Origin: Kitasatospora sp. NBC_00458
GTDB lineage: Bacteria; Actinomycetota; Actinomycetes; Streptomycetales; Streptomycetaceae
Direction: 5' to 3'
Length of the DNA stretch: 64,000 bases
Assembly: GCF_036013975.1 (NCBI RefSeq)
Contig: NZ_CP107904.1
Coordinates: 3,721,001-3,785,000 of the forward strand
Below, in pieces: positions 1 to 64,000 of this stretch. A model generated the notes under the pieces. That model did no database searches. It was not told the DNA's origin and saw only the letters and a list, made by a program, of their open reading frames with translations. Numbering within the stretch: the first letter of the stretch is position 1; each line of letters begins with the position of its first letter. The translations under genes and the position numbers were made by a program.

Positions 1-1117
1 CGGGCGTGCAGGCGAAGGCCGGGGCGCCCAGCGCGGCCAGGGCGGCGGCGTGCGCGTGGTCGTAGGCGGGAGCACCCTCGTCGGAGAGCGCCAGCAGCGC
101 GATGAACTGGACGCCGGCCGCCTTCATCGCGGCCACCCGCTTGAGCATCTCGTCCCGGATCCCTCCCTCGTAGAGGTCGCTGATCAGCACCACGATCGTC
201 TCCGCCGGCCGGGTGATCCTCGACTGGCAGTAGGCGAGCGCCCGGTTGATGTCGGTGCCGCCGCCGAGCCGGGTGGCGAACAGCACGTCGACCGGGTCGG
301 TCAGCTGCTCGGTGAGGTCGACCACCGAGGTGTCGAAGACGACCAGCCGGGTGTCCAGGCTCCGCATCGAGGCGAGCACCGCGCCGAACACCGCCGAGTG
401 CACCACCGAGGGGGCCATCGAGCCGGACTGGTCGATGCAGAGGATGACGTCCTTCTTCACCGCGCGCTGCGCCCGGGCGTAGCCGACCAGCCGCTCCGGG
501 ACGACGGTGCCGTGCTCGGGCAGGTGGTTCTTCAGGTTGGCCCGGATGGTGCGGTCCCAGTCGATGTCGCGGTGGCGCGGGCGGTTGACCCTGGCGCTGC
601 GGTCCAGCGCGCCGCCGAGGGTGGCGCGGGTGCGGTCGGCGAGCCGGCGCTCCAGCTCGGCGACCACCTTGCCGACCACCGCCCGGGCGCTCTCCCGGGT
701 GGTCTCGGGCAGCGCGTGCTTGAGCGAGAGCAGCGTGCCGACCAGGTGGACGTCGGGCTCGACGGCCTCCAGCATCTCCGGCTCCAGCAGCAGCTGGTCC
801 AGCCCGAGCCGGGTGATCGCGTCCTGCTGCATCAGCTGGACGACGGTGACCGGGAAGTACTCCCGGATGTCGCCCAGCCAGCGGGCCACCTGCGGGGCCG
901 AGCCGCCCAGGCCGGCGGTGCGGCGGCCGGGGCGGCCGGCGCCGCGGCCCTCCTCCGGGGCGCCCCGGTAGAGCGCGGCGAGCGCGCCGTCGATCGCGGC
1001 GTCCCGGCCGCGCAGGGTGTGGCCGGTGCCGTCCGCCTCGCCGCCGAGCACCAGTCGCCAGCGGCGGAGCCGCTCGTCGGCGGCGAGGGGGGCGGAGCCG
1101 GGGGTGGTGGTTGCCAT
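1..1117 (-). CDS. VWA domain protein, C-terminus beyond window edge
   Basis: About 372 residues are visible; the 3' end runs off the window. The ATG follows a GGAG-like site (AGAGGAGCACCCCG before the start). Residues about 225-232 read DQSGSMAP, a complete MIDAS motif (DxSxS) of a von Willebrand factor A metal-binding fold, and later segments (GGGTDINRAL, VLISDLYEGG) supply the expected T and D loops. It is the last visible gene of a minus-strand operon after the MoxR ATPase and the DUF5682 protein (29-bp gap). In known MoxR-VWA pairs the VWA protein works with the AAA+ ATPase in ATP-driven remodelling of a client. That role is inferred here from the pairing; the client is unknown. Confidence 0.88.
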   Translation of the reverse strand, partial: MATTTPGSAPLAADERLRRWRLVLGGEADGTGHTLRGRDAAIDGALAALYRGAPEEGRGAGRPGRRTAGLGGSAPQVARWLGDIREYFPVTVVQLMQQDAITRLGLDQLLLEPEMLEAVEPDVHLVGTLLSLKHALPETTRESARAVVGKVVAELERRLADRTRATLGGALDRSARVNRPRHRDIDWDRTIRANLKNHLPEHGTVVPERLVGYARAQRAVKKDVILCIDQSGSMAPSVVHSAVFGAVLASMRSLDTRLVVFDTSVVDLTEQLTDPVDVLFATRLGGGTDINRALAYCQSRITRPAETIVVLISDLYEGGIRDEMLKRVAAMKAAGVQFIALLALSDEGAPAYDHAHAAALAALGAPAFACTP

Positions 1118-1146
1118 CGGGGTGCTCCTCTGCGTTCGTCCGTCGG

Positions 1147-3528
1147 TCAGGTGTCGCGGCCTTCGGCCTGCCGGGGGATCCGCGGCCGGTCGCCGGGGCC
1201 GGCCGGCAGGGCGGGACCGCCGGGGGTGACGGGCAGTCCGAGCAGGAGGGCGACCGTGGGGAGCGCGGCATCCGCCCGCACCGGGTCCAGACCGGGCGCG
1301 CCGCCGTCCGGTCCGTCCGGCCCCGCCGGCTCGCCGCCGAGCGGCCCGGCCGCGACCCTGCCGCCGACGGTGCTGCGGACTCCGGCCTCCAGGGTGGCGA
1401 AGGTCCGGCGGAGCAGCGGCAGCACATCGGTGAAGGCCTCCGCCGACACGCCGGCCAGCCAGTCGTCGAGCAGACCCAGCAGTCGCGGGTCGTGCAGCAG
1501 CAGCGCGCCGCCGCCGGTGAGGAAGCCCTCGATCCAGCCGGCCGCGTCCGCCGGGCTGCCGGCCGCGGACAGGACGAGGCCGAGCCGGCGGCCCGCCTCC
1601 TCCGGGTCGAGCCGGCCGTCGTCCAGCAGCAGCCGGACGGCCCGCCCGCGGAGCAGGCCCGGGACACCGGTGGCCGGTCCGCCGGCCGGCTCGCGCCGGG
1701 CGAGCGCCCGCAGGGTGCCGGCCCACCGGTCGGCGAGGCCGTCGGCCGGGTCCAGCAGGCCGATCGCACCGTGCACCTCGTCGAGGTGACCGCGCATCAG
1801 TGCGGCCCCGGCCGCGTCCAGCCCGGTGCAGGCCGGCGGCAGGCCGACGCAGATCCGGTCGGCGAGCCCGGTGGCGACCTCGTCGAGCGCGCCGTGGTCG
1901 GTGCCCCGGACGTCGCCGTAGCGCAGCGCGCGGACCAGGGCGGGCAGCGCGTGGGCGAGGTGGGCGACGTCGGTGTCGAGGGCGGCGCAGTCGGCGAGCA
2001 CCCGCATCACCGTGGGCAGCGCGTCGGCCAGTCCGGCCACCAGGCAGGTCTCCACCAGGCCGGTGATCTCGGCGAGTTCGGCGGCGGCGCGGGCGGTGCC
2101 GACCGCCTTGCCGACGGCGGCCCGCTCGACGGTGGTGCCCCACTGGGCGGCCTCGGCGATCCGGACGGCGAACTCGGGCTGCCAGCAGAGCCGCCAGCTC
2201 TCCCGGAACGTCCCGGTGGAGGCCACCGCGGAGCGGGCCGGCACGCCCCAGTCGACGCCGAGCAGGCGGAGCCGGTGCAGCAGCCGGGAACGGGCCGCGT
2301 CGGTCTCCTTGCGCAGGTCGAGGTCGAGGTCGCGCGGTTCGACCTCGGGCTTGAGCCGCAGCGAGCGCTGCAGCCGGGAGAGGTCGCGCTGGAGCGGGAC
2401 GGCCGGCGCGCCGTCGGGCACCTCGCCGAGCGCGTCGCCGATCACCAGGCGGTCCCGGACCAGCGCCAGGGCGACGTCCGAGCCGTCGCACATCACCGCC
2501 CGGACGGCGTCCAGCGTCTCGGTGAGCCCGGCGAGCGGGCGCCCGCGCACGGCGGCGAGGGTGCGGGCCAGCCGGACGGCCTCGATGACGTGCGCGGAGG
2601 AGACCGGGTGGTCCTCGGCGCGGAGCAGCCCGGCGGCCCGGGTGAGCCACGCGGGCAGCGGGTCGCCCCCGGTCCGGAACAGGTGGTGGTACCAGCCCGG
2701 GGAGACGATCCCGGCGCCGTAGGTGGGCTGGGAGAGCCGGCGGTGCGTCCAGGGGACCCAGGTGATCTCGGTCCGGACCTTCCTGGGCAGTCCGGCGAGC
2801 AGCGCCCGGTCGTGCGCGACGGTGGGCATGACGGCCAGCGCCGGGACGTGGAAGGCCCCGCAGACCACGGCGATCCGCCGGTGGCCGGCCCGGCGGGCGG
2901 CGCGGATCCGCTGGCGCATGTGGGCCTCGCGCCGCTCGTCGCGCGGACCGGCCCCGCCGCCGCCCTCGCGCAGCGCCGTCATCGCCTCGGCGACGGCCGC
3001 GAACGGCGCGAGCGCGTCCTCGCCGGGGCGCCGGTGCTCGACCACGTCCTCCCACCAGCGCTCCGGGTCGTCGTGGCCGGCGGCCTCGGCCAGTCGGGCG
3101 ATCGGGTCGCGCAGCAGGGCAGCGTCCCCGTCCCCGGCGTCCGCTCCGGTGCCCCCGTCCCCGTCGCCGTCCCCGGTGCCCCCGCCGGCCTCCGGCGGCC
3201 CGGCGTCGGCGAAGCCGTACGCGGCCGGCAGGTCGATGAAGCGCACCGGGACGCCGAGTTCGACGGCGTACCGGATCGCCACCCACTCCGGCGAGAACTC
3301 GGCGTAGGGCCAGAACGCCGCCCGGGCCGGGTCGTCCGCCGCGTGGGCGAGCAGGGCGACCGGCGGCACCATCGCCTTGTCGGCGGCCAGCCCGAGGAGC
3401 GTGTCGGCCTCCGGCGGCCCCTCGACCAGCACCGCGTCCGGCCGCAGCAGTTCCAGTGCGGCGGCCACCGCGCGGGCCGAGCCCGGACCGTGGTGCCGTA
3501 CGCCCAGCAGCGTCACCTCTGCGCTCAT
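1147..3528 (-). CDS. DUF5682 family protein
   Basis: A 793-residue protein with ATG preceded by AGGGAGG. The N-terminus (residues 7-21, LLGVRHHGPGSARAV, then VLVEGPPE near 34) has the His-rich strand-loop and acidic strand seen in DUF5682 and reminiscent of the TIKI/EreA/ChaN-like hydrolase fold; that fold link is an inference. The rest is mostly helical and leucine-rich, with a proline-glycine-rich tail. There is no signal peptide or membrane segment, so it is probably cytoplasmic. It lies between the MoxR ATPase (38 bp upstream) and the VWA protein in one transcription unit, which suggests that the three products form a complex. Its biochemical activity is not known. Confidence 0.85.
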   Translation of the reverse strand: MSAEVTLLGVRHHGPGSARAVAAALELLRPDAVLVEGPPEADTLLGLAADKAMVPPVALLAHAADDPARAAFWPYAEFSPEWVAIRYAVELGVPVRFIDLPAAYGFADAGPPEAGGGTGDGDGDGGTGADAGDGDAALLRDPIARLAEAAGHDDPERWWEDVVEHRRPGEDALAPFAAVAEAMTALREGGGGAGPRDERREAHMRQRIRAARRAGHRRIAVVCGAFHVPALAVMPTVAHDRALLAGLPRKVRTEITWVPWTHRRLSQPTYGAGIVSPGWYHHLFRTGGDPLPAWLTRAAGLLRAEDHPVSSAHVIEAVRLARTLAAVRGRPLAGLTETLDAVRAVMCDGSDVALALVRDRLVIGDALGEVPDGAPAVPLQRDLSRLQRSLRLKPEVEPRDLDLDLRKETDAARSRLLHRLRLLGVDWGVPARSAVASTGTFRESWRLCWQPEFAVRIAEAAQWGTTVERAAVGKAVGTARAAAELAEITGLVETCLVAGLADALPTVMRVLADCAALDTDVAHLAHALPALVRALRYGDVRGTDHGALDEVATGLADRICVGLPPACTGLDAAGAALMRGHLDEVHGAIGLLDPADGLADRWAGTLRALARREPAGGPATGVPGLLRGRAVRLLLDDGRLDPEEAGRRLGLVLSAAGSPADAAGWIEGFLTGGGALLLHDPRLLGLLDDWLAGVSAEAFTDVLPLLRRTFATLEAGVRSTVGGRVAAGPLGGEPAGPDGPDGGAPGLDPVRADAALPTVALLLGLPVTPGGPALPAGPGDRPRIPRQAEGRDT

Positions 3529-3566
3529 CGCGCCCTCCCTCCCGATGTCGGTTCCGGTCGTGCTGT

Positions 3567-4661
3567 TCAGCGGGCGTTCTCACGGGCGGCGCGGTAGAAG
3601 TCCTTCCAGCCGTCCCGCTCGCGGACCACGCCCTCGACGTACTCGCGCCAGACCACCTGGTCGGCGACGGGGTCGCGGACGACGGCGCCGATCACGCCGG
3701 CCGCGACGTCGCCTGCCCTGAGCACGCCGTCGCCGAAGTGGGCGGCGAGCGCCATGCCGTTGGTGACCACCGAGATCGCCTCAGCCGTGGAGAGGGTGCC
3801 GCTGGGCGTCTTCACCTTGGTCCGGCCGTCGGCGGTGATCCCGGCCCGCAGCTCCCGGAAGACCGTCACCACGCGCCTGATCTCCTCGGCCCCGCCGGGC
3901 AGTTCGGGCAGTTGCAGGGAGCGGCCGAGCTGCTCGACCCGGCGGGTGACGATGTCGACCTCCTCCTCAAGCGAACCGGGCAGCGGCAGCACCACGGTGT
4001 TGAACCGGCGGCGCAGGGCGCTCGACAGCTCGTTCACGCCCCGGTCGCGGTCGTTGGCGGTGGCGATGAGGTTGAAGCCGCGGACGGCCTGCGTCTCCGA
4101 CCCCAGCTCGGGGATCGGCAGCGTCTTCTCCGACAGGATGGTGATCAGACTGTCCTGGACGTCCGCCGGGATGCGGGTCAGCTCCTCGACCCGGGCGATC
4201 TTCCCGTCCGCCATCGCCCGCATCAGCGGCGAGGGCACCAGCGCCTCCCGGCTGGGCCCGTTGGTGAGCAGCTGCGCGTAGTTCCAGCCGTACCGGACGG
4301 CCTCCTCCGGGGTGCCGGCGGTGCCCTGGACCAGCAGCGTGGAGTCGCCGCTGATCGCCGCGGCCAGGTGCTCGGACACCCAGGTCTTGGCGGTGCCGGG
4401 CACGCCGAGCAGCAGCAGCGCCCGGTCGGTGGCCAGCGTCGTCACGGCGACCTCGACCACCCGGCGCGGGCCGATGTACTTGGGCGTGACCACGGTGCCG
4501 TCCGGCAGCCCGCCGCCCAGCAGGTAGGTGGCGACCGCCCACGGGGACAGCCTCCAGCGCTCCGGGCGCGGACGGTCGTCCTGCGCGGCCAGCGCGGCCA
4601 GCTCGGCGGCGAACGAGTCCTCGGCGTGCTGCCGCAGGACGTCGGTCGTGACGTCGGTCAT
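3567..4661 (-). CDS. MoxR-type AAA+ ATPase
   Basis: A 364-residue cytoplasmic ATPase. The ATG at 4661 follows GGAGCCCTG; a longer frame extends upstream but its extra residues look non-coding. Walker A is GVPGTAKT (residues about 86-93). The Walker B position reads ARVEEL, with Glu instead of the usual Asp before the catalytic Glu, and sensor 1 is ATANDRD. MoxR ATPases act as chaperone-like remodellers with VWA partners; here the partner gene is two places downstream and DUF5682 lies between. It is the first gene of its operon and is divergent from the SWIM-finger gene across 177 bp, so the two arms may share control. Confidence 0.92.
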   Translation of the reverse strand: MTDVTTDVLRQHAEDSFAAELAALAAQDDRPRPERWRLSPWAVATYLLGGGLPDGTVVTPKYIGPRRVVEVAVTTLATDRALLLLGVPGTAKTWVSEHLAAAISGDSTLLVQGTAGTPEEAVRYGWNYAQLLTNGPSREALVPSPLMRAMADGKIARVEELTRIPADVQDSLITILSEKTLPIPELGSETQAVRGFNLIATANDRDRGVNELSSALRRRFNTVVLPLPGSLEEEVDIVTRRVEQLGRSLQLPELPGGAEEIRRVVTVFRELRAGITADGRTKVKTPSGTLSTAEAISVVTNGMALAAHFGDGVLRAGDVAAGVIGAVVRDPVADQVVWREYVEGVVRERDGWKDFYRAARENAR

Positions 4662-4838
4662 CAGGGCTCCTTCGGGTCGGCCGCCGGGCACACGGGTGGC
4701 GTGGCGGCAAGGTGATCGGGGGGAGCCAGGTCGGCGTCCCGGCCTGCGGGAACCACCCTGCACCGGACCACTGACAATCCTGACCGGACCTCAGTTCGGG
4801 CCGCCCGACTGTCAGTCCCCCCGCCTAACGTCGTCGGC

Positions 4839-6164
4839 ATGGAGGAACGCTGGAGCACCGAACACGTCCTGTCCCTGGCGCCCGACGCCGCCTCGAAGAA
4901 GGCCGCGGGCAAGCTCTCGGCGCCCGCACCCTGGTCGGCCGCCGGCACCGACGGCGACGCGGTCTGGGGCGAGTGCCGGGGCAGCGGCAGCACGCCCTAC
5001 CGCACCGTCGTCGAGCTGGCGACGCCCGCCTACCAGTGCAGTTGCCCGAGCCGGAAGTTCCCGTGCAAGCACGCGCTCGGACTCCTCCTGCTCTGGAGCT
5101 CCGCCCCCGACGCCGTGCCCGCCGCCGCCGAGCCCGCCGACTGGGCGGCCGACTGGCTGGCGGCCCGCCGGGACCGCGCCGAACAGCGCGTCACCAGGGC
5201 CGAGGCCCCCGCCGACCCGGCCGCCGCCCGCCGCCGCGCCGAGAAGCGCTCCGCCCGGGTCGCCGCCGGCGCCGCCGAACTGCGGCTCCGGCTCGCCGAC
5301 CGGGTCCGGCACGGCCTCGCCGACCAGTCCACCGCCGGCCCCTGGGAGGAGGTCGCCGCCCGCATGGTGGACGCCCAGGCCCCCGGCCTGGCCACCCGGG
5401 TCCGCGAGCTCGACTCCGCTCCGCAGCACGGACTCCTGGAGGAGTACGCCATGGTCCACCTGCTCGCCACCGCCGCCACCCGGGTCGACGAGCTGCCCGC
5501 GCCGCTCGCCGCCACCGTCCGCGCCCGGATCGGCTACACCACCGACACCGCGGAGCTGCTGGCCGGCCCCACCGTCCGCGACCGCTGGCTGGTCCTCGGC
5601 AGCCGGACGTCGTCGATGGAGGGCGGCGCCGACGACCGGCTCACCACCCGCCGCGTCTGGCTGCGCGGCGCCAAGACCGGCCGGCCCGCGCTGCTGCTCG
5701 CCTTCGGCCGCCCCGGCCAGGCGCCCGACCTCGCCCTGCCCACCGGCCGGCCGGTCGAGGCCGAACTCGCCTTCCACCCCGGCGCCCGCCCGCTGCGGGC
5801 CGTGCTCGGCACCCGGTACGGCGCCCCCGAGGCGGCGCCCGACGGCCCGCCGTCCGGGCTCACCGTCGCCGAGGCCGTCGCCGGCTACGGCACCGCCGTC
5901 GCCGACGACCCCTGGCTGGACGCCTGGCCGACCGTCCTCACCGACGTCGTCCCCGTCCTCTCCCCCGAGGGCTGGCACCTCACCGACGGCCGGCACACCC
6001 TCCCGGTCCACCGCGCCGCCACCCCCGAGGCCGCGCTCTGGCGGCTGGCCGCCGTCTCCACCGGCCGCCCGCTCACCGTCTTCGGCGAGTACGGCCACCG
6101 CGGCTTCGCCCCCGTCACCGCCTGGGGTCCGGACGGCCGCCCGATCGGCCTCACCACCGCCTGA
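4839..6164 (+). CDS. SWIM zinc finger protein
   Basis: A 441-residue protein. The N-terminal SWIM motif is complete: Cys67-x-Cys69, then Cys76-x-His78 (in YQCSCPSRKFPCKHALGL). SWIM fingers bind zinc and mediate DNA or protein contacts. The remainder is an alanine-rich helical region followed by a beta-rich C-terminal part without a recognised catalytic motif. The stop codon overlaps a possible ATG of the next gene (TGATG), so translation may be coupled to DUF5691. The gene is divergent from the MoxR operon, and MoxR/VWA/DUF5682/SWIM/DUF5691 neighbourhoods recur in actinobacteria, which argues for a shared function. Confidence 0.88.
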   Translation: MEERWSTEHVLSLAPDAASKKAAGKLSAPAPWSAAGTDGDAVWGECRGSGSTPYRTVVELATPAYQCSCPSRKFPCKHALGLLLLWSSAPDAVPAAAEPADWAADWLAARRDRAEQRVTRAEAPADPAAARRRAEKRSARVAAGAAELRLRLADRVRHGLADQSTAGPWEEVAARMVDAQAPGLATRVRELDSAPQHGLLEEYAMVHLLATAATRVDELPAPLAATVRARIGYTTDTAELLAGPTVRDRWLVLGSRTSSMEGGADDRLTTRRVWLRGAKTGRPALLLAFGRPGQAPDLALPTGRPVEAELAFHPGARPLRAVLGTRYGAPEAAPDGPPSGLTVAEAVAGYGTAVADDPWLDAWPTVLTDVVPVLSPEGWHLTDGRHTLPVHRAATPEAALWRLAAVSTGRPLTVFGEYGHRGFAPVTAWGPDGRPIGLTTA

Positions 6165-6196
6165 TGTCGACCGACCGCTTCACCGGAGGAGCCCCC

Positions 6197-7798
6197 GTGC
6201 CCGACCCCTGGGAGTCCCTGCACACCGCCGCCCTGCTCGGCACCGACCGCCGCCCGCTCCCCGCGCCCGACCCGGCCGCCCCGTACGCCCGGGACGTCGA
6301 CCGCACCGACCAGGCCACCGCGCTGCTCGAACTCGCCGCCCTGGAGACGGTCCGCCGCCGCGCCGGCGCGCTGCCCGTCCCCGCCGCCGGACCGCCCGCC
6401 GACCCCGCCCCGGAGGACGGGCGCCCCGAACTGCCGGCCCCGGCCGCCCGCCGCCTCTCCCTGCTGCTCTCCAGCCGCGGCACCGGCGCCGGCGTCCTCG
6501 CCAACCTCGGCGAGCTGCTCCCGCAGTGGCTGGCCACCGCCCGCGCCCGCGGCCTCCGCCCGCCCGCAGCCACCGTCCCGGCCCTGCTGGACGCCGCCCG
6601 GGCCCGCAGCGAGCTGCGCCCCGACGCGGTCGCGCTGGCCGGCCCGCTCGGCCGCTGGCTCGCCGACCGCAACCCGGACTGGCGGTTCGTCCTGCGCACC
6701 ACCGCCGGATCACCGCCGGGCCCGGAGGCGGCCGCCGGGGGCGACCACCTCTGGCACGAGGGCCTGTTCGCCGAGCGCGTCACCCACCTCACCCTGCTCC
6801 GCCGCCGCGACCCGGCCGCCGGCCTGGCCCTGCTGAGGAGCACCTGGCCCACCGAGCGCGCCGAGGACCGGCTGCTCTTCCTGGACGCCCTCCAGGAGGG
6901 CCTCTCGCCCGCCGACGAGCCCTTCCTGGAGGCCGCGCTCGGCGACCGCAGCAAGAACGTCCGGGCCACCGCCGCCGAGCTGCTGTCCACCCTGCCCGGC
7001 TCCGCGCTCGCCGCCCGGATGGCCGAGCGCGCCCGCGCCGCCGTCCACCTCTCCGAGCACGGCACCCACCTGCTGGTCACCCCGCCCACCGCCTGCGACG
7101 CGGCCATGCAGCGCGACGGCATACCCCCCAAGTCGCCCACCGGGCGCGGCGAACGGGCCTGGTGGTTCGGCGAGGTGATCGCCGCCGCGCCGCTCGCCGT
7201 CTGGCCCGCGCACACCGGTCTGGCACCCGACCGGCTGCTCACCCTGCGGGTCGGCGACTCCATCGACGAGACCAGCAGCACCTGGGCCGACGACCTGCGC
7301 GAGGCCTGGGCCCGGGCCGCCGTCCGCCAGCAGGACGCCGACTGGGCCCGCGCGCTGCTCGGCCCGCCGCCCTCGCCCGCCCCCGGCCGGACGGCCCGGA
7401 GCGCCCGCACCACCGGCGCCCCGGCCAAACTGCTCGCGGTGCTCCCGCCCGCCGAACGGGCCGCCTGGACGGCCGCGTTCATCGAGGCGCACGGCCTGGG
7501 CGAGGCCTTCCAGCTGCTCGGCGCCTGCGCGACACCGTGGACCCCGCCGCTCTCCACCGCCGTGGTGGGGGCGCTGGACCGGGCCGCCGCCTCCGGCGCC
7601 TACCCGTGGAGCCACAGCGGAGTGCTCGGGATGACCGAGCGCGCGCTCTCCCCCGGGGCCGCCGAAGCCGTCGAGGCGCTGGCCGCCGGCGCCGCGCCCG
7701 CCACCGCCTGGGGCGAGACCTTCGCCCGGCTGGCCGGCACCCTGCGCTTCCGCGAGGCGATGCTCGCCGAACTGGCCGGTCCCGCGGACGCCGCCTGA
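6197..7798 (+). CDS. DUF5691 family protein
   Basis: The GTG at 6197 has an excellent GGAGGA six bases upstream and gives 533 residues; an in-frame ATG at 6164 overlapping the SWIM stop would add 11 residues but lacks a ribosome site. Residues near the N-terminus (LHTAALLGTDRRPLP) are the DUF5691 signature. A mid-protein block (ALGDRSKNVRATAAELLSTL) looks like a HEAT repeat, so a helical-solenoid scaffold is likely. There are no membrane segments and no catalytic motif that I recognise. It is the last gene of the plus-strand arm and ends before a bidirectional hairpin terminator. Confidence 0.85.
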   Translation: MPDPWESLHTAALLGTDRRPLPAPDPAAPYARDVDRTDQATALLELAALETVRRRAGALPVPAAGPPADPAPEDGRPELPAPAARRLSLLLSSRGTGAGVLANLGELLPQWLATARARGLRPPAATVPALLDAARARSELRPDAVALAGPLGRWLADRNPDWRFVLRTTAGSPPGPEAAAGGDHLWHEGLFAERVTHLTLLRRRDPAAGLALLRSTWPTERAEDRLLFLDALQEGLSPADEPFLEAALGDRSKNVRATAAELLSTLPGSALAARMAERARAAVHLSEHGTHLLVTPPTACDAAMQRDGIPPKSPTGRGERAWWFGEVIAAAPLAVWPAHTGLAPDRLLTLRVGDSIDETSSTWADDLREAWARAAVRQQDADWARALLGPPPSPAPGRTARSARTTGAPAKLLAVLPPAERAAWTAAFIEAHGLGEAFQLLGACATPWTPPLSTAVVGALDRAAASGAYPWSHSGVLGMTERALSPGAAEAVEALAAGAAPATAWGETFARLAGTLRFREAMLAELAGPADAA

Positions 7799-7868
7799 CC
7801 GGTCCGGGAGTCCCCCGGCCGGTGCGGCCGGCCGCACCCCGCACGAACACGCCCGGCGGGAACGCACC

Positions 7869-7904
7869 GGGCCGGTACGGGGAACCCCCGCCCCGTACCG
7901 GCCC
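7869..7904. terminator. bidirectional terminator hairpin
   Basis: A perfect 14-bp inverted repeat (GGGCCGGTACGGGG and its complement) with an 8-nt loop lies between the convergent DUF5691 and B12-binding genes. It is followed by a short CCGGTCA-type direct repeat (about 7918-7946) that runs into the 3' end of the mutase subunit gene. Confidence 0.75.
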
Positions 7905-7938
7905 ACGCCGTTCGAAAACCGGTCAGCCGGTCAACCGG

Positions 7939-8346
7939 TCAGCCGGCGGCCCGGAGGTTGGCCGTGACCCAGGCGACCACGTCGCTGGTCGGCGTGCCCG
8001 GGGTGAAGATGTCGGCGACGCCCATCGCCTTGAGCTCGACGATGTCCTCGTCCGGGATGATCCCGCCGCAGAAGACCTTGATGTCCTCCGCGTCGCGCTC
8101 CTTCAGCAGCTCCAGCACCCGCGCGCAGAGCGTCATGTGCGCACCGGAGAGGATCGAGAGCCCGATGCCGTCCGCGTCCTCCTGGATCGCGGTGTCGACC
8201 ACCTGCTCCGGCGTCTGGTGCAGGCCGGTGTAGATGACCTCCATGCCGGCGTCGCGCAGGGCGCGCGCGATGACCTTGGCGCCGCGGTCGTGGCCGTCCA
8301 GCCCCGGCTTGGCGACCACCACGCGGATCGGTCCTGACACACCCAT
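7939..8346 (-). CDS. icmB: IcmB-like cobalamin-binding mutase small subunit
   Basis: A 135-residue stand-alone B12-binding domain. ATG at 8346 follows GGAGG with 5 bases of spacing. The base-off/His-on signature is intact: DGHDRGAKV near residue 20 holds the axial His ligand, with SILSGAH in mid-protein and GGIIPDED later. The length fits small subunits such as IcmB of isobutyryl-CoA mutase, which pairs with a separately encoded large catalytic subunit to isomerise isobutyryl- and n-butyryl-CoA. No large subunit, and no MeaB-type chaperone, is encoded in this window, so the partner must be elsewhere. Substrate assignment rests on resemblance; it could serve another acyl-CoA mutase. Confidence 0.85.
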
Positions 8347-8562
8347 CACTGCCTCCTGGACCTCGTCGTCCACCACCCCGCCGCACCTTGTGGGCGCGGG
8401 CGGGGTTAACGAGCAATAACCAATCTGAGGGGAGGTTAGCGTCACCCGCCCCGGTTGGCCGTGCCGCCCCTCAAGAGGAGGGGAAAATCACAGGCCACCC
8501 CGCATCCGCGCGCCCCGGTCCCCTCCTCCGGTCCACCCCGCAAGCACACACCCGCAGCCTCT
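8347..8562. other. intergenic region, divergent icmB / M23 peptidase
   Basis: Together with the palindromic promoter that follows, this forms a 320-bp divergent gap. It is pyrimidine-rich on the plus strand, with short AGAGGAGGGGA and CCCCTCCTCC tracts that are roughly complementary. I see no open frame with coding character and no riboswitch fold that I recognise. Confidence 0.5.
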
Positions 8563-8606
8563 TGACATCCGGACTTTTGTCCGGATGTCAGCCTTCCGGC
8601 TACAGT
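8563..8606 (+). promoter_or_regulatory. palindromic operator over M23 peptidase promoter
   Basis: A perfect 12-bp dyad (TGACATCCGGAC and its complement) around TTTT occupies 8563-8590. It overlaps a -35-like TTGTCC (8577-8582), followed after 18 bp by TACAGT (8601-8606) as -10. The start would fall about 55 bases before the peptidase ATG. A second reading, TTGACA at 8562, begins the left arm. The geometry suggests a repressor site; the regulator is unknown. Confidence 0.55.
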
Positions 8607-8666
8607 CTCGGCTGTTTTCCCCTCGCCCGACGACGCACCCGTGGCCCACCGAGGAGGCAGCCCGCG

Positions 8667-9488
8667 ATGGCTTACGAAGCAGTCGCCCGCCCCACCCGTG
8701 CGGAGCTGCGCGTCGCCGCCCGCGAACAGTCGCGCGCCCAGCGCCGCGACGCCGCCAAGGCCGCGACCCGGACGGCGCTGCTGCGGGTCGCGCTGCCCTC
8801 GGTGGCCGCGCTCGGCGTGGCCGCGGCGGCCGCGATCACCGTGCAGGGCGAAGCCGACCAGCAGCGCGCCCAGGCGACCGGCCGGACGCCCGAACAGACC
8901 GCCGGGACCACGGACGACGCGGCGGGCAGGGCGGCCGCCGAGCAGGCCGCGCAGAGCGCCCAGCAGGCGCTCGCCGCCGGGGACGCCGCCCAGGCCTCCC
9001 GCGGCGACGCCAGGCAGCAGCTCTCCGGCGCCCAGGGCGCCCCCGAGACGGCCACCCAGGCGGCGGCCGCCGCCGAGGCGCCGAAGCGCCCCGCGGTCTC
9101 CCTGCCGGTGGCCCAGGCCGGCCTCGGCGAGGTGTTCGGCGCGGCGGGCACCCACTGGGCCAAGCGCCACACCGGCATCGACTTCCCGGTGGACGGCGGC
9201 ACGCAGGTCCTGGCCGTCACCGACGGCACCATCCGCACGCAGTGGAACGCGTCGTACGGCTACATGTCGATACTCAAGATGTCCGACGGCACCGAGGCCT
9301 GGTACTGCCACCTGCGCTCGTACAAGATCCGCAAGGGCACGGTGAAGGCCGGCGACGTCATCGCCTTCGTCGGCAGCAGCGGCAACAGCACCGGCCCGCA
9401 CCTGCACTTCGAGATCCGCCCGGGCGACGGCGGTGCGCCGGTCGACCCGCTGCCCTGGTTCCTCGCCCAGGGCGTCGACCCGCGCTGA
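8667..9488 (+). CDS. M23 family metallopeptidase, membrane-anchored
   Basis: A 273-residue protein; ATG follows GAGGAGGCAGCCCGCG. A hydrophobic segment (about residues 33-54) after an Arg/Lys-rich head forms a signal anchor, so the enzyme domain is outside the membrane. A Gln/Ala-rich helical linker leads to the LytM/M23 domain with zinc ligands His168-x3-Asp172 (HTGID) and the HLH triplet at 245-247 (HLHFE). M23 enzymes cut peptide cross-links in peptidoglycan, so a wall-remodelling role is likely. It is monocistronic: a dyad-containing promoter upstream and a hairpin terminator downstream isolate it. Confidence 0.93.
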   Translation: MAYEAVARPTRAELRVAAREQSRAQRRDAAKAATRTALLRVALPSVAALGVAAAAAITVQGEADQQRAQATGRTPEQTAGTTDDAAGRAAAEQAAQSAQQALAAGDAAQASRGDARQQLSGAQGAPETATQAAAAAEAPKRPAVSLPVAQAGLGEVFGAAGTHWAKRHTGIDFPVDGGTQVLAVTDGTIRTQWNASYGYMSILKMSDGTEAWYCHLRSYKIRKGTVKAGDVIAFVGSSGNSTGPHLHFEIRPGDGGAPVDPLPWFLAQGVDPR

Positions 9489-9540
9489 CCCGGCCCCCGG
9501 GCGCCCCCGGGCCGCGGAGCCGCCCCGGCCGGCACCCGCA

Positions 9541-9571
9541 GGCCCGCGCCGACCACCGGTCGACGCGGGCC
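9541..9571. terminator. hairpin between convergent M23 and pcrA
   Basis: A 14-bp stem (GGCCCGCGCCGACC pairing with GGTCGACGCGGGCC through one G-U pair) with a 3-nt loop sits between the 3' ends of the peptidase and helicase genes. It could terminate from either side. Confidence 0.65.
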
Positions 9572-9595
9572 GCAGGAGGGGACCTGAGGCGTGTC

Positions 9596-12256
9596 CTAGA
9601 GCTTCTCCACCGGCGCGTACCGCAGCAGCAGCTGCTTGCGCCCCTCCGTGCCGAAGTCCACGGTCGCCTGCGCCTTGTCGCCGACCCCGGTGGTGGCCAC
9701 CACCGTGCCCAGCCCGAAGGTGTCGTGGGTGACCCGGTCGCCGACCGCGAGCGCCACCACCTCGCGCTCGACCGCCGCACCGGTGCGCCGCGCCGACTGC
9801 CCCCAGCCCGCCTTCGGCGAGGCCGCCGCCGAACCCCGCGACGAACCCCCGCGCGACGACGGACCGCCGGACGAACCCCCGGACGAGCCGCCCGACCTGC
9901 CGCCCCAGGACGACCCCGAGGAGTACCCGCGCGAGGCCGGCGCCGACGACGCCCCCCTGCGCTTCCACTCCACCAGCGACTCCGGGATCTCCTCCAGGAA
10001 CCGCGAGGCCGGGTTGTACGCGGGCTGCCCCCAGGCGCTGCGCAGCACCGACCTGGTCAGGTAGAGCCGCTGCCGCGCCCTGGTCAGGCCGACGTACGCG
10101 AGACGCCGCTCCTCCTCCAGCTCCTTGACCTGGTTGAGCGCCCGCATGTGCGGGAAGATCCCGTCCTCCATGCCGGTCAGGAAGACCACCGGGAACTCCA
10201 GGCCCTTCGCGGTGTGCAGGGTCATCATCGTGATGACGCCCCGCCCCTCGTCGTCCTCGTCGGGGATCTGGTCGGAGTCCGCGACCAGCGCGACCCGCTC
10301 CAGGAAGTCGGGCAGCGAGCCGACCGGCGGGGCGCCGTCCTCTCCGGCGTCCGGCCGCTCGCCCGGGTCCTGCTCGTACTCCAGGGCGACGGACGCCAGC
10401 TCCTGGAGGTTCTCGACCCGGGTCTCGTCCTGCGGGTCGGTCGAGGACTGCAGCTCGGCCAGGTAGCCGGTCTCCTCCAGCACCGCCTCCAGCACGGCGG
10501 CCGGGCCGGCACCGGACTCGACCACCTGCCGGAGGCCGGCCAGCAGCGCGTTGAACTTCTTCACCGCGTTCGCCGAGCGGGCCGCCAGTCCGTACGCCTC
10601 GTCGACCCGGAGCAGCGCCTGGGCGAAGGAGATCCGCTCGCGCGCGGCCAGCGCGTCGATCATCGCCTCGGCGCGCTCGCCGATGCCGCGCTTGGGCACG
10701 TTGAGGATCCGGCGCAGCGGCACGGTGTCCTCGGGGTTGGACAGCACCCGCAGGTAGGCCAGGACGTCCTTGACCTCCTTGCGCTCGTAGAAGCGCACCC
10801 CGCCGACCACCTTGTAGGGCAGGCCGACCCGGATGAACACCTCCTCGAAGACGCGGGACTGCGCGTTGGTCCGGTAGAAGATCGCGACGTCGCCGGGCTT
10901 GGCGTCACCGGCGTCGGTGAGCCGGTCGATCTCGTCGGCGATGAACTGGGCCTCGCCGTGCTCGTCGTCGGCGACGTAGCCGACGACCTTCTCGCCGTGC
11001 TCGCCGGCCGTCCAGAGCTTCTTCTCGCGCCTGCTGCTGTTCCGCTCGATGACGGCGTTGGCGGCGCTCAGGATGGTCTGGGTGGAGCGGTAGTTCTGCT
11101 CCAGCAGGATCGTGGTGGCGTTCGGGTAGTCCTCCTCGAACTGGAGGATGTTGCGGATCGTCGCGCCGCGGAAGGCGTAGATCGATTGGTCCGCGTCACC
11201 GACGACGCAGAGCTCGGCGGGCTCCACCTCGGCGAGCCGCCCGGCGGCCGGGTTCACGTAGTCCCCGTCGGCGGTGCGCTTGGGCGCGACGGCGGCGCCC
11301 CCGCTCAGCTCGCGGACCAGCGTGTACTGGGCGTGGTTGGTGTCCTGGTACTCGTCGACCAGGATGTGCCGGAACCGCCGCCGGTAGTGCTCCGCGACGT
11401 CGGGGAAGGCCTGGAGGAGGTTGACCGTCGTCATGATGATGTCGTCGAAGTCGAGGGCGTTGGCCTCGCGCAGCCGCCGCTGGTAGAGGAAGTACGCCTC
11501 GGCGAGCTTCTTCTCCATCGGGTTGGCGGCCTGGTCGGCGTAGGTCTCCTCGTCGATCAGCTCGTTCTTCAGGTTGCTGATCTTCGCGGTGAAGGACTTC
11601 GGCGGGAACTGCTTCGGGTCGAGGTCGAGGTCCCGGCAGACGAGGGCCATCAGCCGCTGCGAGTCCGCCGAGTCGTAGATCGAGAACGACGAGGTGAAGC
11701 CGAGCAGCTTGGACTCGCGGCGCAGGATCCGCACGCAGGCGCTGTGGAAGGTGGAGACCCACATCGCCCGGGCCCGCGGGCCGACCAGCTGCTCGACGCG
11801 CTCGCGCATCTCGCCGGCGGCCTTGTTGGTGAAGGTGATCGCCAGGATCTCGCCCGGCTGCACCCCGCGCGCGCCCAGCAGGTGGGCGATCCGGTGGGTG
11901 AGCACCCGGGTCTTGCCGGAGCCCGCGCCGGCCACGATCAGCAGCGGCGAGCCGGCGTGCAGGACGGCCTCGCGCTGCGGGTCGTTCATCCCCTCCAGCA
12001 GCTTCGCCGGGTCGATCACGGGCCGGGCGGCGCCGTTGCGGTACCAGGCGTCCCGTTCGGCCTCGGCGCCGCCGCCGGGCTCGCTGAACGGGCTGCTCTG
12101 GAACAGCCCGTCCGGGATCGCCTCCTCGTAGGCGTCGTACGGGGCGTCGTCCCCGTACGGCGGCGGCTCCTCGTCGATGGGCGGCGCGGGCTGCTTCGAC
12201 CCGGCGGCCGGGGCCTCGAAACCGGGGAGCGGGAGGTCGTCAAAGAGGCTATTCAT
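9596..12256 (-). CDS. pcrA: UvrD/PcrA ATP-dependent DNA helicase
   Basis: An 886-residue superfamily 1A helicase. Walker A is AGAGSGKT (about 110-117), the DExx box is VDEYQDTN, and motifs III-VI follow (GDADQSIYAFRGA, LEQNYRS, TLHTAKGLEF, VGLTRAR). The first ~85 residues form an acidic, proline-rich extension typical of actinobacterial PcrA. The C-terminal ~120 residues, Ser/Gly-rich then VGDRVTHDTFGLGTVV, end in the Tudor-like domain that binds RNA polymerase in this family. The enzyme unwinds DNA 3' to 5' in nucleotide-excision repair and clears transcription and recombination intermediates. The acyltransferase gene stop is 52 bp upstream of its start. Confidence 0.96.
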   Translation of the reverse strand: MNSLFDDLPLPGFEAPAAGSKQPAPPIDEEPPPYGDDAPYDAYEEAIPDGLFQSSPFSEPGGGAEAERDAWYRNGAARPVIDPAKLLEGMNDPQREAVLHAGSPLLIVAGAGSGKTRVLTHRIAHLLGARGVQPGEILAITFTNKAAGEMRERVEQLVGPRARAMWVSTFHSACVRILRRESKLLGFTSSFSIYDSADSQRLMALVCRDLDLDPKQFPPKSFTAKISNLKNELIDEETYADQAANPMEKKLAEAYFLYQRRLREANALDFDDIIMTTVNLLQAFPDVAEHYRRRFRHILVDEYQDTNHAQYTLVRELSGGAAVAPKRTADGDYVNPAAGRLAEVEPAELCVVGDADQSIYAFRGATIRNILQFEEDYPNATTILLEQNYRSTQTILSAANAVIERNSSRREKKLWTAGEHGEKVVGYVADDEHGEAQFIADEIDRLTDAGDAKPGDVAIFYRTNAQSRVFEEVFIRVGLPYKVVGGVRFYERKEVKDVLAYLRVLSNPEDTVPLRRILNVPKRGIGERAEAMIDALAARERISFAQALLRVDEAYGLAARSANAVKKFNALLAGLRQVVESGAGPAAVLEAVLEETGYLAELQSSTDPQDETRVENLQELASVALEYEQDPGERPDAGEDGAPPVGSLPDFLERVALVADSDQIPDEDDEGRGVITMMTLHTAKGLEFPVVFLTGMEDGIFPHMRALNQVKELEEERRLAYVGLTRARQRLYLTRSVLRSAWGQPAYNPASRFLEEIPESLVEWKRRGASSAPASRGYSSGSSWGGRSGGSSGGSSGGPSSRGGSSRGSAAASPKAGWGQSARRTGAAVEREVVALAVGDRVTHDTFGLGTVVATTGVGDKAQATVDFGTEGRKQLLLRYAPVEKL

Positions 12257-12307
12257 GGCACTCCGAGTCTATGGCCACCCACCGACAGACCCGCCCGGCC
12301 CGGAGCC

Positions 12308-13555
12308 CTACCGCAGCGGCTGCGCGGCGCCCCGGCCGTCGGCCGAGGGCTGGGGACCGTCGGCCGAGGGCCGGACGCCGGTCCCCCCGGAGGCCGCCCT
12401 CATCGCCTCGACGGACTTGGTGAGGCGGCGCTTCAGCAGGCCGCCGAGCGGCCGCTCGACCAGCCGGTGCAGCAGCCAGGCCACGGACAGCGCCGCGACG
12501 AAGGAGACCGCCAGCGCCGCGCCGTTGCCGGCCCCCAGCGAGCGCAGCCAGTGGATCATGGTCCAGCCGGCTTCCTGATGGATCAGGTAGAGCGGGTAGG
12601 TCAGCGCGCCCGCCACGGTGAGCCACCGCCACCGCGCCCAGTCGAAGTACCCGAGGGCCACCGCGATGATCACCAGGTAGGCCGCGGTGATCACCGCGGC
12701 GACGACGTTCCACGACAGCGTGTGGCCGGCCGCCCCCTCGAACCCCCGCTTCAGCTCGTCGATCCGCCCCATCGAGGTGAGCCAGGTGAAGCCGACGATC
12801 CCCCAGAGCATGAGGTTGGGGCCGAAGCGGTACATCAGGTAGATCGCCACGCCCGCGATGAAGTACGGGGCCTCCAGCGGCATCACGAACAAGGTCAGCA
12901 GCGGGTTCCCCGCCTGGGGCACCAGCAGGGACGCCACCGCCCAGATGCCGCAGAAGGCCGTCACCCGGCGGTAGCTGAGGCCCATCCTGACGACGATGGC
13001 GAAGAGCAGGTAGAACTGCAGCTCCATCCAGAGCGTCCAGTAGACGCCGTCGATGTACGTGCTGTTCAGCGGCTTCTGGAACAGGGTGAGGTTGACCAGG
13101 ACGGTGTTGGCGTCGATGCCGCCCCTGGCCGCCGCCCGGCCGAAGGTGGGCACGGCCAGCAGCACGACGGTGGTGAACAGGACCGCCGCCCAGTAGGCGG
13201 GCATCAGCCGCACCACGCGCGAGACGAAGAAGTCCCCGGGCCGGCGGCCCCAGCAGCTCATGCAGATGACGAACCCGCTGATGATGAAGAACAGCTGCAC
13301 GCCGAGCCAGCCGTAGGAGGTGAAGCGCGACAGCTCCGGCATGAACTCGTGCGGGGTGCGGCCTCCCCAGATCTCCTTGGCGTCGCCGTCCGCGGTCCAG
13401 TGGAAGGACAGCACGGCGAGTGCCGCGATCAGCCGCAGGCCGTCGAGGGCGAAGAGCCGGGGCCTGCGCTGCGGGCGACCGTCCGCCGGCGGCAGCGGAA
13501 CCGGCCCGCTCACGGGCAGTGGGTGGGTGGGTTCCGTCACGGGTGCGGACATCAT
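12308..13555 (-). CDS. acyltransferase family membrane protein (OafA/YrhL type)
   Basis: About 415 residues from the ATG at 13555; a second ATG is the next codon and a GTG at 13591 could extend it, none with a strong ribosome site. Around ten hydrophobic helices and the N-terminal block FALDGLRLIAALAVLSFHW match acyltransferase-3 enzymes, which move acyl groups onto sugars or glycolipids at the membrane. The conserved Arg/His pair of helix 1 (GLRLIA and FHW) is present. No biosynthetic cluster surrounds it, so the acceptor cannot be named. The stop lies 51 bp before pcrA on the same strand. Confidence 0.88.
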   Translation of the reverse strand: MMSAPVTEPTHPLPVSGPVPLPPADGRPQRRPRLFALDGLRLIAALAVLSFHWTADGDAKEIWGGRTPHEFMPELSRFTSYGWLGVQLFFIISGFVICMSCWGRRPGDFFVSRVVRLMPAYWAAVLFTTVVLLAVPTFGRAAARGGIDANTVLVNLTLFQKPLNSTYIDGVYWTLWMELQFYLLFAIVVRMGLSYRRVTAFCGIWAVASLLVPQAGNPLLTLFVMPLEAPYFIAGVAIYLMYRFGPNLMLWGIVGFTWLTSMGRIDELKRGFEGAAGHTLSWNVVAAVITAAYLVIIAVALGYFDWARWRWLTVAGALTYPLYLIHQEAGWTMIHWLRSLGAGNGAALAVSFVAALSVAWLLHRLVERPLGGLLKRRLTKSVEAMRAASGGTGVRPSADGPQPSADGRGAAQPLR

Positions 13556-13622
13556 GCTCACTCGGTGATTTCTGGGATCCACCGTCCCCACAGTGCGGAC
13601 ACGACGGAGAGGACCCGCAGAG

Positions 13623-13644
13623 AATATCGGGTTTGCCTGATATT
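13623..13644. promoter_or_regulatory. AT-rich dyad upstream of the acyltransferase gene
   Basis: AATATC-N10-GATATT, with a partly symmetric GC centre, lies about 70 bp before the acyltransferase start in an otherwise GC-rich gap. It is a plausible operator or -10 region; no matching -35 was convincing. Confidence 0.35.
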
Positions 13645-13772
13645 TCTAAAGTGCCTTCATCGCACTGATACCTGCCGCCACTGGTACGCCGGACCATTCC
13701 GCCGCACTCCGCTCCCACCGCGCTCCGCCCCGGCCGCGGAGGCCGGGACGGGGCGCGCGCCGGGCCCGGCGG

Positions 13773-14477
13773 TCAGACCAGCCGGCGCGCCGTGGCCCAC
13801 CTGGTCAGCTCGTGCCGGTTGCTCAGCTGGAGCTTGCGCAGCACCGCCGAGACGTGGCTCTCCACCGTCTTCACCGAGATGAACAGCTGCTTGGCGATCT
13901 CCTTGTACGCGTACCCGCGCGCGATCAGCCGCAGCACCTCCCGCTCGCGCTGGGTGAGCCGGTCCAGGTCCTCGTCCACCGGCGGGGTGTCGGTCGCGGC
14001 GAAGGCGTCCAGCACGAACCCGGCCAGCCGCGGCGAGAAGACCGCGTCGCCGTCGGCGATCCGGAAGATCGCGTTGACCAGATCGGTCCCGGTGATCGTC
14101 TTGGTCACGTAGCCGCGCGCGCCGCCGCGGATCACGCCGATCACGTCCTCGGCCGCGTCCGACACGGAGAGCGCCAGGAACTTCACCCCCCCCTGCTCCC
14201 CCATCAGCCCGGCCGAACGCCGCAGCACCTCGACCCCGCCGCCACCGGGCAGGTGGACGTCGAGCAGCACCACGTCGGGCCGCGTCTCGGCGACCACCCG
14301 GACCGCCGACTCCACGTCGTCGGCCTCGCCGACCACGTCGATCCCGGTCGCCTCGGTGCGCCCGATCTCGGCCCGGACCCCCGTCCGGAACATCCGGTGG
14401 TCGTCGACCAGCACGACCCTCGCGGTCCTCCCCGGTTCTCCGGCCGGAGAGACCCCCGTCGGCGCTGCCTCAGTCAT
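13773..14477 (-). CDS. NarL/LuxR-type response regulator of the PspC-linked two-component system
   Basis: A 234-residue regulator. The receiver domain has acidic residues VDDH near 25, phospho-acceptor Asp73 (LLDVHLPGG) and the Ser/Lys positions further on. The C-terminal LuxR helix-turn-helix (LTQREREVLRLIARGYAYKEI through VKTVESHV) binds DNA as a dimer. Its ATG overlaps the kinase stop by 8 bp, so the two are translationally coupled. The cognate sites are probably the phased TCAGGG/CCCTGA half-sites at 16018-16057 in the divergent promoter region. Such regulators usually control cell-envelope stress genes; that is inferred here from the PspC partners. Confidence 0.94.
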   Translation of the reverse strand: MTEAAPTGVSPAGEPGRTARVVLVDDHRMFRTGVRAEIGRTEATGIDVVGEADDVESAVRVVAETRPDVVLLDVHLPGGGGVEVLRRSAGLMGEQGGVKFLALSVSDAAEDVIGVIRGGARGYVTKTITGTDLVNAIFRIADGDAVFSPRLAGFVLDAFAATDTPPVDEDLDRLTQREREVLRLIARGYAYKEIAKQLFISVKTVESHVSAVLRKLQLSNRHELTRWATARRLV

Positions 14478-15981
14478 CTGACCTCTCCATCTCCAGCTCG
14501 ACCTCGGTGCCGCCGTCCGGCGCGGGCCGCACCCGTGCGGTGCCGCCGTTGCGCTTCATCCGGCCGAGGATCGACTCGCGTACGCCCATCCGGTCCTCGG
14601 GCACCGTATCGGGATCGAAGCCGGGACCGTGGTCGCGGACGAACACCATCACCGTCCTCCCCTCGACCTCGGCGTAGACCTGGACCGGTCCCCCGCCACC
14701 GTACTTGGCCGCGTTGACGGTCGCCTCCCTCGCGGCCTGCATCTGTGCCGTGATCCGCTCGTCCATCGGGCAGTCGCCGACGATCACCAGCTCGACCGGG
14801 ACACCGTGCCGGTCCTCGACCTCGGCGACCACCGCGCGCAGCGACTCCGCCATGGTGTCCGGCGCGGCCTCGGCCACCGCCTCCGGCCGGTAGAGCCAGA
14901 GCCGCAGCTCGCGCTCCTGGGCCCGGGCCAGCCGCAGCACCTCCTTGGGGTCCTCGGCGCGGCGCTGGATCAGGGTCAGGGTGTGCAGCACCGAGTCGTG
15001 CACGTGCGCGGCGATCTCGGCCCGCTCCTGGGCCCGGATCCGGGCGGTCCGCTCGGCGCCGAGGTCCTGCCACATCCGCAGCGCGTACGGGCCGACCAGC
15101 ACCAGCACACCGGCCAGCACCGCGAGCGAGGCCTCGACCACCGAACCGATCGTCGAACCGCTGCCCTGGGTGGCCAGGAACGCGATGGTGCCCGCCACCA
15201 CCAGCAGCACACCGGCGCCGACACGGGTGTACGCGCCCCGCCGCCGGTTGCCCTCCTCCAGGCCGAACCAGCGCTGCCAGCGGGAGTCGTCGGCCTGCCG
15301 CCAGACCAGCGCCACGCCGACGCCGATCGCCAGCAGCGGCCAGGTGTACGGCTTGGCGGTCTGCACGTTCAGCGCGTTGAGCAGGGCGATCACACCGATC
15401 ACCAGCATCACCAGCGCGGCGAGCTGGCCCAGCCCGCCCTGCCGCTGGGAGCGGGACGCGGCCCCGGTCCCGGTCCCGGTCCCGGCGGCGTCCGCCGGAC
15501 CGCCGACCGCGTCGCCCGCCGCCACGGCGGGCTCGCCCTGCAGGGCGTGCTGCAGCACCTCGCGCAGCCGGCCGATCCAGCCGCCGCGGCGTCCGCCCTT
15601 GCTCAGCTCGGCACCGGCCGGCCCGCCGCCCTGCCAGGGCGAGGCCGGGACGAACGCCCCGTTCACGTACACCCAGTGCGTCCCCCCGCGCTGCGCGGGC
15701 TCGCCGATGCCGATCGGCACCACGAACCAGAACGCCGCGTACAGCAGGCCGCCGATCCCCTGCGCGAAGAAGAGCAGCACGAACGCGACCCGCACCCAGC
15801 TGACGGGCAGTCCGAGGTGGACCGCCAGCCCGTGCGCGACCCCGCCGAGCATCCGCCCCTGCGGACTGCGGTACAGCCGTCGGTACGGCGGCCGCCCGTC
15901 GCCGGGCGCGGCCGGGTCGACACCCCCGGTCGGCGGAGTGTCGGGGGCGAGGGGGCGGGGATCGGAACCGGGTGCTGCCAC
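14470..15981 (-). CDS. PspC-domain sensor histidine kinase
   Basis: A 503-residue membrane kinase. Residues about 33-95 form a PspC domain (YRSPQGRMLGGVAHGLAVHL and a hydrophobic helix), followed by a Gly/Ala-rich linker and several more membrane helices (about 185-280). The dimerisation box AAHVHDSVLHTLTLIQ carries the phospho-accepting His of the HisKA_3/NarX class. The C-terminal ATPase has the N box AAREATVNAAKYGG and the G box VRDHGPGFDP. It is transcribed with the response regulator. The PspC module suggests sensing of membrane or envelope stress. The divergent gene also starts with PspC, so the pair probably act in one pathway. Confidence 0.93.
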   Translation of the reverse strand: MAAPGSDPRPLAPDTPPTGGVDPAAPGDGRPPYRRLYRSPQGRMLGGVAHGLAVHLGLPVSWVRVAFVLLFFAQGIGGLLYAAFWFVVPIGIGEPAQRGGTHWVYVNGAFVPASPWQGGGPAGAELSKGGRRGGWIGRLREVLQHALQGEPAVAAGDAVGGPADAAGTGTGTGAASRSQRQGGLGQLAALVMLVIGVIALLNALNVQTAKPYTWPLLAIGVGVALVWRQADDSRWQRWFGLEEGNRRRGAYTRVGAGVLLVVAGTIAFLATQGSGSTIGSVVEASLAVLAGVLVLVGPYALRMWQDLGAERTARIRAQERAEIAAHVHDSVLHTLTLIQRRAEDPKEVLRLARAQERELRLWLYRPEAVAEAAPDTMAESLRAVVAEVEDRHGVPVELVIVGDCPMDERITAQMQAAREATVNAAKYGGGGPVQVYAEVEGRTVMVFVRDHGPGFDPDTVPEDRMGVRESILGRMKRNGGTARVRPAPDGGTEVELEMERSDD

Positions 15982-16017
15982 GGCACCGATCGTTCCACGC
16001 TGGCGTGCCGGGACGCA

Positions 16018-16057
16018 TCAGGGTGGACCCCTGACCCTTCTCAGGGACAAGTCAGGG
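16018..16057. promoter_or_regulatory. four phased TCAGGG half-sites, candidate response-regulator operator
   Basis: TCAGGG occurs at 16018, 16041 and 16052 and its inverse CCCTGA at 16029, so half-sites start every 11-12 bp on one helix face. The first two form a palindrome with a 5-bp spacer. They lie between the divergent kinase-regulator operon and the PspC gene, as expected for a NarL/LuxR-type regulator. Confidence 0.55.
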
Positions 16058-16114
16058 TCCGGACAGGGCTCGCACCGGTTGGGCGGGGCTCCGACACCCA
16101 CCAGGATGGTGGTC

Positions 16115-17650
16115 ATGACCGAAGACCCCCGCACCGAGGAGATCGAGGAGGCCGGGCCGAGCGCCCCGCCCGCCCCGGACCGTCCGCCGCTGAACCGGAC
16201 CGAGCACCACCGCGTGGTGGCCGGCGTCTGCGGCGGCCTGGGTCGGCACCTGGACATCGACCCGGTGGTCTTCCGCGTCGTCACGGTCGTGCTCTGCCTC
16301 TCCGGCGGCCTCGGCCTCTTCCTCTACGGACTCGCCTGGCTGATCATCCCGACCGAGCCGGTCGCGGACGGCAAGGGCGACGGCCGCCCTGGCCGCACCG
16401 AACTCCAGCGGGTGCTCACCGGCCGGGTCGACGGCCAGTCGATCGGCGCGGTGCTGCTGACCGTGATCGGCACCGGCGTCTTCTTCTCCTCGATGGGCGA
16501 CGGCGACCAGCTCTTCCCGCTGCTGCTGCTCGCCGGGCTGGTCTTCCTGGCCGTCCGCTACGACCCGGAGCGCCGGCGCGGCCGGACCCGCGGCCGCCGA
16601 CGGCAGCGCCGCGGCCACGGCGGGCACGGCGACCCCGGAGGCCACGGCGGGCACGGCGACCCCGGAGGCCACGGGCCGCACGGCGGCCCGTACGACCGGT
16701 ACTTCCCCGAGGCCGACCCGGCCGCCGGGCCGGCCTACCGCTGGCCGCGCGAGACCGAGGACGAGGAGGCACGCGAGCGGCACGCCCGGGAACGGGCCGC
16801 CGGAACCGTCCCCGCCGACACCCCGCACACCGGTCCGACCGGCTACCTGTGGGACCCGCGCCACCCCGAGCGCAACCCGTACGGCGGAGCCGCCCCGGCC
16901 CAGCCCTACGCCGGTCCGACCCCGCCGCCCGGGGCACCCGCCCAGCCGTGGTGGCAGCGCGCCGACCTGCCGCAGGGCGACCCGCTGCGCAAGGAGGGCG
17001 GTCCGGCCGCACCTCCCCCGCCGCCCGTGACGGTGCACCGGCGGGAGCGCTCCCCGCTCGGCCTGATCGGCCTGCTGCTGGCGGTGGGCGCGGCCAGCGC
17101 CGTCTGGTCGGCCTCCGCCGGCGGCCGGGCGGCCGTGCTGAACGGCACCGTGCTCGCCACCGCGCTGCTGGTGATCGGGCTGACCCTGCTGGTCGGCGCC
17201 AAGTTCGGCCGGGCCCGCCGGCTGGTGGTGCCGGGCCTGCTGCTCACCGTCGCGCTCACCGCCGTCGGCCACTCGTCGGTCTCGGCGCAGAACCTGCTCG
17301 GCGACCGCAGCTGGGTCGTCACCACGGCGGACCGGCTGGAGCAGAAGTACACCCTCGGGCTCGGCTCGCTGGAGCTGGACCTGAGCGCACTCGACCCGGC
17401 CGGCGGCGTCCTGAGCACCACCGCGGAGCTCGGTGCCGGCGACATGACGGTGACGGTGCCGGCGGACGTGACGGTGAACGTGCGGACCGAGACCGGGCTG
17501 GCCTCGGTCAATCTGCCGGGGCCGATCAGTGACAACGGCCCCGCCACCCGCAGCTACCAGCTGCTGCCGGTGAACGGCCAGGCATCCAAGGGAACGCTCG
17601 ACCTCACGCTGAAGGTCGGGCTCGGCGACATCAGGGTGGTCCAGAAGTGA
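16115..17650 (+). CDS. PspC domain-containing membrane protein
   Basis: A 511-residue protein; the ATG at 16115 is preceded by AGGA, and an alternative ATG lies 9 bases upstream. The PspC domain is at about residues 28-90 (HRVVAGVCGGLGRHLDIDP plus one helix). Two or three further membrane helices, a long charged linker with an HGGHGDPGG repeat, more helices near 310-380 and a beta-rich C-terminus follow. The last ~130 residues (repeated LGSLELDLSAL, AELGAGDMTVTVP patterns) resemble the beta-helical cell-wall-active (LiaF-like) domain. In Firmicutes such proteins restrain a LiaRS-like system; a comparable brake on the divergent kinase is a reasonable inference. Confidence 0.87.
   Translation: MTEDPRTEEIEEAGPSAPPAPDRPPLNRTEHHRVVAGVCGGLGRHLDIDPVVFRVVTVVLCLSGGLGLFLYGLAWLIIPTEPVADGKGDGRPGRTELQRVLTGRVDGQSIGAVLLTVIGTGVFFSSMGDGDQLFPLLLLAGLVFLAVRYDPERRRGRTRGRRRQRRGHGGHGDPGGHGGHGDPGGHGPHGGPYDRYFPEADPAAGPAYRWPRETEDEEARERHARERAAGTVPADTPHTGPTGYLWDPRHPERNPYGGAAPAQPYAGPTPPPGAPAQPWWQRADLPQGDPLRKEGGPAAPPPPPVTVHRRERSPLGLIGLLLAVGAASAVWSASAGGRAAVLNGTVLATALLVIGLTLLVGAKFGRARRLVVPGLLLTVALTAVGHSSVSAQNLLGDRSWVVTTADRLEQKYTLGLGSLELDLSALDPAGGVLSTTAELGAGDMTVTVPADVTVNVRTETGLASVNLPGPISDNGPATRSYQLLPVNGQASKGTLDLTLKVGLGDIRVVQK
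16613..16674 (+). repeat. 27-bp tandem repeat in the PspC gene
   Basis: Two identical 27-bp units (16613-16639, 16640-16666) plus a partial third encode the HGGHGDPGG linker motif. Copy number could vary by slippage without breaking the frame. Confidence 0.85.
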
Positions 17651-17859
17651 GGAAGCACCAGCTCGACCTCTTCTCGTTGATCGCAGGGGGGCTGTTCACC
17701 GTGATCGCGGTGCTCTACCTGGTGGCAGCGGTCAACGACGTCTCCGTGAACGGCCGGATCGTCATACCGGTGACGTTCATCGTGCTGGGCCTCGGCGGCC
17801 TGGCCGGGGCGGTGGCGGCGGCGGTCCGCCGCTCCAGGCCGGACGCCGAGCGGAGGTAG
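17647..17859 (+). CDS. small two-helix membrane protein
   Basis: A 70-residue protein whose GTG start overlaps the stop of the PspC gene (GTGA), so it is translationally coupled. Two hydrophobic helices (about 8-30 and 38-60) separated by a short polar loop fill nearly the whole protein, and it ends in Arg-rich residues. No family function is known to me. Its position suggests it is an accessory of the PspC protein. Confidence 0.8.
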   Translation: MRKHQLDLFSLIAGGLFTVIAVLYLVAAVNDVSVNGRIVIPVTFIVLGLGGLAGAVAAAVRRSRPDAERR

Positions 17860-17928
17860 CGGGGCCGCCGCCGGGCCCGTCCCCGGGCGTCCCGGGAGGC
17901 GGCTCGCTCCGGGCGTGCCCGACACGCC

Positions 17929-19074
17929 CTAGCCCTCCAGCGGCCCGAGGTGGAGCTTCTCGCCCTCCTTGGTCACCCGGTACTTCGGCAGCGGCTTGGT
18001 GGCCGGGCCGTTGAGCACCGCGCCGGTCGCCGCGTCGAACCGGGAGCCGTGGCACGGGCAGTACAGCTGCCCGTTCTTCGGGGCGTCGACCGCGCAGCCC
18101 GAGTGCGTGCAGACCGAGGAGAAGGCGCAGTACTGGCCCGCCTTGGGCTGGACCACGTAGAGCGCGTCACCGCTGGCCGGGTCCTTGACCTGGGCCGATC
18201 CGCCGACCGGGACGCTCGCGGCGTCCACCGTGACGGGCGGCGCGGCGGAGGCGGGCGCCGCGGACTGCTTCGGCTTCCCGGCCGCCCCGTCCCGCCCGAA
18301 GGTGGCGGTCAGCGAGCCGGTGAGCAGCCCGGCGCCGCCCATCGCGACCGCCGCGATCCCGCCGTCCATCAGGGCACGCCGCCGGACGTGGTCCTCGTGC
18401 AGGCCGCGGGCCCGGTCGCCGGCGGCCCGCCGGGCGAGGTAGCCGTCCACCGAGAGGTACGGGGTGCCGGCGAGCACCAGCGGGGTCCAGGCCATCAGGT
18501 ACACGAGGTCGTTGCCGAGGTAGTACGGGGAGACGTTCCAGCTGACGGTGAGCCAGAGGGTCAGGCTGAGCACCGCGCCGCCGGCCGCCGCGAGCCGCCC
18601 CCAGAGGCCGAGCAGGGTGCCCAGGCCGACGGCCAGCTCGCCGAAGGCGACCAGCAGGCCGAACAGGGTGGGGTGGTCCAGGGCGGGGCCGAGCAGGAAG
18701 GAGATCGGGCTGGACCCCTTGGCGAGCCTGGTCTGCGAGACGAAGGAGGCCGGGTCGCCCGCGCCGGCCAGGTAGTGGGTGTCGGCGAGCTTGTCGAGCG
18801 CCGCGTAGACGAAGGTGACGCCGAGGAAGAGCCGCAGCGGCAGCAGCGCCAGCCGCGAGCCGGCCGCCTTCCACCCGGCCACCCTGGCGGTTCTGCCGCC
18901 CGGGCGGCTGCCGCCCGTTCCGGCTCCGCCCGCGCCGGCCCCGTCCGCGCCGGTTCCGGTGCCGCTGCCGGTGCCGTCCGGGGTCACCGGCCCCGGGTCG
19001 GCCGGGCCCGAACCGGCCATGGCCGCGCCGGCCGTCGCCCGACCGGCCGCCACGGAGCTGCTGGCCTCCGCCAT
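17929..19074 (-). CDS. DoxX-Rieske fusion protein
   Basis: A 381-residue protein; ATG at 19074 follows GGGAAGG (a GTG three codons earlier is also possible). After a Gly/Thr-rich head, residues about 60-210 hold the four-helix DoxX/DoxD quinone-reductase-like membrane domain ([33 protein letters not shown]). A fifth hydrophobic stretch (about 235-255) leads to a C-terminal Rieske domain with both cluster motifs, CTHSGC and CPCHGS. The protein could pass electrons between quinone and an external acceptor. The electron donor is not apparent. It has its own unit, after the guaA terminator on the same strand. Confidence 0.9.
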
Positions 19075-19187
19075 TCCCCACACCTTCCCTCACCGGCCCG
19101 CCACCGCCTGACAGGTCCGGACGCATTCTGCCCGGTAGTGAGCGCTTTCGGTGGGAGGGCCCACCCGGTGGGCGCCCGGTCCACCGC

Positions 19188-19238
19188 GAACGGCCGCGCC
19201 GTCGTCCCCTTGGTACGGGGGCGACGGCGCGGCCGTTC
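19188..19238 (-). terminator. guaA terminator
   Basis: A 22-bp stem with a single G-U pair (left arm begins GAACGGCCGCGCC) and a 7-nt loop, starting about 33 bases after the guaA stop. It is one of the strongest hairpins in the window. Confidence 0.8.
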
Positions 19239-19271
19239 AACACCGGTCCGTACGGGACCGGTCGGGAGTGG

Positions 19272-20867
19272 CTACTCCCACTCGATGGTGCCCGGCGGCT
19301 TGCTGGTGCAGTCCAGCACCACGCGGTTGACGTCGCGGACCTCGTTGGTGATCCGGGTCGAGATCTTCGCCAGGACGTCGTACGGCAGGCGCGACCAGTC
19401 GGCGGTCATCGCGTCCTCGGAGGAGACCGGACGCAGCACGATCGGGTGGCCGTAGGTGCGGCCGTCACCCTGGACGCCGACGCTGCGGACGTCCGCGAGC
19501 AGGACGACCGGGCACTGCCAGATCTGGCGGTCCAGGCCGGCGGCGGTCAGCTCCTCGCGGGCGATCGCGTCGGCCTCGCGGAGCAGGTCCAGACGCTCCC
19601 GGGTGACCTCGCCGACGATCCGGATGCCCAGGCCGGGGCCGGGGAACGGCTGGCGCTGGACGATCTCCTCCGGCAGGCCGAGCTCCTGGCCGACCATCCG
19701 GACCTCGTCCTTGAACAGCTTGCGCAGCGGCTCGACCAGCTGGAACTGCAGGTCCTCGGGCAGGCCGCCGACGTTGTGGTGGGACTTGATGTTGGCGGTG
19801 CCGGTGCCGCCGCCGGACTCCACCACGTCCGGGTACAGGGTGCCCTGGACCAGGAAGTCGACCGACTCGCCGTGCTCGCCGGCCTCGGCGACGATCTCGG
19901 CCTGCGCCTGCTCGAAGACCCGGATGAACTCCCGGCCGATGATCTTGCGCTTCTCCTCCGGGTCGCTGACGCCCTTCAGCGCGTTCAGGAAGCGCTCCTG
20001 CGCGTCGACGACCTTCAGCTGCACACCGGTGGCGGCGACGAAGTCCTTCTCGACCTGCTCGGTCTCGCCCTTGCGCATCAGCCCGTGGTCGACGTAGACG
20101 CAGGTGAGCTTCCCGCCGATGGCCTTGTTGACCAGGGCCGCCGCGACCGCCGAGTCCACGCCGCCGGAGAGGCCGCAGATGGCGCGCTTGTCGCCGACCT
20201 GGGCGCGGATCAGCGCGACCTGCTCCTCGACCACGTTGCCGGTGGTCCAGGTCGGTGCGAGGCCGGCGCCGCGGTACAGGAAGTGTTCGAGGATCTGCTG
20301 GCCGTGGTCGGAGTGCAGCACCTCGGGGTGGTACTGGACGCCGTAGAGGCGGGCCTCGTCGTTCTCGAAGGCCGCGACCGGCACCACGTCGGTGGAGGCG
20401 GTGACGGTGAAGCCCTCGGGGGCCGCGGAGCAGGCGTCGCCGTGCGACATCCACACCGAGTGCTCCGCCGGGACGCCCTCGAACAGGGTCGAGCCGGAGC
20501 GGGAGACGGTCAGCGGCGTGCGGCCGTACTCACGGGCGCCGCTGTTGTCGACGGTGCCGCCGAGCGTCTTGGCCATCAGCTGGAAGCCGTAGCACATGCC
20601 GAAGACGGGGACGCCGGCCTCGAAGATCGCACGGTCGAGCTGCGGCGCGCCCTCCTCGTAGACCGACGAGGGACCACCGGAGAGGATGATCGCCTTCGGG
20701 TTCTTGGCGAGCATCTCGGCGACCGGCATGCTGCTCGGCACGATCTCGCTGTAGACCCGGGCCTCACGCACTCGACGGGCGATGAGCTGGGCGTACTGGG
20801 CACCGAAGTCGACCACCAGGACGGTGTCGGTCTCAGGCACGGACTGGACGGGAGTAGCAGAGGACAC
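19272..20867 (-). CDS. guaA: GMP synthase (glutamine-hydrolysing)
   Basis: A 531-residue enzyme that converts XMP, ATP and glutamine to GMP, the last step of guanine nucleotide synthesis. GTG at 20867 follows GGAAGG. The class I amidotransferase half (to about 210) has nucleophile Cys92 in GMCYGFQ and the His-Glu pair in YGVQYHPEV. The ATP-pyrophosphatase half has the P-loop [12 protein letters not shown], and the C-terminal dimerisation domain ends IEWE. Length is normal. The other guanine genes, guaB and guaB3, lie about 16 kb away on the same strand. A strong hairpin follows it. Confidence 0.97.
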
Positions 20868-21823
20868 GGACGGCCTTCCGGCAGCGGAACGAAAGGTGTC
20901 GCACGCAGCGCGCCCTACGGAAGGGTGGCGGCGGGCGACGGGCGGGGGTCTGCCGTCGAGTCTACCGGCCGCCCGCGTTTCACTCGTCTGCCCGCCCTCG
21001 CGGCCGTGACCGCCCGGGCGGCCGGTTCGTTTCTCCTGGCGACCGTACGACCGCGCCGCGTCCGCCAGACGCGTCGCCTCCGCCCCGGCCAGGGGCGCCG
21101 CCGTACGGGCACAGCAGGACCACGCGTGGAGCTCGACCCAGTCCACCGGCGCGCGTGGCGCCGTCGCGGAACCGGCCTCCGGCCGGGCGTGACGCGCCGT
21201 GGGACCGTGCGCGGGTGCTGCGGCCGGCCAGCAGGGGACAGCGACCCCGGCCGCGACTGGACCAAGGAAGTGGGGCGGTCGGCCGCCGGGGACGCCCGGA
21301 GTCCGACCGCCGCACTCCGGCGCGCCCCGGCGCACTTCTCCCACCGTCCCGCGCCGCTACGCGCGTCCCCGTGCGCTCCGGCCGAACTTCACTACGCACC
21401 GTGATCATCGACGCCGCCGGCCCGAACACGCCCCGCAGGCCTGCGGCATCCCGCCGAGCCGGGGCCGGGCACCGGCGCGGCCGGAAGCGCCCTGTACCGA
21501 ATCATGCCGAATCGGTTGCAGAGCAAGCCCTCCGTCCAGCACGATGCTGCGTGGAAGAGGTTCCCCCGGTGGTCGCAGGGCCACCTGAGGGGTGCCGTCC
21601 CGGTGCCTCCGCGACCGCGATGGCAACGATTATCACCTTACGCTCCGTGAGCGAGGGCCCGGCTCGGGCCTGCCGCCGCGGACCGTGCGCGCCCCCTGCG
21701 CCGGCCCACCCCCCGCCGGCCCCGCGGCGCCGTCCGCCCCGATGACCGACCGACCCGACGGCGCTCCTCCCCCGGCGCCGTCACCCCAGCACCGGCGCGA
21801 CCCTGACGCCGAGTGCTGAACGA
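20868..21823. other. about 1 kb with no convincing gene upstream of guaA
   Basis: Several open frames cross this interval on both strands, but their translations are Arg/Pro/Gly-rich, lack conserved blocks and have no ribosome sites. The guaA promoter must lie at the low end, and a lower-GC patch near 21480-21660 could be promoter or relic DNA. I cannot assign any other function. Confidence 0.5.
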
Positions 21824-21855
21824 CAAAGGGCCCCGTTCCCCCGCGGGGCCCTTTG
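21824..21855. terminator. strong terminator after the streptophobe-like gene
   Basis: A perfect 12-bp stem (CAAAGGGCCCCG and its complement) with an 8-nt loop, 67 bases beyond the stop of the minus-strand membrane-protein gene. Confidence 0.8.
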
Positions 21856-21921
21856 CCCTGCCCGGGGCCGGTGGGCGGCCCCTCGGGGGCGCGCAGCAGT
21901 GCGGCGCACGCCCCCGAATCG

Positions 21922-24072
21922 CTACGGCTGGTCCCGCCAGACACTCGGGTCGACCGGGGCGTCCCCGCCCGGCCGCGCCCCGGGACCCGACCTCGGCCCC
22001 GAGCCGGCGGAACCGCGCGAAAGCGACTCCGACGAACCGATCACCTCGCTCACCCCCGGCCCCGGGCCTGCCCCGAACGACCCGAAGCCGTCCCCGGCCC
22101 CGTCCCCGAAGCCGTCCTCGGCCCCGTCCCCGTCCCCGTCCCCGAAGCCGGATCCGCCCGGACCGGCCTGCGCCGGCACCGCCCCGTACGGCCCGCCCTG
22201 CGCGGAGCGGCCGCGCACCGCGGCGAGCAGCGGCGGCACCGCCAGCGCCCCGACCCCCGCCCAGACCGCGTTCGCCACCAGCAGGGTGCCCGGCACCAGC
22301 GCGACGCCGTACTCGTACCCGACCTCCCGGACGCTGCCGACGTAGGGAACGGAGGAGAACGACGTGAGCAGGGCCCCGGACACCAGCATCAGCAGGCTGA
22401 GCGCCACCGCGTACACGGCCGCCAGCCGGAGCCGGTCGGCCGCGTCGAGCCGCCGCCGGTACGCCGTCCAGCCGAGCACGGCCGCGGCGGCCAGCGCGAG
22501 CAGACCGGCCCAGCGCCAGTCGGCGCTCTCGCCCTGCAGGTCGAAGAGCGAGAACTCCTCCACCTCGCGCGGGCTCCGGCGCCAGTCGGAGTCACCGGCC
22601 GAGGTGTCGTCGGTCGACCGGAAGGTCGCACCCGAGCCCACCCCGAGCAGCACCAGGCCGAGGTTGGGCAGGAAGGCCACCGCCGCCCCGGTCATGCCGC
22701 CCTCCCCCTGGACGGCCACCAGCACGAAGCCGACCGCCGACGCCAGGCCGACCGTGAGCATCAGTGCCCGGCCGGCCGCCAGGCCGGCGACCGCCCAGCC
22801 GCGCACCGCACGGTTGCGCCAGGCCGCCCAGCGCAGCGCGTCCGTCCCGTGCACCGCGAAGGCGAGCACTCCCGCCGCCAGCAGCGTCCAGCCGACCGCC
22901 TCCGGCCAGCCCGCGGACGCCGTGCTCGTCGCCCGGCCGCCGAACACGTCCCCCAGGACCCCGTCGTCCAGGTCGACGCCGCGGGACCGCCCGCGGAACC
23001 ACTCGGCACCGGCGACCAGGCCGATCAGCAGGGTGACGGCGGCCGCCACGACGGCCGTGCGCAACGCCTCGCCGGCCGCCTGCCGACGGGTCCACTGCTC
23101 CCCGGTGAGGCGCTGGCGCCGGTTGGCCCCGGCGCGCAGGCCGAGCCAGAGCGTGAACAGCCAGAGCGCGGTGACCGCCATCGGCAGCGCCCGCACCGTC
23201 ATCCCGGTGTCGGCGGTGCCGCTGCCGCCGAACGCCAGCCGGAACGGCGCGCCGAGCGCGGCCAGCGACATCGCCAGCGCCGCCCCGAACCGCTCGCCGA
23301 AGTCCGGTGCGCCGGTCAGGTAGGAGAACCGGTAGCCCTCGGGGATCGCCGCGACCAGCGCGGCGATCAGCAGGACGACGGTCGGCGCGATCACCGCGCG
23401 GAGGGCCGGGCGCCAGTCCGCGCCCGTGATCCGGCCGAGCGCCGCGGGCCGGTCGGCGGCCGGGTCGTACGGGCGCCCGGCTCCCCAGCTGCCCTCCTGG
23501 AAGGCCACGGCGGGTGGCCCCGGCGGCAGGGCCGGCGGGGGCAGGTCCGGCGCCGGAGGGAGGTCCGGCGCGGCGGGAAGCTCCGGCGCCGGGGGAAGCC
23601 TCGGTACGGGAGGAAGCTCCGGCCCCGACGACAGGACCGGCGCCGGCAGGTCAGGCGCCGACGGCAGGTCCGGCGCGGGAGGAAGGTCCGGCCCCGGCGG
23701 CAGGACCGGCACGGGCAGATCAGGCGCCGACGGCAGGTCCGGCGCCGGGGGAAGATCCGGCGCAGCGGGAAGCCGCGGCCCCGGCGGCAGGACCGGCGGA
23801 GGCAGGTCCGGCGGCGACGGGAGGTCCGGCGCGGGAGGAAGCCCGGGCCCGGCGGGAAGCCGCGGCCCCGGCGGCAGGAGCGGCTCGGGGAGCTCCGGCT
23901 CCGACGGCGGCTCCGACGGCGGGGGCGGTCCCGCCGCCTTCGGCTGCCCCGGCGGCGGGGGCGGCAGGAGCGGAGCGGGCGGCAGGAGCGGCGGCGCAGG
24001 CGGTCGCCCGCAGGCGTCGCAGGCGAGCGCCCCCTCCGCCGAAGCCGCACCGCAGGATGCACAGATGGCCAT
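21922..24072 (-). CDS. streptophobe-like zinc-ribbon multi-pass membrane protein
   Basis: A 716-residue protein. The first ~22 residues are a zinc ribbon (CASC then CDAC). Residues about 25-190 form a low-complexity Pro/Leu linker built from units such as PPAPDLPSAPDLP. From about 210 onward there are roughly ten hydrophobic helices, and a Gly/Asp-rich tail (GDGDGDGAEDG type) closes the protein. This architecture fits the streptophobe family of streptomycetes, whose function is unknown. The linker DNA (about 23520-23900) is internally repetitive and could change length by slippage. No neighbour indicates a pathway. Confidence 0.75.
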   Translation of the reverse strand: MAICASCGAASAEGALACDACGRPPAPPLLPPAPLLPPPPPGQPKAAGPPPPSEPPSEPELPEPLLPPGPRLPAGPGLPPAPDLPSPPDLPPPVLPPGPRLPAAPDLPPAPDLPSAPDLPVPVLPPGPDLPPAPDLPSAPDLPAPVLSSGPELPPVPRLPPAPELPAAPDLPPAPDLPPPALPPGPPAVAFQEGSWGAGRPYDPAADRPAALGRITGADWRPALRAVIAPTVVLLIAALVAAIPEGYRFSYLTGAPDFGERFGAALAMSLAALGAPFRLAFGGSGTADTGMTVRALPMAVTALWLFTLWLGLRAGANRRQRLTGEQWTRRQAAGEALRTAVVAAAVTLLIGLVAGAEWFRGRSRGVDLDDGVLGDVFGGRATSTASAGWPEAVGWTLLAAGVLAFAVHGTDALRWAAWRNRAVRGWAVAGLAAGRALMLTVGLASAVGFVLVAVQGEGGMTGAAVAFLPNLGLVLLGVGSGATFRSTDDTSAGDSDWRRSPREVEEFSLFDLQGESADWRWAGLLALAAAAVLGWTAYRRRLDAADRLRLAAVYAVALSLLMLVSGALLTSFSSVPYVGSVREVGYEYGVALVPGTLLVANAVWAGVGALAVPPLLAAVRGRSAQGGPYGAVPAQAGPGGSGFGDGDGDGAEDGFGDGAGDGFGSFGAGPGPGVSEVIGSSESLSRGSAGSGPRSGPGARPGGDAPVDPSVWRDQP

Positions 24073-24201
24073 GGACCGTGTCCCCCGTCCGAATGAACTC
24101 CTGGTCCCCCCAGGGAGCCCTTTTCTCCCACCGGCCCCGGACGGCTGTCAACCGGCCCCGGCGCGGCGCGGGTTGACCGCACCGCAGCCGAACGACCCCC
24201 G

Positions 24202-25992
24202 CTAGCCGTGCTTCTTCGGCACCTCCGGGACCGCCAGCAGCGGCAGCCGCAGCGCGCCGAAGGCACCGGCCGGCACCGCCGGCGCGACCGGGGTGACCGC
24301 GGCGGTCCGCCGGTAGGCCTCGCCGGGCACCGGGCGGGTGTCCTCCTCGCCCTTGTTGGGCCACATCGACATGGCCCGCTCGGCCTGCGCGGTGATGGTC
24401 AGCGAAGGGTTGACGCCGAGGTTGGCGGAGACCGCCGAACCGTCCACCACGCTGATCCCGGGGTGGCCGTAGAGGCGGTGGTAGGGGTCGACGACGCCGG
24501 TCTCCGGGGAGTCGCCGATCGGGCAGCCGCCGAGGAAGTGGGCGGTCATCGGGATGTCGAAGATCTCGCCGACGCTGCTGCCGGCGAAGCCGTTGATCTC
24601 CTCCGCGAGTGCCCGCGCGCCCTGCTCCGCGGCCGGGATCCAGGTCGGGTTGGGCGCGCCGTGCCCCTGGTGGGAGGTCAGCTTGCCCTTGCCGAGGCCC
24701 TTCTCCTTCAGCGACACGGTGATCGAGTTGTCCAGCGACTGCATCACCAGACCGATGATCGTCTTCTCCGACCAGCGGTGCTGGTTCATCGACCGGGCGA
24801 AGGTCACCGGGTGGGTGACCGAGGTGCCCAGGTAGCGCAGCCAGCGCGGGATCCGACCGCCGCCCCTGACCTGGGCGATCGACAGCGCGCCCATCGCGTT
24901 GGAGCCCTTGCCGTACCGCACCGGCTCGATGTGGGTGTTCTCGTCCGGGTGGATCGAGGAGGTGATCGCGACGCCCTTGGTGAAGTCCGTGCGGGCGCCG
25001 TACCGCCGGTCGGTGGTCTGCGCACCCACCAGCGCCTCGGAGTTGGTCCGGGTCAGCTCGCCGAGCCGGGCGGAGATCCGCGGCAGGTGCCCGCCGGCCC
25101 GCATCCGGTGCAGCAGGTTCTGGGTGCCGTAGGTGCCGGCCGCGACCACCACCCGGGCGGCGGTGACGGTCCGCGCCCCGGCCTTGACCGGGTCGGTGGT
25201 GGAACGGGCGTCGGTGCGCCGCACGTCCACCGCGTAGCCCTCGCCCCACTCGCGGATTCGGGCCACCGTGGTGAGCGGGTGGATCTCGGCGCCGCCGCGC
25301 TCGGCCAGGTACAGGTAGTTCTCGGTGAGCATGTTCTTGGCGCCGTGCCGGCAGCCGGTCATGCACTCGCCGCACTCGGTGCAGGCCCGGCGGGCCGGTC
25401 CCGCACCGCCGAAGTACGGGTCGGGGACCTCCTCGCCGGGCGCCGTCCTGGCCCCGCCGTCCGAGTCCCCGCCGTCGCCGAAGAAGACCCCGACCGGTGC
25501 CAGGTGGAAGGTGTCGCCGACCCCCATCCGCTCGGCGGCGGCCCGCAGGTGCACGTCGGACGGGGTGACGGTCGGGTTGAGCCGTACGCCCAGCATCCGC
25601 TTCGCCTGGTCGTAGAACGGCGCCAGCTCCTCCTGCCAGTCGGTGATGTGGCGCCACTGGCGGTCCTCGAAGAAGGCCTTCGGCGGCACGTACAGGGTGT
25701 TGGCGTAGTTCAGCGAACCGCCGCCGACCCCGGCTCCGGCCAGGATCAGCACGTTGGCCAGCAAGTGGATGCGCTGGATGCCGTACAGGCCGAGCTTCGG
25801 CGCCCACAGGTAGTCGGCCAGGTCCCAGGAGGTCCTGGGCAGTTCGTCGCGCTCGAAGCGGCGCCCGGCCTCCAGGACGGCGACCCGGTAGCCCTTCTCG
25901 GTCAGCCGCAGTGCGGAGACCGAGCCCCCGAAGCCGGACCCGACCACGACCACGTCGTAGTCGAACTCCCGGCCACCACCGGATCCCACCAT
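24202..25992 (-). CDS. GMC family oxidoreductase (cholesterol oxidase-like)
   Basis: A 596-residue flavoenzyme; ATG at 25992 follows GGAG with 9 bases of spacing, and the longer upstream frame is rejected. The N-terminal FAD-binding fold is intact (DVVVVGSGFGGSVSALRL, ending in an acidic E of VLEAGRRF). A mid-region CTECGECMTGCRHGAKNM segment contains four Cys. The C-terminal part holds AHFLGGCPIG with the GMC active-site His and the VVDGSAVSANLGVNPSLTI motif. GMC enzymes oxidise alcohols or sterols using oxygen or another acceptor. The dehydrogenase gene 138 bp upstream on the same strand may be co-transcribed, suggesting oxidation of an alcohol-aldehyde series. Confidence 0.9.
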   Translation of the reverse strand: MVGSGGGREFDYDVVVVGSGFGGSVSALRLTEKGYRVAVLEAGRRFERDELPRTSWDLADYLWAPKLGLYGIQRIHLLANVLILAGAGVGGGSLNYANTLYVPPKAFFEDRQWRHITDWQEELAPFYDQAKRMLGVRLNPTVTPSDVHLRAAAERMGVGDTFHLAPVGVFFGDGGDSDGGARTAPGEEVPDPYFGGAGPARRACTECGECMTGCRHGAKNMLTENYLYLAERGGAEIHPLTTVARIREWGEGYAVDVRRTDARSTTDPVKAGARTVTAARVVVAAGTYGTQNLLHRMRAGGHLPRISARLGELTRTNSEALVGAQTTDRRYGARTDFTKGVAITSSIHPDENTHIEPVRYGKGSNAMGALSIAQVRGGGRIPRWLRYLGTSVTHPVTFARSMNQHRWSEKTIIGLVMQSLDNSITVSLKEKGLGKGKLTSHQGHGAPNPTWIPAAEQGARALAEEINGFAGSSVGEIFDIPMTAHFLGGCPIGDSPETGVVDPYHRLYGHPGISVVDGSAVSANLGVNPSLTITAQAERAMSMWPNKGEEDTRPVPGEAYRRTAAVTPVAPAVPAGAFGALRLPLLAVPEVPKKHG

Positions 25993-26068
25993 CTGCCACT
26001 GCTCCTTCGAAAAAACGGGACGAACGGGGACGAACTGCGGAACGACGAACGGCGAACACCCGACCGCG

Positions 26069-26110
26069 CACGGCTCACGGCTCACGGCTCACGGCACACG
26101 GCACACGGCG
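26069..26110. repeat. six tandem 7-bp units
   Basis: CACGGCT occurs three times, then CACGGCA twice and CACGGCG once, between the dehydrogenase stop and the GMC start. Slippage could alter the spacing inside this probable operon. Confidence 0.85.
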
Positions 26111-26129
26111 AACGGGGCCCTGCGAAGGG

Positions 26130-27773
26130 CTACTTGAAGCGCAGCGCCTTGAGCACCCGCAGCCCGCCGGTCATCACCGCCGCGAACTGCCGGTCCTCCA
26201 GCCCGAACGCGGGCGCGATCGGCATCAGCCGCTGGCTGGCGATGGTCTGCGCCTCGGTGAACCGCAGGATGCCCTCGGCGCCGTGCCGCCGGCCGAGCCC
26301 GGAGTCACCCATGCCGCCCATCGGCGAGGCGACCGAGCCGTACGCCGCCGCGTACGCCTCGTTGACGTTGACCGTGCCGGTGCGCAGCCGGGCCGCGACC
26401 GCGCGGCCGCGCCGCCCGTCCCTGGTCCAGACGCTGGAGTTGAGCCCGTAGGGGGTCGCGTTGGCGGCGGCCACCGCCTCGTCCTCGGTGTCGAAGCGGT
26501 AGACCGAGACGACCGGGCCGAAGGTCTCCTCGCCGCAGACCGCCATGTCGGGGGTGACGCCGTCCAGGATGGTCGGCTCGTGGAAGAACGGGCCGAGGTC
26601 CGGCCGGGCCCGCCCGCCGGCGACCACCGCGGCGCCGGCCTCGACCGCGTCCTCGACGTGCCGGACGGTCGCCTCAAGCTGCCGGCCGGAGACCAGCGAG
26701 CCCATGTCCGCGCCGTACGCGAGACCGCCGCCGAGCCGCAGCGCCCTGGTCGCGGCGGCGAACTTCGCCAGGAACTCGTCGGCCACCGAGCGGTGCACCA
26801 GCAGCCGCTCGATCGAGATGCAGAGCTGGCCGGCGGAGGAGAAGCAGGCCCGGACGGCGCCTTCGGCGGCCCGGTCGAGGTCGGCGTCGGCCAGTACCAG
26901 CATGGCGTTCTTGCCGCCGAGTTCGAGCGAGGCGCCGACCAGCCGGGCGGCGGCGCGCTGGGCGACGTCGCGGCCGGTGCGGGTCGAGCCGGTGAACGAG
27001 ACGTAGTCGGCGTGCTCGACCACGGCCGGGCCGATCACCGGCCCGTCGCCGATCACCACCTGCCACAGGTCGGCCGGCAGCCCGGCCTCGATCAGCAGTT
27101 CGCGGGCCCAGAGCGCGGTCAGCGCGGTCTGCGTGTCCGGCTTGTTGACCACCGCGTTGCCGGCCACGAAGGCGGGCAGCGCGTCGCCGATGGACAGCTC
27201 CAGCGGGTAGTTCCACGGCGAGATGTGCCCGATCACGCCCTTGGGCCGGCGGGCCTCGATGGTCCGGGTGAGCACCGGCAGGGCGCCGCCGCGGCGCTTG
27301 TCGCGCAGGTAGCCCTGGGCGGCGCGCGCGTAGTGGCGGGCGCCCATGGCGACGGCGAGGACCTCCTCGAAGGCGTGCAGCCGGGCCTTGCCGGTCTCCG
27401 CCTGGATCAGGTCGAGCACCTCGTCCTGGCGCTTGAGCAGCAGGTCGTGGAAGCGCAGCAGGACGGCGGCGCGGCGGCGGACGGGCAGCGCGGCCCAGGC
27501 CGGCTGGGCGCGGCGGGCGAGCTCGAAGGCCACCTCGACGTCGGCCGGGGTGGACTGCGGCAGGCCGGCCAGCCGCTCGCCGGTGAGCGGGGCGACGGTC
27601 TCCACCAGGCTGGGCTCGCCGGTGGCGGTCACCCCGGCGACGAGGCGGTCGACCAGGGACGGCGGGACGGCCGAGGAGACCGTGCGCCCGCCGCCGGGCG
27701 CGGCGGGGTTGCGGCCCGGCGAGCCGGTGCCGGCGGGTTCGGTGGCCGTGGCAGCTGCTGTGAGGTCCGTCAT
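26130..27773 (-). CDS. gabD2: succinic semialdehyde dehydrogenase (NADP+)
   Basis: A 547-residue aldehyde dehydrogenase; the ATG is preceded by a weak ribosome site. The general-base Glu lies in LELGGKN, the catalytic Cys in SSAGQLCIS, and the cofactor motif in FTGSTRTG. The closest family is actinobacterial GabD2, which oxidises succinic semialdehyde to succinate as the last step of GABA use or a bypass of the citric acid cycle. The first ~40 residues are a low-complexity extension. It is followed by the GMC oxidoreductase, and co-transcription is possible. Substrate is by family resemblance; another aliphatic aldehyde is possible. Confidence 0.9.
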   Translation of the reverse strand: MTDLTAAATATEPAGTGSPGRNPAAPGGGRTVSSAVPPSLVDRLVAGVTATGEPSLVETVAPLTGERLAGLPQSTPADVEVAFELARRAQPAWAALPVRRRAAVLLRFHDLLLKRQDEVLDLIQAETGKARLHAFEEVLAVAMGARHYARAAQGYLRDKRRGGALPVLTRTIEARRPKGVIGHISPWNYPLELSIGDALPAFVAGNAVVNKPDTQTALTALWARELLIEAGLPADLWQVVIGDGPVIGPAVVEHADYVSFTGSTRTGRDVAQRAAARLVGASLELGGKNAMLVLADADLDRAAEGAVRACFSSAGQLCISIERLLVHRSVADEFLAKFAAATRALRLGGGLAYGADMGSLVSGRQLEATVRHVEDAVEAGAAVVAGGRARPDLGPFFHEPTILDGVTPDMAVCGEETFGPVVSVYRFDTEDEAVAAANATPYGLNSSVWTRDGRRGRAVAARLRTGTVNVNEAYAAAYGSVASPMGGMGDSGLGRRHGAEGILRFTEAQTIASQRLMPIAPAFGLEDRQFAAVMTGGLRVLKALRFK

Positions 27774-27914
27774 AGGGCGCAGCCTAGGCGCTCGGCGCCC
27801 GGTTCGGTACCCGTCGGTAACAACAAACCGCCGCCGCTCGCCCGCACCGGCCCGACCGGCGGGCCGACCGCGCCGAGAGCGCCGACCGGACCGCGGGCAG
27901 CGGGACCCGCGCGA

Positions 27915-29693
27915 TCAGCGGGTCGGCAGGAAGTGGTTCAGCACCAGGGTGAACCGCCGCTCACCCTCCTGCCAGTCCTTGTCGTTGTCCGGGCAGGACA
28001 GGTAGACGGCGTACGCGGTGCCGTCGTCGTCGATGAACTCGGCCTCGACGGCCCGCCGCCGGCCGCCCTCCTTCGCCGCGTAGCTGAACTCCCAGACCGC
28101 CGCGTCGTGCCCGTTCACCGCGACGCTGGTGAGCTTGTGCTGGCGGTACTCCTTGCGCTTGGAGACGGTGGTCTCCATCTGCCGCAGGTGGTCCAGCGGT
28201 TTGACCGACTGGCCGACCGTGACGGCGAACTGGAGGTAGTGCACCATCTTGTCCGGGCTGTAGTAGATCTGGGTCCCGTCGACGGAGCGCTCCCAGGCCG
28301 GGGTGGCCACCGGCAGCGGGAAGCGGAAGCCCGCCGGGTCGTCCACCCAGCGGTACCCGGCCGGCGCGGCTCCGGCACCGCTGTCGGCCGGCTCGGTGGG
28401 CTGCGGCTCCACGAGGGTCGGGCTGGGCTTGGCCACCGCCGTGCCGCTCGGCCGGGTCGCCAGGAAGGTCGCCCCGGCGGCCAGCACGGCCACGGCCAGC
28501 GCGACCGCGACGACGAGCAGCGCGCCACGGCGCTTGGCCGGTCCACGCGCGGGCGCGTCGGTGTACGCCACCGGCGCGACCGGCCCGGTGGGCGCCCCTT
28601 CGGGCACCCCGTGTCCCTGGAACGCCTCCACCCGCCGGGCCCCGGGCGACAGCTCGGACGACGGGCCGGACGGATCCGGGTCGGCGTCGCCCTCCGCGGG
28701 TGCCGCCGAACGGGGTACGGTCACCGCCTCCGGGCCCGCCCCGGACTGCGCTCCGGCCCCCGCCTCCGCCCCGGCCGACTCACCCGAACGGTCCACCACC
28801 GGCACCGACTGCGTCGGCATCCGCACCGGGGCGACCGGCTTGAGCCCCAGGGTGTGCCCGGCCTGCACCTCGGCCAGCATCCGGGCCGCCTCGTCCGCGG
28901 TCGGCCGCTCGTCCGGGTCCTTGGCCATCAGCGCCGCCAGCACCGGCCCCAGCGGCCCGGCCCGGCGCGGCTCCGGCAGCGGGTCGCCGACCACCGCGGC
29001 CAGCGTGGTCAGCGGCGAGGTGCGGCGGAACGGCGAGTCGCCTTCCACCGCCGCGTACAGCGTCGCCCCGAGACCCCACAGGTCCGAGGCCGGTCCGGGC
29101 CGGTCGCCCTGCGCCCGCTCGGGCGCCAGGTAGTCCGGCGAGCCGACCAGGTCCCCCGGACGGGTCAGCTCCGCCGACCCCTCGTAGGTGGCGATCCCGA
29201 AGTCCAGCAGCACCGCCCGCCCGGTGCCGTGCTCCAGCAGCACGTTGGCCGGCTTCACGTCCCGGTGCAGCACGCCCAGCTGGTGGCCCCGGTGCAGCGC
29301 GGCCAGCACCTGGCTGCCCACCTCGGCGGCGGCGCGCGGCGGCAGCGTGCCGTCCTGGCTGATCACGTCGGCCAGCGAGCGGCCGTCGACCAGCTCCATC
29401 ACGATCCACGGCCGGCCGTCCTGCTCCAGCACGTCGTGCACGGTGATCACGCCGGGGTGCTTGATCCGGGCGGCCGCGCTGGCCTCCCGCTTCATCCGGG
29501 CGTGCAGGATCTGCAGCTCGTCCTCGGGCAGGTGGTTGACGGTGAGCTCCTTGACCGCGACCTCGCGGTCGAGCATCCGGTCCCAGGCCCGCCAGACCGT
29601 GCCCATCCCGCCCCGGCCCAGCCGGTCACCCAGCTCGTAGCGTCCGGCCAGCAGCCGCTCCTCGGCCGCCTCCGGCCGGTCCTCCGCGCCCAT
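27915..29693 (-). CDS. transmembrane serine/threonine protein kinase (PknB-type)
   Basis: A 592-residue kinase; ATG follows AGGGGGAG. The kinase domain (about 19-280) is complete: glycine loop GRGGMGTVW, ATP-anchoring Lys in VAVKEL, catalytic HRDVKPANVLL, DFGIA and the APE-like APERAQ. A Ser/Pro/Ala-rich linker leads to one membrane helix (about 393-415) and a ~170-residue extracytoplasmic domain (WVDDPAGFRFPLP ... WEFSYAAKEGG). No PASTA repeats are present. It probably senses an external signal and phosphorylates cytoplasmic targets. The kinase at 31758-33752 has the same plan, so the two look like paralogues on either side of a pseudokinase. Confidence 0.93.
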   Translation of the reverse strand: MGAEDRPEAAEERLLAGRYELGDRLGRGGMGTVWRAWDRMLDREVAVKELTVNHLPEDELQILHARMKREASAAARIKHPGVITVHDVLEQDGRPWIVMELVDGRSLADVISQDGTLPPRAAAEVGSQVLAALHRGHQLGVLHRDVKPANVLLEHGTGRAVLLDFGIATYEGSAELTRPGDLVGSPDYLAPERAQGDRPGPASDLWGLGATLYAAVEGDSPFRRTSPLTTLAAVVGDPLPEPRRAGPLGPVLAALMAKDPDERPTADEAARMLAEVQAGHTLGLKPVAPVRMPTQSVPVVDRSGESAGAEAGAGAQSGAGPEAVTVPRSAAPAEGDADPDPSGPSSELSPGARRVEAFQGHGVPEGAPTGPVAPVAYTDAPARGPAKRRGALLVVAVALAVAVLAAGATFLATRPSGTAVAKPSPTLVEPQPTEPADSGAGAAPAGYRWVDDPAGFRFPLPVATPAWERSVDGTQIYYSPDKMVHYLQFAVTVGQSVKPLDHLRQMETTVSKRKEYRQHKLTSVAVNGHDAAVWEFSYAAKEGGRRRAVEAEFIDDDGTAYAVYLSCPDNDKDWQEGERRFTLVLNHFLPTR

Positions 29694-29879
29694 CCGCGAC
29701 CGCTCCCCCTCATTCGCCTGCCGTCACCGCGACAGAGGGCCCGGTACAGACCACTCGGTGCAGACCACTCGGTGCAGACCACCAATCGAACACATCTCAC
29801 GGACACATTAGGCGCCCGTTCCCCGCCCCGGTAATCTCCCCCACCCGCCGACCCGCCGGTGACGGCCCGGCAGGTTCCG

Positions 29880-30992
29880 TCAGCCTGCGAACAGCACCAC
29901 GGCCACCACACCGAGCACCAGCAGCAGGAAGACGCCGCCGACCAGCACCGGGCCGAGCAGCGCCGGCGGTATCAGCGGCCGCCGCTCCGGACCGGGACCG
30001 TCCGCGGCGGGCCGCTCCGCGGGGAGCCGCTCCGACTTCGCGGCGGCCCGGCCGCCCGGACGCCGCCTGCGCGGCGCCGGCACCACCGGTCCCGCCGCCC
30101 GCGGCTCCAGCACCCGCGCCGCCCGCTCCTCGCCGACCGGCTCCGGCGCGGCCGCCAGCAGCGCCGCCAGCTCCCCCCGGATCTCCACCGCCGTCGGCCG
30201 CAGCCCCGGGTCGGGCTGCAACAGCCTTTCCACCAGCGGGCCCAGCGGCCCGCACGCGGCCGACGGCTCCCGCCGGCCGTCGCGAACCGCCGTGACCAGC
30301 TCCGGCACCCCGTTCTCCGGGTACGGCGAGCGGCCGGTCACCAGCCGGTGCAGCAGCACCCCGAGCGCCCAGCAGTCGCCGGCCGGACCGCCGTCCAGCG
30401 GCCAGCGCTCGGCCACCGGCCCGGCCAGGGTGGCCCGGACCTCGTACCGGCGGCGCCCGCCCGGTCCGCCCAGCTCCTCCGCCAGCGCCTCCTGCGCGGT
30501 CCCGGACAGCAGGCCGCCCAGCAGCGCCGCGCCGTCCTCGCAGACCAGCACCGACTCGGTGGTCAGGTTGCCGTGCGCCAGACCCGCCTCGTGCAGCGCC
30601 CGCAGCGCGCCCACCAGGTCCGCCGCCAACTCGGCCGCCCGGTAGGGCGGGACCGGTCCGGCCGCGACCAGCTCGGCCAGCGGCACCCCGGCCGGGCGCT
30701 CCTCGACGGTCCAGAGCAGATCGCCCTCGACGAAGGCCCCGGCCCCCTGGAGCAGCCGCGGATGCCGCGGCGCCGTGGAGCCGACCGCCGCCACCCGGCG
30801 GACCAGCCGCTCGCTCTGCTCCGGCACCGGGTCGTCCGGTTCGCGGCCCCCGGTCAGCAGCGCCGGCAGCTCCAGCGCCCGCAGCCGGACGACGTCACCG
30901 GTCCGTTCGTCCACAGCGAGAGCACTCACCGCCGCCGGACGGTCCGTCAGCCGGTAACGCCCCGCCAGCATCTGCCCCGGACCCGCTCGCAT
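29880..30992 (-). CDS. kinase-fold pseudokinase with C-terminal membrane anchor
   Basis: A 370-residue protein with the outline of a Ser/Thr kinase (LAGRYRLTDRP at the start, the HGNLTTESVLV catalytic-loop position, WALGVLLHRLVTGRSPY in the C-lobe). Key residues are missing: the glycine loop is absent, HRD reads HGN, and DFG is replaced by LGG. Catalysis is therefore unlikely. The last ~28 residues are one hydrophobic helix (LVGGVFLLLVLGVVAVVLF), so it is tail-anchored with the kinase fold in the cytoplasm. It lies between two active receptor kinases, so it may act as a scaffold or allosteric partner. That role is inferred. Confidence 0.88.
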   Translation of the reverse strand: MRAGPGQMLAGRYRLTDRPAAVSALAVDERTGDVVRLRALELPALLTGGREPDDPVPEQSERLVRRVAAVGSTAPRHPRLLQGAGAFVEGDLLWTVEERPAGVPLAELVAAGPVPPYRAAELAADLVGALRALHEAGLAHGNLTTESVLVCEDGAALLGGLLSGTAQEALAEELGGPGGRRRYEVRATLAGPVAERWPLDGGPAGDCWALGVLLHRLVTGRSPYPENGVPELVTAVRDGRREPSAACGPLGPLVERLLQPDPGLRPTAVEIRGELAALLAAAPEPVGEERAARVLEPRAAGPVVPAPRRRRPGGRAAAKSERLPAERPAADGPGPERRPLIPPALLGPVLVGGVFLLLVLGVVAVVLFAG

Positions 30993-31184
30993 GCGTGTTC
31001 CTCTCGCTCACCACCCAGCCTAAGGCGTGTCCGACCGTTCCCGCCGGGCGCGCGGCCCCCGGCCCCCGGTCACGGGGCGTCCGCTCCGCCACCCGGCGGA
31101 GCGGGCACCGCACCGACACCGCCCGCCGACCCGGCGGCAAGGGCCGGGCCCGGCCCGGCGGGCCGTCGGATTAGGCTCGGTCCC

Positions 31185-31730
31185 ATGGACTGGACCGATC
31201 TCATCGACACGGCCTTCGACGTGGCCGGCAACAGCAACAGCGACAACCGGGCCGCGGCCCTGCGCACCGTCGAGGCGAACGTCGCGCCCGACGAGAAGCC
31301 GGTCGCCTCCACGGCCGGGCGCCACCCCGATCACTTCCGCAAGGGAGTGCTGGTCCTGACCACCCACCGGCTGCTGTTCCTGAAGGACGGCAAGCCGCCC
31401 GTGCCGGTTCCGCTCGCCGCGGTGACCGACGCGACCGTCACCAAGACCCGGATCAACGGGGAGGTGCTGCTGGTGGTCGCCCTCACCGGATCGCACCGCT
31501 TCGAGGACGTGGTCAAGGCCGAGGTCTTCGCCGAGCAGGTCCGGGCGGCCGCCCGGCTGGCGCGCAACGCCCAGCGGCAGGAGCTCGCCGCCCCGGCCGC
31601 AGCGCCCGCCGCGGCCGTCTCCTCCGGCACCGAGCTGCTCGACCAGCTGGAGCGGCTGGCCGGCCTGCACGCCGCGGGCGCCCTCACCGACGAGGAGTTC
31701 AGCCGCGCCAAGCAGCGCCTGATCGGCTGA
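31185..31730 (+). CDS. PH-like and SHOCT domain protein
   Basis: A 181-residue cytoplasmic protein. Residues about 40-120 (KGVLVLTTHRLLFL, VPLAAVTDATVTK, ALTGSHRFEDV) have the strand pattern of a YokE/bacterial PH-like domain. The C-terminal ~35 residues (LDQLERLAGLHAAGALTDEEFSRAKQRLIG) are a SHOCT motif, common on the ends of membrane or oligomerising proteins. No signal peptide. It is the only plus-strand gene within the kinase group and is convergent with the downstream kinase, sharing a hairpin terminator. Function is unknown. Confidence 0.85.
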   Translation: MDWTDLIDTAFDVAGNSNSDNRAAALRTVEANVAPDEKPVASTAGRHPDHFRKGVLVLTTHRLLFLKDGKPPVPVPLAAVTDATVTKTRINGEVLLVVALTGSHRFEDVVKAEVFAEQVRAAARLARNAQRQELAAPAAAPAAAVSSGTELLDQLERLAGLHAAGALTDEEFSRAKQRLIG

Positions 31731-31746
31731 CCCCCGCACCCGCCCG

Positions 31747-31770
31747 GCCGGCGCCGCTCACGGCGCCGGC
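31747..31770. terminator. hairpin across a kinase stop codon
   Basis: A perfect 10-bp stem (GCCGGCGCCG and complement) whose 4-nt loop includes most of the stop codon of the minus-strand kinase. It separates the convergent PH/SHOCT and kinase genes. Confidence 0.65.
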
Positions 31771-33752
31771 TGGAAGGTGTCGAAGGAGGTCTGCCGCGCC
31801 TGCGCGTTCTGCGGCGCGCTCCACTCCGCGTCCGGGGACGTCCAGTAGATCGCGTAGCCGTACTTGGCCGGGGAGCCGGTCACGAAGCCCCGGTTGAGCG
31901 AGTGCATCCGCGGCGTGCCGTTGGTCCACTCCCAGTCGGCGGCGTTGCTCCACTCGCGGTAGCCGACGGCCTGCAGCTGCACCCGCTGGTAGTTGCTGAC
32001 CTGCGCGCGCAGGCCCGGCTCGGACTCCTGCCAGTCGGCGAGGGCGTTCGGTCCCGGCGTGGTGGTCCACTCGATCCGCAGGGTGCTGCCGTTGCCCTTG
32101 AAGACCCGGCGGATCGACTCCGAGCCGGTGAGCTGCAGCCAGTCCGGCAGCACGACCGAGAAGCCGGACGGGTCCTTGTACTCGTGGAACCCGGCCGGCA
32201 CGACGGCCCCCGTGGGGGTCGGCGTCGGGGCCGGGGTCTGGGGCGGCGTCGAGGCCGGGCTCACCGGCGGCACCGGGGCGGTCTCGGGCGGTGCGGCCGG
32301 ATCCGTCGTCCCCGCCGGGGCCGGGTCCGCCGGTGCGGGGGCCGCCGAGGTCGCGGACGCGGCCGCCGGCGGGGCGTCGGGGGAGTTCGCGGTGGACGCC
32401 GTCACCGACGCGGTGCCGTGCGCGCCCTCGGCCGACCCGTCGCCGGAGCCGCCGAGCGCCTGGACCAGGACCACCACGCCCGCGATCAGCAGCAGCACCA
32501 CGACCACCGTCGCCACGGCGAGCCGCCGCCGGCCCTTCCGCGGGTCCGCGCCGGCCGCCTGCGTCGCGCCCAGCGTCCACTCGCTGGTCACCGGCCGGGC
32601 CGCCTCGGGCTCCGGCTCCGCGGGGCCGGGCTGCGCGGACGCCACCGGTGCCGCGGGCTCGGTCGCGGGCTCGGCCGCGGGCTCCGCGACGGGCGGTGCG
32701 GCCCGCTCGCCGCTCGCGGCGTCCGCGGCCCGGCTGCCCACCCGGACGGTCCCGAGCAGTCCGCCGACGGTCCGCCCGCCCTTCTCCGGCTTCCCGGCCG
32801 CGGGCTTCTCCGCCGCCGGGCCGGCCGGCTCCTCCGCAGCCCCGTCGCCCGGCTTCCCCGACGGCGTGCCACCGCCCGCCAGCGGCACCGCCTGCTCGGT
32901 GGTCGACTCGGCCCGCGCCGTCGCCTCCGCCGCCACCCGCTTGAGCATCGACCGGGTCTGCGAGGCGGTCAGCCGCTCCTCCGGGTCCTTGGCCAGCAGC
33001 CCCTCGATCACCTGCCGCAGCGGCCCGGCGTTCACCGGGACGGTCAGCTCCTCCGTCATCACGGCCGTGAGCGTGGCCAGCGCCGAGCCGCGGTCGTACG
33101 GCGGCCGGCCCTCGACCATCGCGTACAGCGTGCCGCCCAGCGACCAGAGGTCGGCCGGCGGCCCGGGCTTCTGCCCGCGGGCCCGCTCCGGGGATATGTA
33201 CGAGGGCGCGCCCACCAGCATCCCGGTGGAGGTCACCGACGGGTCGCCCTCCACGCTGGCGATGCCGAAGTCCGTGAGCACCACCCGGCCCTGCTCGCCG
33301 ATCAGCACGTTGGACGGCTTGACGTCCCGGTGGAGGATGCCGTGCGCGTGCGCGGCGCTGAGCACGCCCAGCACGTCCAGCGCGATCTCGGCCGCCCGGG
33401 CCGGCTCCAGCGGGCCGTCCTCCCGGATCACGTCCGCCAGCGAGCGGGACTCCACCAGCTCCATGACGATCCACGGCCGGTCGTCCTCCTCGACCACGTC
33501 GAAGACGGTGACCGCCGAGTTGTGCCGGATCCGGGCCGTCGCCTTGGCCTCGCGCAGCGTCCGGACGATCAGCCGGTGCTTCTCGTCCTCCTCGACGCTG
33601 GCGTTCATCCGCAGCTCCTTGACCGCGACCGTGCGGCCCAGCATCTCGTCCTCGGCGCGCCAGACGGTGCCCATGCCGCCGCGACCGAGCACCGCGTCCA
33701 GCCGGTAGCGTCCGGCCAGGAGGCGGCCGGTGGAACCCTGCGCCTGGGTCAT
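31758..33752 (-). CDS. transmembrane serine/threonine protein kinase (second copy of the type)
   Basis: A 664-residue kinase; ATG at 33752 after GGGGGAAC. The kinase domain (about 10-275) is complete: GRGGMGTVW, VAVKEL, HRDVKPSNVLI, DFGIA, SPERARG. A very long Ala/Pro/Glu/Thr-rich linker (about 285-460) is followed by one membrane helix (VATVVVVLLLIAGVVVLVQ) and an extracytoplasmic domain (YKDPSGFSVVLPDWL ... WSAPQNAQARQT) with the same GF-x-V/F-PxP layout as the kinase at 27915-29693. It likely arose by duplication. No ligand can be named. The divergent gene encodes a small membrane protein. Confidence 0.93.
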   Translation of the reverse strand: MTQAQGSTGRLLAGRYRLDAVLGRGGMGTVWRAEDEMLGRTVAVKELRMNASVEEDEKHRLIVRTLREAKATARIRHNSAVTVFDVVEEDDRPWIVMELVESRSLADVIREDGPLEPARAAEIALDVLGVLSAAHAHGILHRDVKPSNVLIGEQGRVVLTDFGIASVEGDPSVTSTGMLVGAPSYISPERARGQKPGPPADLWSLGGTLYAMVEGRPPYDRGSALATLTAVMTEELTVPVNAGPLRQVIEGLLAKDPEERLTASQTRSMLKRVAAEATARAESTTEQAVPLAGGGTPSGKPGDGAAEEPAGPAAEKPAAGKPEKGGRTVGGLLGTVRVGSRAADAASGERAAPPVAEPAAEPATEPAAPVASAQPGPAEPEPEAARPVTSEWTLGATQAAGADPRKGRRRLAVATVVVVLLLIAGVVVLVQALGGSGDGSAEGAHGTASVTASTANSPDAPPAAASATSAAPAPADPAPAGTTDPAAPPETAPVPPVSPASTPPQTPAPTPTPTGAVVPAGFHEYKDPSGFSVVLPDWLQLTGSESIRRVFKGNGSTLRIEWTTTPGPNALADWQESEPGLRAQVSNYQRVQLQAVGYREWSNAADWEWTNGTPRMHSLNRGFVTGSPAKYGYAIYWTSPDAEWSAPQNAQARQTSFDTFQPAP

Positions 33753-34006
33753 TCGGAACGTTCCCCCATGTGGTGCTGGCGGTCGTGGTGACGGCGTGTC
33801 GGACCGGCGTCGGGGCCGAACGCCCAAGCCTCCATCATCCCCTGTCCGGGATGCCCTCGACCACCCGGCCCCCGGCCACCCTGGCACCGGAGGCGTCCCG
33901 GCACGGCGCTCCGTGCCCGATCTGTGATCGAAAACTCTGTCCGTCCTGCTCCGGGCACTGCTACCGTGCGGCAGTTCACCGTCCTTCCGGGGGGAATTCG
34001 ACGTCC

Positions 34007-34597
34007 ATGACCGCACCCGAAGCCGGCGCTGACGGCCAGTCGGGCCGACCGCCGACGGCCCAGCACTTCTCGGTCGCACCGGAACCGGAGTCACCGGAGG
34101 GGTACGTGGCCCCCGGAATGCCCGGCGGCCCGATGGCCGGTTACCACCCCGGCACTCCCACCGTCTCCGACGCCCCGGGCGGAGCCGGCGGTTCCGCTCG
34201 CCGCTACCGCACCGGCCGGGCCCTCGCGCTGGCCGTCGCCGCGATGCTGGTCTGCGCCCTCGCCTACGGCCTGGCTCCGCCCCGTGCCGCGAGCACCGTC
34301 GGCTGGCTGGCGATCGCCCCGGCCGCCGCCGTCGCCTGGCCGCTCGGCCGGCTGGGCGGCCCGGGCCGGCTGCTGCCGCCGCTGGGCGCACTGCTGTCGG
34401 CCGGCGCGCTCCTCCTCGGCCAGGTGCTCGGCCGGACCCGCCGGCTGCACGCACTGGACGGCACCCCGTACGACGAGCTGCTGCGCGACGCCCTGACGCT
34501 CTGGCGGGACGACCGCCGCCTGCTGGACGTGGTCTTCTACGGGATCGCCGTGATCGGCGGCTTCCTGCTGACCCGCAGGGCCGCCACCCGGCAGTAG
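34007..34597 (+). CDS. small membrane protein of unknown function
   Basis: A 196-residue protein. A polar Pro/Gly-rich head (~65 residues) precedes about four hydrophobic helices (LALAVAAMLVCALAYGLA; WLAIAPAAAVAWPLG; LLPPLGALLSAGALLLGQVLG; VFYGIAVIGGFLL) and a short basic tail. The chosen ATG has a GGGGGGAA tract 13 bases upstream, so the start is moderately sure. It is divergent from the second kinase across 254 bp. I recognise no family. Its terminator has been split by the IS30 element downstream. Confidence 0.72.
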   Translation: MTAPEAGADGQSGRPPTAQHFSVAPEPESPEGYVAPGMPGGPMAGYHPGTPTVSDAPGGAGGSARRYRTGRALALAVAAMLVCALAYGLAPPRAASTVGWLAIAPAAAVAWPLGRLGGPGRLLPPLGALLSAGALLLGQVLGRTRRLHALDGTPYDELLRDALTLWRDDRRLLDVVFYGIAVIGGFLLTRRAATRQ

Positions 34598-34673
34598 GGC
34601 GCGCCCGGCGGGGCCTCCGGGCGGCCCGCCGCATCCCGTCCGCCGCCGGCCGCCGCGAGGCCCGCGAACGCCG

Positions 34674-34683
34674 CGGGGCCCCC
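34674..34683. terminator. left arm of a terminator split by an IS element
   Basis: CGGGGCCCCC here is perfectly complementary to GGGGGCCCCG at 36182-36191. Removing the IS and one copy of AAC leaves a 10-bp stem with a 13-nt loop between convergent genes, as expected of a bidirectional terminator. Confidence 0.65.
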
Positions 34684-34692
34684 GCCGCGAAC

Positions 34693-34720
34693 CTTGGGTT
34701 CTAACGGTCCTCGCAACACC
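34693..34720 (+). repeat. IS30 left inverted repeat
   Basis: 28 bp, beginning CTTGGGTTCTAACGG and ending CGCAACACC; 24 of 28 positions match the complement of the right end. Confidence 0.88.
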
Positions 34721-34728
34721 CGTGATCG

Positions 34729-36138
34729 ATGGGAGTTGCGGGGACCGTGGGCGTTGGACGCGATGATCTTTCGGGGTTGAGGGAGCGTTTCCTTGCGCGG
34801 CTGGATGCCGTGGGGAACGTGACCGTGGTGGCGCGTGAGCTGGGGATGAACCGGAACACCGCCTTCGGCTGGGCCCGGAAGGCCGGACAGAGCTCGGTGC
34901 GCCTGCCACGGCGGCACCCCGGGCGCGACGAGTACGAGCGGCTCCGGGCCGGGGGTGTCGCGCGTCAGGAGGCGGCCCGGCGGGTCGGTGTGAGCGAGCG
35001 CACGGCCAGGGACTGGGACCAGGGCGTCAAGAAGAGTGCCATGACGCGGACCTATCCCGACGGCCGCCGTGTCGACTACGCCACCGGGACCGTCACGATG
35101 TGCGGTGTGACCACGGCACCAGTGGGCCTGACGGCCCTGGAACAGCAACTGCACCCGAGGTTCCTGACACTGGCCGAGCGCGAACGGATACGGGATCTCC
35201 AGGCACTCGGTCAGTCGTTGCGGGCGATCGGACGTGCCCTGGGGCGGCCGGCGAGCACGGTCAAGCGGGAGATCGACGCGAACTCGGGCAGCAAGGGATA
35301 CCAGCCCTACGCGGCCCACCGGGCGGCCGCCGCACGCAGGCCCCGGCCCAAGGAGCGCAAGCTGCTGCGCGAGGGACGACTGCGCGGCTTCGTGCAGGAC
35401 AGACTGCGCGTCCGGTGGTCACCGGAACAGATCTGCCACGCTCTACCGACGGAGCATCCCGACGACGAGAGCATGCGGGTGAGCGTGGAAACGATCTACC
35501 AGGCGCTGTACTTCCAGGCCCGTGGCGGCCTGAAACGGGAAGTACAGGCAGCCGTCCGCTCCGGCCGGACCCGCCGCAAACCCCGCCGCGACCCCGAGCG
35601 GCGCACCCCGCGGTTCATCGACCCGATGGTGATGATCAGCGACCGACCCGCCGACGTCGAGGACCGGGCCGTGCCCGGTCACTGGGAAGGGGACCTGATC
35701 ATCGGCGCGGGCGGCCGCTCCGCGATCGCCACCCTGGTCGAGCGCAGCACCCGTTACACCATGCTGGTCCACCTGCCGGGCGGTGCCCACGACGCCGAGA
35801 CCGTCCGCGACGGCCTCGTCCGCACCATCCAGACCCTGCCCGCCCACCTGCGCGGCTCCCTCACCTGGGACCAGGGCAGCGAGATGGCACGCCACAGGCA
35901 GTTCACCATGGCCACCGGCATGCCCGTCTACTTCTGCGACCCCGCCTCACCCTGGCAACGCGGTTCGAACGAGAACACGAACGGGCTCCTGCGGCAGTAC
36001 TTCCCGAAGGGAACCGACCTCAGCCCGCACAGCCCCGAAGACCTCGAACACGTCGCCCAAGAACTCAACGGCCGCCCACGCAAGACGCTCGGCTGGGATA
36101 CCCCAGCCGAGCGTCTACGTGATCTACTCACCACCTAA
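34729..36138 (+). CDS. IS30-family transposase
   Basis: A 469-residue DDE transposase. An N-terminal region (about 1-105) holds helix-turn-helix motifs (VARELGMNRNTAFGWARKAG; ARRVGVSERTARDW). The usual IS30 HTH follows (LGQSLRAIGRALGRPASTVKREI). The DDE core has WEGDLIIG (first Asp), TWDQGSEMA (second Asp) and NENTNGLLRQYFPKGT (Glu). The extra N-terminal HTH makes it longer than the classic ~380-residue IS30 enzyme. The frame is uninterrupted and fills the element from 9 bp after the left repeat to 9 bp before the right. A GTG at 34748 is an alternative start. Confidence 0.95.
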   Translation: MGVAGTVGVGRDDLSGLRERFLARLDAVGNVTVVARELGMNRNTAFGWARKAGQSSVRLPRRHPGRDEYERLRAGGVARQEAARRVGVSERTARDWDQGVKKSAMTRTYPDGRRVDYATGTVTMCGVTTAPVGLTALEQQLHPRFLTLAERERIRDLQALGQSLRAIGRALGRPASTVKREIDANSGSKGYQPYAAHRAAAARRPRPKERKLLREGRLRGFVQDRLRVRWSPEQICHALPTEHPDDESMRVSVETIYQALYFQARGGLKREVQAAVRSGRTRRKPRRDPERRTPRFIDPMVMISDRPADVEDRAVPGHWEGDLIIGAGGRSAIATLVERSTRYTMLVHLPGGAHDAETVRDGLVRTIQTLPAHLRGSLTWDQGSEMARHRQFTMATGMPVYFCDPASPWQRGSNENTNGLLRQYFPKGTDLSPHSPEDLEHVAQELNGRPRKTLGWDTPAERLRDLLTT

Positions 36139-36146
36139 AACCAAGT

Positions 36147-36174
36147 GGTGTTGCGACGACCCCTTGAACCCAAG
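36147..36174 (-). repeat. IS30 right inverted repeat
   Basis: 28 bp, complement of the left end with four mismatches, followed directly by the AAC target duplication. Confidence 0.88.
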
Positions 36175-36181
36175 AACGGAC

Positions 36182-36191
36182 GGGGGCCCCG
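36182..36191. terminator. right arm of the terminator split by the IS element
   Basis: GGGGGCCCCG, complementary to the arm at 34674-34683, lies 16 bases after the guaB3 stop. With the IS in its loop the hairpin can hardly form, so both neighbouring genes have probably lost this terminator. Confidence 0.65.
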
Positions 36192-36206
36192 GCGCGCGGG
36201 ACGGGC

Positions 36207-37331
36207 TCAGCGGTGGTGCGCCGGGTTGACCGTCACCTCGACCCGCTGGAACTCCTTGAGCTCGGTGTAGCCGGTGGTCGCCATCGCCCGGCGCAGCGCG
36301 CCGAACAGGTTCATGGTGCCGTCCGGGGTGTGCGACGGGCCGGTGAGGATCTCCTCGGTGGTGCCGACGGTGCCGAGGTCGACGCGCTTGCCGCGCGGCA
36401 GCTCCTCGTGGACGGCCTCCATGCCCCAGTGGTAGCCCTTGCCGGGCGCGTCGGTGGCCCGGGCCAGCGCCGCGCCGATCATCACCGCGTCGGCGCCGCA
36501 GGCGACCGCCTTCGGGATGTCGCCGCTGTAGCCGACGCCGCCGTCCGCGATGACGTGCACGTAGCGGCCGCCGGACTCGTCCATGTAGTCGCGGCGGGCC
36601 GCGGCCACGTCGGCGACGGCGGTGGCCATCGGGACCTGGATGCCGAGCACGTTGCGGGTGGTGTGGGCGGCGCCGCCGCCGAAGCCGACCAGCACGCCGG
36701 CCGCGCCGGTCCGCATCAGGTGCAGCGCGGCGGTGTAGGTGGCGCAGCCGCCGACGATGACCGGGACGTCCAGCTCGTAGATGAACTGCTTCAGGTTGAG
36801 CGGCTCGGCGGCGCTGGAGACGTGCTCGGCCGAGACGGTGGTGCCGCGGATCACGAAGACGTCGACGCCCGCGTCGACCACGGCCTTGGAGAACTCGGCG
36901 GTGCGCTGCGGGGAGAGCGCGGCGGCGGTGACCACGCCGGAGTCGCGGACCTCCTGGATCCGCTGCTTGATCAGGTCGGCCTGGATCGGCGCCGAGTAGA
37001 TCTCCTGCAGACGGCGGGTGGCGCCCGCCTCGTCGGTGATCGAGACGATCTCGTCGAGCAGCGGCTGCGGGTCCTCGTAGCGGGTCCAGAGGCCTTCGAG
37101 GTTGAGCACGCCGAGGCCGCCGAGGCGGCCGATGGCGATGGCCTGCTGCGGGGAGACCACGCTGTCCATGGGGGCGGCCAGGAACGGCAGGTCGAACCGG
37201 TAGGCGTCGATCTGCCAGGCGATCGAGACCTCCTTCGGGTCACGCGTGCGCCGGCTGGGGACGACGGCGATGTCGTCGAAGGAGTACGCCCGCCGGCCGC
37301 GCTTGCCTCGCCCGATCTCGATCTCAGTCAC
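36207..37331 (-). CDS. guaB3: GuaB3 family IMP dehydrogenase-related protein
   Basis: A 374-residue TIM-barrel protein typical of actinobacteria. The IMPDH/GMPR fold is clear (FLAAPMDSVVSPQQAIAIGRLGGLGVLNLEG; IADGGVGYSGDIPKAVACGADAVMIG), but the catalytic loop Cys motif of GuaB (GSICTTR) and the CBS pair are absent. The protein is therefore not a standard IMPDH; a role in purine redox conversion or regulation is suggested by the family. It lies downstream of guaB on the same strand, 150 bp away, with a hairpin between them. The ATG has a GGG-rich upstream region. Confidence 0.9.
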   Translation of the reverse strand: MTEIEIGRGKRGRRAYSFDDIAVVPSRRTRDPKEVSIAWQIDAYRFDLPFLAAPMDSVVSPQQAIAIGRLGGLGVLNLEGLWTRYEDPQPLLDEIVSITDEAGATRRLQEIYSAPIQADLIKQRIQEVRDSGVVTAAALSPQRTAEFSKAVVDAGVDVFVIRGTTVSAEHVSSAAEPLNLKQFIYELDVPVIVGGCATYTAALHLMRTGAAGVLVGFGGGAAHTTRNVLGIQVPMATAVADVAAARRDYMDESGGRYVHVIADGGVGYSGDIPKAVACGADAVMIGAALARATDAPGKGYHWGMEAVHEELPRGKRVDLGTVGTTEEILTGPSHTPDGTMNLFGALRRAMATTGYTELKEFQRVEVTVNPAHHR

Positions 37332-37439
37332 TTCGAGCCCTTCTGGTGGTGTTGCTCATGCCCGCCGGGTCACCCCGGCCGCCCCCAGTATCCCGCACCC
37401 GCCGGGGGCCGCACCGCCGCGCCCGCCCCCCGGACGCGC

Positions 37440-37469
37440 GGAAGGGGCCCGCGGCTGCGGGCCCCTTCC
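37440..37469 (-). terminator. guaB terminator
   Basis: A perfect 13-bp stem (GGAAGGGGCCCGC and complement) with a GGCT loop, 13 bases after the guaB stop. It probably separates guaB from guaB3 transcription. Confidence 0.8.
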
Positions 37470-37481
37470 GGTCGCGTCGGG

Positions 37482-39292
<1,811 letters not shown>

Positions 39293-40117
39293 CTAGGTCG
39301 CCCCCTCGGCGAGCGCCCGCAGCCGGCTGAGCGCGCGGTGCTGGGCGACCCGGACGGCCCCCGGCGACATCCCGAGCACCTCGCCGGTCTCCTCCGCGGA
39401 GAGCCCGGCGGCCACCCGCAGCAGCACCAGCTCGCGCTGCCGGGCCGGCAGGTTGGAGAGCAGTTCCTTGGCCCAGGCCGCGTCGCTGCTGAGCAGCGCC
39501 CGCTCCTCCGGGCCGAGCGCGTCGTCCGGCACCTCCGGCAGGTCGTCCTGCGGGACCACGGTCGAACCGGGCCCGCGCATCGCGGCCCGCTGCAGGTCGG
39601 CGATCTTGTGCGCGGCGATGCCGTAGACGAAGGCCTCGAACGGCCGCCCCTGGTCCTTGTACCGGGGCAGTGCGCAGAGCACCGCCACGCAGACCTCCTG
39701 GGCGATGTCGTCCACGTGGTGCCGGGCGCCGCCGGGCAGCCGGACCAGCCGGCCCCGGCAGTACCGCAGGGCCAGCGGGTGGACGTAGGCGAGCAGCGCG
39801 TCGATCGCCGGGCCCTCGCCCCGGACGGCGGCCGCGACCAGCTCGCCGACCAGCGGGGAACCGCCGCCGCCGAGCACCGGCGGCCGCCCCGCGACCGCGC
39901 CGGGCCGGCCGGCGTCCTGCCGCTCCCGGTCCTGCCGCTCCGCGTCGTCGCCGTGCGCACCACCCCGGGGGGCGTCGTCCCGGGGCCGGTCGTCCCGCTC
40001 GGGTCCGGGCTCCGCGGAGCCGCCGGAGTCCGCGTACGCCGCGCCGGTCCCGGGTGCGGAAGGCTCGGCCTCCACCGGGTCCGCCTCGCCGGGAGCCCCG
40101 GTCACGTCGTCGCGCAT
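39293..40117 (-). CDS. sigma-70 family (ECF-like) sigma factor, SigD-type
   Basis: A 274-residue sigma factor from the ATG at 40117; a longer upstream frame is Gly/Ala-rich and unlikely. The first ~95 residues are an Asp/Arg-rich extension. Region 2 follows ([20 protein letters not shown] ... [18 protein letters not shown]) and region 4 is at the C-terminus ([41 protein letters not shown]). Position between guaB and bldM/whiD matches the sigD position beside whiB3 in mycobacteria, so orthology is likely. No anti-sigma gene is adjacent. The regulon is unknown from this window. Confidence 0.92.
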
Positions 40118-40434
40118 CGGTCCATGGTGCCTGGTCGCGCGGGAAAACGCGGCACCGCGTCCGGAGTTGTGCACCGGAACGTTATGCGGTGCCGCACCGG
40201 TACGCACCACCGGCCCCTCCTGCACCGTGCCGCCTCCCGCCCCGCCACCGTCGGTGGCCCCGTCCGCCGCGCCGTCCACCGAGTCTCCTGCGGCCGTGTG
40301 GTTCGCCGCAGTTCCTGTCCGCTGGTCCCCGAGGTGCTCCACTCCTCCATGGTGCAACCTCGGGGCCGTAACGTCACACGCCCCTGCACGGGGAATCGTG
40401 AGCAGCGTGCCGGGACCGGCGGAGCCGCCGGCGG
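40118..40434. other. gap between bldM and the sigma-factor gene
   Basis: This 317-bp gap must hold the sigma-factor promoter. It is GC-rich with partial inverted GTGCGGCAC-like repeats near 40190-40200, and I see no clear promoter pair or gene. Confidence 0.45.
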
Positions 40435-41046
40435 TCAGCGGACCAGGCCCCAGCGGAAGCCCAGGGCCACCGCGTGCGCGCGGTCCGAGGCGCCGAGCTT
40501 CTTGAACAGGCGTCGGGCGTGGGTCTTGACGGTGTCCTCGGAGAGGAACAGCTCACGGCCGATCTCGGCGTTGCTGCGTCCGTGGCTCATTCCTTCGAGC
40601 ACCTGGATCTCACGCGCCGTCAGGGTCGGTGCGGCGCCCATGTCGGGGCTGCGCAGCCGGCGCGGGGCGAGCCGCCAGGTCGGGTCGGCGAGGGCCTGGG
40701 TGACGGTGGCCCGCAGTTCGGCGCGCGAGGCGTCCTTGTGCAGGTACCCCCGGGCGCCCGCCGCCACCGCGAGGGCGACGCCGTCGAGGTCCTCGGCGAC
40801 GGTGAGCATGATGATCCGGGCGCCCGGGTCGGCCGACAGCAGCCGCCGGACCGTCTCCACCCCGCCGAGGCCGGGCATCCGGACGTCCATCAGGACGAGA
40901 TCGGAGCGGTCGGCCACCCAGCGGCGGAGGACCTCCTCCCCGTTCGTCGCGGTGGTGACCCGGTCCACACCGGGTACGGTCGCGACGGCGCGGCGAAGCG
41001 CCTCGCGGGCGAGCGGGGAATCGTCGCAAACGAGAACGGAAGTCAT
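40435..41046 (-). CDS. bldM: developmental response regulator BldM
   Basis: A 203-residue NarL/LuxR-type regulator, the length known for BldM. The receiver domain begins [18 protein letters not shown] and has the phospho-acceptor-like Asp54 ([13 protein letters not shown]). The C-terminal helix-turn-helix is [39 protein letters not shown]. In Streptomyces, BldM is an orphan regulator that acts without phosphorylation as a homodimer on early and with WhiI on late sporulation genes. The gene is preceded by a sigma-BldN-type promoter (41204-41231) and is divergent from whiD. Neighbours and sequence make the assignment firm. Confidence 0.96.
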
Positions 41047-41618
41047 GACCGTCGTCCTCCGCAGCTGATCCGCGTCACGTTGAGCCTCCTGGCTGGTACG
41101 AACCTCTCCGACACGGCCGATCGGCGACGGACTCCGTGCTGATCGCCTGAGATTCCCCGCGATCGTTCCCGACGTCCGGCGCCCGCTAACCGCCTCCACA
41201 CTTCCAACGACCGTCACTCGAATGAGTTACGGCCTTCAGGGCCATCTCCACCACTGTACGTGGCCGACTCGTTACCGATCAGCCGCATCGCGGTGCACAC
41301 GCCGCTCTTTTGCGCAGCTCGCACGCGGTGGGCGTGCGACCCGCACGCCGATCCGGGCCCCAGTGCGCCCGTCGGCCACCCGATTGCCACGTCCGCGCCG
41401 GGCGGCCGCCACATCGCCGGACATGCCCACTTTGCCCGTTTTTATAGCTTTTGTATGGTCATTGACTGTTGTGCCACTCTGTGGGTGACTTGTCCATGGA
41501 GTTGCCGTAAGTCATATTTCCAGGTGTCCACACTGGCGCCGGACGCGCCCCGCCGTACCGCCCGTGCAATCCGCCGGCGGGCGGCGCGCGGTCGACGAGC
41601 CTCTGAAGGGAATGAGCC
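41047..41618. other. bldM-whiD divergent regulatory region
   Basis: 572 bp without a gene. The left half holds the BldN-type promoter of bldM. The right part (about 41430-41530) is markedly AT-rich for this genome, with runs such as TTTTTATAGCTTTTGTATGG, which suits promoters of the developmental gene whiD, though I could not fix exact -35 and -10 boxes. Confidence 0.6.
41204..41231 (-). promoter_or_regulatory. sigma-BldN-type promoter of bldM
   Basis: Read on the minus strand: CGTAAC (-35, 41226-41231), a 16-bp spacer, then CGTTGG (-10, 41204-41209). This differs by one base from the CGTAAC/CGTTGA pattern known for sigma-BldN. Transcription would start near 41197, about 150 bases before the bldM ATG. 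Confidence 0.7.
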
Positions 41619-41954
41619 ATGGCAGATTTCTCCCGCCTCCCCGGCCCCAACGCGGACCTCTGGGACTGGCAGCTCTCCGCGGCCTGCCGCGGCGTGGACA
41701 GCTCGCTCTTCTTCCACCCGGAAGGCGAACGCGGAGCCGCGCGGAGCTCACGCGAGGCGAGCGCCAAGGAGGTCTGCATGCGCTGCCCCGTCCGCACCGA
41801 GTGCGCCGCCCACGCGCTGGCGGTCCGCGAGCCCTACGGCGTCTGGGGCGGCCTGACCGAGGACGAGCGCGAGGAGATGATGGGCCGCTCGCGCAACCGC
41901 CTGGTGGAGGTGCCGCTCGTCGCACCGAGCGTGGCCCAGCAGTACCAGCAGTGA
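41619..41954 (+). CDS. whiD: sporulation protein WhiD (WhiB family)
   Basis: A 111-residue WhiB-like protein with ATG after AAGGGAATGAGCC. The four iron-sulfur cluster ligands are Cys23 (AACRG), Cys53 and Cys56 (CMRC) and Cys62 (ECAAH), followed by the GVWGG turn at 74-78 and a basic tail. WhiD holds a [4Fe-4S] cluster, binds region 4 of the principal sigma factor, and is needed for late spore maturation. Its position next to bldM fits the streptomycete whiD and the mycobacterial homologue whiB3. It ends before a clear terminator. Confidence 0.95.
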   Translation: MADFSRLPGPNADLWDWQLSAACRGVDSSLFFHPEGERGAARSSREASAKEVCMRCPVRTECAAHALAVREPYGVWGGLTEDEREEMMGRSRNRLVEVPLVAPSVAQQYQQ

Positions 41955-41973
41955 CCGTCCGTGTCCGCCGCGC

Positions 41974-41995
41974 CGAGAAGAATCGTTTCTTCTCG
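41974..41995 (+). terminator. whiD terminator
   Basis: A perfect 9-bp stem (CGAGAAGAA / TTCTTCTCG) with a TCGT loop, 20 bases after the whiD stop. Confidence 0.75.
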
Positions 41996-42008
41996 CGGTG
42001 GCGCGTGT

Positions 42009-42072
42009 CCGGGGCCCACACGTGCCCGGGTGTTCGCCCGGCCGGCCCCGCACGGCCGCCGGTGGGCCCCGG
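42009..42072 (-). terminator. LysR-side hairpin
   Basis: 11-bp arms CCGGGGCCCAC and complement (42009-42019, 42062-42072) with a GC-rich 42-nt loop, directly after the LysR stop. It could serve as a second barrier between whiD and the LysR gene. Confidence 0.5.
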
Positions 42073-43077
42073 TCAGCGGCCGGCGGCCGCCCCGGCCAGC
42101 CGCTCCAGCATCAGCGCCACCGCCGGCACGTCGGCGAGGTCCGGCAGGGTCAGCGCCACCACCTGCCGCACCGCCGGCGCCCCCGACGCGGCGTGCACCG
42201 CCACCGTCTCCACCCCGTCCGGACGCACCGACCGCAGCGCGAGACCCGGCAGCACGGCCACCCCGAGCCCGGCGGCGACCAGGCCGACCACCGCGGGGTA
42301 GTCGTCGGTCGCGAAGTCGATCCGGGGCTCGAACCCGGAGCCCGCGCAGAGCTCCACCAGGTGCCCCCGGCACTGCGGGCACCCGGCGATCCACTGCTCC
42401 CCGGCCAGCTCGGCCAGCTCCACCGGCGCACCGCGCCCGGCCAGCCGGTGCCCGGCGGGCAGCAGGCCGACCAGCGGGTCGTCCAGCAGCGGGGTGACCA
42501 CCAGATCGGACCAGTCGGTGCCGGCACTGAGCTGCTGGGCCTCCAGATTGGCCTCCGCGCGGGCCTCGCGGGGCGTGCCGTGCGCGGGCGCGGACGCCGG
42601 CGCGGCGGAGGCACCGGGCGCCTGCGGGTAGCGGAAGGCCAGCGCGACCTCGCACTCGCCGCCGCGCAGCATCGCCAGCGACTCCGGGGGCTCCGCCTCG
42701 ACCAGCGACACGCGGACCCCCGGATGGCTGTCCCGCAGCCGGGCGACGGCGGGCGGCACCAGGGTGGAACTCGCGGTCGGGAAGGAGACCAGACGCACCC
42801 GTCCGGCCCGCAGTCCGGCGATCGCCGCCACCTCCTCCTCGGCGGCGGAGAGCCCGGCGAGGATGCCGGTGGCGTGCTTGAGCAGCACCCGTCCGGCCTC
42901 GCTCAGCTGCATCCCGCGCCCCGAACGGACCACCAGCGGGGTGTCGACGGACTTCTCCAGGGCCTTCATCTGCTGGCTGATGGCGGGCTGCGTGCACCCC
43001 AGCTCGCGGGCGGCGGCGGAGAAGGATCCGGTGCGGGCGACGGCACGCAGGACGCGCAGGTGGCGGGCCTCGATCAT
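42073..43077 (-). CDS. LysR family transcriptional regulator
   Basis: A 334-residue regulator. The N-terminal winged HTH is canonical (HLRVLRAVARTGSFSAAARE, LGCTQPAISQQMKALE), followed by the co-inducer domain from about residue 92 (GRVRLVSFPTASSTLVPPAV). ATG is preceded by GAGGA placed almost against it. A 22-bp dyad (43082-43103) lies five bases upstream and could be an autoregulatory site. No divergent target gene is present, because groEL on the other side reads in the same direction, so its regulon cannot be guessed. The effector is unknown. Confidence 0.92.
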   Translation of the reverse strand: MIEARHLRVLRAVARTGSFSAAARELGCTQPAISQQMKALEKSVDTPLVVRSGRGMQLSEAGRVLLKHATGILAGLSAAEEEVAAIAGLRAGRVRLVSFPTASSTLVPPAVARLRDSHPGVRVSLVEAEPPESLAMLRGGECEVALAFRYPQAPGASAAPASAPAHGTPREARAEANLEAQQLSAGTDWSDLVVTPLLDDPLVGLLPAGHRLAGRGAPVELAELAGEQWIAGCPQCRGHLVELCAGSGFEPRIDFATDDYPAVVGLVAAGLGVAVLPGLALRSVRPDGVETVAVHAASGAPAVRQVVALTLPDLADVPAVALMLERLAGAAAGR

Positions 43078-43081
43078 TCCT

Positions 43082-43103
43082 CAAAGATATAAGGAAATCT
43101 TTG
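43082..43103. promoter_or_regulatory. AT-rich dyad at the LysR start
   Basis: CAAAGAT-N8-ATCTTTG sits in an AT-rich patch just before the LysR ATG. LysR regulators often bind such sites near their own start. Confidence 0.45.
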
Positions 43104-43174
43104 CTGTCTGCAAAATTCACATGATAGTTGAAGAGTAAAACTCAGCCCGGGAGGACGGACCCCCGGCCGACACG

Positions 43175-43220
43175 CCGGAGGCCCGGCCGCACCCCCGAGG
43201 GGCGCGGACCGGGCCTCCGG
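43175..43220 (-). terminator. groESL terminator
   Basis: A perfect 12-bp stem (CCGGAGGCCCGG and complement) with a 22-nt loop, 14 bases after the groEL stop. Confidence 0.75.
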
Positions 43221-43234
43221 TCACTGAACGGGTG

Positions 43235-45281
<2,047 letters not shown>

Positions 45282-45375
45282 GTCCGAGCTCCCCTTCGGA
45301 GATTACGGGGTTTTCTAACGGGTAGGGGCGAACCTGCGCATCTGCCGTCGCGGGGGTCAGACACGCCTCTTCGCG

Positions 45376-45403
45376 TTAGCACTCCCCCGGTGGGGAGTGC
45401 TAG
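45376..45403. promoter_or_regulatory. CIRCE-like operator near the groES start site
   Basis: TTAGCACTC at 45376-45384 and GAGTGCTAG at 45395-45403, with a 10-bp spacer instead of the usual 9 and one base off the consensus GAGTGCTAA. The inner bases extend the symmetry. The site covers the predicted transcription start. Confidence 0.75.
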
Positions 45404-45408
45404 GCACG

Positions 45409-45437
45409 ACCATAGGCCGCGGTTAGCACTCAGTCAA
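45409..45437 (-). promoter_or_regulatory. groES promoter, vegetative type
   Basis: On the minus strand: TTGACT (-35, 45432-45437), 17-bp spacer, TATGGT (-10, 45409-45414). Initiation is expected near 45402, about 120 bases before groES. Confidence 0.8.
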
Positions 45438-45449
45438 CCAGAGTGCCAA
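45423..45449. promoter_or_regulatory. CIRCE operator over the groES -35 box
   Basis: TTAGCACTC-N9-GAGTGCCAA, one mismatch from the CIRCE consensus. It overlaps the -35 box, so HrcA binding would block polymerase. Confidence 0.88.
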
Positions 45450-45541
45450 CGACGCGCCTCCCGAACCCCCTCCTGCGGCTGAGTAGCCGGTGAGTAGCCG
45501 TACTCATGTGCGACCCGCGGGCCCGACCGCACACTCGTCCC

Positions 45542-45847
45542 ATGACCGAGACCTCCCTGCGCACCGGCCCGTCCACCCGCCGCGACCTGCTGCTGGCGCT
45601 CGCCGCCCTCCCGCTACTGGGAGGCGCCTGCGCCGTGGTCGCCTTCACCGCCTACGCCCTGGCGATGGGCGCGGCGATGAGCGACGCCGGCGGGCTGGTC
45701 CTGCTCCTCGTCCTCGCCGGGGGCGCCCTCGCGCTCGCGCCGGCCGTCGTGGTCGCGTGGCGCACCGGGCGGGCCGGCTGGCGGATGGTGCCGGTCGCCG
45801 CGCTGCTCTCCCCGCTCACCGCGCACTGGTGGTTCCAGCTGGTCTGA
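45542..45847 (+). CDS. small membrane protein, function unknown
   Basis: A 101-residue protein from the ATG at 45542. Three hydrophobic stretches (LLLALAALPLLGGACAVVAF; AGGLVLLLVLAGGALALAPA; MVPVAALLSPLTAHWWF) fill most of it, and Arg residues lie at the cytoplasmic ends. It is divergent from groES. I do not recognise a family and find no ribosome site better than weak, so the start is uncertain. Confidence 0.6.
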   Translation: MTETSLRTGPSTRRDLLLALAALPLLGGACAVVAFTAYALAMGAAMSDAGGLVLLLVLAGGALALAPAVVVAWRTGRAGWRMVPVAALLSPLTAHWWFQLV

Positions 45848-45971
45848 CCGGCCCCACCGGGCGCCCGCACCGCGCCGTCCGGTGATCGCCGCTCCCCGGC
45901 CCGGGCCCCGGGCGCACCGGCCGCCGCTCCCCACGGCTCCGACCGGCGTACCGGCCGTCGCTCCGGCCGCC

Positions 45972-46007
45972 GCTCCGACCGGCGCTCCGACCGGCGCTCC
46001 GACCGGC
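45972..46007 (+). repeat. three tandem 12-bp units
   Basis: GCTCCGACCGGC three times just before the methyltransferase start. If the gene began further upstream, these would encode a short PTGA repeat; otherwise they are leader sequence. Confidence 0.8.
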
Positions 46008-46019
46008 GAGAATGGCCCT

Positions 46020-47219
46020 GTGGAGACCGACGACCTGCAGCCCCTGCTGACCGACCGGGGCCAGGCCCTGCTCGCCGAACTGCGCGAGTTCGCGCCGGAG
46101 GAGGAGCTGGCCCTGGCCACCCGGCTGCGCCGGGAGCACCCGGCCGAGCTGGTGTCCGCCGCCTTCGGGCAGGCCCGGCTCCGGCAGCGGGCCCGGGCCA
46201 AGTTCGGCGAGGACGCCGACCTCATGTACTTCACGCCCAACGGCGTCGAGCAGTCCACCCGGCGCAGCGTCGCCGAGTGGCGGGCCGCCCGCTTCGCCGG
46301 CCTCGGCGTGCGGCGGCTGGCCGACCTCTGCTGCGGGATCGGCGGCGACGTGCTGGCCCTGGCCCGGGCCGGGATCGAGGTGCTCGCCGTCGACAGGGAC
46401 CCGGCCGCCTGCGCCGCCACCGCCGCCAACGCGGCCGCGCTGGGCCTGTCCGACCTGGTCGAGGTGCGCTGCGCGGACGTCGCCGACGTCGACGTCACCG
46501 GCTACGACGCGGTCTTCACCGACCCGGCCCGGCGCACCGCGCGCGGCCGGGTCTTCGACCCCGAGGCGTACGCCCCGCCGCTCTCCTGGGCGGTCGAGGC
46601 CGGCCGGCGCACCCCGGTCGGCGCGCTCAAGGTGGCACCGGGAATCCCGCACGAGGCGGTGCCAGCCGACGCCGAGGCCGAGTGGGTCTCCGACCACGGG
46701 GACGTCAAGGAGGCGGTGCTCTGGTTCGGCACCCGGGCCGACCGCCCGCACCGCGCCACGCTGCTCCCCCAGCGCGCCAGCCTGACCGGCGGCGACCTGC
46801 CCGACCCGCCGGCCGGCCCGGTCGGCCGGTACCTGTACGAGCCGGACGGCGCCGTGATCCGCGCCCACCTGGTCGCCGAGGTGGCCGGACAGGTGAACGG
46901 CCGGCTGATCGACCCGAAGATCGCCTACGTCACGTCGGACGACCTGGTCGCCACGCCGTACGCGCACGCCTTCGAGCTGACCGACGTGCTGCCGTTCCAC
47001 ATCAAGAAGCTCAAGGCGCTGCTGCGCGAGCGGGGCGTCGGCACGGTGGTGATCAAGAAGCGGGGGATGGCCGTCACGCCGGAGGAGCTGCGCCGCCAGC
47101 TGAAGCCGTCCGGCCCGAACTCCGTCACGGTCATCCTCAGCCGGACCGACAACGGGCCGCTGATGATGCTCGGGCAGCCGGTCCGGGCCGGGGATCAGGG
47201 CGCGGGCGCCTCGATGTAG
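46020..47219 (+). CDS. class I SAM-dependent methyltransferase with THUMP-like C-terminal domain
   Basis: About 399 residues from GTG at 46020 (further-upstream starts add only Pro/Ala/Gly-rich sequence). The Rossmann SAM motif is clear (LADLCCGIGGDVLALARAG; the acidic end of strand 2 in VLAVDRDPAA; the catalytic-strand DAVFTDPARR). The C-terminal part (AYVTSDDLVATPYAHAFELTDVLPFHIKKLKALLRERG, VVIKKRG) is the THUMP-like domain found in bacterial methyltransferases suspected of acting on RNA. The substrate is not known. Its 3' end overlaps the convergent deacetylase gene by 25 bp. Confidence 0.85.
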   Translation: METDDLQPLLTDRGQALLAELREFAPEEELALATRLRREHPAELVSAAFGQARLRQRARAKFGEDADLMYFTPNGVEQSTRRSVAEWRAARFAGLGVRRLADLCCGIGGDVLALARAGIEVLAVDRDPAACAATAANAAALGLSDLVEVRCADVADVDVTGYDAVFTDPARRTARGRVFDPEAYAPPLSWAVEAGRRTPVGALKVAPGIPHEAVPADAEAEWVSDHGDVKEAVLWFGTRADRPHRATLLPQRASLTGGDLPDPPAGPVGRYLYEPDGAVIRAHLVAEVAGQVNGRLIDPKIAYVTSDDLVATPYAHAFELTDVLPFHIKKLKALLRERGVGTVVIKKRGMAVTPEELRRQLKPSGPNSVTVILSRTDNGPLMMLGQPVRAGDQGAGASM

Positions 47220-48157
47220 TCCTCCAGCCGGGCCACCGCGAAGCCCTGCTCCTGGATCCGGGCCAGCATCTCGCCGAACATCTGCGTCATCGTCTCGCCC
47301 TTGAGGTCCTTCGGCCCCCGGAAGTGGGCGAGGACGATGTCACCGGGCCGCAGCCTCCCGTCCGCCGCCTGGTACTGCATGTCGTGAATCTGCATCGACT
47401 CCCGCCAGAGCACGACCGCCCGCGGCCCGCACTGCTGCACCGCGCCGTTGAGCGCCGCGGAGCCGGCGCCGTCGCCGTACGGCGGACGGAAGAGCAGCGG
47501 CGCGGTGCCGTACTGCCGGGTGAGGGCGGTCTGGGCGTCGCAGATCTCCGAGCGCAGCTTGTCCGGCGCCACCTTGCTCAGCTGGGCGTGGTCCACGGTG
47601 TGGTTGTGGACGTGGTTGCCGAGCGCCTGGAGCCGCTTGAAGTAGCCGTAGTCGTCCTTGACGATGTCGCGGGTCAGGAACATCGAGACCGGCACCCCGA
47701 GGTCGGTCAGCATCTCGACGAACTTCGGGTCCTTCTCCGCGCCGTCGTCGATGGTGACGAAGACGACCTTGTCGGTGGTCCGCACCTCGCTGAACACCGG
47801 GACCGGGCCGGTCCGCTGGAGCTTCACCGGCTTGTCGGCGGGCGCGGGCGGCGCGGGCGGCAGCGGCTTGAGGTTCCACTTCGCCCAGGCGGCCGCGTTC
47901 CCGGCGGCCGGCACCGGCACGGGGGCCGGCGTCGTCGCGGCGGGCTGCTGCGGCGCGGCGGCGGCCGGGGCGGGGGTGCCGGGTCCGGCCGGAGTGGTGG
48001 CGGACGCGACGGGCGGGCCGCCGGTCCCCCCGCTGCCGCACCCGGCGGCCGCCGCCAGCAGGGCCAGCGCCCCCACCGCGTACGCCGTCGTCCTGACCCG
48101 CCCGTACCTCTTCACCGCGCCGCGCTCCCCGGTCCCGTCCAGCGATCTCGTCGCCAT
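47195..48157 (-). CDS. polysaccharide deacetylase-family lipoprotein (NodB homology)
   Basis: A 320-residue protein. The N-terminus has a basic region, a hydrophobic stretch and the lipobox LLAAAAGC with Cys near residue 39, so it should be lipid-anchored outside the membrane after a Pro/Ala-rich linker. The NodB domain (about 130-315) has the catalytic motifs TIDDG (paired Asp), HNHTVDH (His-x3-His zinc pair) and FRPPYGDG. Such enzymes remove acetyl groups from peptidoglycan or chitin-like sugars. The stop overlaps the methyltransferase stop region convergently. No operon partner is obvious. Confidence 0.88.
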   Translation of the reverse strand: MATRSLDGTGERGAVKRYGRVRTTAYAVGALALLAAAAGCGSGGTGGPPVASATTPAGPGTPAPAAAAPQQPAATTPAPVPVPAAGNAAAWAKWNLKPLPPAPPAPADKPVKLQRTGPVPVFSEVRTTDKVVFVTIDDGAEKDPKFVEMLTDLGVPVSMFLTRDIVKDDYGYFKRLQALGNHVHNHTVDHAQLSKVAPDKLRSEICDAQTALTRQYGTAPLLFRPPYGDGAGSAALNGAVQQCGPRAVVLWRESMQIHDMQYQAADGRLRPGDIVLAHFRGPKDLKGETMTQMFGEMLARIQEQGFAVARLEDYIEAPAP

Positions 48158-48246
48158 GCACGGTAACGGTCACGTGTTCGGTTCCCGGTCGGGCCTTCGA
48201 GCAGCCGATCGGCGGGGGTCGCCGCAGCCGGTCTACTCCTGCGGTG

Positions 48247-48510
48247 CTACTCCACGTGCTCGCTGGTGAAGGACCAGCGGTGCACCGGACGGCCCAGCAG
48301 CCCGGCCGGCGGCTCGGCCACCGGTACGGGCTCCCCGGTCCACCAGGTGATCAGCAGCACGCGCTCGCCGGGGGCGGCGAACAGCTCGGTCCGGACCAGC
48401 CCGGCCGAGCCGCGCAGCGCGGGCAGCGCGGCCTCGCGGACCCAGGCGGAGAGCTCGGCGGCGCGCCCGTCGGCCGCCCGGGCCTCCCACATCGCGGCGG
48501 TGGTGGTCAC
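48247..48510 (-). CDS. 87-residue protein, possibly monooxygenase-fold
   Basis: GTG at 48510 overlaps the tsaD stop (GTGA), so the small gene is coupled to tsaD. The sequence ([21 protein letters not shown], then [11 protein letters not shown]) has the alternating pattern of dimeric alpha+beta-barrel antibiotic-monooxygenase proteins; that is a weak resemblance. It is the last gene of the tsaB-rimI-tsaD string. Function unknown. Confidence 0.65.
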
Positions 48511-49613
48511 CCCTGCTGCCCGGTCAGCGCCTCGTACGCCTGGCCGTGGACGTCGCCGTGCACGGGCGCGGCACCCGGCACGTGGGTCTCGGTCACCGGC
48601 AGCGAGGAGTCCGCCGACAGGTCGAGGGAGGACGGCTCGCGGTTCCGCCAGACCATCTCGGCACCGAGCGCGGCGACCATCGCGCCGTTGTCGGTGCACA
48701 GGCCCGGACGCGGCACCCGGAGCCGGATGCCGGCCTTGTCGCAGCGCTGCTGGGCCATCTCGCGCAGCCGCGAGTTGGCCGCCACCCCGCCGCCGATCAT
48801 CAGGTGCCCGACGCCGCTGTCCTTGCAGGCCTTGACCGCCTTGCGGGTCAGCACGTCGGTGACCGCCTCCTGGAAGGACGCCGCGACGTCCGCGACCAGC
48901 ACCTCCTCGCCGGCCCGGCGCTTCGCCTCCACCCAGCGGGCGACGGCGGTCTTCAGGCCGGAGAAGGAGAAGTCGTACTCCGGGTCCTTGGGACCGCTCA
49001 GGCCGCGCGGGAAGGCGATCGCCTTCCGGTCGCCCTCACGGGCGGTGCGGTCCACCACCGGACCGCCGGGGAAGCCCAGCCCGAGCACCCGGGCGACCTT
49101 GTCGAAGGCCTCGCCCGCCGCGTCGTCGATGGTCGCCCCGAGCGGGCGGACGTCACTGGTGATGTCCTCGCTGAGCAGCAGCGAGGAGTGCCCGCCGGAG
49201 ACCAGCAGGGCCATCGTCGGCGACGGCAGCCGGCCGTGCTCCAGCTGGTCCACGCAGATGTGCGAGGCGAGGTGGTTGACCCCGTACAGCGGCTTGTCGA
49301 GCGCCCACGCGTACGCCTTGGCGGCGCTCACCCCGACCAGCAGCGCGCCCGCCAGGCCCGGGCCGGCCGTGACGGCGATGCCGTCCAGGTCGCTCGCCTT
49401 GACGCCGGCGGTGTCCAGGGCGCGCTGGATGGTCGGGACCATCGCCTCCAGGTGCGCGCGGCTGGCGATCTCGGGGACGACGCCGCCGAACCGGGCGTGG
49501 TCGTTGACGCTGGAGGCGACCGCGTCGGCGAGCAGCGTGGTGCCGCGCACGATGCCGACGCCGGTCTCGTCGCAGGAGGTCTCGATACCGAGGACCAGCG
49601 GTTCGTCAGCCAT
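48507..49613 (-). CDS. tsaD: tRNA threonylcarbamoyladenosine synthase catalytic subunit TsaD
   Basis: A 368-residue ASKHA-fold enzyme that transfers the threonylcarbamoyl group to A37 of ANN-decoding tRNAs. Metal-binding HxxxH lies in VNHLASH, the start reads [16 protein letters not shown], and the phosphate loops [10 protein letters not shown] and [15 protein letters not shown] are present. It partners with TsaB and TsaE, both encoded nearby. The ATG overlaps the rimI stop by 8 bp, giving the order tsaB-rimI-tsaD with successive overlaps. About 30 extra C-terminal residues follow the core. Confidence 0.96.
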
Positions 49614-50361
49614 GGCGGGTGTCCTTCTTCACATCCGGTCGCGGGAGGTCCGCGGGTTCGTCGGGGTCGTCGCAGCCGTCGTGGCCGTCGAACCCGTCGA
49701 GGTCGTCGTCGTGGCCGTGGTCGTGGCCGTGGTCGGCCGGGTCTGCCGGGTCGGAGAGGTCCTCGCCGCTGCCGGGGTCGTCGCCGTCGTCCGGGGCGGC
49801 GGGGTCCTCCGGGCCGGCGAGGTCGAGGCGCATCACCAGCGCGTCGATGTTGGCGGGCTGGTAGTAGCCGCGCCGGATGCCGACCGGTTCGAAGCCGAAG
49901 CGCTCGTACAGCCGCTGGGCGCGCGGGTTGTCCACCCGGACCTCCAGCAGCAGCTCCGCGCAGCCGCGCCGGACCGCCTCCCGGACCAGGTCGGTGAGCA
50001 GCGCCGTGCCGAGGCCGGTCCCCTGGTGGCGCCCGTCGACGGCGATCGTCTGCACGTCGCCCTCGCCGGCCACCGCCATCAGCCCGGCGTAGCCGACGAC
50101 GGCCCCGTCCGGGGTGGCGGCGACCGTGTAGTGGCGGGTGCCGCCGGGGTGGGTCTCGGCCAGCTCGGACCAGTACATCCCGGTGGACCAGGCGTCCTCG
50201 GGGAACAGCCGCAGCTCCAGCTCCATCACCGGGGCGATGTCCCACCAGCGCATCGGGCGCAGGGTGGCGGCCGGGGGGGCCTCCCCGCCCGGGGCGCCCG
50301 GCGCGGGCACCGTGGCGCCCGGGTCCGCGGTGGCCGGGCCGGCGGTACTCGGACCGGTCAC
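49606..50361 (-). CDS. rimI: ribosomal protein S18 alanine N-acetyltransferase RimI, with acidic His-rich tail
   Basis: A 251-residue GNAT enzyme; GTG at 50361 overlaps the tsaB stop. The acetyl-CoA loop is [15 protein letters not shown] and the core is [17 protein letters not shown] to VMRLDLAG (about 40-185). RimI acetylates the N-terminus of ribosomal protein S18 and is usually part of the tsa cluster. The last ~65 residues are an unusual extension rich in Asp, His and Gly ([19 protein letters not shown]), possibly metal-binding, which most RimI proteins lack. Overlaps with tsaB and tsaD indicate a single transcript. Confidence 0.93.
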
Positions 50362-51014
50362 GCCGGCAGCACCGCCTTGTAGCCGGCCGGCACCTGGGCG
50401 TCCGGGCGGCGCAGGTAGAGCGGGGCGTTGGGCAGCAGCTCGCGTCCGGCGGCCAGCTCGGCGGCGGCGAAGCCGGCGAGCGCGCCGGCCGAGACGTGCT
50501 CGGGGCCGTGCGCGCCGGGGAAGGCGTCCGGGTAGAGCAGCGCACCGGCGCCGACCGCCCGCGGCAGCGGCGTCAGCTCGGCCGGGCGGTCCACCGCCGG
50601 GCCCTCGGTCCGGCGGCCCCCGGCGTCGTACGAGGCCCAGTAGACCTCCTTGCGGCGCGCGTCGGTGGCCACCGTGAACGCCTCGCCGGACAACCCCTCG
50701 GCGCGGGCCTGGTGGGCGATCGCGTCCAGGGTGCAGACGCCGTGCACCGGGATCCCGAGCGCGTGGCCCAGGGCGGCGGCGGTCACCAGACCGACCCGCA
50801 GGCCGGTGTAGGGGCCCGGGCCGACGCCCACGGCGATGCCGGTCAGCCGGTGCTTGTCGACACCGGCCGCCCGCAGCACCTGGTCGATGGCGGGCAACAG
50901 CAGTTCGCCGTGACGCCTGGCGTCGACCTGGTCGGTCTGGGCGAGGACCGCGGTGCCGTCGTGGACGGCGGCGGTGACGGCGGGGGTAGCGGTGTCGAAC
51001 GCGAGCAGCAGCAC
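50358..51014 (-). CDS. tsaB: TsaB, partner of TsaD in tRNA t6A synthesis
   Basis: A 218-residue ASKHA-family protein that dimerises with TsaD and stabilises it. The N-terminus LLLAFDTATPAVTAAV and the loop VGVGPGPYTGLRVGL are diagnostic, and the zinc/ATP motifs of TsaD are absent as expected. GTG start at 51014 without a strong ribosome site. First of the tsaB-rimI-tsaD overlapping string. It is separated from tsaE (52348-52845) by two small genes. Confidence 0.94.
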   Translation of the reverse strand: MLLLAFDTATPAVTAAVHDGTAVLAQTDQVDARRHGELLLPAIDQVLRAAGVDKHRLTGIAVGVGPGPYTGLRVGLVTAAALGHALGIPVHGVCTLDAIAHQARAEGLSGEAFTVATDARRKEVYWASYDAGGRRTEGPAVDRPAELTPLPRAVGAGALLYPDAFPGAHGPEHVSAGALAGFAAAELAAGRELLPNAPLYLRRPDAQVPAGYKAVLPA

Positions 51015-51300
51015 GGGTCAAGGTTAGACCGGTCGGCGGGTGACCGGGCCGCCCGTCCCCGCCCGCCGCTGCCGTCCCCGCCGGGCGGGGCCCGGGTCCC
51101 GGCGTCGGTCCCGGCGACGCGCATCACACCGAGCGCGACCACGACCACGCGGCCGCGACCCGGGCATCTGCTCCGATCATCTGCTCCGCCCGATCGAAAA
51201 CCAGCGCCGGTCCGGAACACACGTCCGGCACGATGCGGACCGGACGGACGGACCTGGCACGATGGGGCCGACGGTTTTGGGACGGCGGTGGGAGCAGCAC

Positions 51301-51891
51301 GTGGCGAAGATGGGTCCTGGAGTGGTGGTCACGGGGCTGACCCTGGGGGCCCTGGCAGTGGTGAGCCTGCTGGCCTTCCAGGCCAACGGCGCGCAGGACC
51401 GCGCGGTCGCCGCGAGTCCCAGCACGAGCGCCGCGGCCTCGTCCAGCGGGCCGGCCGCCACGGCCACCCCGACCGCCTCCCCCACGCCGACCGTACCGGC
51501 GCTGCCCACCACCGGCGCGGGCACCGGGCTGCGGGTCGTGTACTCGGTCGGCGGCCACTACGTCTGGCTGGTCGACCCCAAGAAGACCCCGCAGGTGGTG
51601 GCCGCGTTCCCGGTCACCCCCGGCACGGTCGAGCCGGCTCCCGGCAGCTACCCCGTGTACAGCCGGACGCCCACCACCACCGGCACGGACGGCCGGCAGA
51701 TCGAGCACGTCGTCCGCTTCGCGCAGCAGAACGGCGTGGTGTTCGGCTTCAGCGCGGCCGTCGACGGCGCCACCGGCACGCCGACCACCGACCCGAAGGC
51801 CAAGACCGGTGGCATCCGCAGCGGGCGGCAGGAGGGCCAGCTCCTCTGGGACTTCGCGCCGAACGGCACCAAGGTGGTCGTGATCGCCTGA
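51301..51891 (+). CDS. membrane-anchored protein with YkuD-like fold, apparently lacking the catalytic Cys
   Basis: A 196-residue protein from GTG after GGGAG. A membrane helix (about 6-28) and a Ser/Ala/Thr linker lead to a domain (VVYSVGGHYVWLVD, VVAAFPVTPGTVEPAPGSYPVYSR) that resembles an L,D-transpeptidase, but the HGxx14SHGC catalytic block is missing; no Cys is visible in the domain. It may be a non-catalytic wall-binding relative. It reads opposite to the tsa genes. Confidence 0.7.
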   Translation: MAKMGPGVVVTGLTLGALAVVSLLAFQANGAQDRAVAASPSTSAAASSSGPAATATPTASPTPTVPALPTTGAGTGLRVVYSVGGHYVWLVDPKKTPQVVAAFPVTPGTVEPAPGSYPVYSRTPTTTGTDGRQIEHVVRFAQQNGVVFGFSAAVDGATGTPTTDPKAKTGGIRSGRQEGQLLWDFAPNGTKVVVIA

Positions 51892-51987
51892 CCGCGCCGG
51901 GCCCCGCGGTCCGTGCTGCGCTCCGTGCCGCGCGCCCGTGCCGCGCGTCCGCCCGGCGCGTCCACGCCTCGGGTTCCGTCCGCGGTC

Positions 51988-52233
51988 CTACGCGGCCCGG
52001 CGGGTCCGGTGCTCGTGCGTGTCCACCGGTTCCCGGGCGGCCGCGGCATCCGCCGCACCCGCCTTCCCGGCGTCGCCCTCGGCCGGGCAGCGGCCCGGCG
52101 GGGTGGAGACCGCCTCCGCCGCGGCACAGGCGGCCAGCAGGGCCCGCATCGGGCCTCCCCGGTCACGGCGGGCGGGCTCTCCGGCTCCGGCACCGCGCGG
52201 CGCGCGCTCCGGGGCGGGGGTGGTGCTCGACAT
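51988..52233 (-). CDS. 81-residue Ala/Arg-rich protein behind an iron-box-like palindrome
   Basis: ATG has an excellent AGGGAGG ribosome site. Central block MRALLAACAAAEAVSTPP is hydrophobic, the rest is Pro/Ala/Arg/Glu-rich and ends HEHRTRRAA. Nothing in it resembles a known family. The GTTAGG-CAGA-CCTAAC palindrome lies right upstream, close to the ribosome site. The coding call rests mainly on the ribosome site and upstream element; it is a moderate call. Confidence 0.55.
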   Translation of the reverse strand: MSSTTPAPERAPRGAGAGEPARRDRGGPMRALLAACAAAEAVSTPPGRCPAEGDAGKAGAADAAAAREPVDTHEHRTRRAA

Positions 52234-52245
52234 GGCGCCTCCCTA

Positions 52246-52261
52246 GTTAGGCAGACCTAAC
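52246..52261. promoter_or_regulatory. iron-box-like palindrome (DmdR/IdeR type)
   Basis: GTTAGG-CAGA-CCTAAC, a perfect 6-bp dyad. Its TTAGGCAGACCTAA core matches 12 of the last 14 positions of the DmdR/IdeR consensus (TTAGGCTAACCTAA), though the left outer half is poor. It lies 13 bases before the 81-residue gene start. Confidence 0.5.
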
Positions 52262-52304
52262 CGCAGCACCCATCCCACCACGCCCGGGACCCGGCCCGCA
52301 ACAT

Positions 52305-52327
52305 CTTCCCGACAGGCTGTCGGGAAG
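52305..52327 (-). terminator. tsaE terminator
   Basis: A perfect 10-bp stem (CTTCCCGACA and complement) with a 3-nt loop, 21 bases after the tsaE stop. Confidence 0.7.
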
Positions 52328-52347
52328 GCCCGACGGTCCCGTCCCCG

Positions 52348-52845
52348 TCAGGCCAGCACGGACAGCTCCACACCGTCCCAGCGGCCGCCGATGCCGGTCA
52401 GCCCCACCTGGCGCGGGTCCAGGTCGCCCCCCTCCGCGCCGGCGCCGATCGCCCGCTCGATCCGGACCTCCAGCCGGTCCTCCGAGAGCCGCTCGACCTT
52501 GCCCTCGCCCCACTCGACCACGACCACCGACTCGGGCAGCGAGACGTCCAGGTCGAGGTCCTCCATCTCGTCCAGGTCCCCGCCCAGCCGGTACGCGTCC
52601 ACGTGGACCAGCGCGGGTCCGCCGACCAGCGACGGATGCACCCGGGCGATCACGAAGGTCGGCGAAGTGACCGCCCCGCGCACCCCGAGCCCCTCCCCCA
52701 GCCCCCGGGTCAGGGTGGTCTTCCCGGCACCCAGCTCGCCGGAGAGCAGCACCAGGTCCCCCGGCCGCAGCAGCGCGGCCAGCTCCCGGCCGAGCCGGCC
52801 CATCCGCTCGGGGGTGGCGACGGTGAGAGTGGCGTGCGAGCCCAT
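52348..52845 (-). CDS. tsaE: TsaE, ATPase of tRNA t6A synthesis
   Basis: A 165-residue P-loop protein (Walker A GELGAGKT; LVHVDAYRL Walker-B/switch; VVVVEWGEG). TsaE supports TsaD/TsaB turnover in t6A formation. It is the third t6A gene in this window but is separated from tsaB-rimI-tsaD by two small genes. In the usual arrangement it follows the hydrolase-alr operon directly; here 2.6 kb with a surface-protein gene and an IS remnant intervenes. Confidence 0.94.
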   Translation of the reverse strand: MGSHATLTVATPERMGRLGRELAALLRPGDLVLLSGELGAGKTTLTRGLGEGLGVRGAVTSPTFVIARVHPSLVGGPALVHVDAYRLGGDLDEMEDLDLDVSLPESVVVVEWGEGKVERLSEDRLEVRIERAIGAGAEGGDLDPRQVGLTGIGGRWDGVELSVLA

Positions 52846-53223
52846 GTGCGAATCAAGCCCTTCGGTCCGTACAGCGGCGCACCGACCGTCGGGCGCCCCC
52901 GCTACCGTGCCACATCCCCGGCCGTGCCCGCGCCGTACCCGCGGCGGGGTCGCGGCGGGCTCGCGCCGTACCCGCAGCGGGCTCGTGGCGGGCTCGTGGC
53001 GGAGGCCGCTCGGGGCCGCGGTGACCGTTCTGACCAGATCTGCCCTTCTTTGTCGGCGTCAGCCCGCCGACCTGCGGGGACCCGCTCCCAGGAAGTTCCC
53101 AGCAAGGCGCTACGGTCCTGATTCCGAACCTTTTTCCGGATCACCGGGGCAGCCTCCCGCACACCGTCCGGATCCCCCGTTCCGGGCACCCCGACTGCCC
53201 GGCCTCCCGATGAGGTCACACCG
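52846..53223. other. 378-bp divergent gap with tandem repeat
   Basis: The gap between tsaE and the LAxTG gene. It holds two 33-bp tandem units (52929-52961, 52962-52994, three differences, beginning CGCGCCGTACCCGC) and, near the LAxTG gene, a less GC-rich stretch that probably contains its promoter. No ORF looks coding. Confidence 0.6.
52929..52994. repeat. 33-bp tandem repeat, two copies
   Basis: Units 52929-52961 and 52962-52994 match at 30 of 33 positions. Origin and function unknown. Confidence 0.8.
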
Positions 53224-54471
53224 ATGAAGCTCCGTCGCGGTCTCGCGATACCCGCCGCCGCCCTGGCCACGGCCTCCGTCATCGCGGCGGCCCCCGCCGC
53301 CCTGGCCGCGCCCGCGACCGGCACCGCCCTCGCCGCCGCGCAGGCCGCCTCCGAGCCGCAGGCGCCGCCGGTGCTGGCGTTCAAGAACTTCCCGGTCCGC
53401 GTCGTCGCGGGCGCCCCGGCCGTCGCCTTCAGCGCCGAGATCAGCAACACCTCCGGGCGCGACATGATCATCGAGCCGATGATCATGTTCGGTTCCGAGC
53501 GCAGCACGCTGACCGCCGCCCAGGTCAAGCTCCAGTTCCAGGACATCGACACCCACGCCTGGCGGGACGCCACCCCGTCGGTCGTCGGCACCGGCCTGCG
53601 CGCCGTGACGCTCGACCTCGGCGAGCTGCTCTACCTGCCGAACGGCGAGTCGCTCACCTTCCAGCTCAAGCTGTCGCTGACCGCCGACGCCGTCGCGGAC
53701 GACGCCGTCGCCCGGCTGTCGTTGTTCTTCGACGACCCGGACGAGGACCCGGCGGAGGGGCCGAGCTCGGCCCTCGGCCCCAAGGGCAACTTCGTGGTCA
53801 TCGGCGCCGGCCAGGGGACGGCCGGCCCGTCGGCCAGCCCGTCCGCGACCACCGGCCCGTCCGCGACCGCGACCGCCTCGCCGACCGCCACGGGCAGCCC
53901 GACCGGTACGCCGTCGACCACGGCCACCGCCACCCCGTCGGCCACCGCCACGGCCACGCCGACCACCACGGCCACGGCCTCGCCGACCGCCACCGGTACC
54001 CCGACCGGTACGCCGTCGGCCACGGCCACCGCCACGGCCACCGCCACGGGCACCGCCTCGCCGACCGCCACCCCGACCGGTACGCCGTCCGCCACCACGA
54101 CGGCGTCCGCGTCCTCCTCGCCTTCGGCCACCGCCTCCGCCACCGTCGCGCCCGGCGCCACCGGCACCCCGACGACCGGCGGCACCGGCACCGGCACCGG
54201 CACCGGCAGCACGGGTGGCGCCGCGCAGATCACCCTCCCCGACGCCGCCGCCCTCCAGAAGGTGGCGTCGAACAAGCCGCGGCCCTCCGCCGAGGCGATC
54301 GCCAAGGCCAAGGCGAAGGCCGCCGCCCGCCCGTCCGGCGGCAGCAACCTGGCCACCACCGGTGGCGGCGACGACACCACCGGCATCGCGCTGATCGGCG
54401 GTGCCGTGCTGGCCGCCGGTGTCGGTACGCTCGTCGTGCTGCGCCGCCGCAAGGGCAACGCGAGCGCCTGA
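53224..54471 (+). CDS. LAxTG-anchored Thr/Pro-rich surface protein
   Basis: A 415-residue exported protein. The signal peptide (basic MKLRRG, hydrophobic core, cleavage after PAALA, about residue 29) leads to a beta-rich domain (about 45-195; FPVRVVAGAPAVAFSAEI ... LSLFFDDPDED). A ~140-residue Thr/Ser/Pro/Ala-rich repeat region (TATASPTATGTPTGTPS type) may be glycosylated. The C-terminus has LATTG, a hydrophobic helix and RRRK, so it should be a class E sortase substrate fixed to the cell wall. The gene sits between tsaE and the hydrolase-alr operon with an IS relic and may be a recent insertion. Confidence 0.9.
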   Translation: MKLRRGLAIPAAALATASVIAAAPAALAAPATGTALAAAQAASEPQAPPVLAFKNFPVRVVAGAPAVAFSAEISNTSGRDMIIEPMIMFGSERSTLTAAQVKLQFQDIDTHAWRDATPSVVGTGLRAVTLDLGELLYLPNGESLTFQLKLSLTADAVADDAVARLSLFFDDPDEDPAEGPSSALGPKGNFVVIGAGQGTAGPSASPSATTGPSATATASPTATGSPTGTPSTTATATPSATATATPTTTATASPTATGTPTGTPSATATATATATGTASPTATPTGTPSATTTASASSSPSATASATVAPGATGTPTTGGTGTGTGTGSTGGAAQITLPDAAALQKVASNKPRPSAEAIAKAKAKAAARPSGGSNLATTGGGDDTTGIALIGGAVLAAGVGTLVVLRRRKGNASA

Positions 54472-54491
54472 CGCCCCGCGCACCACGAACC

Positions 54492-54528
54492 GGTGGCCCG
54501 GCCCCTGCTGGTGAGGGGCCGGGCCACC
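54492..54528 (+). terminator. terminator of the LAxTG gene
   Basis: A perfect 14-bp stem (GGTGGCCCGGCCCC and complement) with a 9-nt loop, 20 bases after the stop. Confidence 0.78.
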
Positions 54529-54659
54529 ACCTTTCCGGCAGGACCCCGTCCGCACCCGAACCCGCCGCAGCCCAACCCGCCGCGTCCGGCCCGCGCCCGG
54601 CGACCGGGTGTCCTCCCCCGAGCCTCCGGCCGGGGGGGAGCCCCCGCGCTGATGCGACG

Positions 54660-55470
54660 CGAATCGTCAGACAAGCCCAGGAACCGTCTCCAAGGATTCA
54701 GATCCAGCGCGGGAACGAGGCAATGGCGACGGGGGCCTGGCACGGAATCGCGGGTCTTGTCGCAGCGGTCGGCCGGACCCCGGCACCGCTTCGGTCGGTC
54801 GGTCGGTCGGAACAGGGTTCGTCGACGTCGCCTGCCGCGTCCGCGCAGGCCGGTGGGGATCCTGCGGAAGCCGTGGCCCTTGTCGGCGATCACGTGGCCG
54901 GGCCGAGTGCGTGAGCGGCCCGCACCGGTTCTCGGACCCCGGACCGCCGCCGCGACGGCTTCGAGGCGGGTGCAGTCGTCGGCGTCGCCGCCGGTCAGGA
55001 CGAAGCCGAGCAGGCGGCCCCGGCCGTCGCAGGCCGTGCGGAGCTCGGCGCTCGGTCCTCCACCGGATCGGCCGGGGGCGTTTCACCCGCGTCGCCCCGG
55101 TCGCGCGCCCCGTTATCCCGACGGCGTGCCGACGGACCCGCACGACCCTCGCGTCGACCGACGCCAGCCGGCCGATGTCCGCGGCCGGGCCCTTCTCCGC
55201 CCGGACCGCACGGCGCAGCCGGGAGCACGTGCCGTCCGGTGCCCACCTGCGGAAACGTCTGCGCAGGCTCCGCCATGAGCCCTACGGCTTCGGCCCGTCC
55301 CGCCAGGACGTGCCGGAGCACCACTTCCACACGATCCCGTTCAGCACCACCCGGTCGTCCGACCGTGGACGCCCCGCACCACCGGTGCGGGCGGGAACCG
55401 CGACGACGCGGCCCACTCGGCGTCCGACCTCGGCATCCGACAGTTCATGACGACGCACCACGGCCGACAT
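54660..55470 (-). pseudogene. decayed IS5-family transposase
   Basis: Pieces of an IS5-type transposase appear in order on the minus strand but in different frames: VVRRHELSDAE and GRPRSDDRVVLNGIVWKW (55470 down to about 55290), the AHQHA-like VRRHAVG near 55140, LTGGDADDCTRLEAV near 54980, and ADKGHGFRRI then CDKTRDS ... ALDLNPW (54893 down to about 54666). The frame changes and lost catalytic residues show it is inactive. Clear inverted repeats were not found. It marks DNA inserted between tsaE and the hydrolase gene. Confidence 0.8.
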
Positions 55471-55479
55471 GGTCTCTCG

Positions 55480-56760
55480 TCACTCGACCGGCTTGGCGGA
55501 CGGCTCCTGGACCGACTCGCGCAACGAGGCCGGGAGCGGGGCGGCCCCCCGGTAGGCGGCGGCCTGCTCCAGCAGGTTCACCAGCCGGCGGTCGACGACG
55601 TCGGGGCGCTCCAGCATTACCAGGTGCCCGGCGTCCTCGACCAGGACCAGCTCGGCGCCCGGCAGCTGCCCGGCCATCACCTCGCCGTGGCCCGGCGGGG
55701 TCAACAGGTCCTTCGTGCCGGTCAGCACCAGGGTCGGGACACCGCGCAGGGCGCCCAGTGCCTCGGTCTTCTCGTGCGCGGCGAAGACCGGGTAGAACTC
55801 CGCCACCACGTCGATCGGGGTCGCGTCGAGCAGCTGCTCGGCGAACCGGACCACGCCCGGGTCGACGTCCTTCCCCCCGAAGGAGAACCGCCGGTAGAAC
55901 ACGGCGCTGACGTCCGCCCCCAGCCGGCGGGTCGCCTCGACCAGGTCGACCTGACGGCCGAGCAGCCGCACCATGCCCGGCGCGACCTTCTTGAACAGCT
56001 TGGCGCCCGCCGCGGGCAGGCCGAGGGTGACGGCGTCCCAGTTCCCCGCCAGGGTGCCGATCAGGCCGACCCCGGCGACCCGCTCGCGGAACAGCTCCGG
56101 GTGCTGGTCGGCCAGCGCCATCACCGTCATGCCGCCCATCGAGTGGCCGACCAGGACCAGCGGGCCGGTGGGTGCGACGGCGTCGATGACGGCCTTCAGA
56201 TCGCCGCCCAGCTGGTCGATGCCGGCCGGCTCACCCGCCAGGTAGGAGCGGGAGCGCTCCGAACGGCCGTGGCTGCGCTGGTCCCAGAAGACCAGCCGCA
56301 GGCCGGCGCGGAGCGCGGCGCGCTGGAAGTGCCAGCTGTCCTGGCTGAGGCAGTAACCGTGGCAGAAGACCACGGTCAGCGGCTCCGCGCCGCCGACCGG
56401 CGGGCCGCCCGGCCGTTCATCCTGCTGTTCATCCGGCCAGCCGGTGCCGTCCAGCTCCACGTACAGCTCGGTGCCGTCGGCGGCGGCCACCGTGCGGGGG
56501 CGACCGCGCAGCGAGCCGTACGGGGCCTTCGCGTCCAGTTCGGCGCGGGCCCGGCGGCGCATCGCCCGGCCGACCGTCAGCCGCTCGATCGCCACGCCGG
56601 CCGCGGCGCCGGCGGCGAGCACGCCGACCGAGATGCCGATCAGGCCCGCCCGGCTCACTCCGGGGTTCGCGCCGGACGCCGCGTCCGCCACCGCTTCGAC
56701 GGCCTTCCCGGCCGCCTTGGCCACCGTCGTGACCGGGTCGGAGCCGGGCTGCCCACTCAT
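55480..56760 (-). CDS. alpha/beta-fold hydrolase
   Basis: A 426-residue protein. The N-terminal ~60 residues include a hydrophobic helix (AGLIGISVGVLAAGAAAGVA), so it is probably membrane-anchored. The hydrolase fold has the nucleophile elbow GHSMGG (Ser), an Asp near GTKDLLTPP and His in DAGHLVML, with oxyanion HGYCLSQDSW. The ATG overlaps the alr stop (ATGA), so the two are translationally coupled. The same pairing with alr is usual in streptomycetes. The substrate is unknown. Confidence 0.93.
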   Translation of the reverse strand: MSGQPGSDPVTTVAKAAGKAVEAVADAASGANPGVSRAGLIGISVGVLAAGAAAGVAIERLTVGRAMRRRARAELDAKAPYGSLRGRPRTVAAADGTELYVELDGTGWPDEQQDERPGGPPVGGAEPLTVVFCHGYCLSQDSWHFQRAALRAGLRLVFWDQRSHGRSERSRSYLAGEPAGIDQLGGDLKAVIDAVAPTGPLVLVGHSMGGMTVMALADQHPELFRERVAGVGLIGTLAGNWDAVTLGLPAAGAKLFKKVAPGMVRLLGRQVDLVEATRRLGADVSAVFYRRFSFGGKDVDPGVVRFAEQLLDATPIDVVAEFYPVFAAHEKTEALGALRGVPTLVLTGTKDLLTPPGHGEVMAGQLPGAELVLVEDAGHLVMLERPDVVDRRLVNLLEQAAAYRGAAPLPASLRESVQEPSAKPVE

Positions 56761-57953
56761 CCGAGCAGCTCCCCGTCCGAACCGCCGACGTAGCGGCGCG
56801 GCACCCGGGAGCCGATCCGGGTCACGATCTCGTAGGAGATGGTGCCGCAGGCGCGGCCCCAGTCCTCGGCGGTCGGCTCGCCGCGGTCACCGTTGCCGAA
56901 CAGGAGCACCTCGTCGCCGACCGCCGGGGTGTCACCGCCGAGGTCGACGACGAACTGGTCCATCGCCACCCGGCCTGCCACCGTCCGCCACTTGCCGTCG
57001 ATCTGCACCGGACCGATGCCGCTCGCGTGCCGGGGGACCCCGTCGCCGTAACCGACCGGGACGAGGCCCAGCGTGGTCGGGCCGGGGGTGGTGTAGTGGT
57101 GGCCGTAACTGACGCCGTGCCCACCGGGCACGTGCTTGACCAGGGCCAGCCGGGCGGTCAGCGACATCACCGGGCGCAGGCCGAAGTCGGCCGGCGAACC
57201 GACCTCCGGAACGGGCGACAACCCGTACATCGCCAGGCCGGTACGGACCATGTCGAAGTGCGACTGCGGCAGGAGCAGGGTGGCCGGCGAATTGGCCAGG
57301 TGGCGGACCTCCGGGCGCAGGCCGGCCGCCTCGGCGGTGACCAGCGCGGCGCGGTAGGCGTCCAGCTGGGCCTGGATCGACGGGTGCCCCGGTTCGTCGG
57401 CGGCCGCGAAGTGCGACCAGACGCCGACCACGGTGAGCAGGCCGTCCAGCTCGGCACGGCGGGCGGCGGCGACCAACTCGGGCCAGTCGTGCGGCTGGCA
57501 GCCGTTGCGGCCCAGACCGGTGTCGGCCTTCAGGTGCACGCGGGCCGGGAGGCCGGTGGTGCGGACGGCGGCGAGCAGCTCGTCCAGCGCCCACCGACCG
57601 CTGACCGAGATGTCGATGTCGGCGAGCAGCGCCTCCCGCCAGGGGCCGCCGGGGGTCCAGAGCCAGCAGAGGACGCGGGCCTGGTCCGGGCGGATGCCCG
57701 CGGCACGCAGGGCGAGCGCCTCCTCCGGCGTCGCGGTGCCCAGCCAGCCGACACCTGCGGCAACCGCCTCCCGGGCACACCGCAGGGCGCCGTGGCCGTA
57801 GGCGTCCGCCTTGACCGCGGCCATCACCGTGGCGCCGCCGATGCGCTCGCGCAGCGCGTCGAGGTTGCCCCGCAGGGCGGCCAGATCGATGATCGCCTCG
57901 GCCCGCGCTCCGTCGGTGAGGGTGGCCGTAGCGATCGTGTTCGCAGTTGTCAT
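56757..57953 (-). CDS. alr: alanine racemase
   Basis: A 398-residue PLP enzyme that makes D-alanine for peptidoglycan. ATG at 57953; the extended upstream frame is non-coding in character. The PLP Lys48 lies in VKADAYGHG, and the catalytic Tyr of the partner subunit is in the GVSYGHHY region. The barrel and C-terminal domain are of normal length. The stop overlaps the hydrolase ATG. The promoter must be in the first part of the palindrome-rich gap upstream. Confidence 0.96.
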   Translation of the reverse strand: MTTANTIATATLTDGARAEAIIDLAALRGNLDALRERIGGATVMAAVKADAYGHGALRCAREAVAAGVGWLGTATPEEALALRAAGIRPDQARVLCWLWTPGGPWREALLADIDISVSGRWALDELLAAVRTTGLPARVHLKADTGLGRNGCQPHDWPELVAAARRAELDGLLTVVGVWSHFAAADEPGHPSIQAQLDAYRAALVTAEAAGLRPEVRHLANSPATLLLPQSHFDMVRTGLAMYGLSPVPEVGSPADFGLRPVMSLTARLALVKHVPGGHGVSYGHHYTTPGPTTLGLVPVGYGDGVPRHASGIGPVQIDGKWRTVAGRVAMDQFVVDLGGDTPAVGDEVLLFGNGDRGEPTAEDWGRACGTISYEIVTRIGSRVPRRYVGGSDGELLG

Positions 57954-58156
57954 CAGGGTCAGTCTCCCAGACGTCCCAGGGTCCTCGCCGAACGGCCCGT
58001 CGGCACGCCGCCCCGGGGCATCCCCACCGACCGGCTCGCACGACCCGCCACCCCTCACCGGACGCCCACGAATCACCCCCCGGTTCCCGCGGGCCACCAC
58101 CCGCCCGCCCCACCTGCCCCTGCGCCCACCATCCGGCTCGCCCCTACCCCGGGGGA
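57954..58156. other. alr upstream region before the palindrome array
   Basis: Part of an 837-bp gene-free gap. This first 200 bp is plain GC-rich sequence, presumably with the alr promoter. No clear -35/-10 or open frame with coding character. Confidence 0.5.
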
Positions 58157-58180
58157 AATATGCAGACCGGTCTACTTATT
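58157..58180. repeat. palindrome A1
   Basis: AATATGCAGACC then GGTCTACTTATT; 10 of 12 arm positions pair. Confidence 0.85.
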
Positions 58181-58211
58181 GGCGCCGCCCTCGGGAGCCT
58201 GCGCACCGCAT

Positions 58212-58239
58212 GCCGCACGCCGCACGCCGCACGCCGCAC
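58212..58239. repeat. four tandem 7-bp units
   Basis: GCCGCAC repeated four times just before hairpin B1. Confidence 0.85.
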
Positions 58240-58265
58240 AGGAAGTCGGCCGGTCCGACTTCCTG
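58239..58265. repeat. hairpin B1
   Basis: Perfect 11-bp arms (CAGGAAGTCGG and complement) with loop CCGGT. Confidence 0.88.
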
Positions 58266-58304
58266 CTCCACCGGCACCCGCCCAACGCCTCGCCCGTCCC
58301 AGAA

Positions 58305-58328
58305 AATATGTAGACCGGTCCACCTATT
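58305..58328. repeat. palindrome A2
   Basis: AATATGTAGACC then GGTCCACCTATT. Confidence 0.85.
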
Positions 58329-58379
58329 TATGTGGGCGCCCGATCGTGCGCACACCCCCGCCACCACGCCGCTGCACAG

Positions 58380-58400
58380 AAAGTCGGCGGGCCCGACTTT
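58380..58400. repeat. hairpin B2
   Basis: 8-bp perfect arms AAAGTCGG and complement, loop CGGGC; the outer bases are diverged. Confidence 0.8.
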
Positions 58401-58633
58401 TCACTCCCGCCACGCCACAACCGCCCACCCGGACGTACTCCCAGCCCCACCCCGCCACACCCGCCGGCCACCCGCACATCCACGCGATCACCGTCGACAC
58501 CCGAGCACCCGCACACCCACGCGCCCGCTCCCCATCGCGCCATCCGCATCCGCCCACCCGCAGCCTCACCCGCGCGCTCACCCCGGCTTCCCCGCCGCGC
58601 CGCGCCGCACCCGCCCGCCCCTTGCTTCCCAAA

Positions 58634-58657
58634 AATATGCAGACCGGTCTACCTACT
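58634..58657. repeat. palindrome A3
   Basis: AATATGCAGACC then GGTCTACCTACT; the right end is diverged. Confidence 0.82.
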
Positions 58658-58686
58658 CTGCCCCTCCACCCCTGCGCCCCGAAGTA

Positions 58687-58723
58687 CTGCGCAGGAAGTC
58701 GGCCGGTCCGACTTCCTGCGCAG
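58687..58723. repeat. hairpin B3, extended
   Basis: Perfect 16-bp arms (CTGCGCAGGAAGTCGG and complement), loop CCGGT; the strongest hairpin of the array. Confidence 0.88.
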
Positions 58724-58756
58724 CGAACAAGCGAGGCAAAGCGCACCGGACAGCAC

Positions 58757-58780
58757 ACTATGTAGACCGGTCGGCATATT
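58757..58780. repeat. palindrome A4
   Basis: ACTATGTAGACC then GGTCGGCATATT, 11 bp from the stop of the NAD(P)HX repair gene. Confidence 0.78.
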
Positions 58781-58790
58781 CCTTCCGGCG

Positions 58791-60383
58791 TCAGCTCGCC
58801 TGGCTCGACGCCGTCCGGACGTCGCGCCAGGCGTCGGGGAGGGCGGCGGCCACCTGGAGGGCGGTGATGGGGGCGCCGGGGGCGCCGGCCGCGCGGCGGG
58901 CGGCGAGTCCGTGCAGGTACGCGGCCACCGCGGCGGCGTCCAACGGGGAGAGCCCGGTGGACAGCAGTGAGCCGGCCAGGCCGGCGAGCACGTCGCCGCT
59001 TCCCGCGGTGGCAAGCCAGGAGCTGCCGGTCGGGTTGACGCGCACCCCGCCGCCCGGGTCGGCGACCACCGTGGTGGATCCCTTCAGCAGCACCGTCGCC
59101 CGATACGCGGCCGCGAGCCGGCGGGCCGTGACCAGCCGGGCGGCGGCCAGCTCGTCGGCGGCCGGCGGCCTGACCTCGCCGCCCCCGCTCGCCCTCTCCC
59201 CCGCACCGGCACCGGCACCGGCTCCGGCTCCGGCGCCCGCACCCCCACCGGCCTCAACCCCACCCGCCTCAACCCCACGCCCCGCGCCCGCCAGCAGGCG
59301 GGCCGCCTCGCCCGTGTGCGGGGTGAGCAGCGTGGGCGCCGTCCGCCCGGCCAGCGCCTGCGGCCCGAGGCGGGCCAGCTCGGTCAGCCCGTCCGCGTCC
59401 ACCAGCACCGGGACGTCGCTCGCCAGCGCTTCGGCGAGCGCCCGCTCCGCCCCCTCTCCCCCGCCAGGCCCGACCACCCAGGCCTGCACCCGTCCGGCGC
59501 CGGCCGGTCCGCCCTCGGTGACCAGCGCCTCGGGGTACCGCCGCACCACGTCCTCCGCCGCCGTCCCCACGTACCGCACCGCTCCCGCGCCTCCGTGCAG
59601 CGCCCCGGCCACCGCGAGCAGCGCCGCCCCGGGGTACCGCGCCGAGCCGGCCGCCACACCCACCACCCCGCGCCGGTACTTGTCGCTCTCCGCCCCCGGC
59701 ACCGGCAGCAGCGCGGCCACGTCGGCGTGCTGGAGCGCCGCCACGTCGGCCGGCGGCAGGGCCAGGCCGATCCCCACCAGCTGCACCGCCCCCGCGTACG
59801 AGGCTCCCGGGTCGATCAGCAGCCCCGGCTTGTACGTGCCGAAGCAGACCGTCACGTCCGCCCGCAGGGCCACGCCCGCCACTTCACCGGTGTCGGCGTC
59901 CACCCCGCTCGGCACGTCCACGGCCACCACCGGCCCGTTCCGGCCGGCCCGCGCGTACGGCTGTGCCTCCGGCCGCAGACCGCCGCGACCGCCGATGCCG
60001 ACGATGCCGTCCAGCACGAGGTCCGCGCGCGAGAAGTCGGCCAGGCCGACTTCCTGGTCCGGCTCCACCCGACCGCCCGCCGACCGCAGCGCCGCGAGGC
60101 CCCCGGCGTGGGCCCGCCCGGGTGCCGTCAGCACCGCCGTCACCCGGGCGCCGCGCCGGGCCAGCGCCGCGCCCGCGTACAGGGCGTCGCCCCCGTTGTC
60201 GCCGCTGCCCGCCAGCACCACCACCCGGCTGCCGTAGACGCGGCCGCGCCTGCGGGTCAGCAGCCGGGCACAGGTCGCGGCGAGGCCGACGGCGGCGCGC
60301 TGCATCAGGGTGCCCTCCGGCAGCCCGGCCATCAGTTCGGCCTCGGCGGCCCGGACCTGCTCGACACGGTGAGCACTGCGCAT
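58791..60383 (-). CDS. nnr: bifunctional NAD(P)H-hydrate epimerase / ADP-dependent dehydratase
   Basis: A 530-residue fusion that repairs hydrated NADH and NADPH. The epimerase half (about 1-215) has GSGDNGGDALYAG, and its Asp lies in VVAVDVPSGVDAD. The dehydratase half (about 225-520) has the ribokinase-like ATP site TAGSGDVLAG and the substrate motif TLLTPHTGEAARLL. ATG at 60383. In the epimerase half, hairpin type B (60033-60053) encodes the QEVGLADF loop, unlike the usual sequence there. An Ala/Gly-rich stretch near 370-400 (GAGAGAGAGA) is a second low-complexity insert. It reads in the same direction as alr, beyond the palindrome array. Confidence 0.94.
   Translation of the reverse strand: MRSAHRVEQVRAAEAELMAGLPEGTLMQRAAVGLAATCARLLTRRRGRVYGSRVVVLAGSGDNGGDALYAGAALARRGARVTAVLTAPGRAHAGGLAALRSAGGRVEPDQEVGLADFSRADLVLDGIVGIGGRGGLRPEAQPYARAGRNGPVVAVDVPSGVDADTGEVAGVALRADVTVCFGTYKPGLLIDPGASYAGAVQLVGIGLALPPADVAALQHADVAALLPVPGAESDKYRRGVVGVAAGSARYPGAALLAVAGALHGGAGAVRYVGTAAEDVVRRYPEALVTEGGPAGAGRVQAWVVGPGGGEGAERALAEALASDVPVLVDADGLTELARLGPQALAGRTAPTLLTPHTGEAARLLAGAGRGVEAGGVEAGGGAGAGAGAGAGAGAGERASGGGEVRPPAADELAAARLVTARRLAAAYRATVLLKGSTTVVADPGGGVRVNPTGSSWLATAGSGDVLAGLAGSLLSTGLSPLDAAAVAAYLHGLAARRAAGAPGAPITALQVAAALPDAWRDVRTASSQAS
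60033..60053. repeat. hairpin B4 inside the coding sequence
   Basis: 10-bp arms GAAGTCGGCC and complement around one base. It shares 24 of 26 bases with hairpin B1, counting flanking bases. It encodes QEVGLADF in frame on the minus strand. Confidence 0.78.
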
Positions 60384-60579
60384 GACGGGATCCCCCGGTC
60401 TTCGACGACGGATGGCAGGGACGGACGACGGCTACCGCCGACGCTACGCGACCGACCTCCCCGCGGGCCCCGAGGCTTTACGGCACACTTTCGAGTGACA
60501 CCCACTTCGATCCCCCACCGGCTGCGCTCCGCACACCTACCGTGTCGCTCGGCACGGACCAGCAGGAGGGAGAAGGGCC

Positions 60580-61137
60580 ATGGTCGCCATGCCGGCAATC
60601 GAGCGTCCGACGGACCAGGACGGCATCATCCAGGCATTCCTGGAGCTGGACACGCCGCCCGGATTCAAGGCCGAACTCATCGAAGGGGAGATCGTCGTGA
60701 CCCCGCCACCGGACGGATCTCATGAAACCGCGTTCTCGCTCATCAACCGGCAGTTCATGCGCAAGGCCGAGATCGAGTTCGATCTGTCGGGCAACAAGGG
60801 CCTGATCACGCCCAAGGGCCGCTTCATCCCGGACGGGACGGTCAGCAGGGTCGGCCACTTCGAGAACAGTGGCAGCTGGGCCCCCGCAGCGGGAGTCCTG
60901 CTGGTCTTCGAGATCACCTCCACCAACCCCGGCAAGGACCGCGGCCCCAAGCGGAACGGCTACGCCGCGGCCGGTGTCCCCTGCTACCTGCTGGTCGACC
61001 GGGGCGAGGGCAAGGTCACCCTCTTCACCGACCCGGAGGGCGAGGACTACACCGCCCACGTCCAAGTCGACTTCGGCAAGCCGATCGACCTGCCCGCGCC
61101 GTTCTCGTTCACCCTGGACACGGCCCCCCTGAAGTAG
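60580..61137 (+). CDS. Uma2 family (DUF820) nuclease-fold protein
   Basis: A 185-residue protein; ATG follows AGGAGGGAGAAGG. The PD-(D/E)xK-like elements are present: ELIEGEIVVTPPP at the start, an Asp near IPDGTVS, FEITSTNPGKDRGPK with Glu and Lys, then the GYAAAGVPCYLLVDRG ending. Uma2 proteins are numerous and mobile in streptomycetes, and their target is unknown. It lies alone, opposite to its neighbours, between the NAD(P)HX gene and glmS, which suggests it was acquired. Confidence 0.88.
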   Translation: MVAMPAIERPTDQDGIIQAFLELDTPPGFKAELIEGEIVVTPPPDGSHETAFSLINRQFMRKAEIEFDLSGNKGLITPKGRFIPDGTVSRVGHFENSGSWAPAAGVLLVFEITSTNPGKDRGPKRNGYAAAGVPCYLLVDRGEGKVTLFTDPEGEDYTAHVQVDFGKPIDLPAPFSFTLDTAPLK

Positions 61138-61220
61138 CCCTGAACCTGGAGCAGCGCCCCCGGCCGGGCACCGGGCCCGACGCCCGCCCCCGATACCCCC
61201 GCCCCGCCCCCGGACAGCAA

Positions 61221-61259
61221 GGTGCCCCCGCGGTAGGACGCAGCCACCACGGGGGCACC
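61221..61259. terminator. hairpin between the convergent Uma2 and glmS genes
   Basis: 9-bp arms GGTGCCCCC / GGGGGCACC with a 21-nt loop. Confidence 0.6.
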
Positions 61260-61271
61260 GAACGGACGGAC

Positions 61272-61298
61272 GGGACGGACGGGACGGACGGGACGGAC
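61272..61298. repeat. three tandem 9-bp units at the glmS stop
   Basis: GGGACGGAC three times, running up to the stop codon of glmS. Slippage could move the gene end. Confidence 0.85.
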
Positions 61299-63154
61299 TA
61301 CTCGACGGTGACCGACTTCGCCAGGTTGCGCGGCTGGTCGACCTCGTGGCCCTTGGCCGTGGCCAGCTCGCAGGCGAAGACCTGCAGCGGCACGGTGGAG
61401 ACCAGCGGCTGCAGCAGCGTCGGCGTGACCGGGATCCGGATCAGGTGGTCCGCGTACGGGACGACCGCCTCGTCGCCCTCCTCCGCGATGACGATCGTGC
61501 GGGCACCGCGGGCCCGGATCTCCTGGATGTTGGAGACGATCTTGTCGTGCAGGATCGACCGCCCGCGCGGCGACGGGACGACCACCACGACCGGCAGCCC
61601 CTCCTCGATCAGCGCGATCGGCCCGTGCTTCAGCTCGCCCGCCGCGAAGCCCTCGGCGTGCATGTAGGCGAGCTCCTTGAGCTTGAGCGCGCCCTCCAGG
61701 GCCACCGGGAAGCCCACGTGCCGGCCGAGGAAGAGCACCGAGCGCGCGTCGGCCAGCGAGCGGGCCAGCTCGCGCACCGGCTCCATGGTCTCCAGCACCT
61801 GCTCGACCTGGCGCGGGGCGTCGCCGAGCTCCTTGATGACGGCGAGGATCTCGTCGCCCCACTTGGTGCCGCGCACCTGGCCGAGGTACAGCGCGACCAG
61901 GTAGCAGGCGACCAGCTGGGTCAGGAACGCCTTGGTGGAGGCGACCGCGACCTCGGGCCCGGCGTGCGTGTACAGCACCGCGTCCGACTCGCGCGGGATG
62001 GTGGAGCCGTTGGTGTTGCAGATCGCCAGCACCTTGGCGCCCTGTTCGCGCGCGTGCCGCAGCGCCATCAGGGTGTCCATGGTCTCGCCGGACTGCGAGA
62101 TCGCGATGACCAGCGTGCCCGGGCCCATGATCGGGTCGCGGTACCGGAACTCGGACGCGACCTCCACCTCGCAGGGGATCCGGGTCCAGTGCTCGATCGC
62201 GTACTTGGCGATCATGCCCGCGTGGAACGCGGTGCCGCAGGCGACGATGACGACCTTGTCGACCGACCGCAGGTCGGCGTCGGAGATCCGCAGCTCGTCG
62301 AGGGTGAGCCGGCCGTCGGAGCCGATCCGGCCGAGCAGGGTGTCCGCGACGGCCTTCGGCTGCTCGGCGATCTCCTTGAGCATGAAGTAGTCGTAGCCGC
62401 CCTTCTCGGCGGCGGAGGCGTCCCAGTCGACGTGGTACTCGCGCACCTCGGCCGGGGTGCCGTCGAAGTTGGTGACCGTGACCGCGTCGCGGCGCAGCTC
62501 GACGACCTGGTCCTGGCCCAGCTCGATCGCCTCGCGGGTGTGCGCGATGAAGGCGGCGACGTCGGAGGCGAGGAAGTTCTCGCCCTCGCCGCGCCCGACC
62601 ACCAGCGGCGAGTTGCGGCGGGCGCCGACGACGACGTCGGGCGCGTCCGCGTGCACGGCGACGAGGGTGAAGGCGCCGTCGAGGCGGCGGCAGACCGCCC
62701 GCATGGCCTCGGCCAGGTCGCCGTCGTAGAGCTCGCCGAGCAGGTGGGCGACGACCTCGGTGTCGGTCTCCGAGCGCAGGGTGTGGCCGCGCTCGGCCAG
62801 CTCGGCCCGGAGCTGGGCGAAGTTCTCGATGATGCCGTTGTGGACCACGGCCACCCGGAGGGCGTCGTCCAGGTGGGGGTGGGCGTTGGCGTCGGTCGGG
62901 CCGCCGTGGGTGGCCCATCGGGTGTGCCCGATGCCGGTGGTGCCGCCGGGAAGAGGGGTCTCGGCGAGCGACTTCTCCAGGTTGGCGAGCTTTCCGGCCC
63001 GCTTGTCGGTGGCGAGGCTCCACTGCCCGTCGGAGCCCTGCACCTGCACCGCGACACCGGCGGAGTCGTAACCCCGGTACTCCAGTCGCTGCAGGCCTGC
63101 GATTACTACGTCAAGCGCGGGCTGGGAGCCCACGTATCCAACAATTCCGCACAT
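61298..63154 (-). CDS. glmS: glutamine-fructose-6-phosphate aminotransferase (isomerising)
   Basis: A 618-residue enzyme that makes glucosamine-6-phosphate for wall synthesis. The start is set at ATG of MCGIVGYVG because the mature enzyme must expose Cys2, the glutaminase nucleophile; the longer upstream frame is rejected. The glutaminase half has GHTRWATHG. The two SIS domains follow (CGTAFHAGMIAKY; ISQSGETMDTLMAL; HAEGFAAGELKHGPIALIEEG). It ends LAKSVTVE with the usual C-terminal tail. It is divergent from coaA across 99 bp. No glmS ribozyme is present or expected here. Confidence 0.97.
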   Translation of the reverse strand: MCGIVGYVGSQPALDVVIAGLQRLEYRGYDSAGVAVQVQGSDGQWSLATDKRAGKLANLEKSLAETPLPGGTTGIGHTRWATHGGPTDANAHPHLDDALRVAVVHNGIIENFAQLRAELAERGHTLRSETDTEVVAHLLGELYDGDLAEAMRAVCRRLDGAFTLVAVHADAPDVVVGARRNSPLVVGRGEGENFLASDVAAFIAHTREAIELGQDQVVELRRDAVTVTNFDGTPAEVREYHVDWDASAAEKGGYDYFMLKEIAEQPKAVADTLLGRIGSDGRLTLDELRISDADLRSVDKVVIVACGTAFHAGMIAKYAIEHWTRIPCEVEVASEFRYRDPIMGPGTLVIAISQSGETMDTLMALRHAREQGAKVLAICNTNGSTIPRESDAVLYTHAGPEVAVASTKAFLTQLVACYLVALYLGQVRGTKWGDEILAVIKELGDAPRQVEQVLETMEPVRELARSLADARSVLFLGRHVGFPVALEGALKLKELAYMHAEGFAAGELKHGPIALIEEGLPVVVVVPSPRGRSILHDKIVSNIQEIRARGARTIVIAEEGDEAVVPYADHLIRIPVTPTLLQPLVSTVPLQVFACELATAKGHEVDQPRNLAKSVTVE

Positions 63155-63253
63155 GCGTGCCAGCATAAGGGCGCTCCGAACGCCCCATTCGCGCGGTTCG
63201 CCCACAGCGCGTGACCGACACCACAACCACCACGAACGGCGCTACGGCTCACA

Positions 63254-64000
63254 ATGGAGCATGTGCTGACCGAACTGTGTACGCGGGGCGCCACCACGCC
63301 CGGCCCGTCGCCGTCCCCCTACGTGGACCTCAGTCGGGCCGAGTGGAGCGCGCTGCGCGAGCGTACGCCGCTGCCGCTGACCGCGCAGGAGGTGGAACGG
63401 CTGCGCGGCCTGGGCACCGCCCTCGACCTGGACGAGGTCCGTGACGTCTACCTGCCGCTGTCCCGGCTGCTGAACCTCTACATCCACGCCACGCACGACC
63501 TGCGGGGCGCGCTGGGCACGTTCCTGGACACCGGGGACACCGAGCGCACCCGCACCCCGTTCATCATCGGGGTGGCCGGCTCGGTCGCGGTCGGCAAGTC
63601 CACCACGGCCCGCCTGCTGCAGGCGCTGCTGGCCCGCTGGCCGGAACACCCCCGGGTCGAGCTGGTCACCACGGACGGGTTCCTGCTGCCCAACGCCGAG
63701 CTGCGCAGACGCGGGCTGATGGCCCGCAAGGGCTTCCCCGAGTCGTACGACCGCCGGGCGCTGATGCGGTTCGTCGCGGACGTGAAGGCCGGCAAGGAGA
63801 GGGTCTCCGCCCCGGTCTACTCGCACCTGGTGTACGACATCGTGCCCGGGGAGCGGCTCACCGTGGAGCGCCCGGACATCCTGATCGTCGAGGGGCTGAA
63901 CGTGCTCCAGCCGGCGCTGCCCGGCAACGACGGCCGGACCAGGCTCGCGGTGACCGACTACTTCGACTTCTCGATCTACGTCGACGCCCGCACCGACGAC
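63254..64000 (+). CDS. coaA: pantothenate kinase (type I), 3' end beyond window
   Basis: 249 residues are visible. The P-loop is [12 protein letters not shown], followed by [21 protein letters not shown] and the nucleotide-binding EGLNVLQ. CoaA phosphorylates pantothenate, the first step of coenzyme A synthesis, and is feedback-inhibited by CoA. The start at 63254 lacks a strong ribosome site, and the first ~20 residues are variable. It is divergent from glmS. The window ends within the gene. Confidence 0.94.

Follow-up and report, generated by a model that had tools for sequence, protein, structure and literature searches.

The intergenic region between a PspC-type two-component operon and a divergently transcribed PspC membrane protein gene holds four hexamers of the form TCAGGG or CCCTGA, which raises the questions of whether these are operator sites, whether they act as one array or as several, and which protein reads them. 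The region was analysed within a window of 64 kb, this being the whole stretch of DNA under study, and was compared with orthologous loci of the same genus and of the wider class.

The domain content and layout of the three genes (Table 1) match the literature on Actinobacteria and Corynebacterium glutamicum and they were therefore named by type as esrR, esrS and esrI. Together they make up an EsrISR-type system of a PspC-histidine kinase, a LuxR-type regulator and a divergent PspC/LiaF-like membrane protein. The esrS and esrR reading frames overlap at the start of esrR and the two genes lie in the same operon. The solved chains nearest to the EsrR-type regulator are those of NarL, DevR and VraR. 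The kinase was matched at E < 1e-48 in 30 of the 31 genomes of the relatives sample (own genome included); G030, a genome 77% complete, gave only a weak one (E 8e-8). The LiaF_C_term match in the EsrI-type protein is weak, at 21 bits against a curated cut-off of 57, as is that of residues 410-511 to the solved chain 4qrk (E 0.0015, or E 0.00038 with a three-sequence profile), which is given as an example of the Toastrack fold (PMC11237479). The esrI start at 16115 was preferred over that at 16106 because the ATG at 16106 falls outside the reading frame in one same-genus locus (L006). Beyond esrI, at 17929-19083 on the minus strand of the window, the translation when read by eye appears to join a DoxX-like membrane domain to an iron-sulphur domain of Rieske type in one fused protein.

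Table 1. Genes, operator modules and putative promoter elements of the esr locus (window coordinates)
Feature	Position	Strand	Remarks
EsrR-type response regulator, 234 aa	13773..14477	-	Pfam Response_reg and GerE (receiver and LuxR/GerE HTH)
EsrS-type histidine kinase, 503 aa	14470..15981	-	Pfam PspC (PF04024) at residues 34-89, and HATPase
Putative -10-like AACGAT of esrSR	15989..15994	-	7 bases before GTG 15981; region partly conserved
-35-like ATGCGT of esrSR	16013..16018	-	18-bp spacer; shares one base with half-site 1
Module A of the operator, on the esrSR side; inverted repeat of 17 bp, TCAGGG-N5-CCCTGA	16018..16034		same-genus conservation
Module B of the operator, on the esrI side; direct repeat of 11 bp, TCAGGGACAAGTCAGGG	16041..16057	+	same-genus conservation
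Degenerate third half-site ACAGGG, exactly +11	16063..16068	+	GGG invariant in 16-locus genus alignment
ACCGGTTGGG, possible degenerate counterpart of class-wide CCC(T)GATGG element	16074..16083	+	
Putative -35-like TTGGGC of esrI	16079..16084	+	
-10-like CAGGAT of esrI	16102..16107	+	17-bp spacer; 7 bases before ATG 16115
EsrI-type membrane protein, 511 aa	16115..17650	+	N-terminal Pfam PspC (PF04024); LiaF/Toastrack-like C-terminus

Exact matches in the window place TCAGGG at 16018, 16041 and 16052 and CCCTGA at 16029, in agreement with the original prediction, so that the orientations run +, -, +, + with centre-to-centre spacings of 11, 12 and 11 bp. Over the window as a whole the hexamer is somewhat rarer than shuffles predict (25 found against 37.3 expected) and none of 150 simulated 64-kb windows contained four within 40 bp, the highest count reached being three, which rules out chance or a simple repeat as the source of the cluster. 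The full inverted repeat TCAGGGN5CCCTGA has a single occurrence in the 8.01-Mb own genome, at the esr intergenic site. All four sites had been predicted to face the same side of the helix; at 10.5 bp per turn they lie at 0, 17, 69 and 86 degrees, such that the helical phase is good inside each pair and drifts between the pairs, with an inter-pair gap that is not conserved.

The same-genus comparison comprised 19 loci (own included) drawn from the relatives sample of 31 genomes. Half-site 1 with its flank, GCATCAGGG, is kept at the kinase promoter in 19/19 loci, and the pair formed by sites 3 and 4 accompanies esrI in 19/19, being in place in 17 and displaced in two, always with a spacing of 11. 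Half-site 2 is exact in seven of the 19 loci, with CCCTGA at +11 in L005, L006, L009, L010, L017 and L022 and at +12 in L023, and is degenerate in the other 12 where mainly the CCC is retained. Site 3 lies 23-25 bp from site 1 in 16 loci and 62 bp from it in L021; the separation grows to about 0.95 and 1.8 kb in a further two, the split loci. In these two the pair is absent from the short windows (L019 and L020) because a hydrolase-like gene sits between the modules, and in the longer stretches (L181 and L182) CCCTGATGC remains at esrSR and TCAGGGAGAGATCAGGG remains at esrI. Judged by eye to be of SGNH type, the intervening gene lies at 4989-5711 in L181 and at 5588-7192 in L182 and makes these loci a natural promoter-splitting experiment. 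The four sites are, from sequence conservation, two separable predicted operators, one per promoter, and not one array.

A consensus scan found no consensus sigma-70 promoter in the window, and the -35-like elements of esrI and esrSR are both poor. AGGATG at the -10-like element of esrI is invariant in the 16-locus genus alignment. The placing of the putative -10 elements suggests that the esrI and esrSR transcripts may be leaderless, and the overlap between half-site 1 and the -35-like element of esrSR would be as for a class II-type activator site.

The class search covered 118 genomes, in 81 of which (own included) the kinase was found at E 1e-30 or better; for the other 80 matched genomes 76 loci were fetched, with G063, G106, G039 and G051 outside the set, and 72 were usable once L104, L132, L152 and L162 had been dropped as too short or without a core match. 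With a loose half-site defined as [TC]C[AC]GGG, same-strand pairs occur at a spacing of 11 in 48 of the 72 class loci and at 12 in 18, against none to six loci at the remaining spacings from 6 to 21; spacings of 22, 23 and 24 are found in 11, 13 and 9 loci and may be second rungs. Strict TCAGGG pairs on the same strand occur in 24 of these loci at spacing 11 and in eight at spacing 12, with a shuffle control at spacing 11 giving a mean of 1.0 and a maximum of 3 for loose pairs and 0 for strict ones. Inverted half-site pairs peak at 11 and 22 (14 and 13 of the 72 loci). The distance from half-site to GATG in the class loci peaks at 14-15, at 25-26 and more weakly at 36-37, forming an 11-bp ladder, and further peaks at 42-43 and 53-54 fit the -10 element. 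The core form, defined as a half-site 14-16 bp before C/T-GATG at the -35 position, is present in 37/72 class loci against 0-2 at 18 control distances, while any operator form is present in 65/72 against a shuffle mean of 2.8 and maximum of 7, although these locus counts, like those of the named and f6 loci below, are not independent events because the loci are related. No operator form was found in the seven other class loci (L087, L097, L134, L135, L139, L143 and L144), of which L134, L135 and L139 carry a TCCGGG variant.

A named set added 80 Mycobacteriales loci (Nocardia, Rhodococcus, Gordonia, Pseudonocardiaceae and others, with no Corynebacterium among them), and was considered together with the 18 loci of family f6, taken, from the near identity of G137 to a Nocardia record, to be the family of that genus. 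A divergent esrI was placed by rule in 52 of the 80 named loci and 16 of the 18 f6 loci, with 30 of the 98 having no placed esrI. The core form was found in 44/52 named loci, with none at two control distances, and in 13 of the 16 f6 loci with esrI placed. The direct pair at spacing 11 is rare in named Mycobacteriales (4/52), in which the core form alone is common. In the small-genome genus g79 the core form occurs in three of five measurable loci. Conservation in close relatives, one of the two tests that the original prediction had set itself, is seen in the same genus and extends across the class, which supports its reading of the sites as an operator, very probably for the LuxR-type regulator.

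A search for the same pattern had also been proposed, and its success in orthologous loci across the class was not repeated within the own genome, where the direct pair TCAGGGN5TCAGGG alone is not enriched, with four places (esr included) against three for the reversed pattern. Besides esr these are L075, upstream of a zinc-ribbon-like gene termed T3, window position 61127, where the pair runs across the stop codon that ends the 60580-61137 reading frame, and L128, where by eye it seems to follow a gene end; the last two seem incidental. A larger EsrR regulon in the own genome was rejected on these counts. The own genome has the core form TCAGGGN4-6CCYGATG twice, at the esrSR promoter and at 238011, and the reversed control once; over the 31 genomes there are 66 matches to the core form and 36 to its reversed control, an excess under twofold. 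Places with one mismatch in the own genome (L036-L044) were viewed as sequence only, and the third PspC gene of the own genome (L045) showed no clear operator by eye.

Across the 19 same-genus genomes taken together the exact direct pair has 123 occurrences and the reversed pattern 25, so that copies do exist beyond esr. One lies beside T2, a small gene adjoining a histidine ammonia-lyase-like gene (by eye), in at least 10 of the 19 same-genus genomes, being degenerate in the own genome (L313), and another lies upstream of T3 in at least 11 of the 19, own included. Neither T2 nor T3 has a Pfam family over the cut-off, and the half-site orientation relative to both is the reverse of that at esrI. 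A role of T2 and T3 as family-wide targets is not supported, several more distant genera of the same family being without the pair among the matches listed. In more distant same-family genomes (L318-L320, L322 and L325) a different recurring block of roughly GGGGGCTAACCCCAGTG stands upstream of the T2 homologue, at the place where the own genus has the TCAGGG pair, and the T2 homologue of L323 is preceded by four consecutive CCCTGA half-sites spaced exactly 11 bp apart, more than in any other ladder noticed.

The sites are best read as the autoregulatory operator of the EsrISR-type system, which would activate both divergent promoters and carry additional half-sites particular to single lineages, and we infer that EsrR is the binder; from the comparison of sequences we give this reading a probability of roughly 0.85. 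EsrR binding is the best supposition because the element accompanies esrSR class-wide and because the LiaR/CesR motif shares its arms. A same-order family (L176-L180 and L183) is informative here. Its kinase homologue aligns only from query residue 215 or later and seemingly has no PspC domain. No EsrI homologue was found in the 6-11 kb read around its esrSR genes, and the kinase promoter retains CCCTGATGC wherever that part was covered. In L176-L179 a different gene (secreted-looking, about 190 aa and convergent with esrR) is preceded by an 11-bp direct repeat, such that with the repeat beside esrR and no EsrI nearby the site seems to follow esrR, not esrI; the repeat is also present in L180, where the filter called no gene, and L183 is without it at the neighbouring gene. 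Across the 19 genus loci EsrR is at least 91% identical to that of the window (median 94); the figures are at least 72% (median 77) for the 26 class loci with a nearly whole EsrR and a median of 63% for 78 named loci, in which HTH positions 209, 211 and 216 differ. The stretch around the recognition helix hardly varies among the genus, order and class loci that covered it, although it is generic for LuxR-type HTHs.

The original prediction had the four sites as one cooperative array of fixed helical phase serving the whole intergenic region, a reading that accords with four exact hexamers at 11, 12 and 11 bp in the window but is now very unlikely, given that site 2 is exact in only 7/19 same-genus loci, that the inter-module distance varies and stands at about 0.95 kb in one genome and 1.8 kb in another, and that the phase drifts to 69-86 degrees between the pairs. 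It is likewise unlikely that the half-sites bind another regulator than EsrR, such as one of OmpR type. Direct repeats of 11 bp are typical of OmpR-family sites, many OmpR-type regulators using them, and direct repeats depart from the textbook arrangement for LuxR-type dimers; the conserved copies away from esr, before T3 and in the T2 intergenic region, and the excess of exact direct pairs over the reversed pattern in the 19 same-genus genomes would also suit such a regulator. Against this, the site accompanies esrSR class-wide and adjoins esrR in L176-L179, for which no nearby esrI was found, the core form occurs in the own genome at only two places of which one is esr (reversed control one), and it is also an inverted repeat with arms like those of LiaR/CesR (PMC4447274).

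The CCC(T)GATG and ACGAT/AGGAT blocks might instead constitute the promoter of an alternative sigma factor with TCAGGG as part of it, in keeping with the recurrence of both blocks class-wide and the lack of a sigma-70 consensus in the window. This we regard as highly improbable since TCAGGG stands in an 11-bp register upstream and in variable copy number, unlike promoters.

For the preferred reading, in which EsrR controls both promoters, the PspC-kinase EsrS would phosphorylate EsrR under envelope stress, and EsrR dimers would go on to occupy half-sites TCAGGG/CCC(T)GA at a spacing of 11 bp, a single turn of the helix. Since the half-sites at each divergent promoter lie just upstream of or overlap a poor -35 element, RNA polymerase is probably recruited by EsrR once bound, with module A predicted to serve esrSR and module B, together with the degenerate half-site at 16063, to serve esrI. 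EsrI is reportedly (Kleine et al. 2017) an inhibitor of EsrSR in C. glutamicum, so that the same signal would drive both positive feedback through esrSR and negative feedback through esrI. We tentatively raise the possibility, held at rather less than even odds, that EsrR polymerises along one face of the DNA on an extendable ladder of 11-bp half-sites, the number of rungs setting promoter strength in each lineage; an equally provisional part of this proposal is that direct copies stand upstream and one inverted copy is fused to the -35 element, a grammar that would be kept across the class.

What had been a guessed operator thus becomes a regulatory code that can be tested class-wide, in a PspC-type envelope-stress system that is widespread among Actinobacteria. 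From this code follow predictions for the bases read by EsrR, for both promoter starts and for two candidate extra targets in the genus, and it points to a way of building reporters of cell-wall antibiotic stress for antibiotic-producing bacteria.

The system had been thought apparently uncharacterised, which is wrong at the family level because the EsrISR architecture is known: the gene set is of the EsrISR type studied in C. glutamicum, and the arrangement of a PspC-kinase and regulator with a divergent PspC gene around a common promoter region is described for Actinobacteria in the section of PMC11237479 on PspA-free Lia-like systems. The present locus has exactly that layout, shared promoter region included, and that section describes no operator. 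In C. glutamicum the PspC-kinase is placed in a three-component stress system (PMC9239133, PMC3353115); esrI is part of the Esr regulon and was induced when a foreign amylase was secreted, the system itself being induced by the lipid II antibiotics bacitracin and vancomycin (PMC6975037). The locus resembles C. glutamicum EsrISR in having a PspC-kinase and LuxR regulator in the same operon and a divergent PspC membrane protein, and differs in its kinase of 503 aa, against 423 aa given for Cg0707 (PMC3353115), and in the extra 11-bp half-sites at esrI. No EsrR operator sequence was found in the literature searched, and Kleine et al. 2017 may contain one. LiaFSR/VraSR systems are defined by a LiaF gene co-directional with liaSR and a kinase without PspC, whereas in the window the gene order is divergent, PspC is on both proteins and the LiaF_C_term score is below its cut-off. 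The likeness to LiaFSR/VraSR/CesR of Firmicutes lies in the related regulator (VraR is among the best chains) and the weakly LiaF-like C-terminus of EsrI, and the difference in PspC on kinase and inhibitor, the divergent order and the direct-repeat arrays. The LiaR/CesR motif, presented in PMC4447274 as TCAGHCTnnAGDCTGA, shares its TCAG/CTGA arms with window 16018-16034 but differs in the inner bases and in length (16 bp against the 17-bp inverted repeat), such that this repeat departs from the full consensus as stated there.
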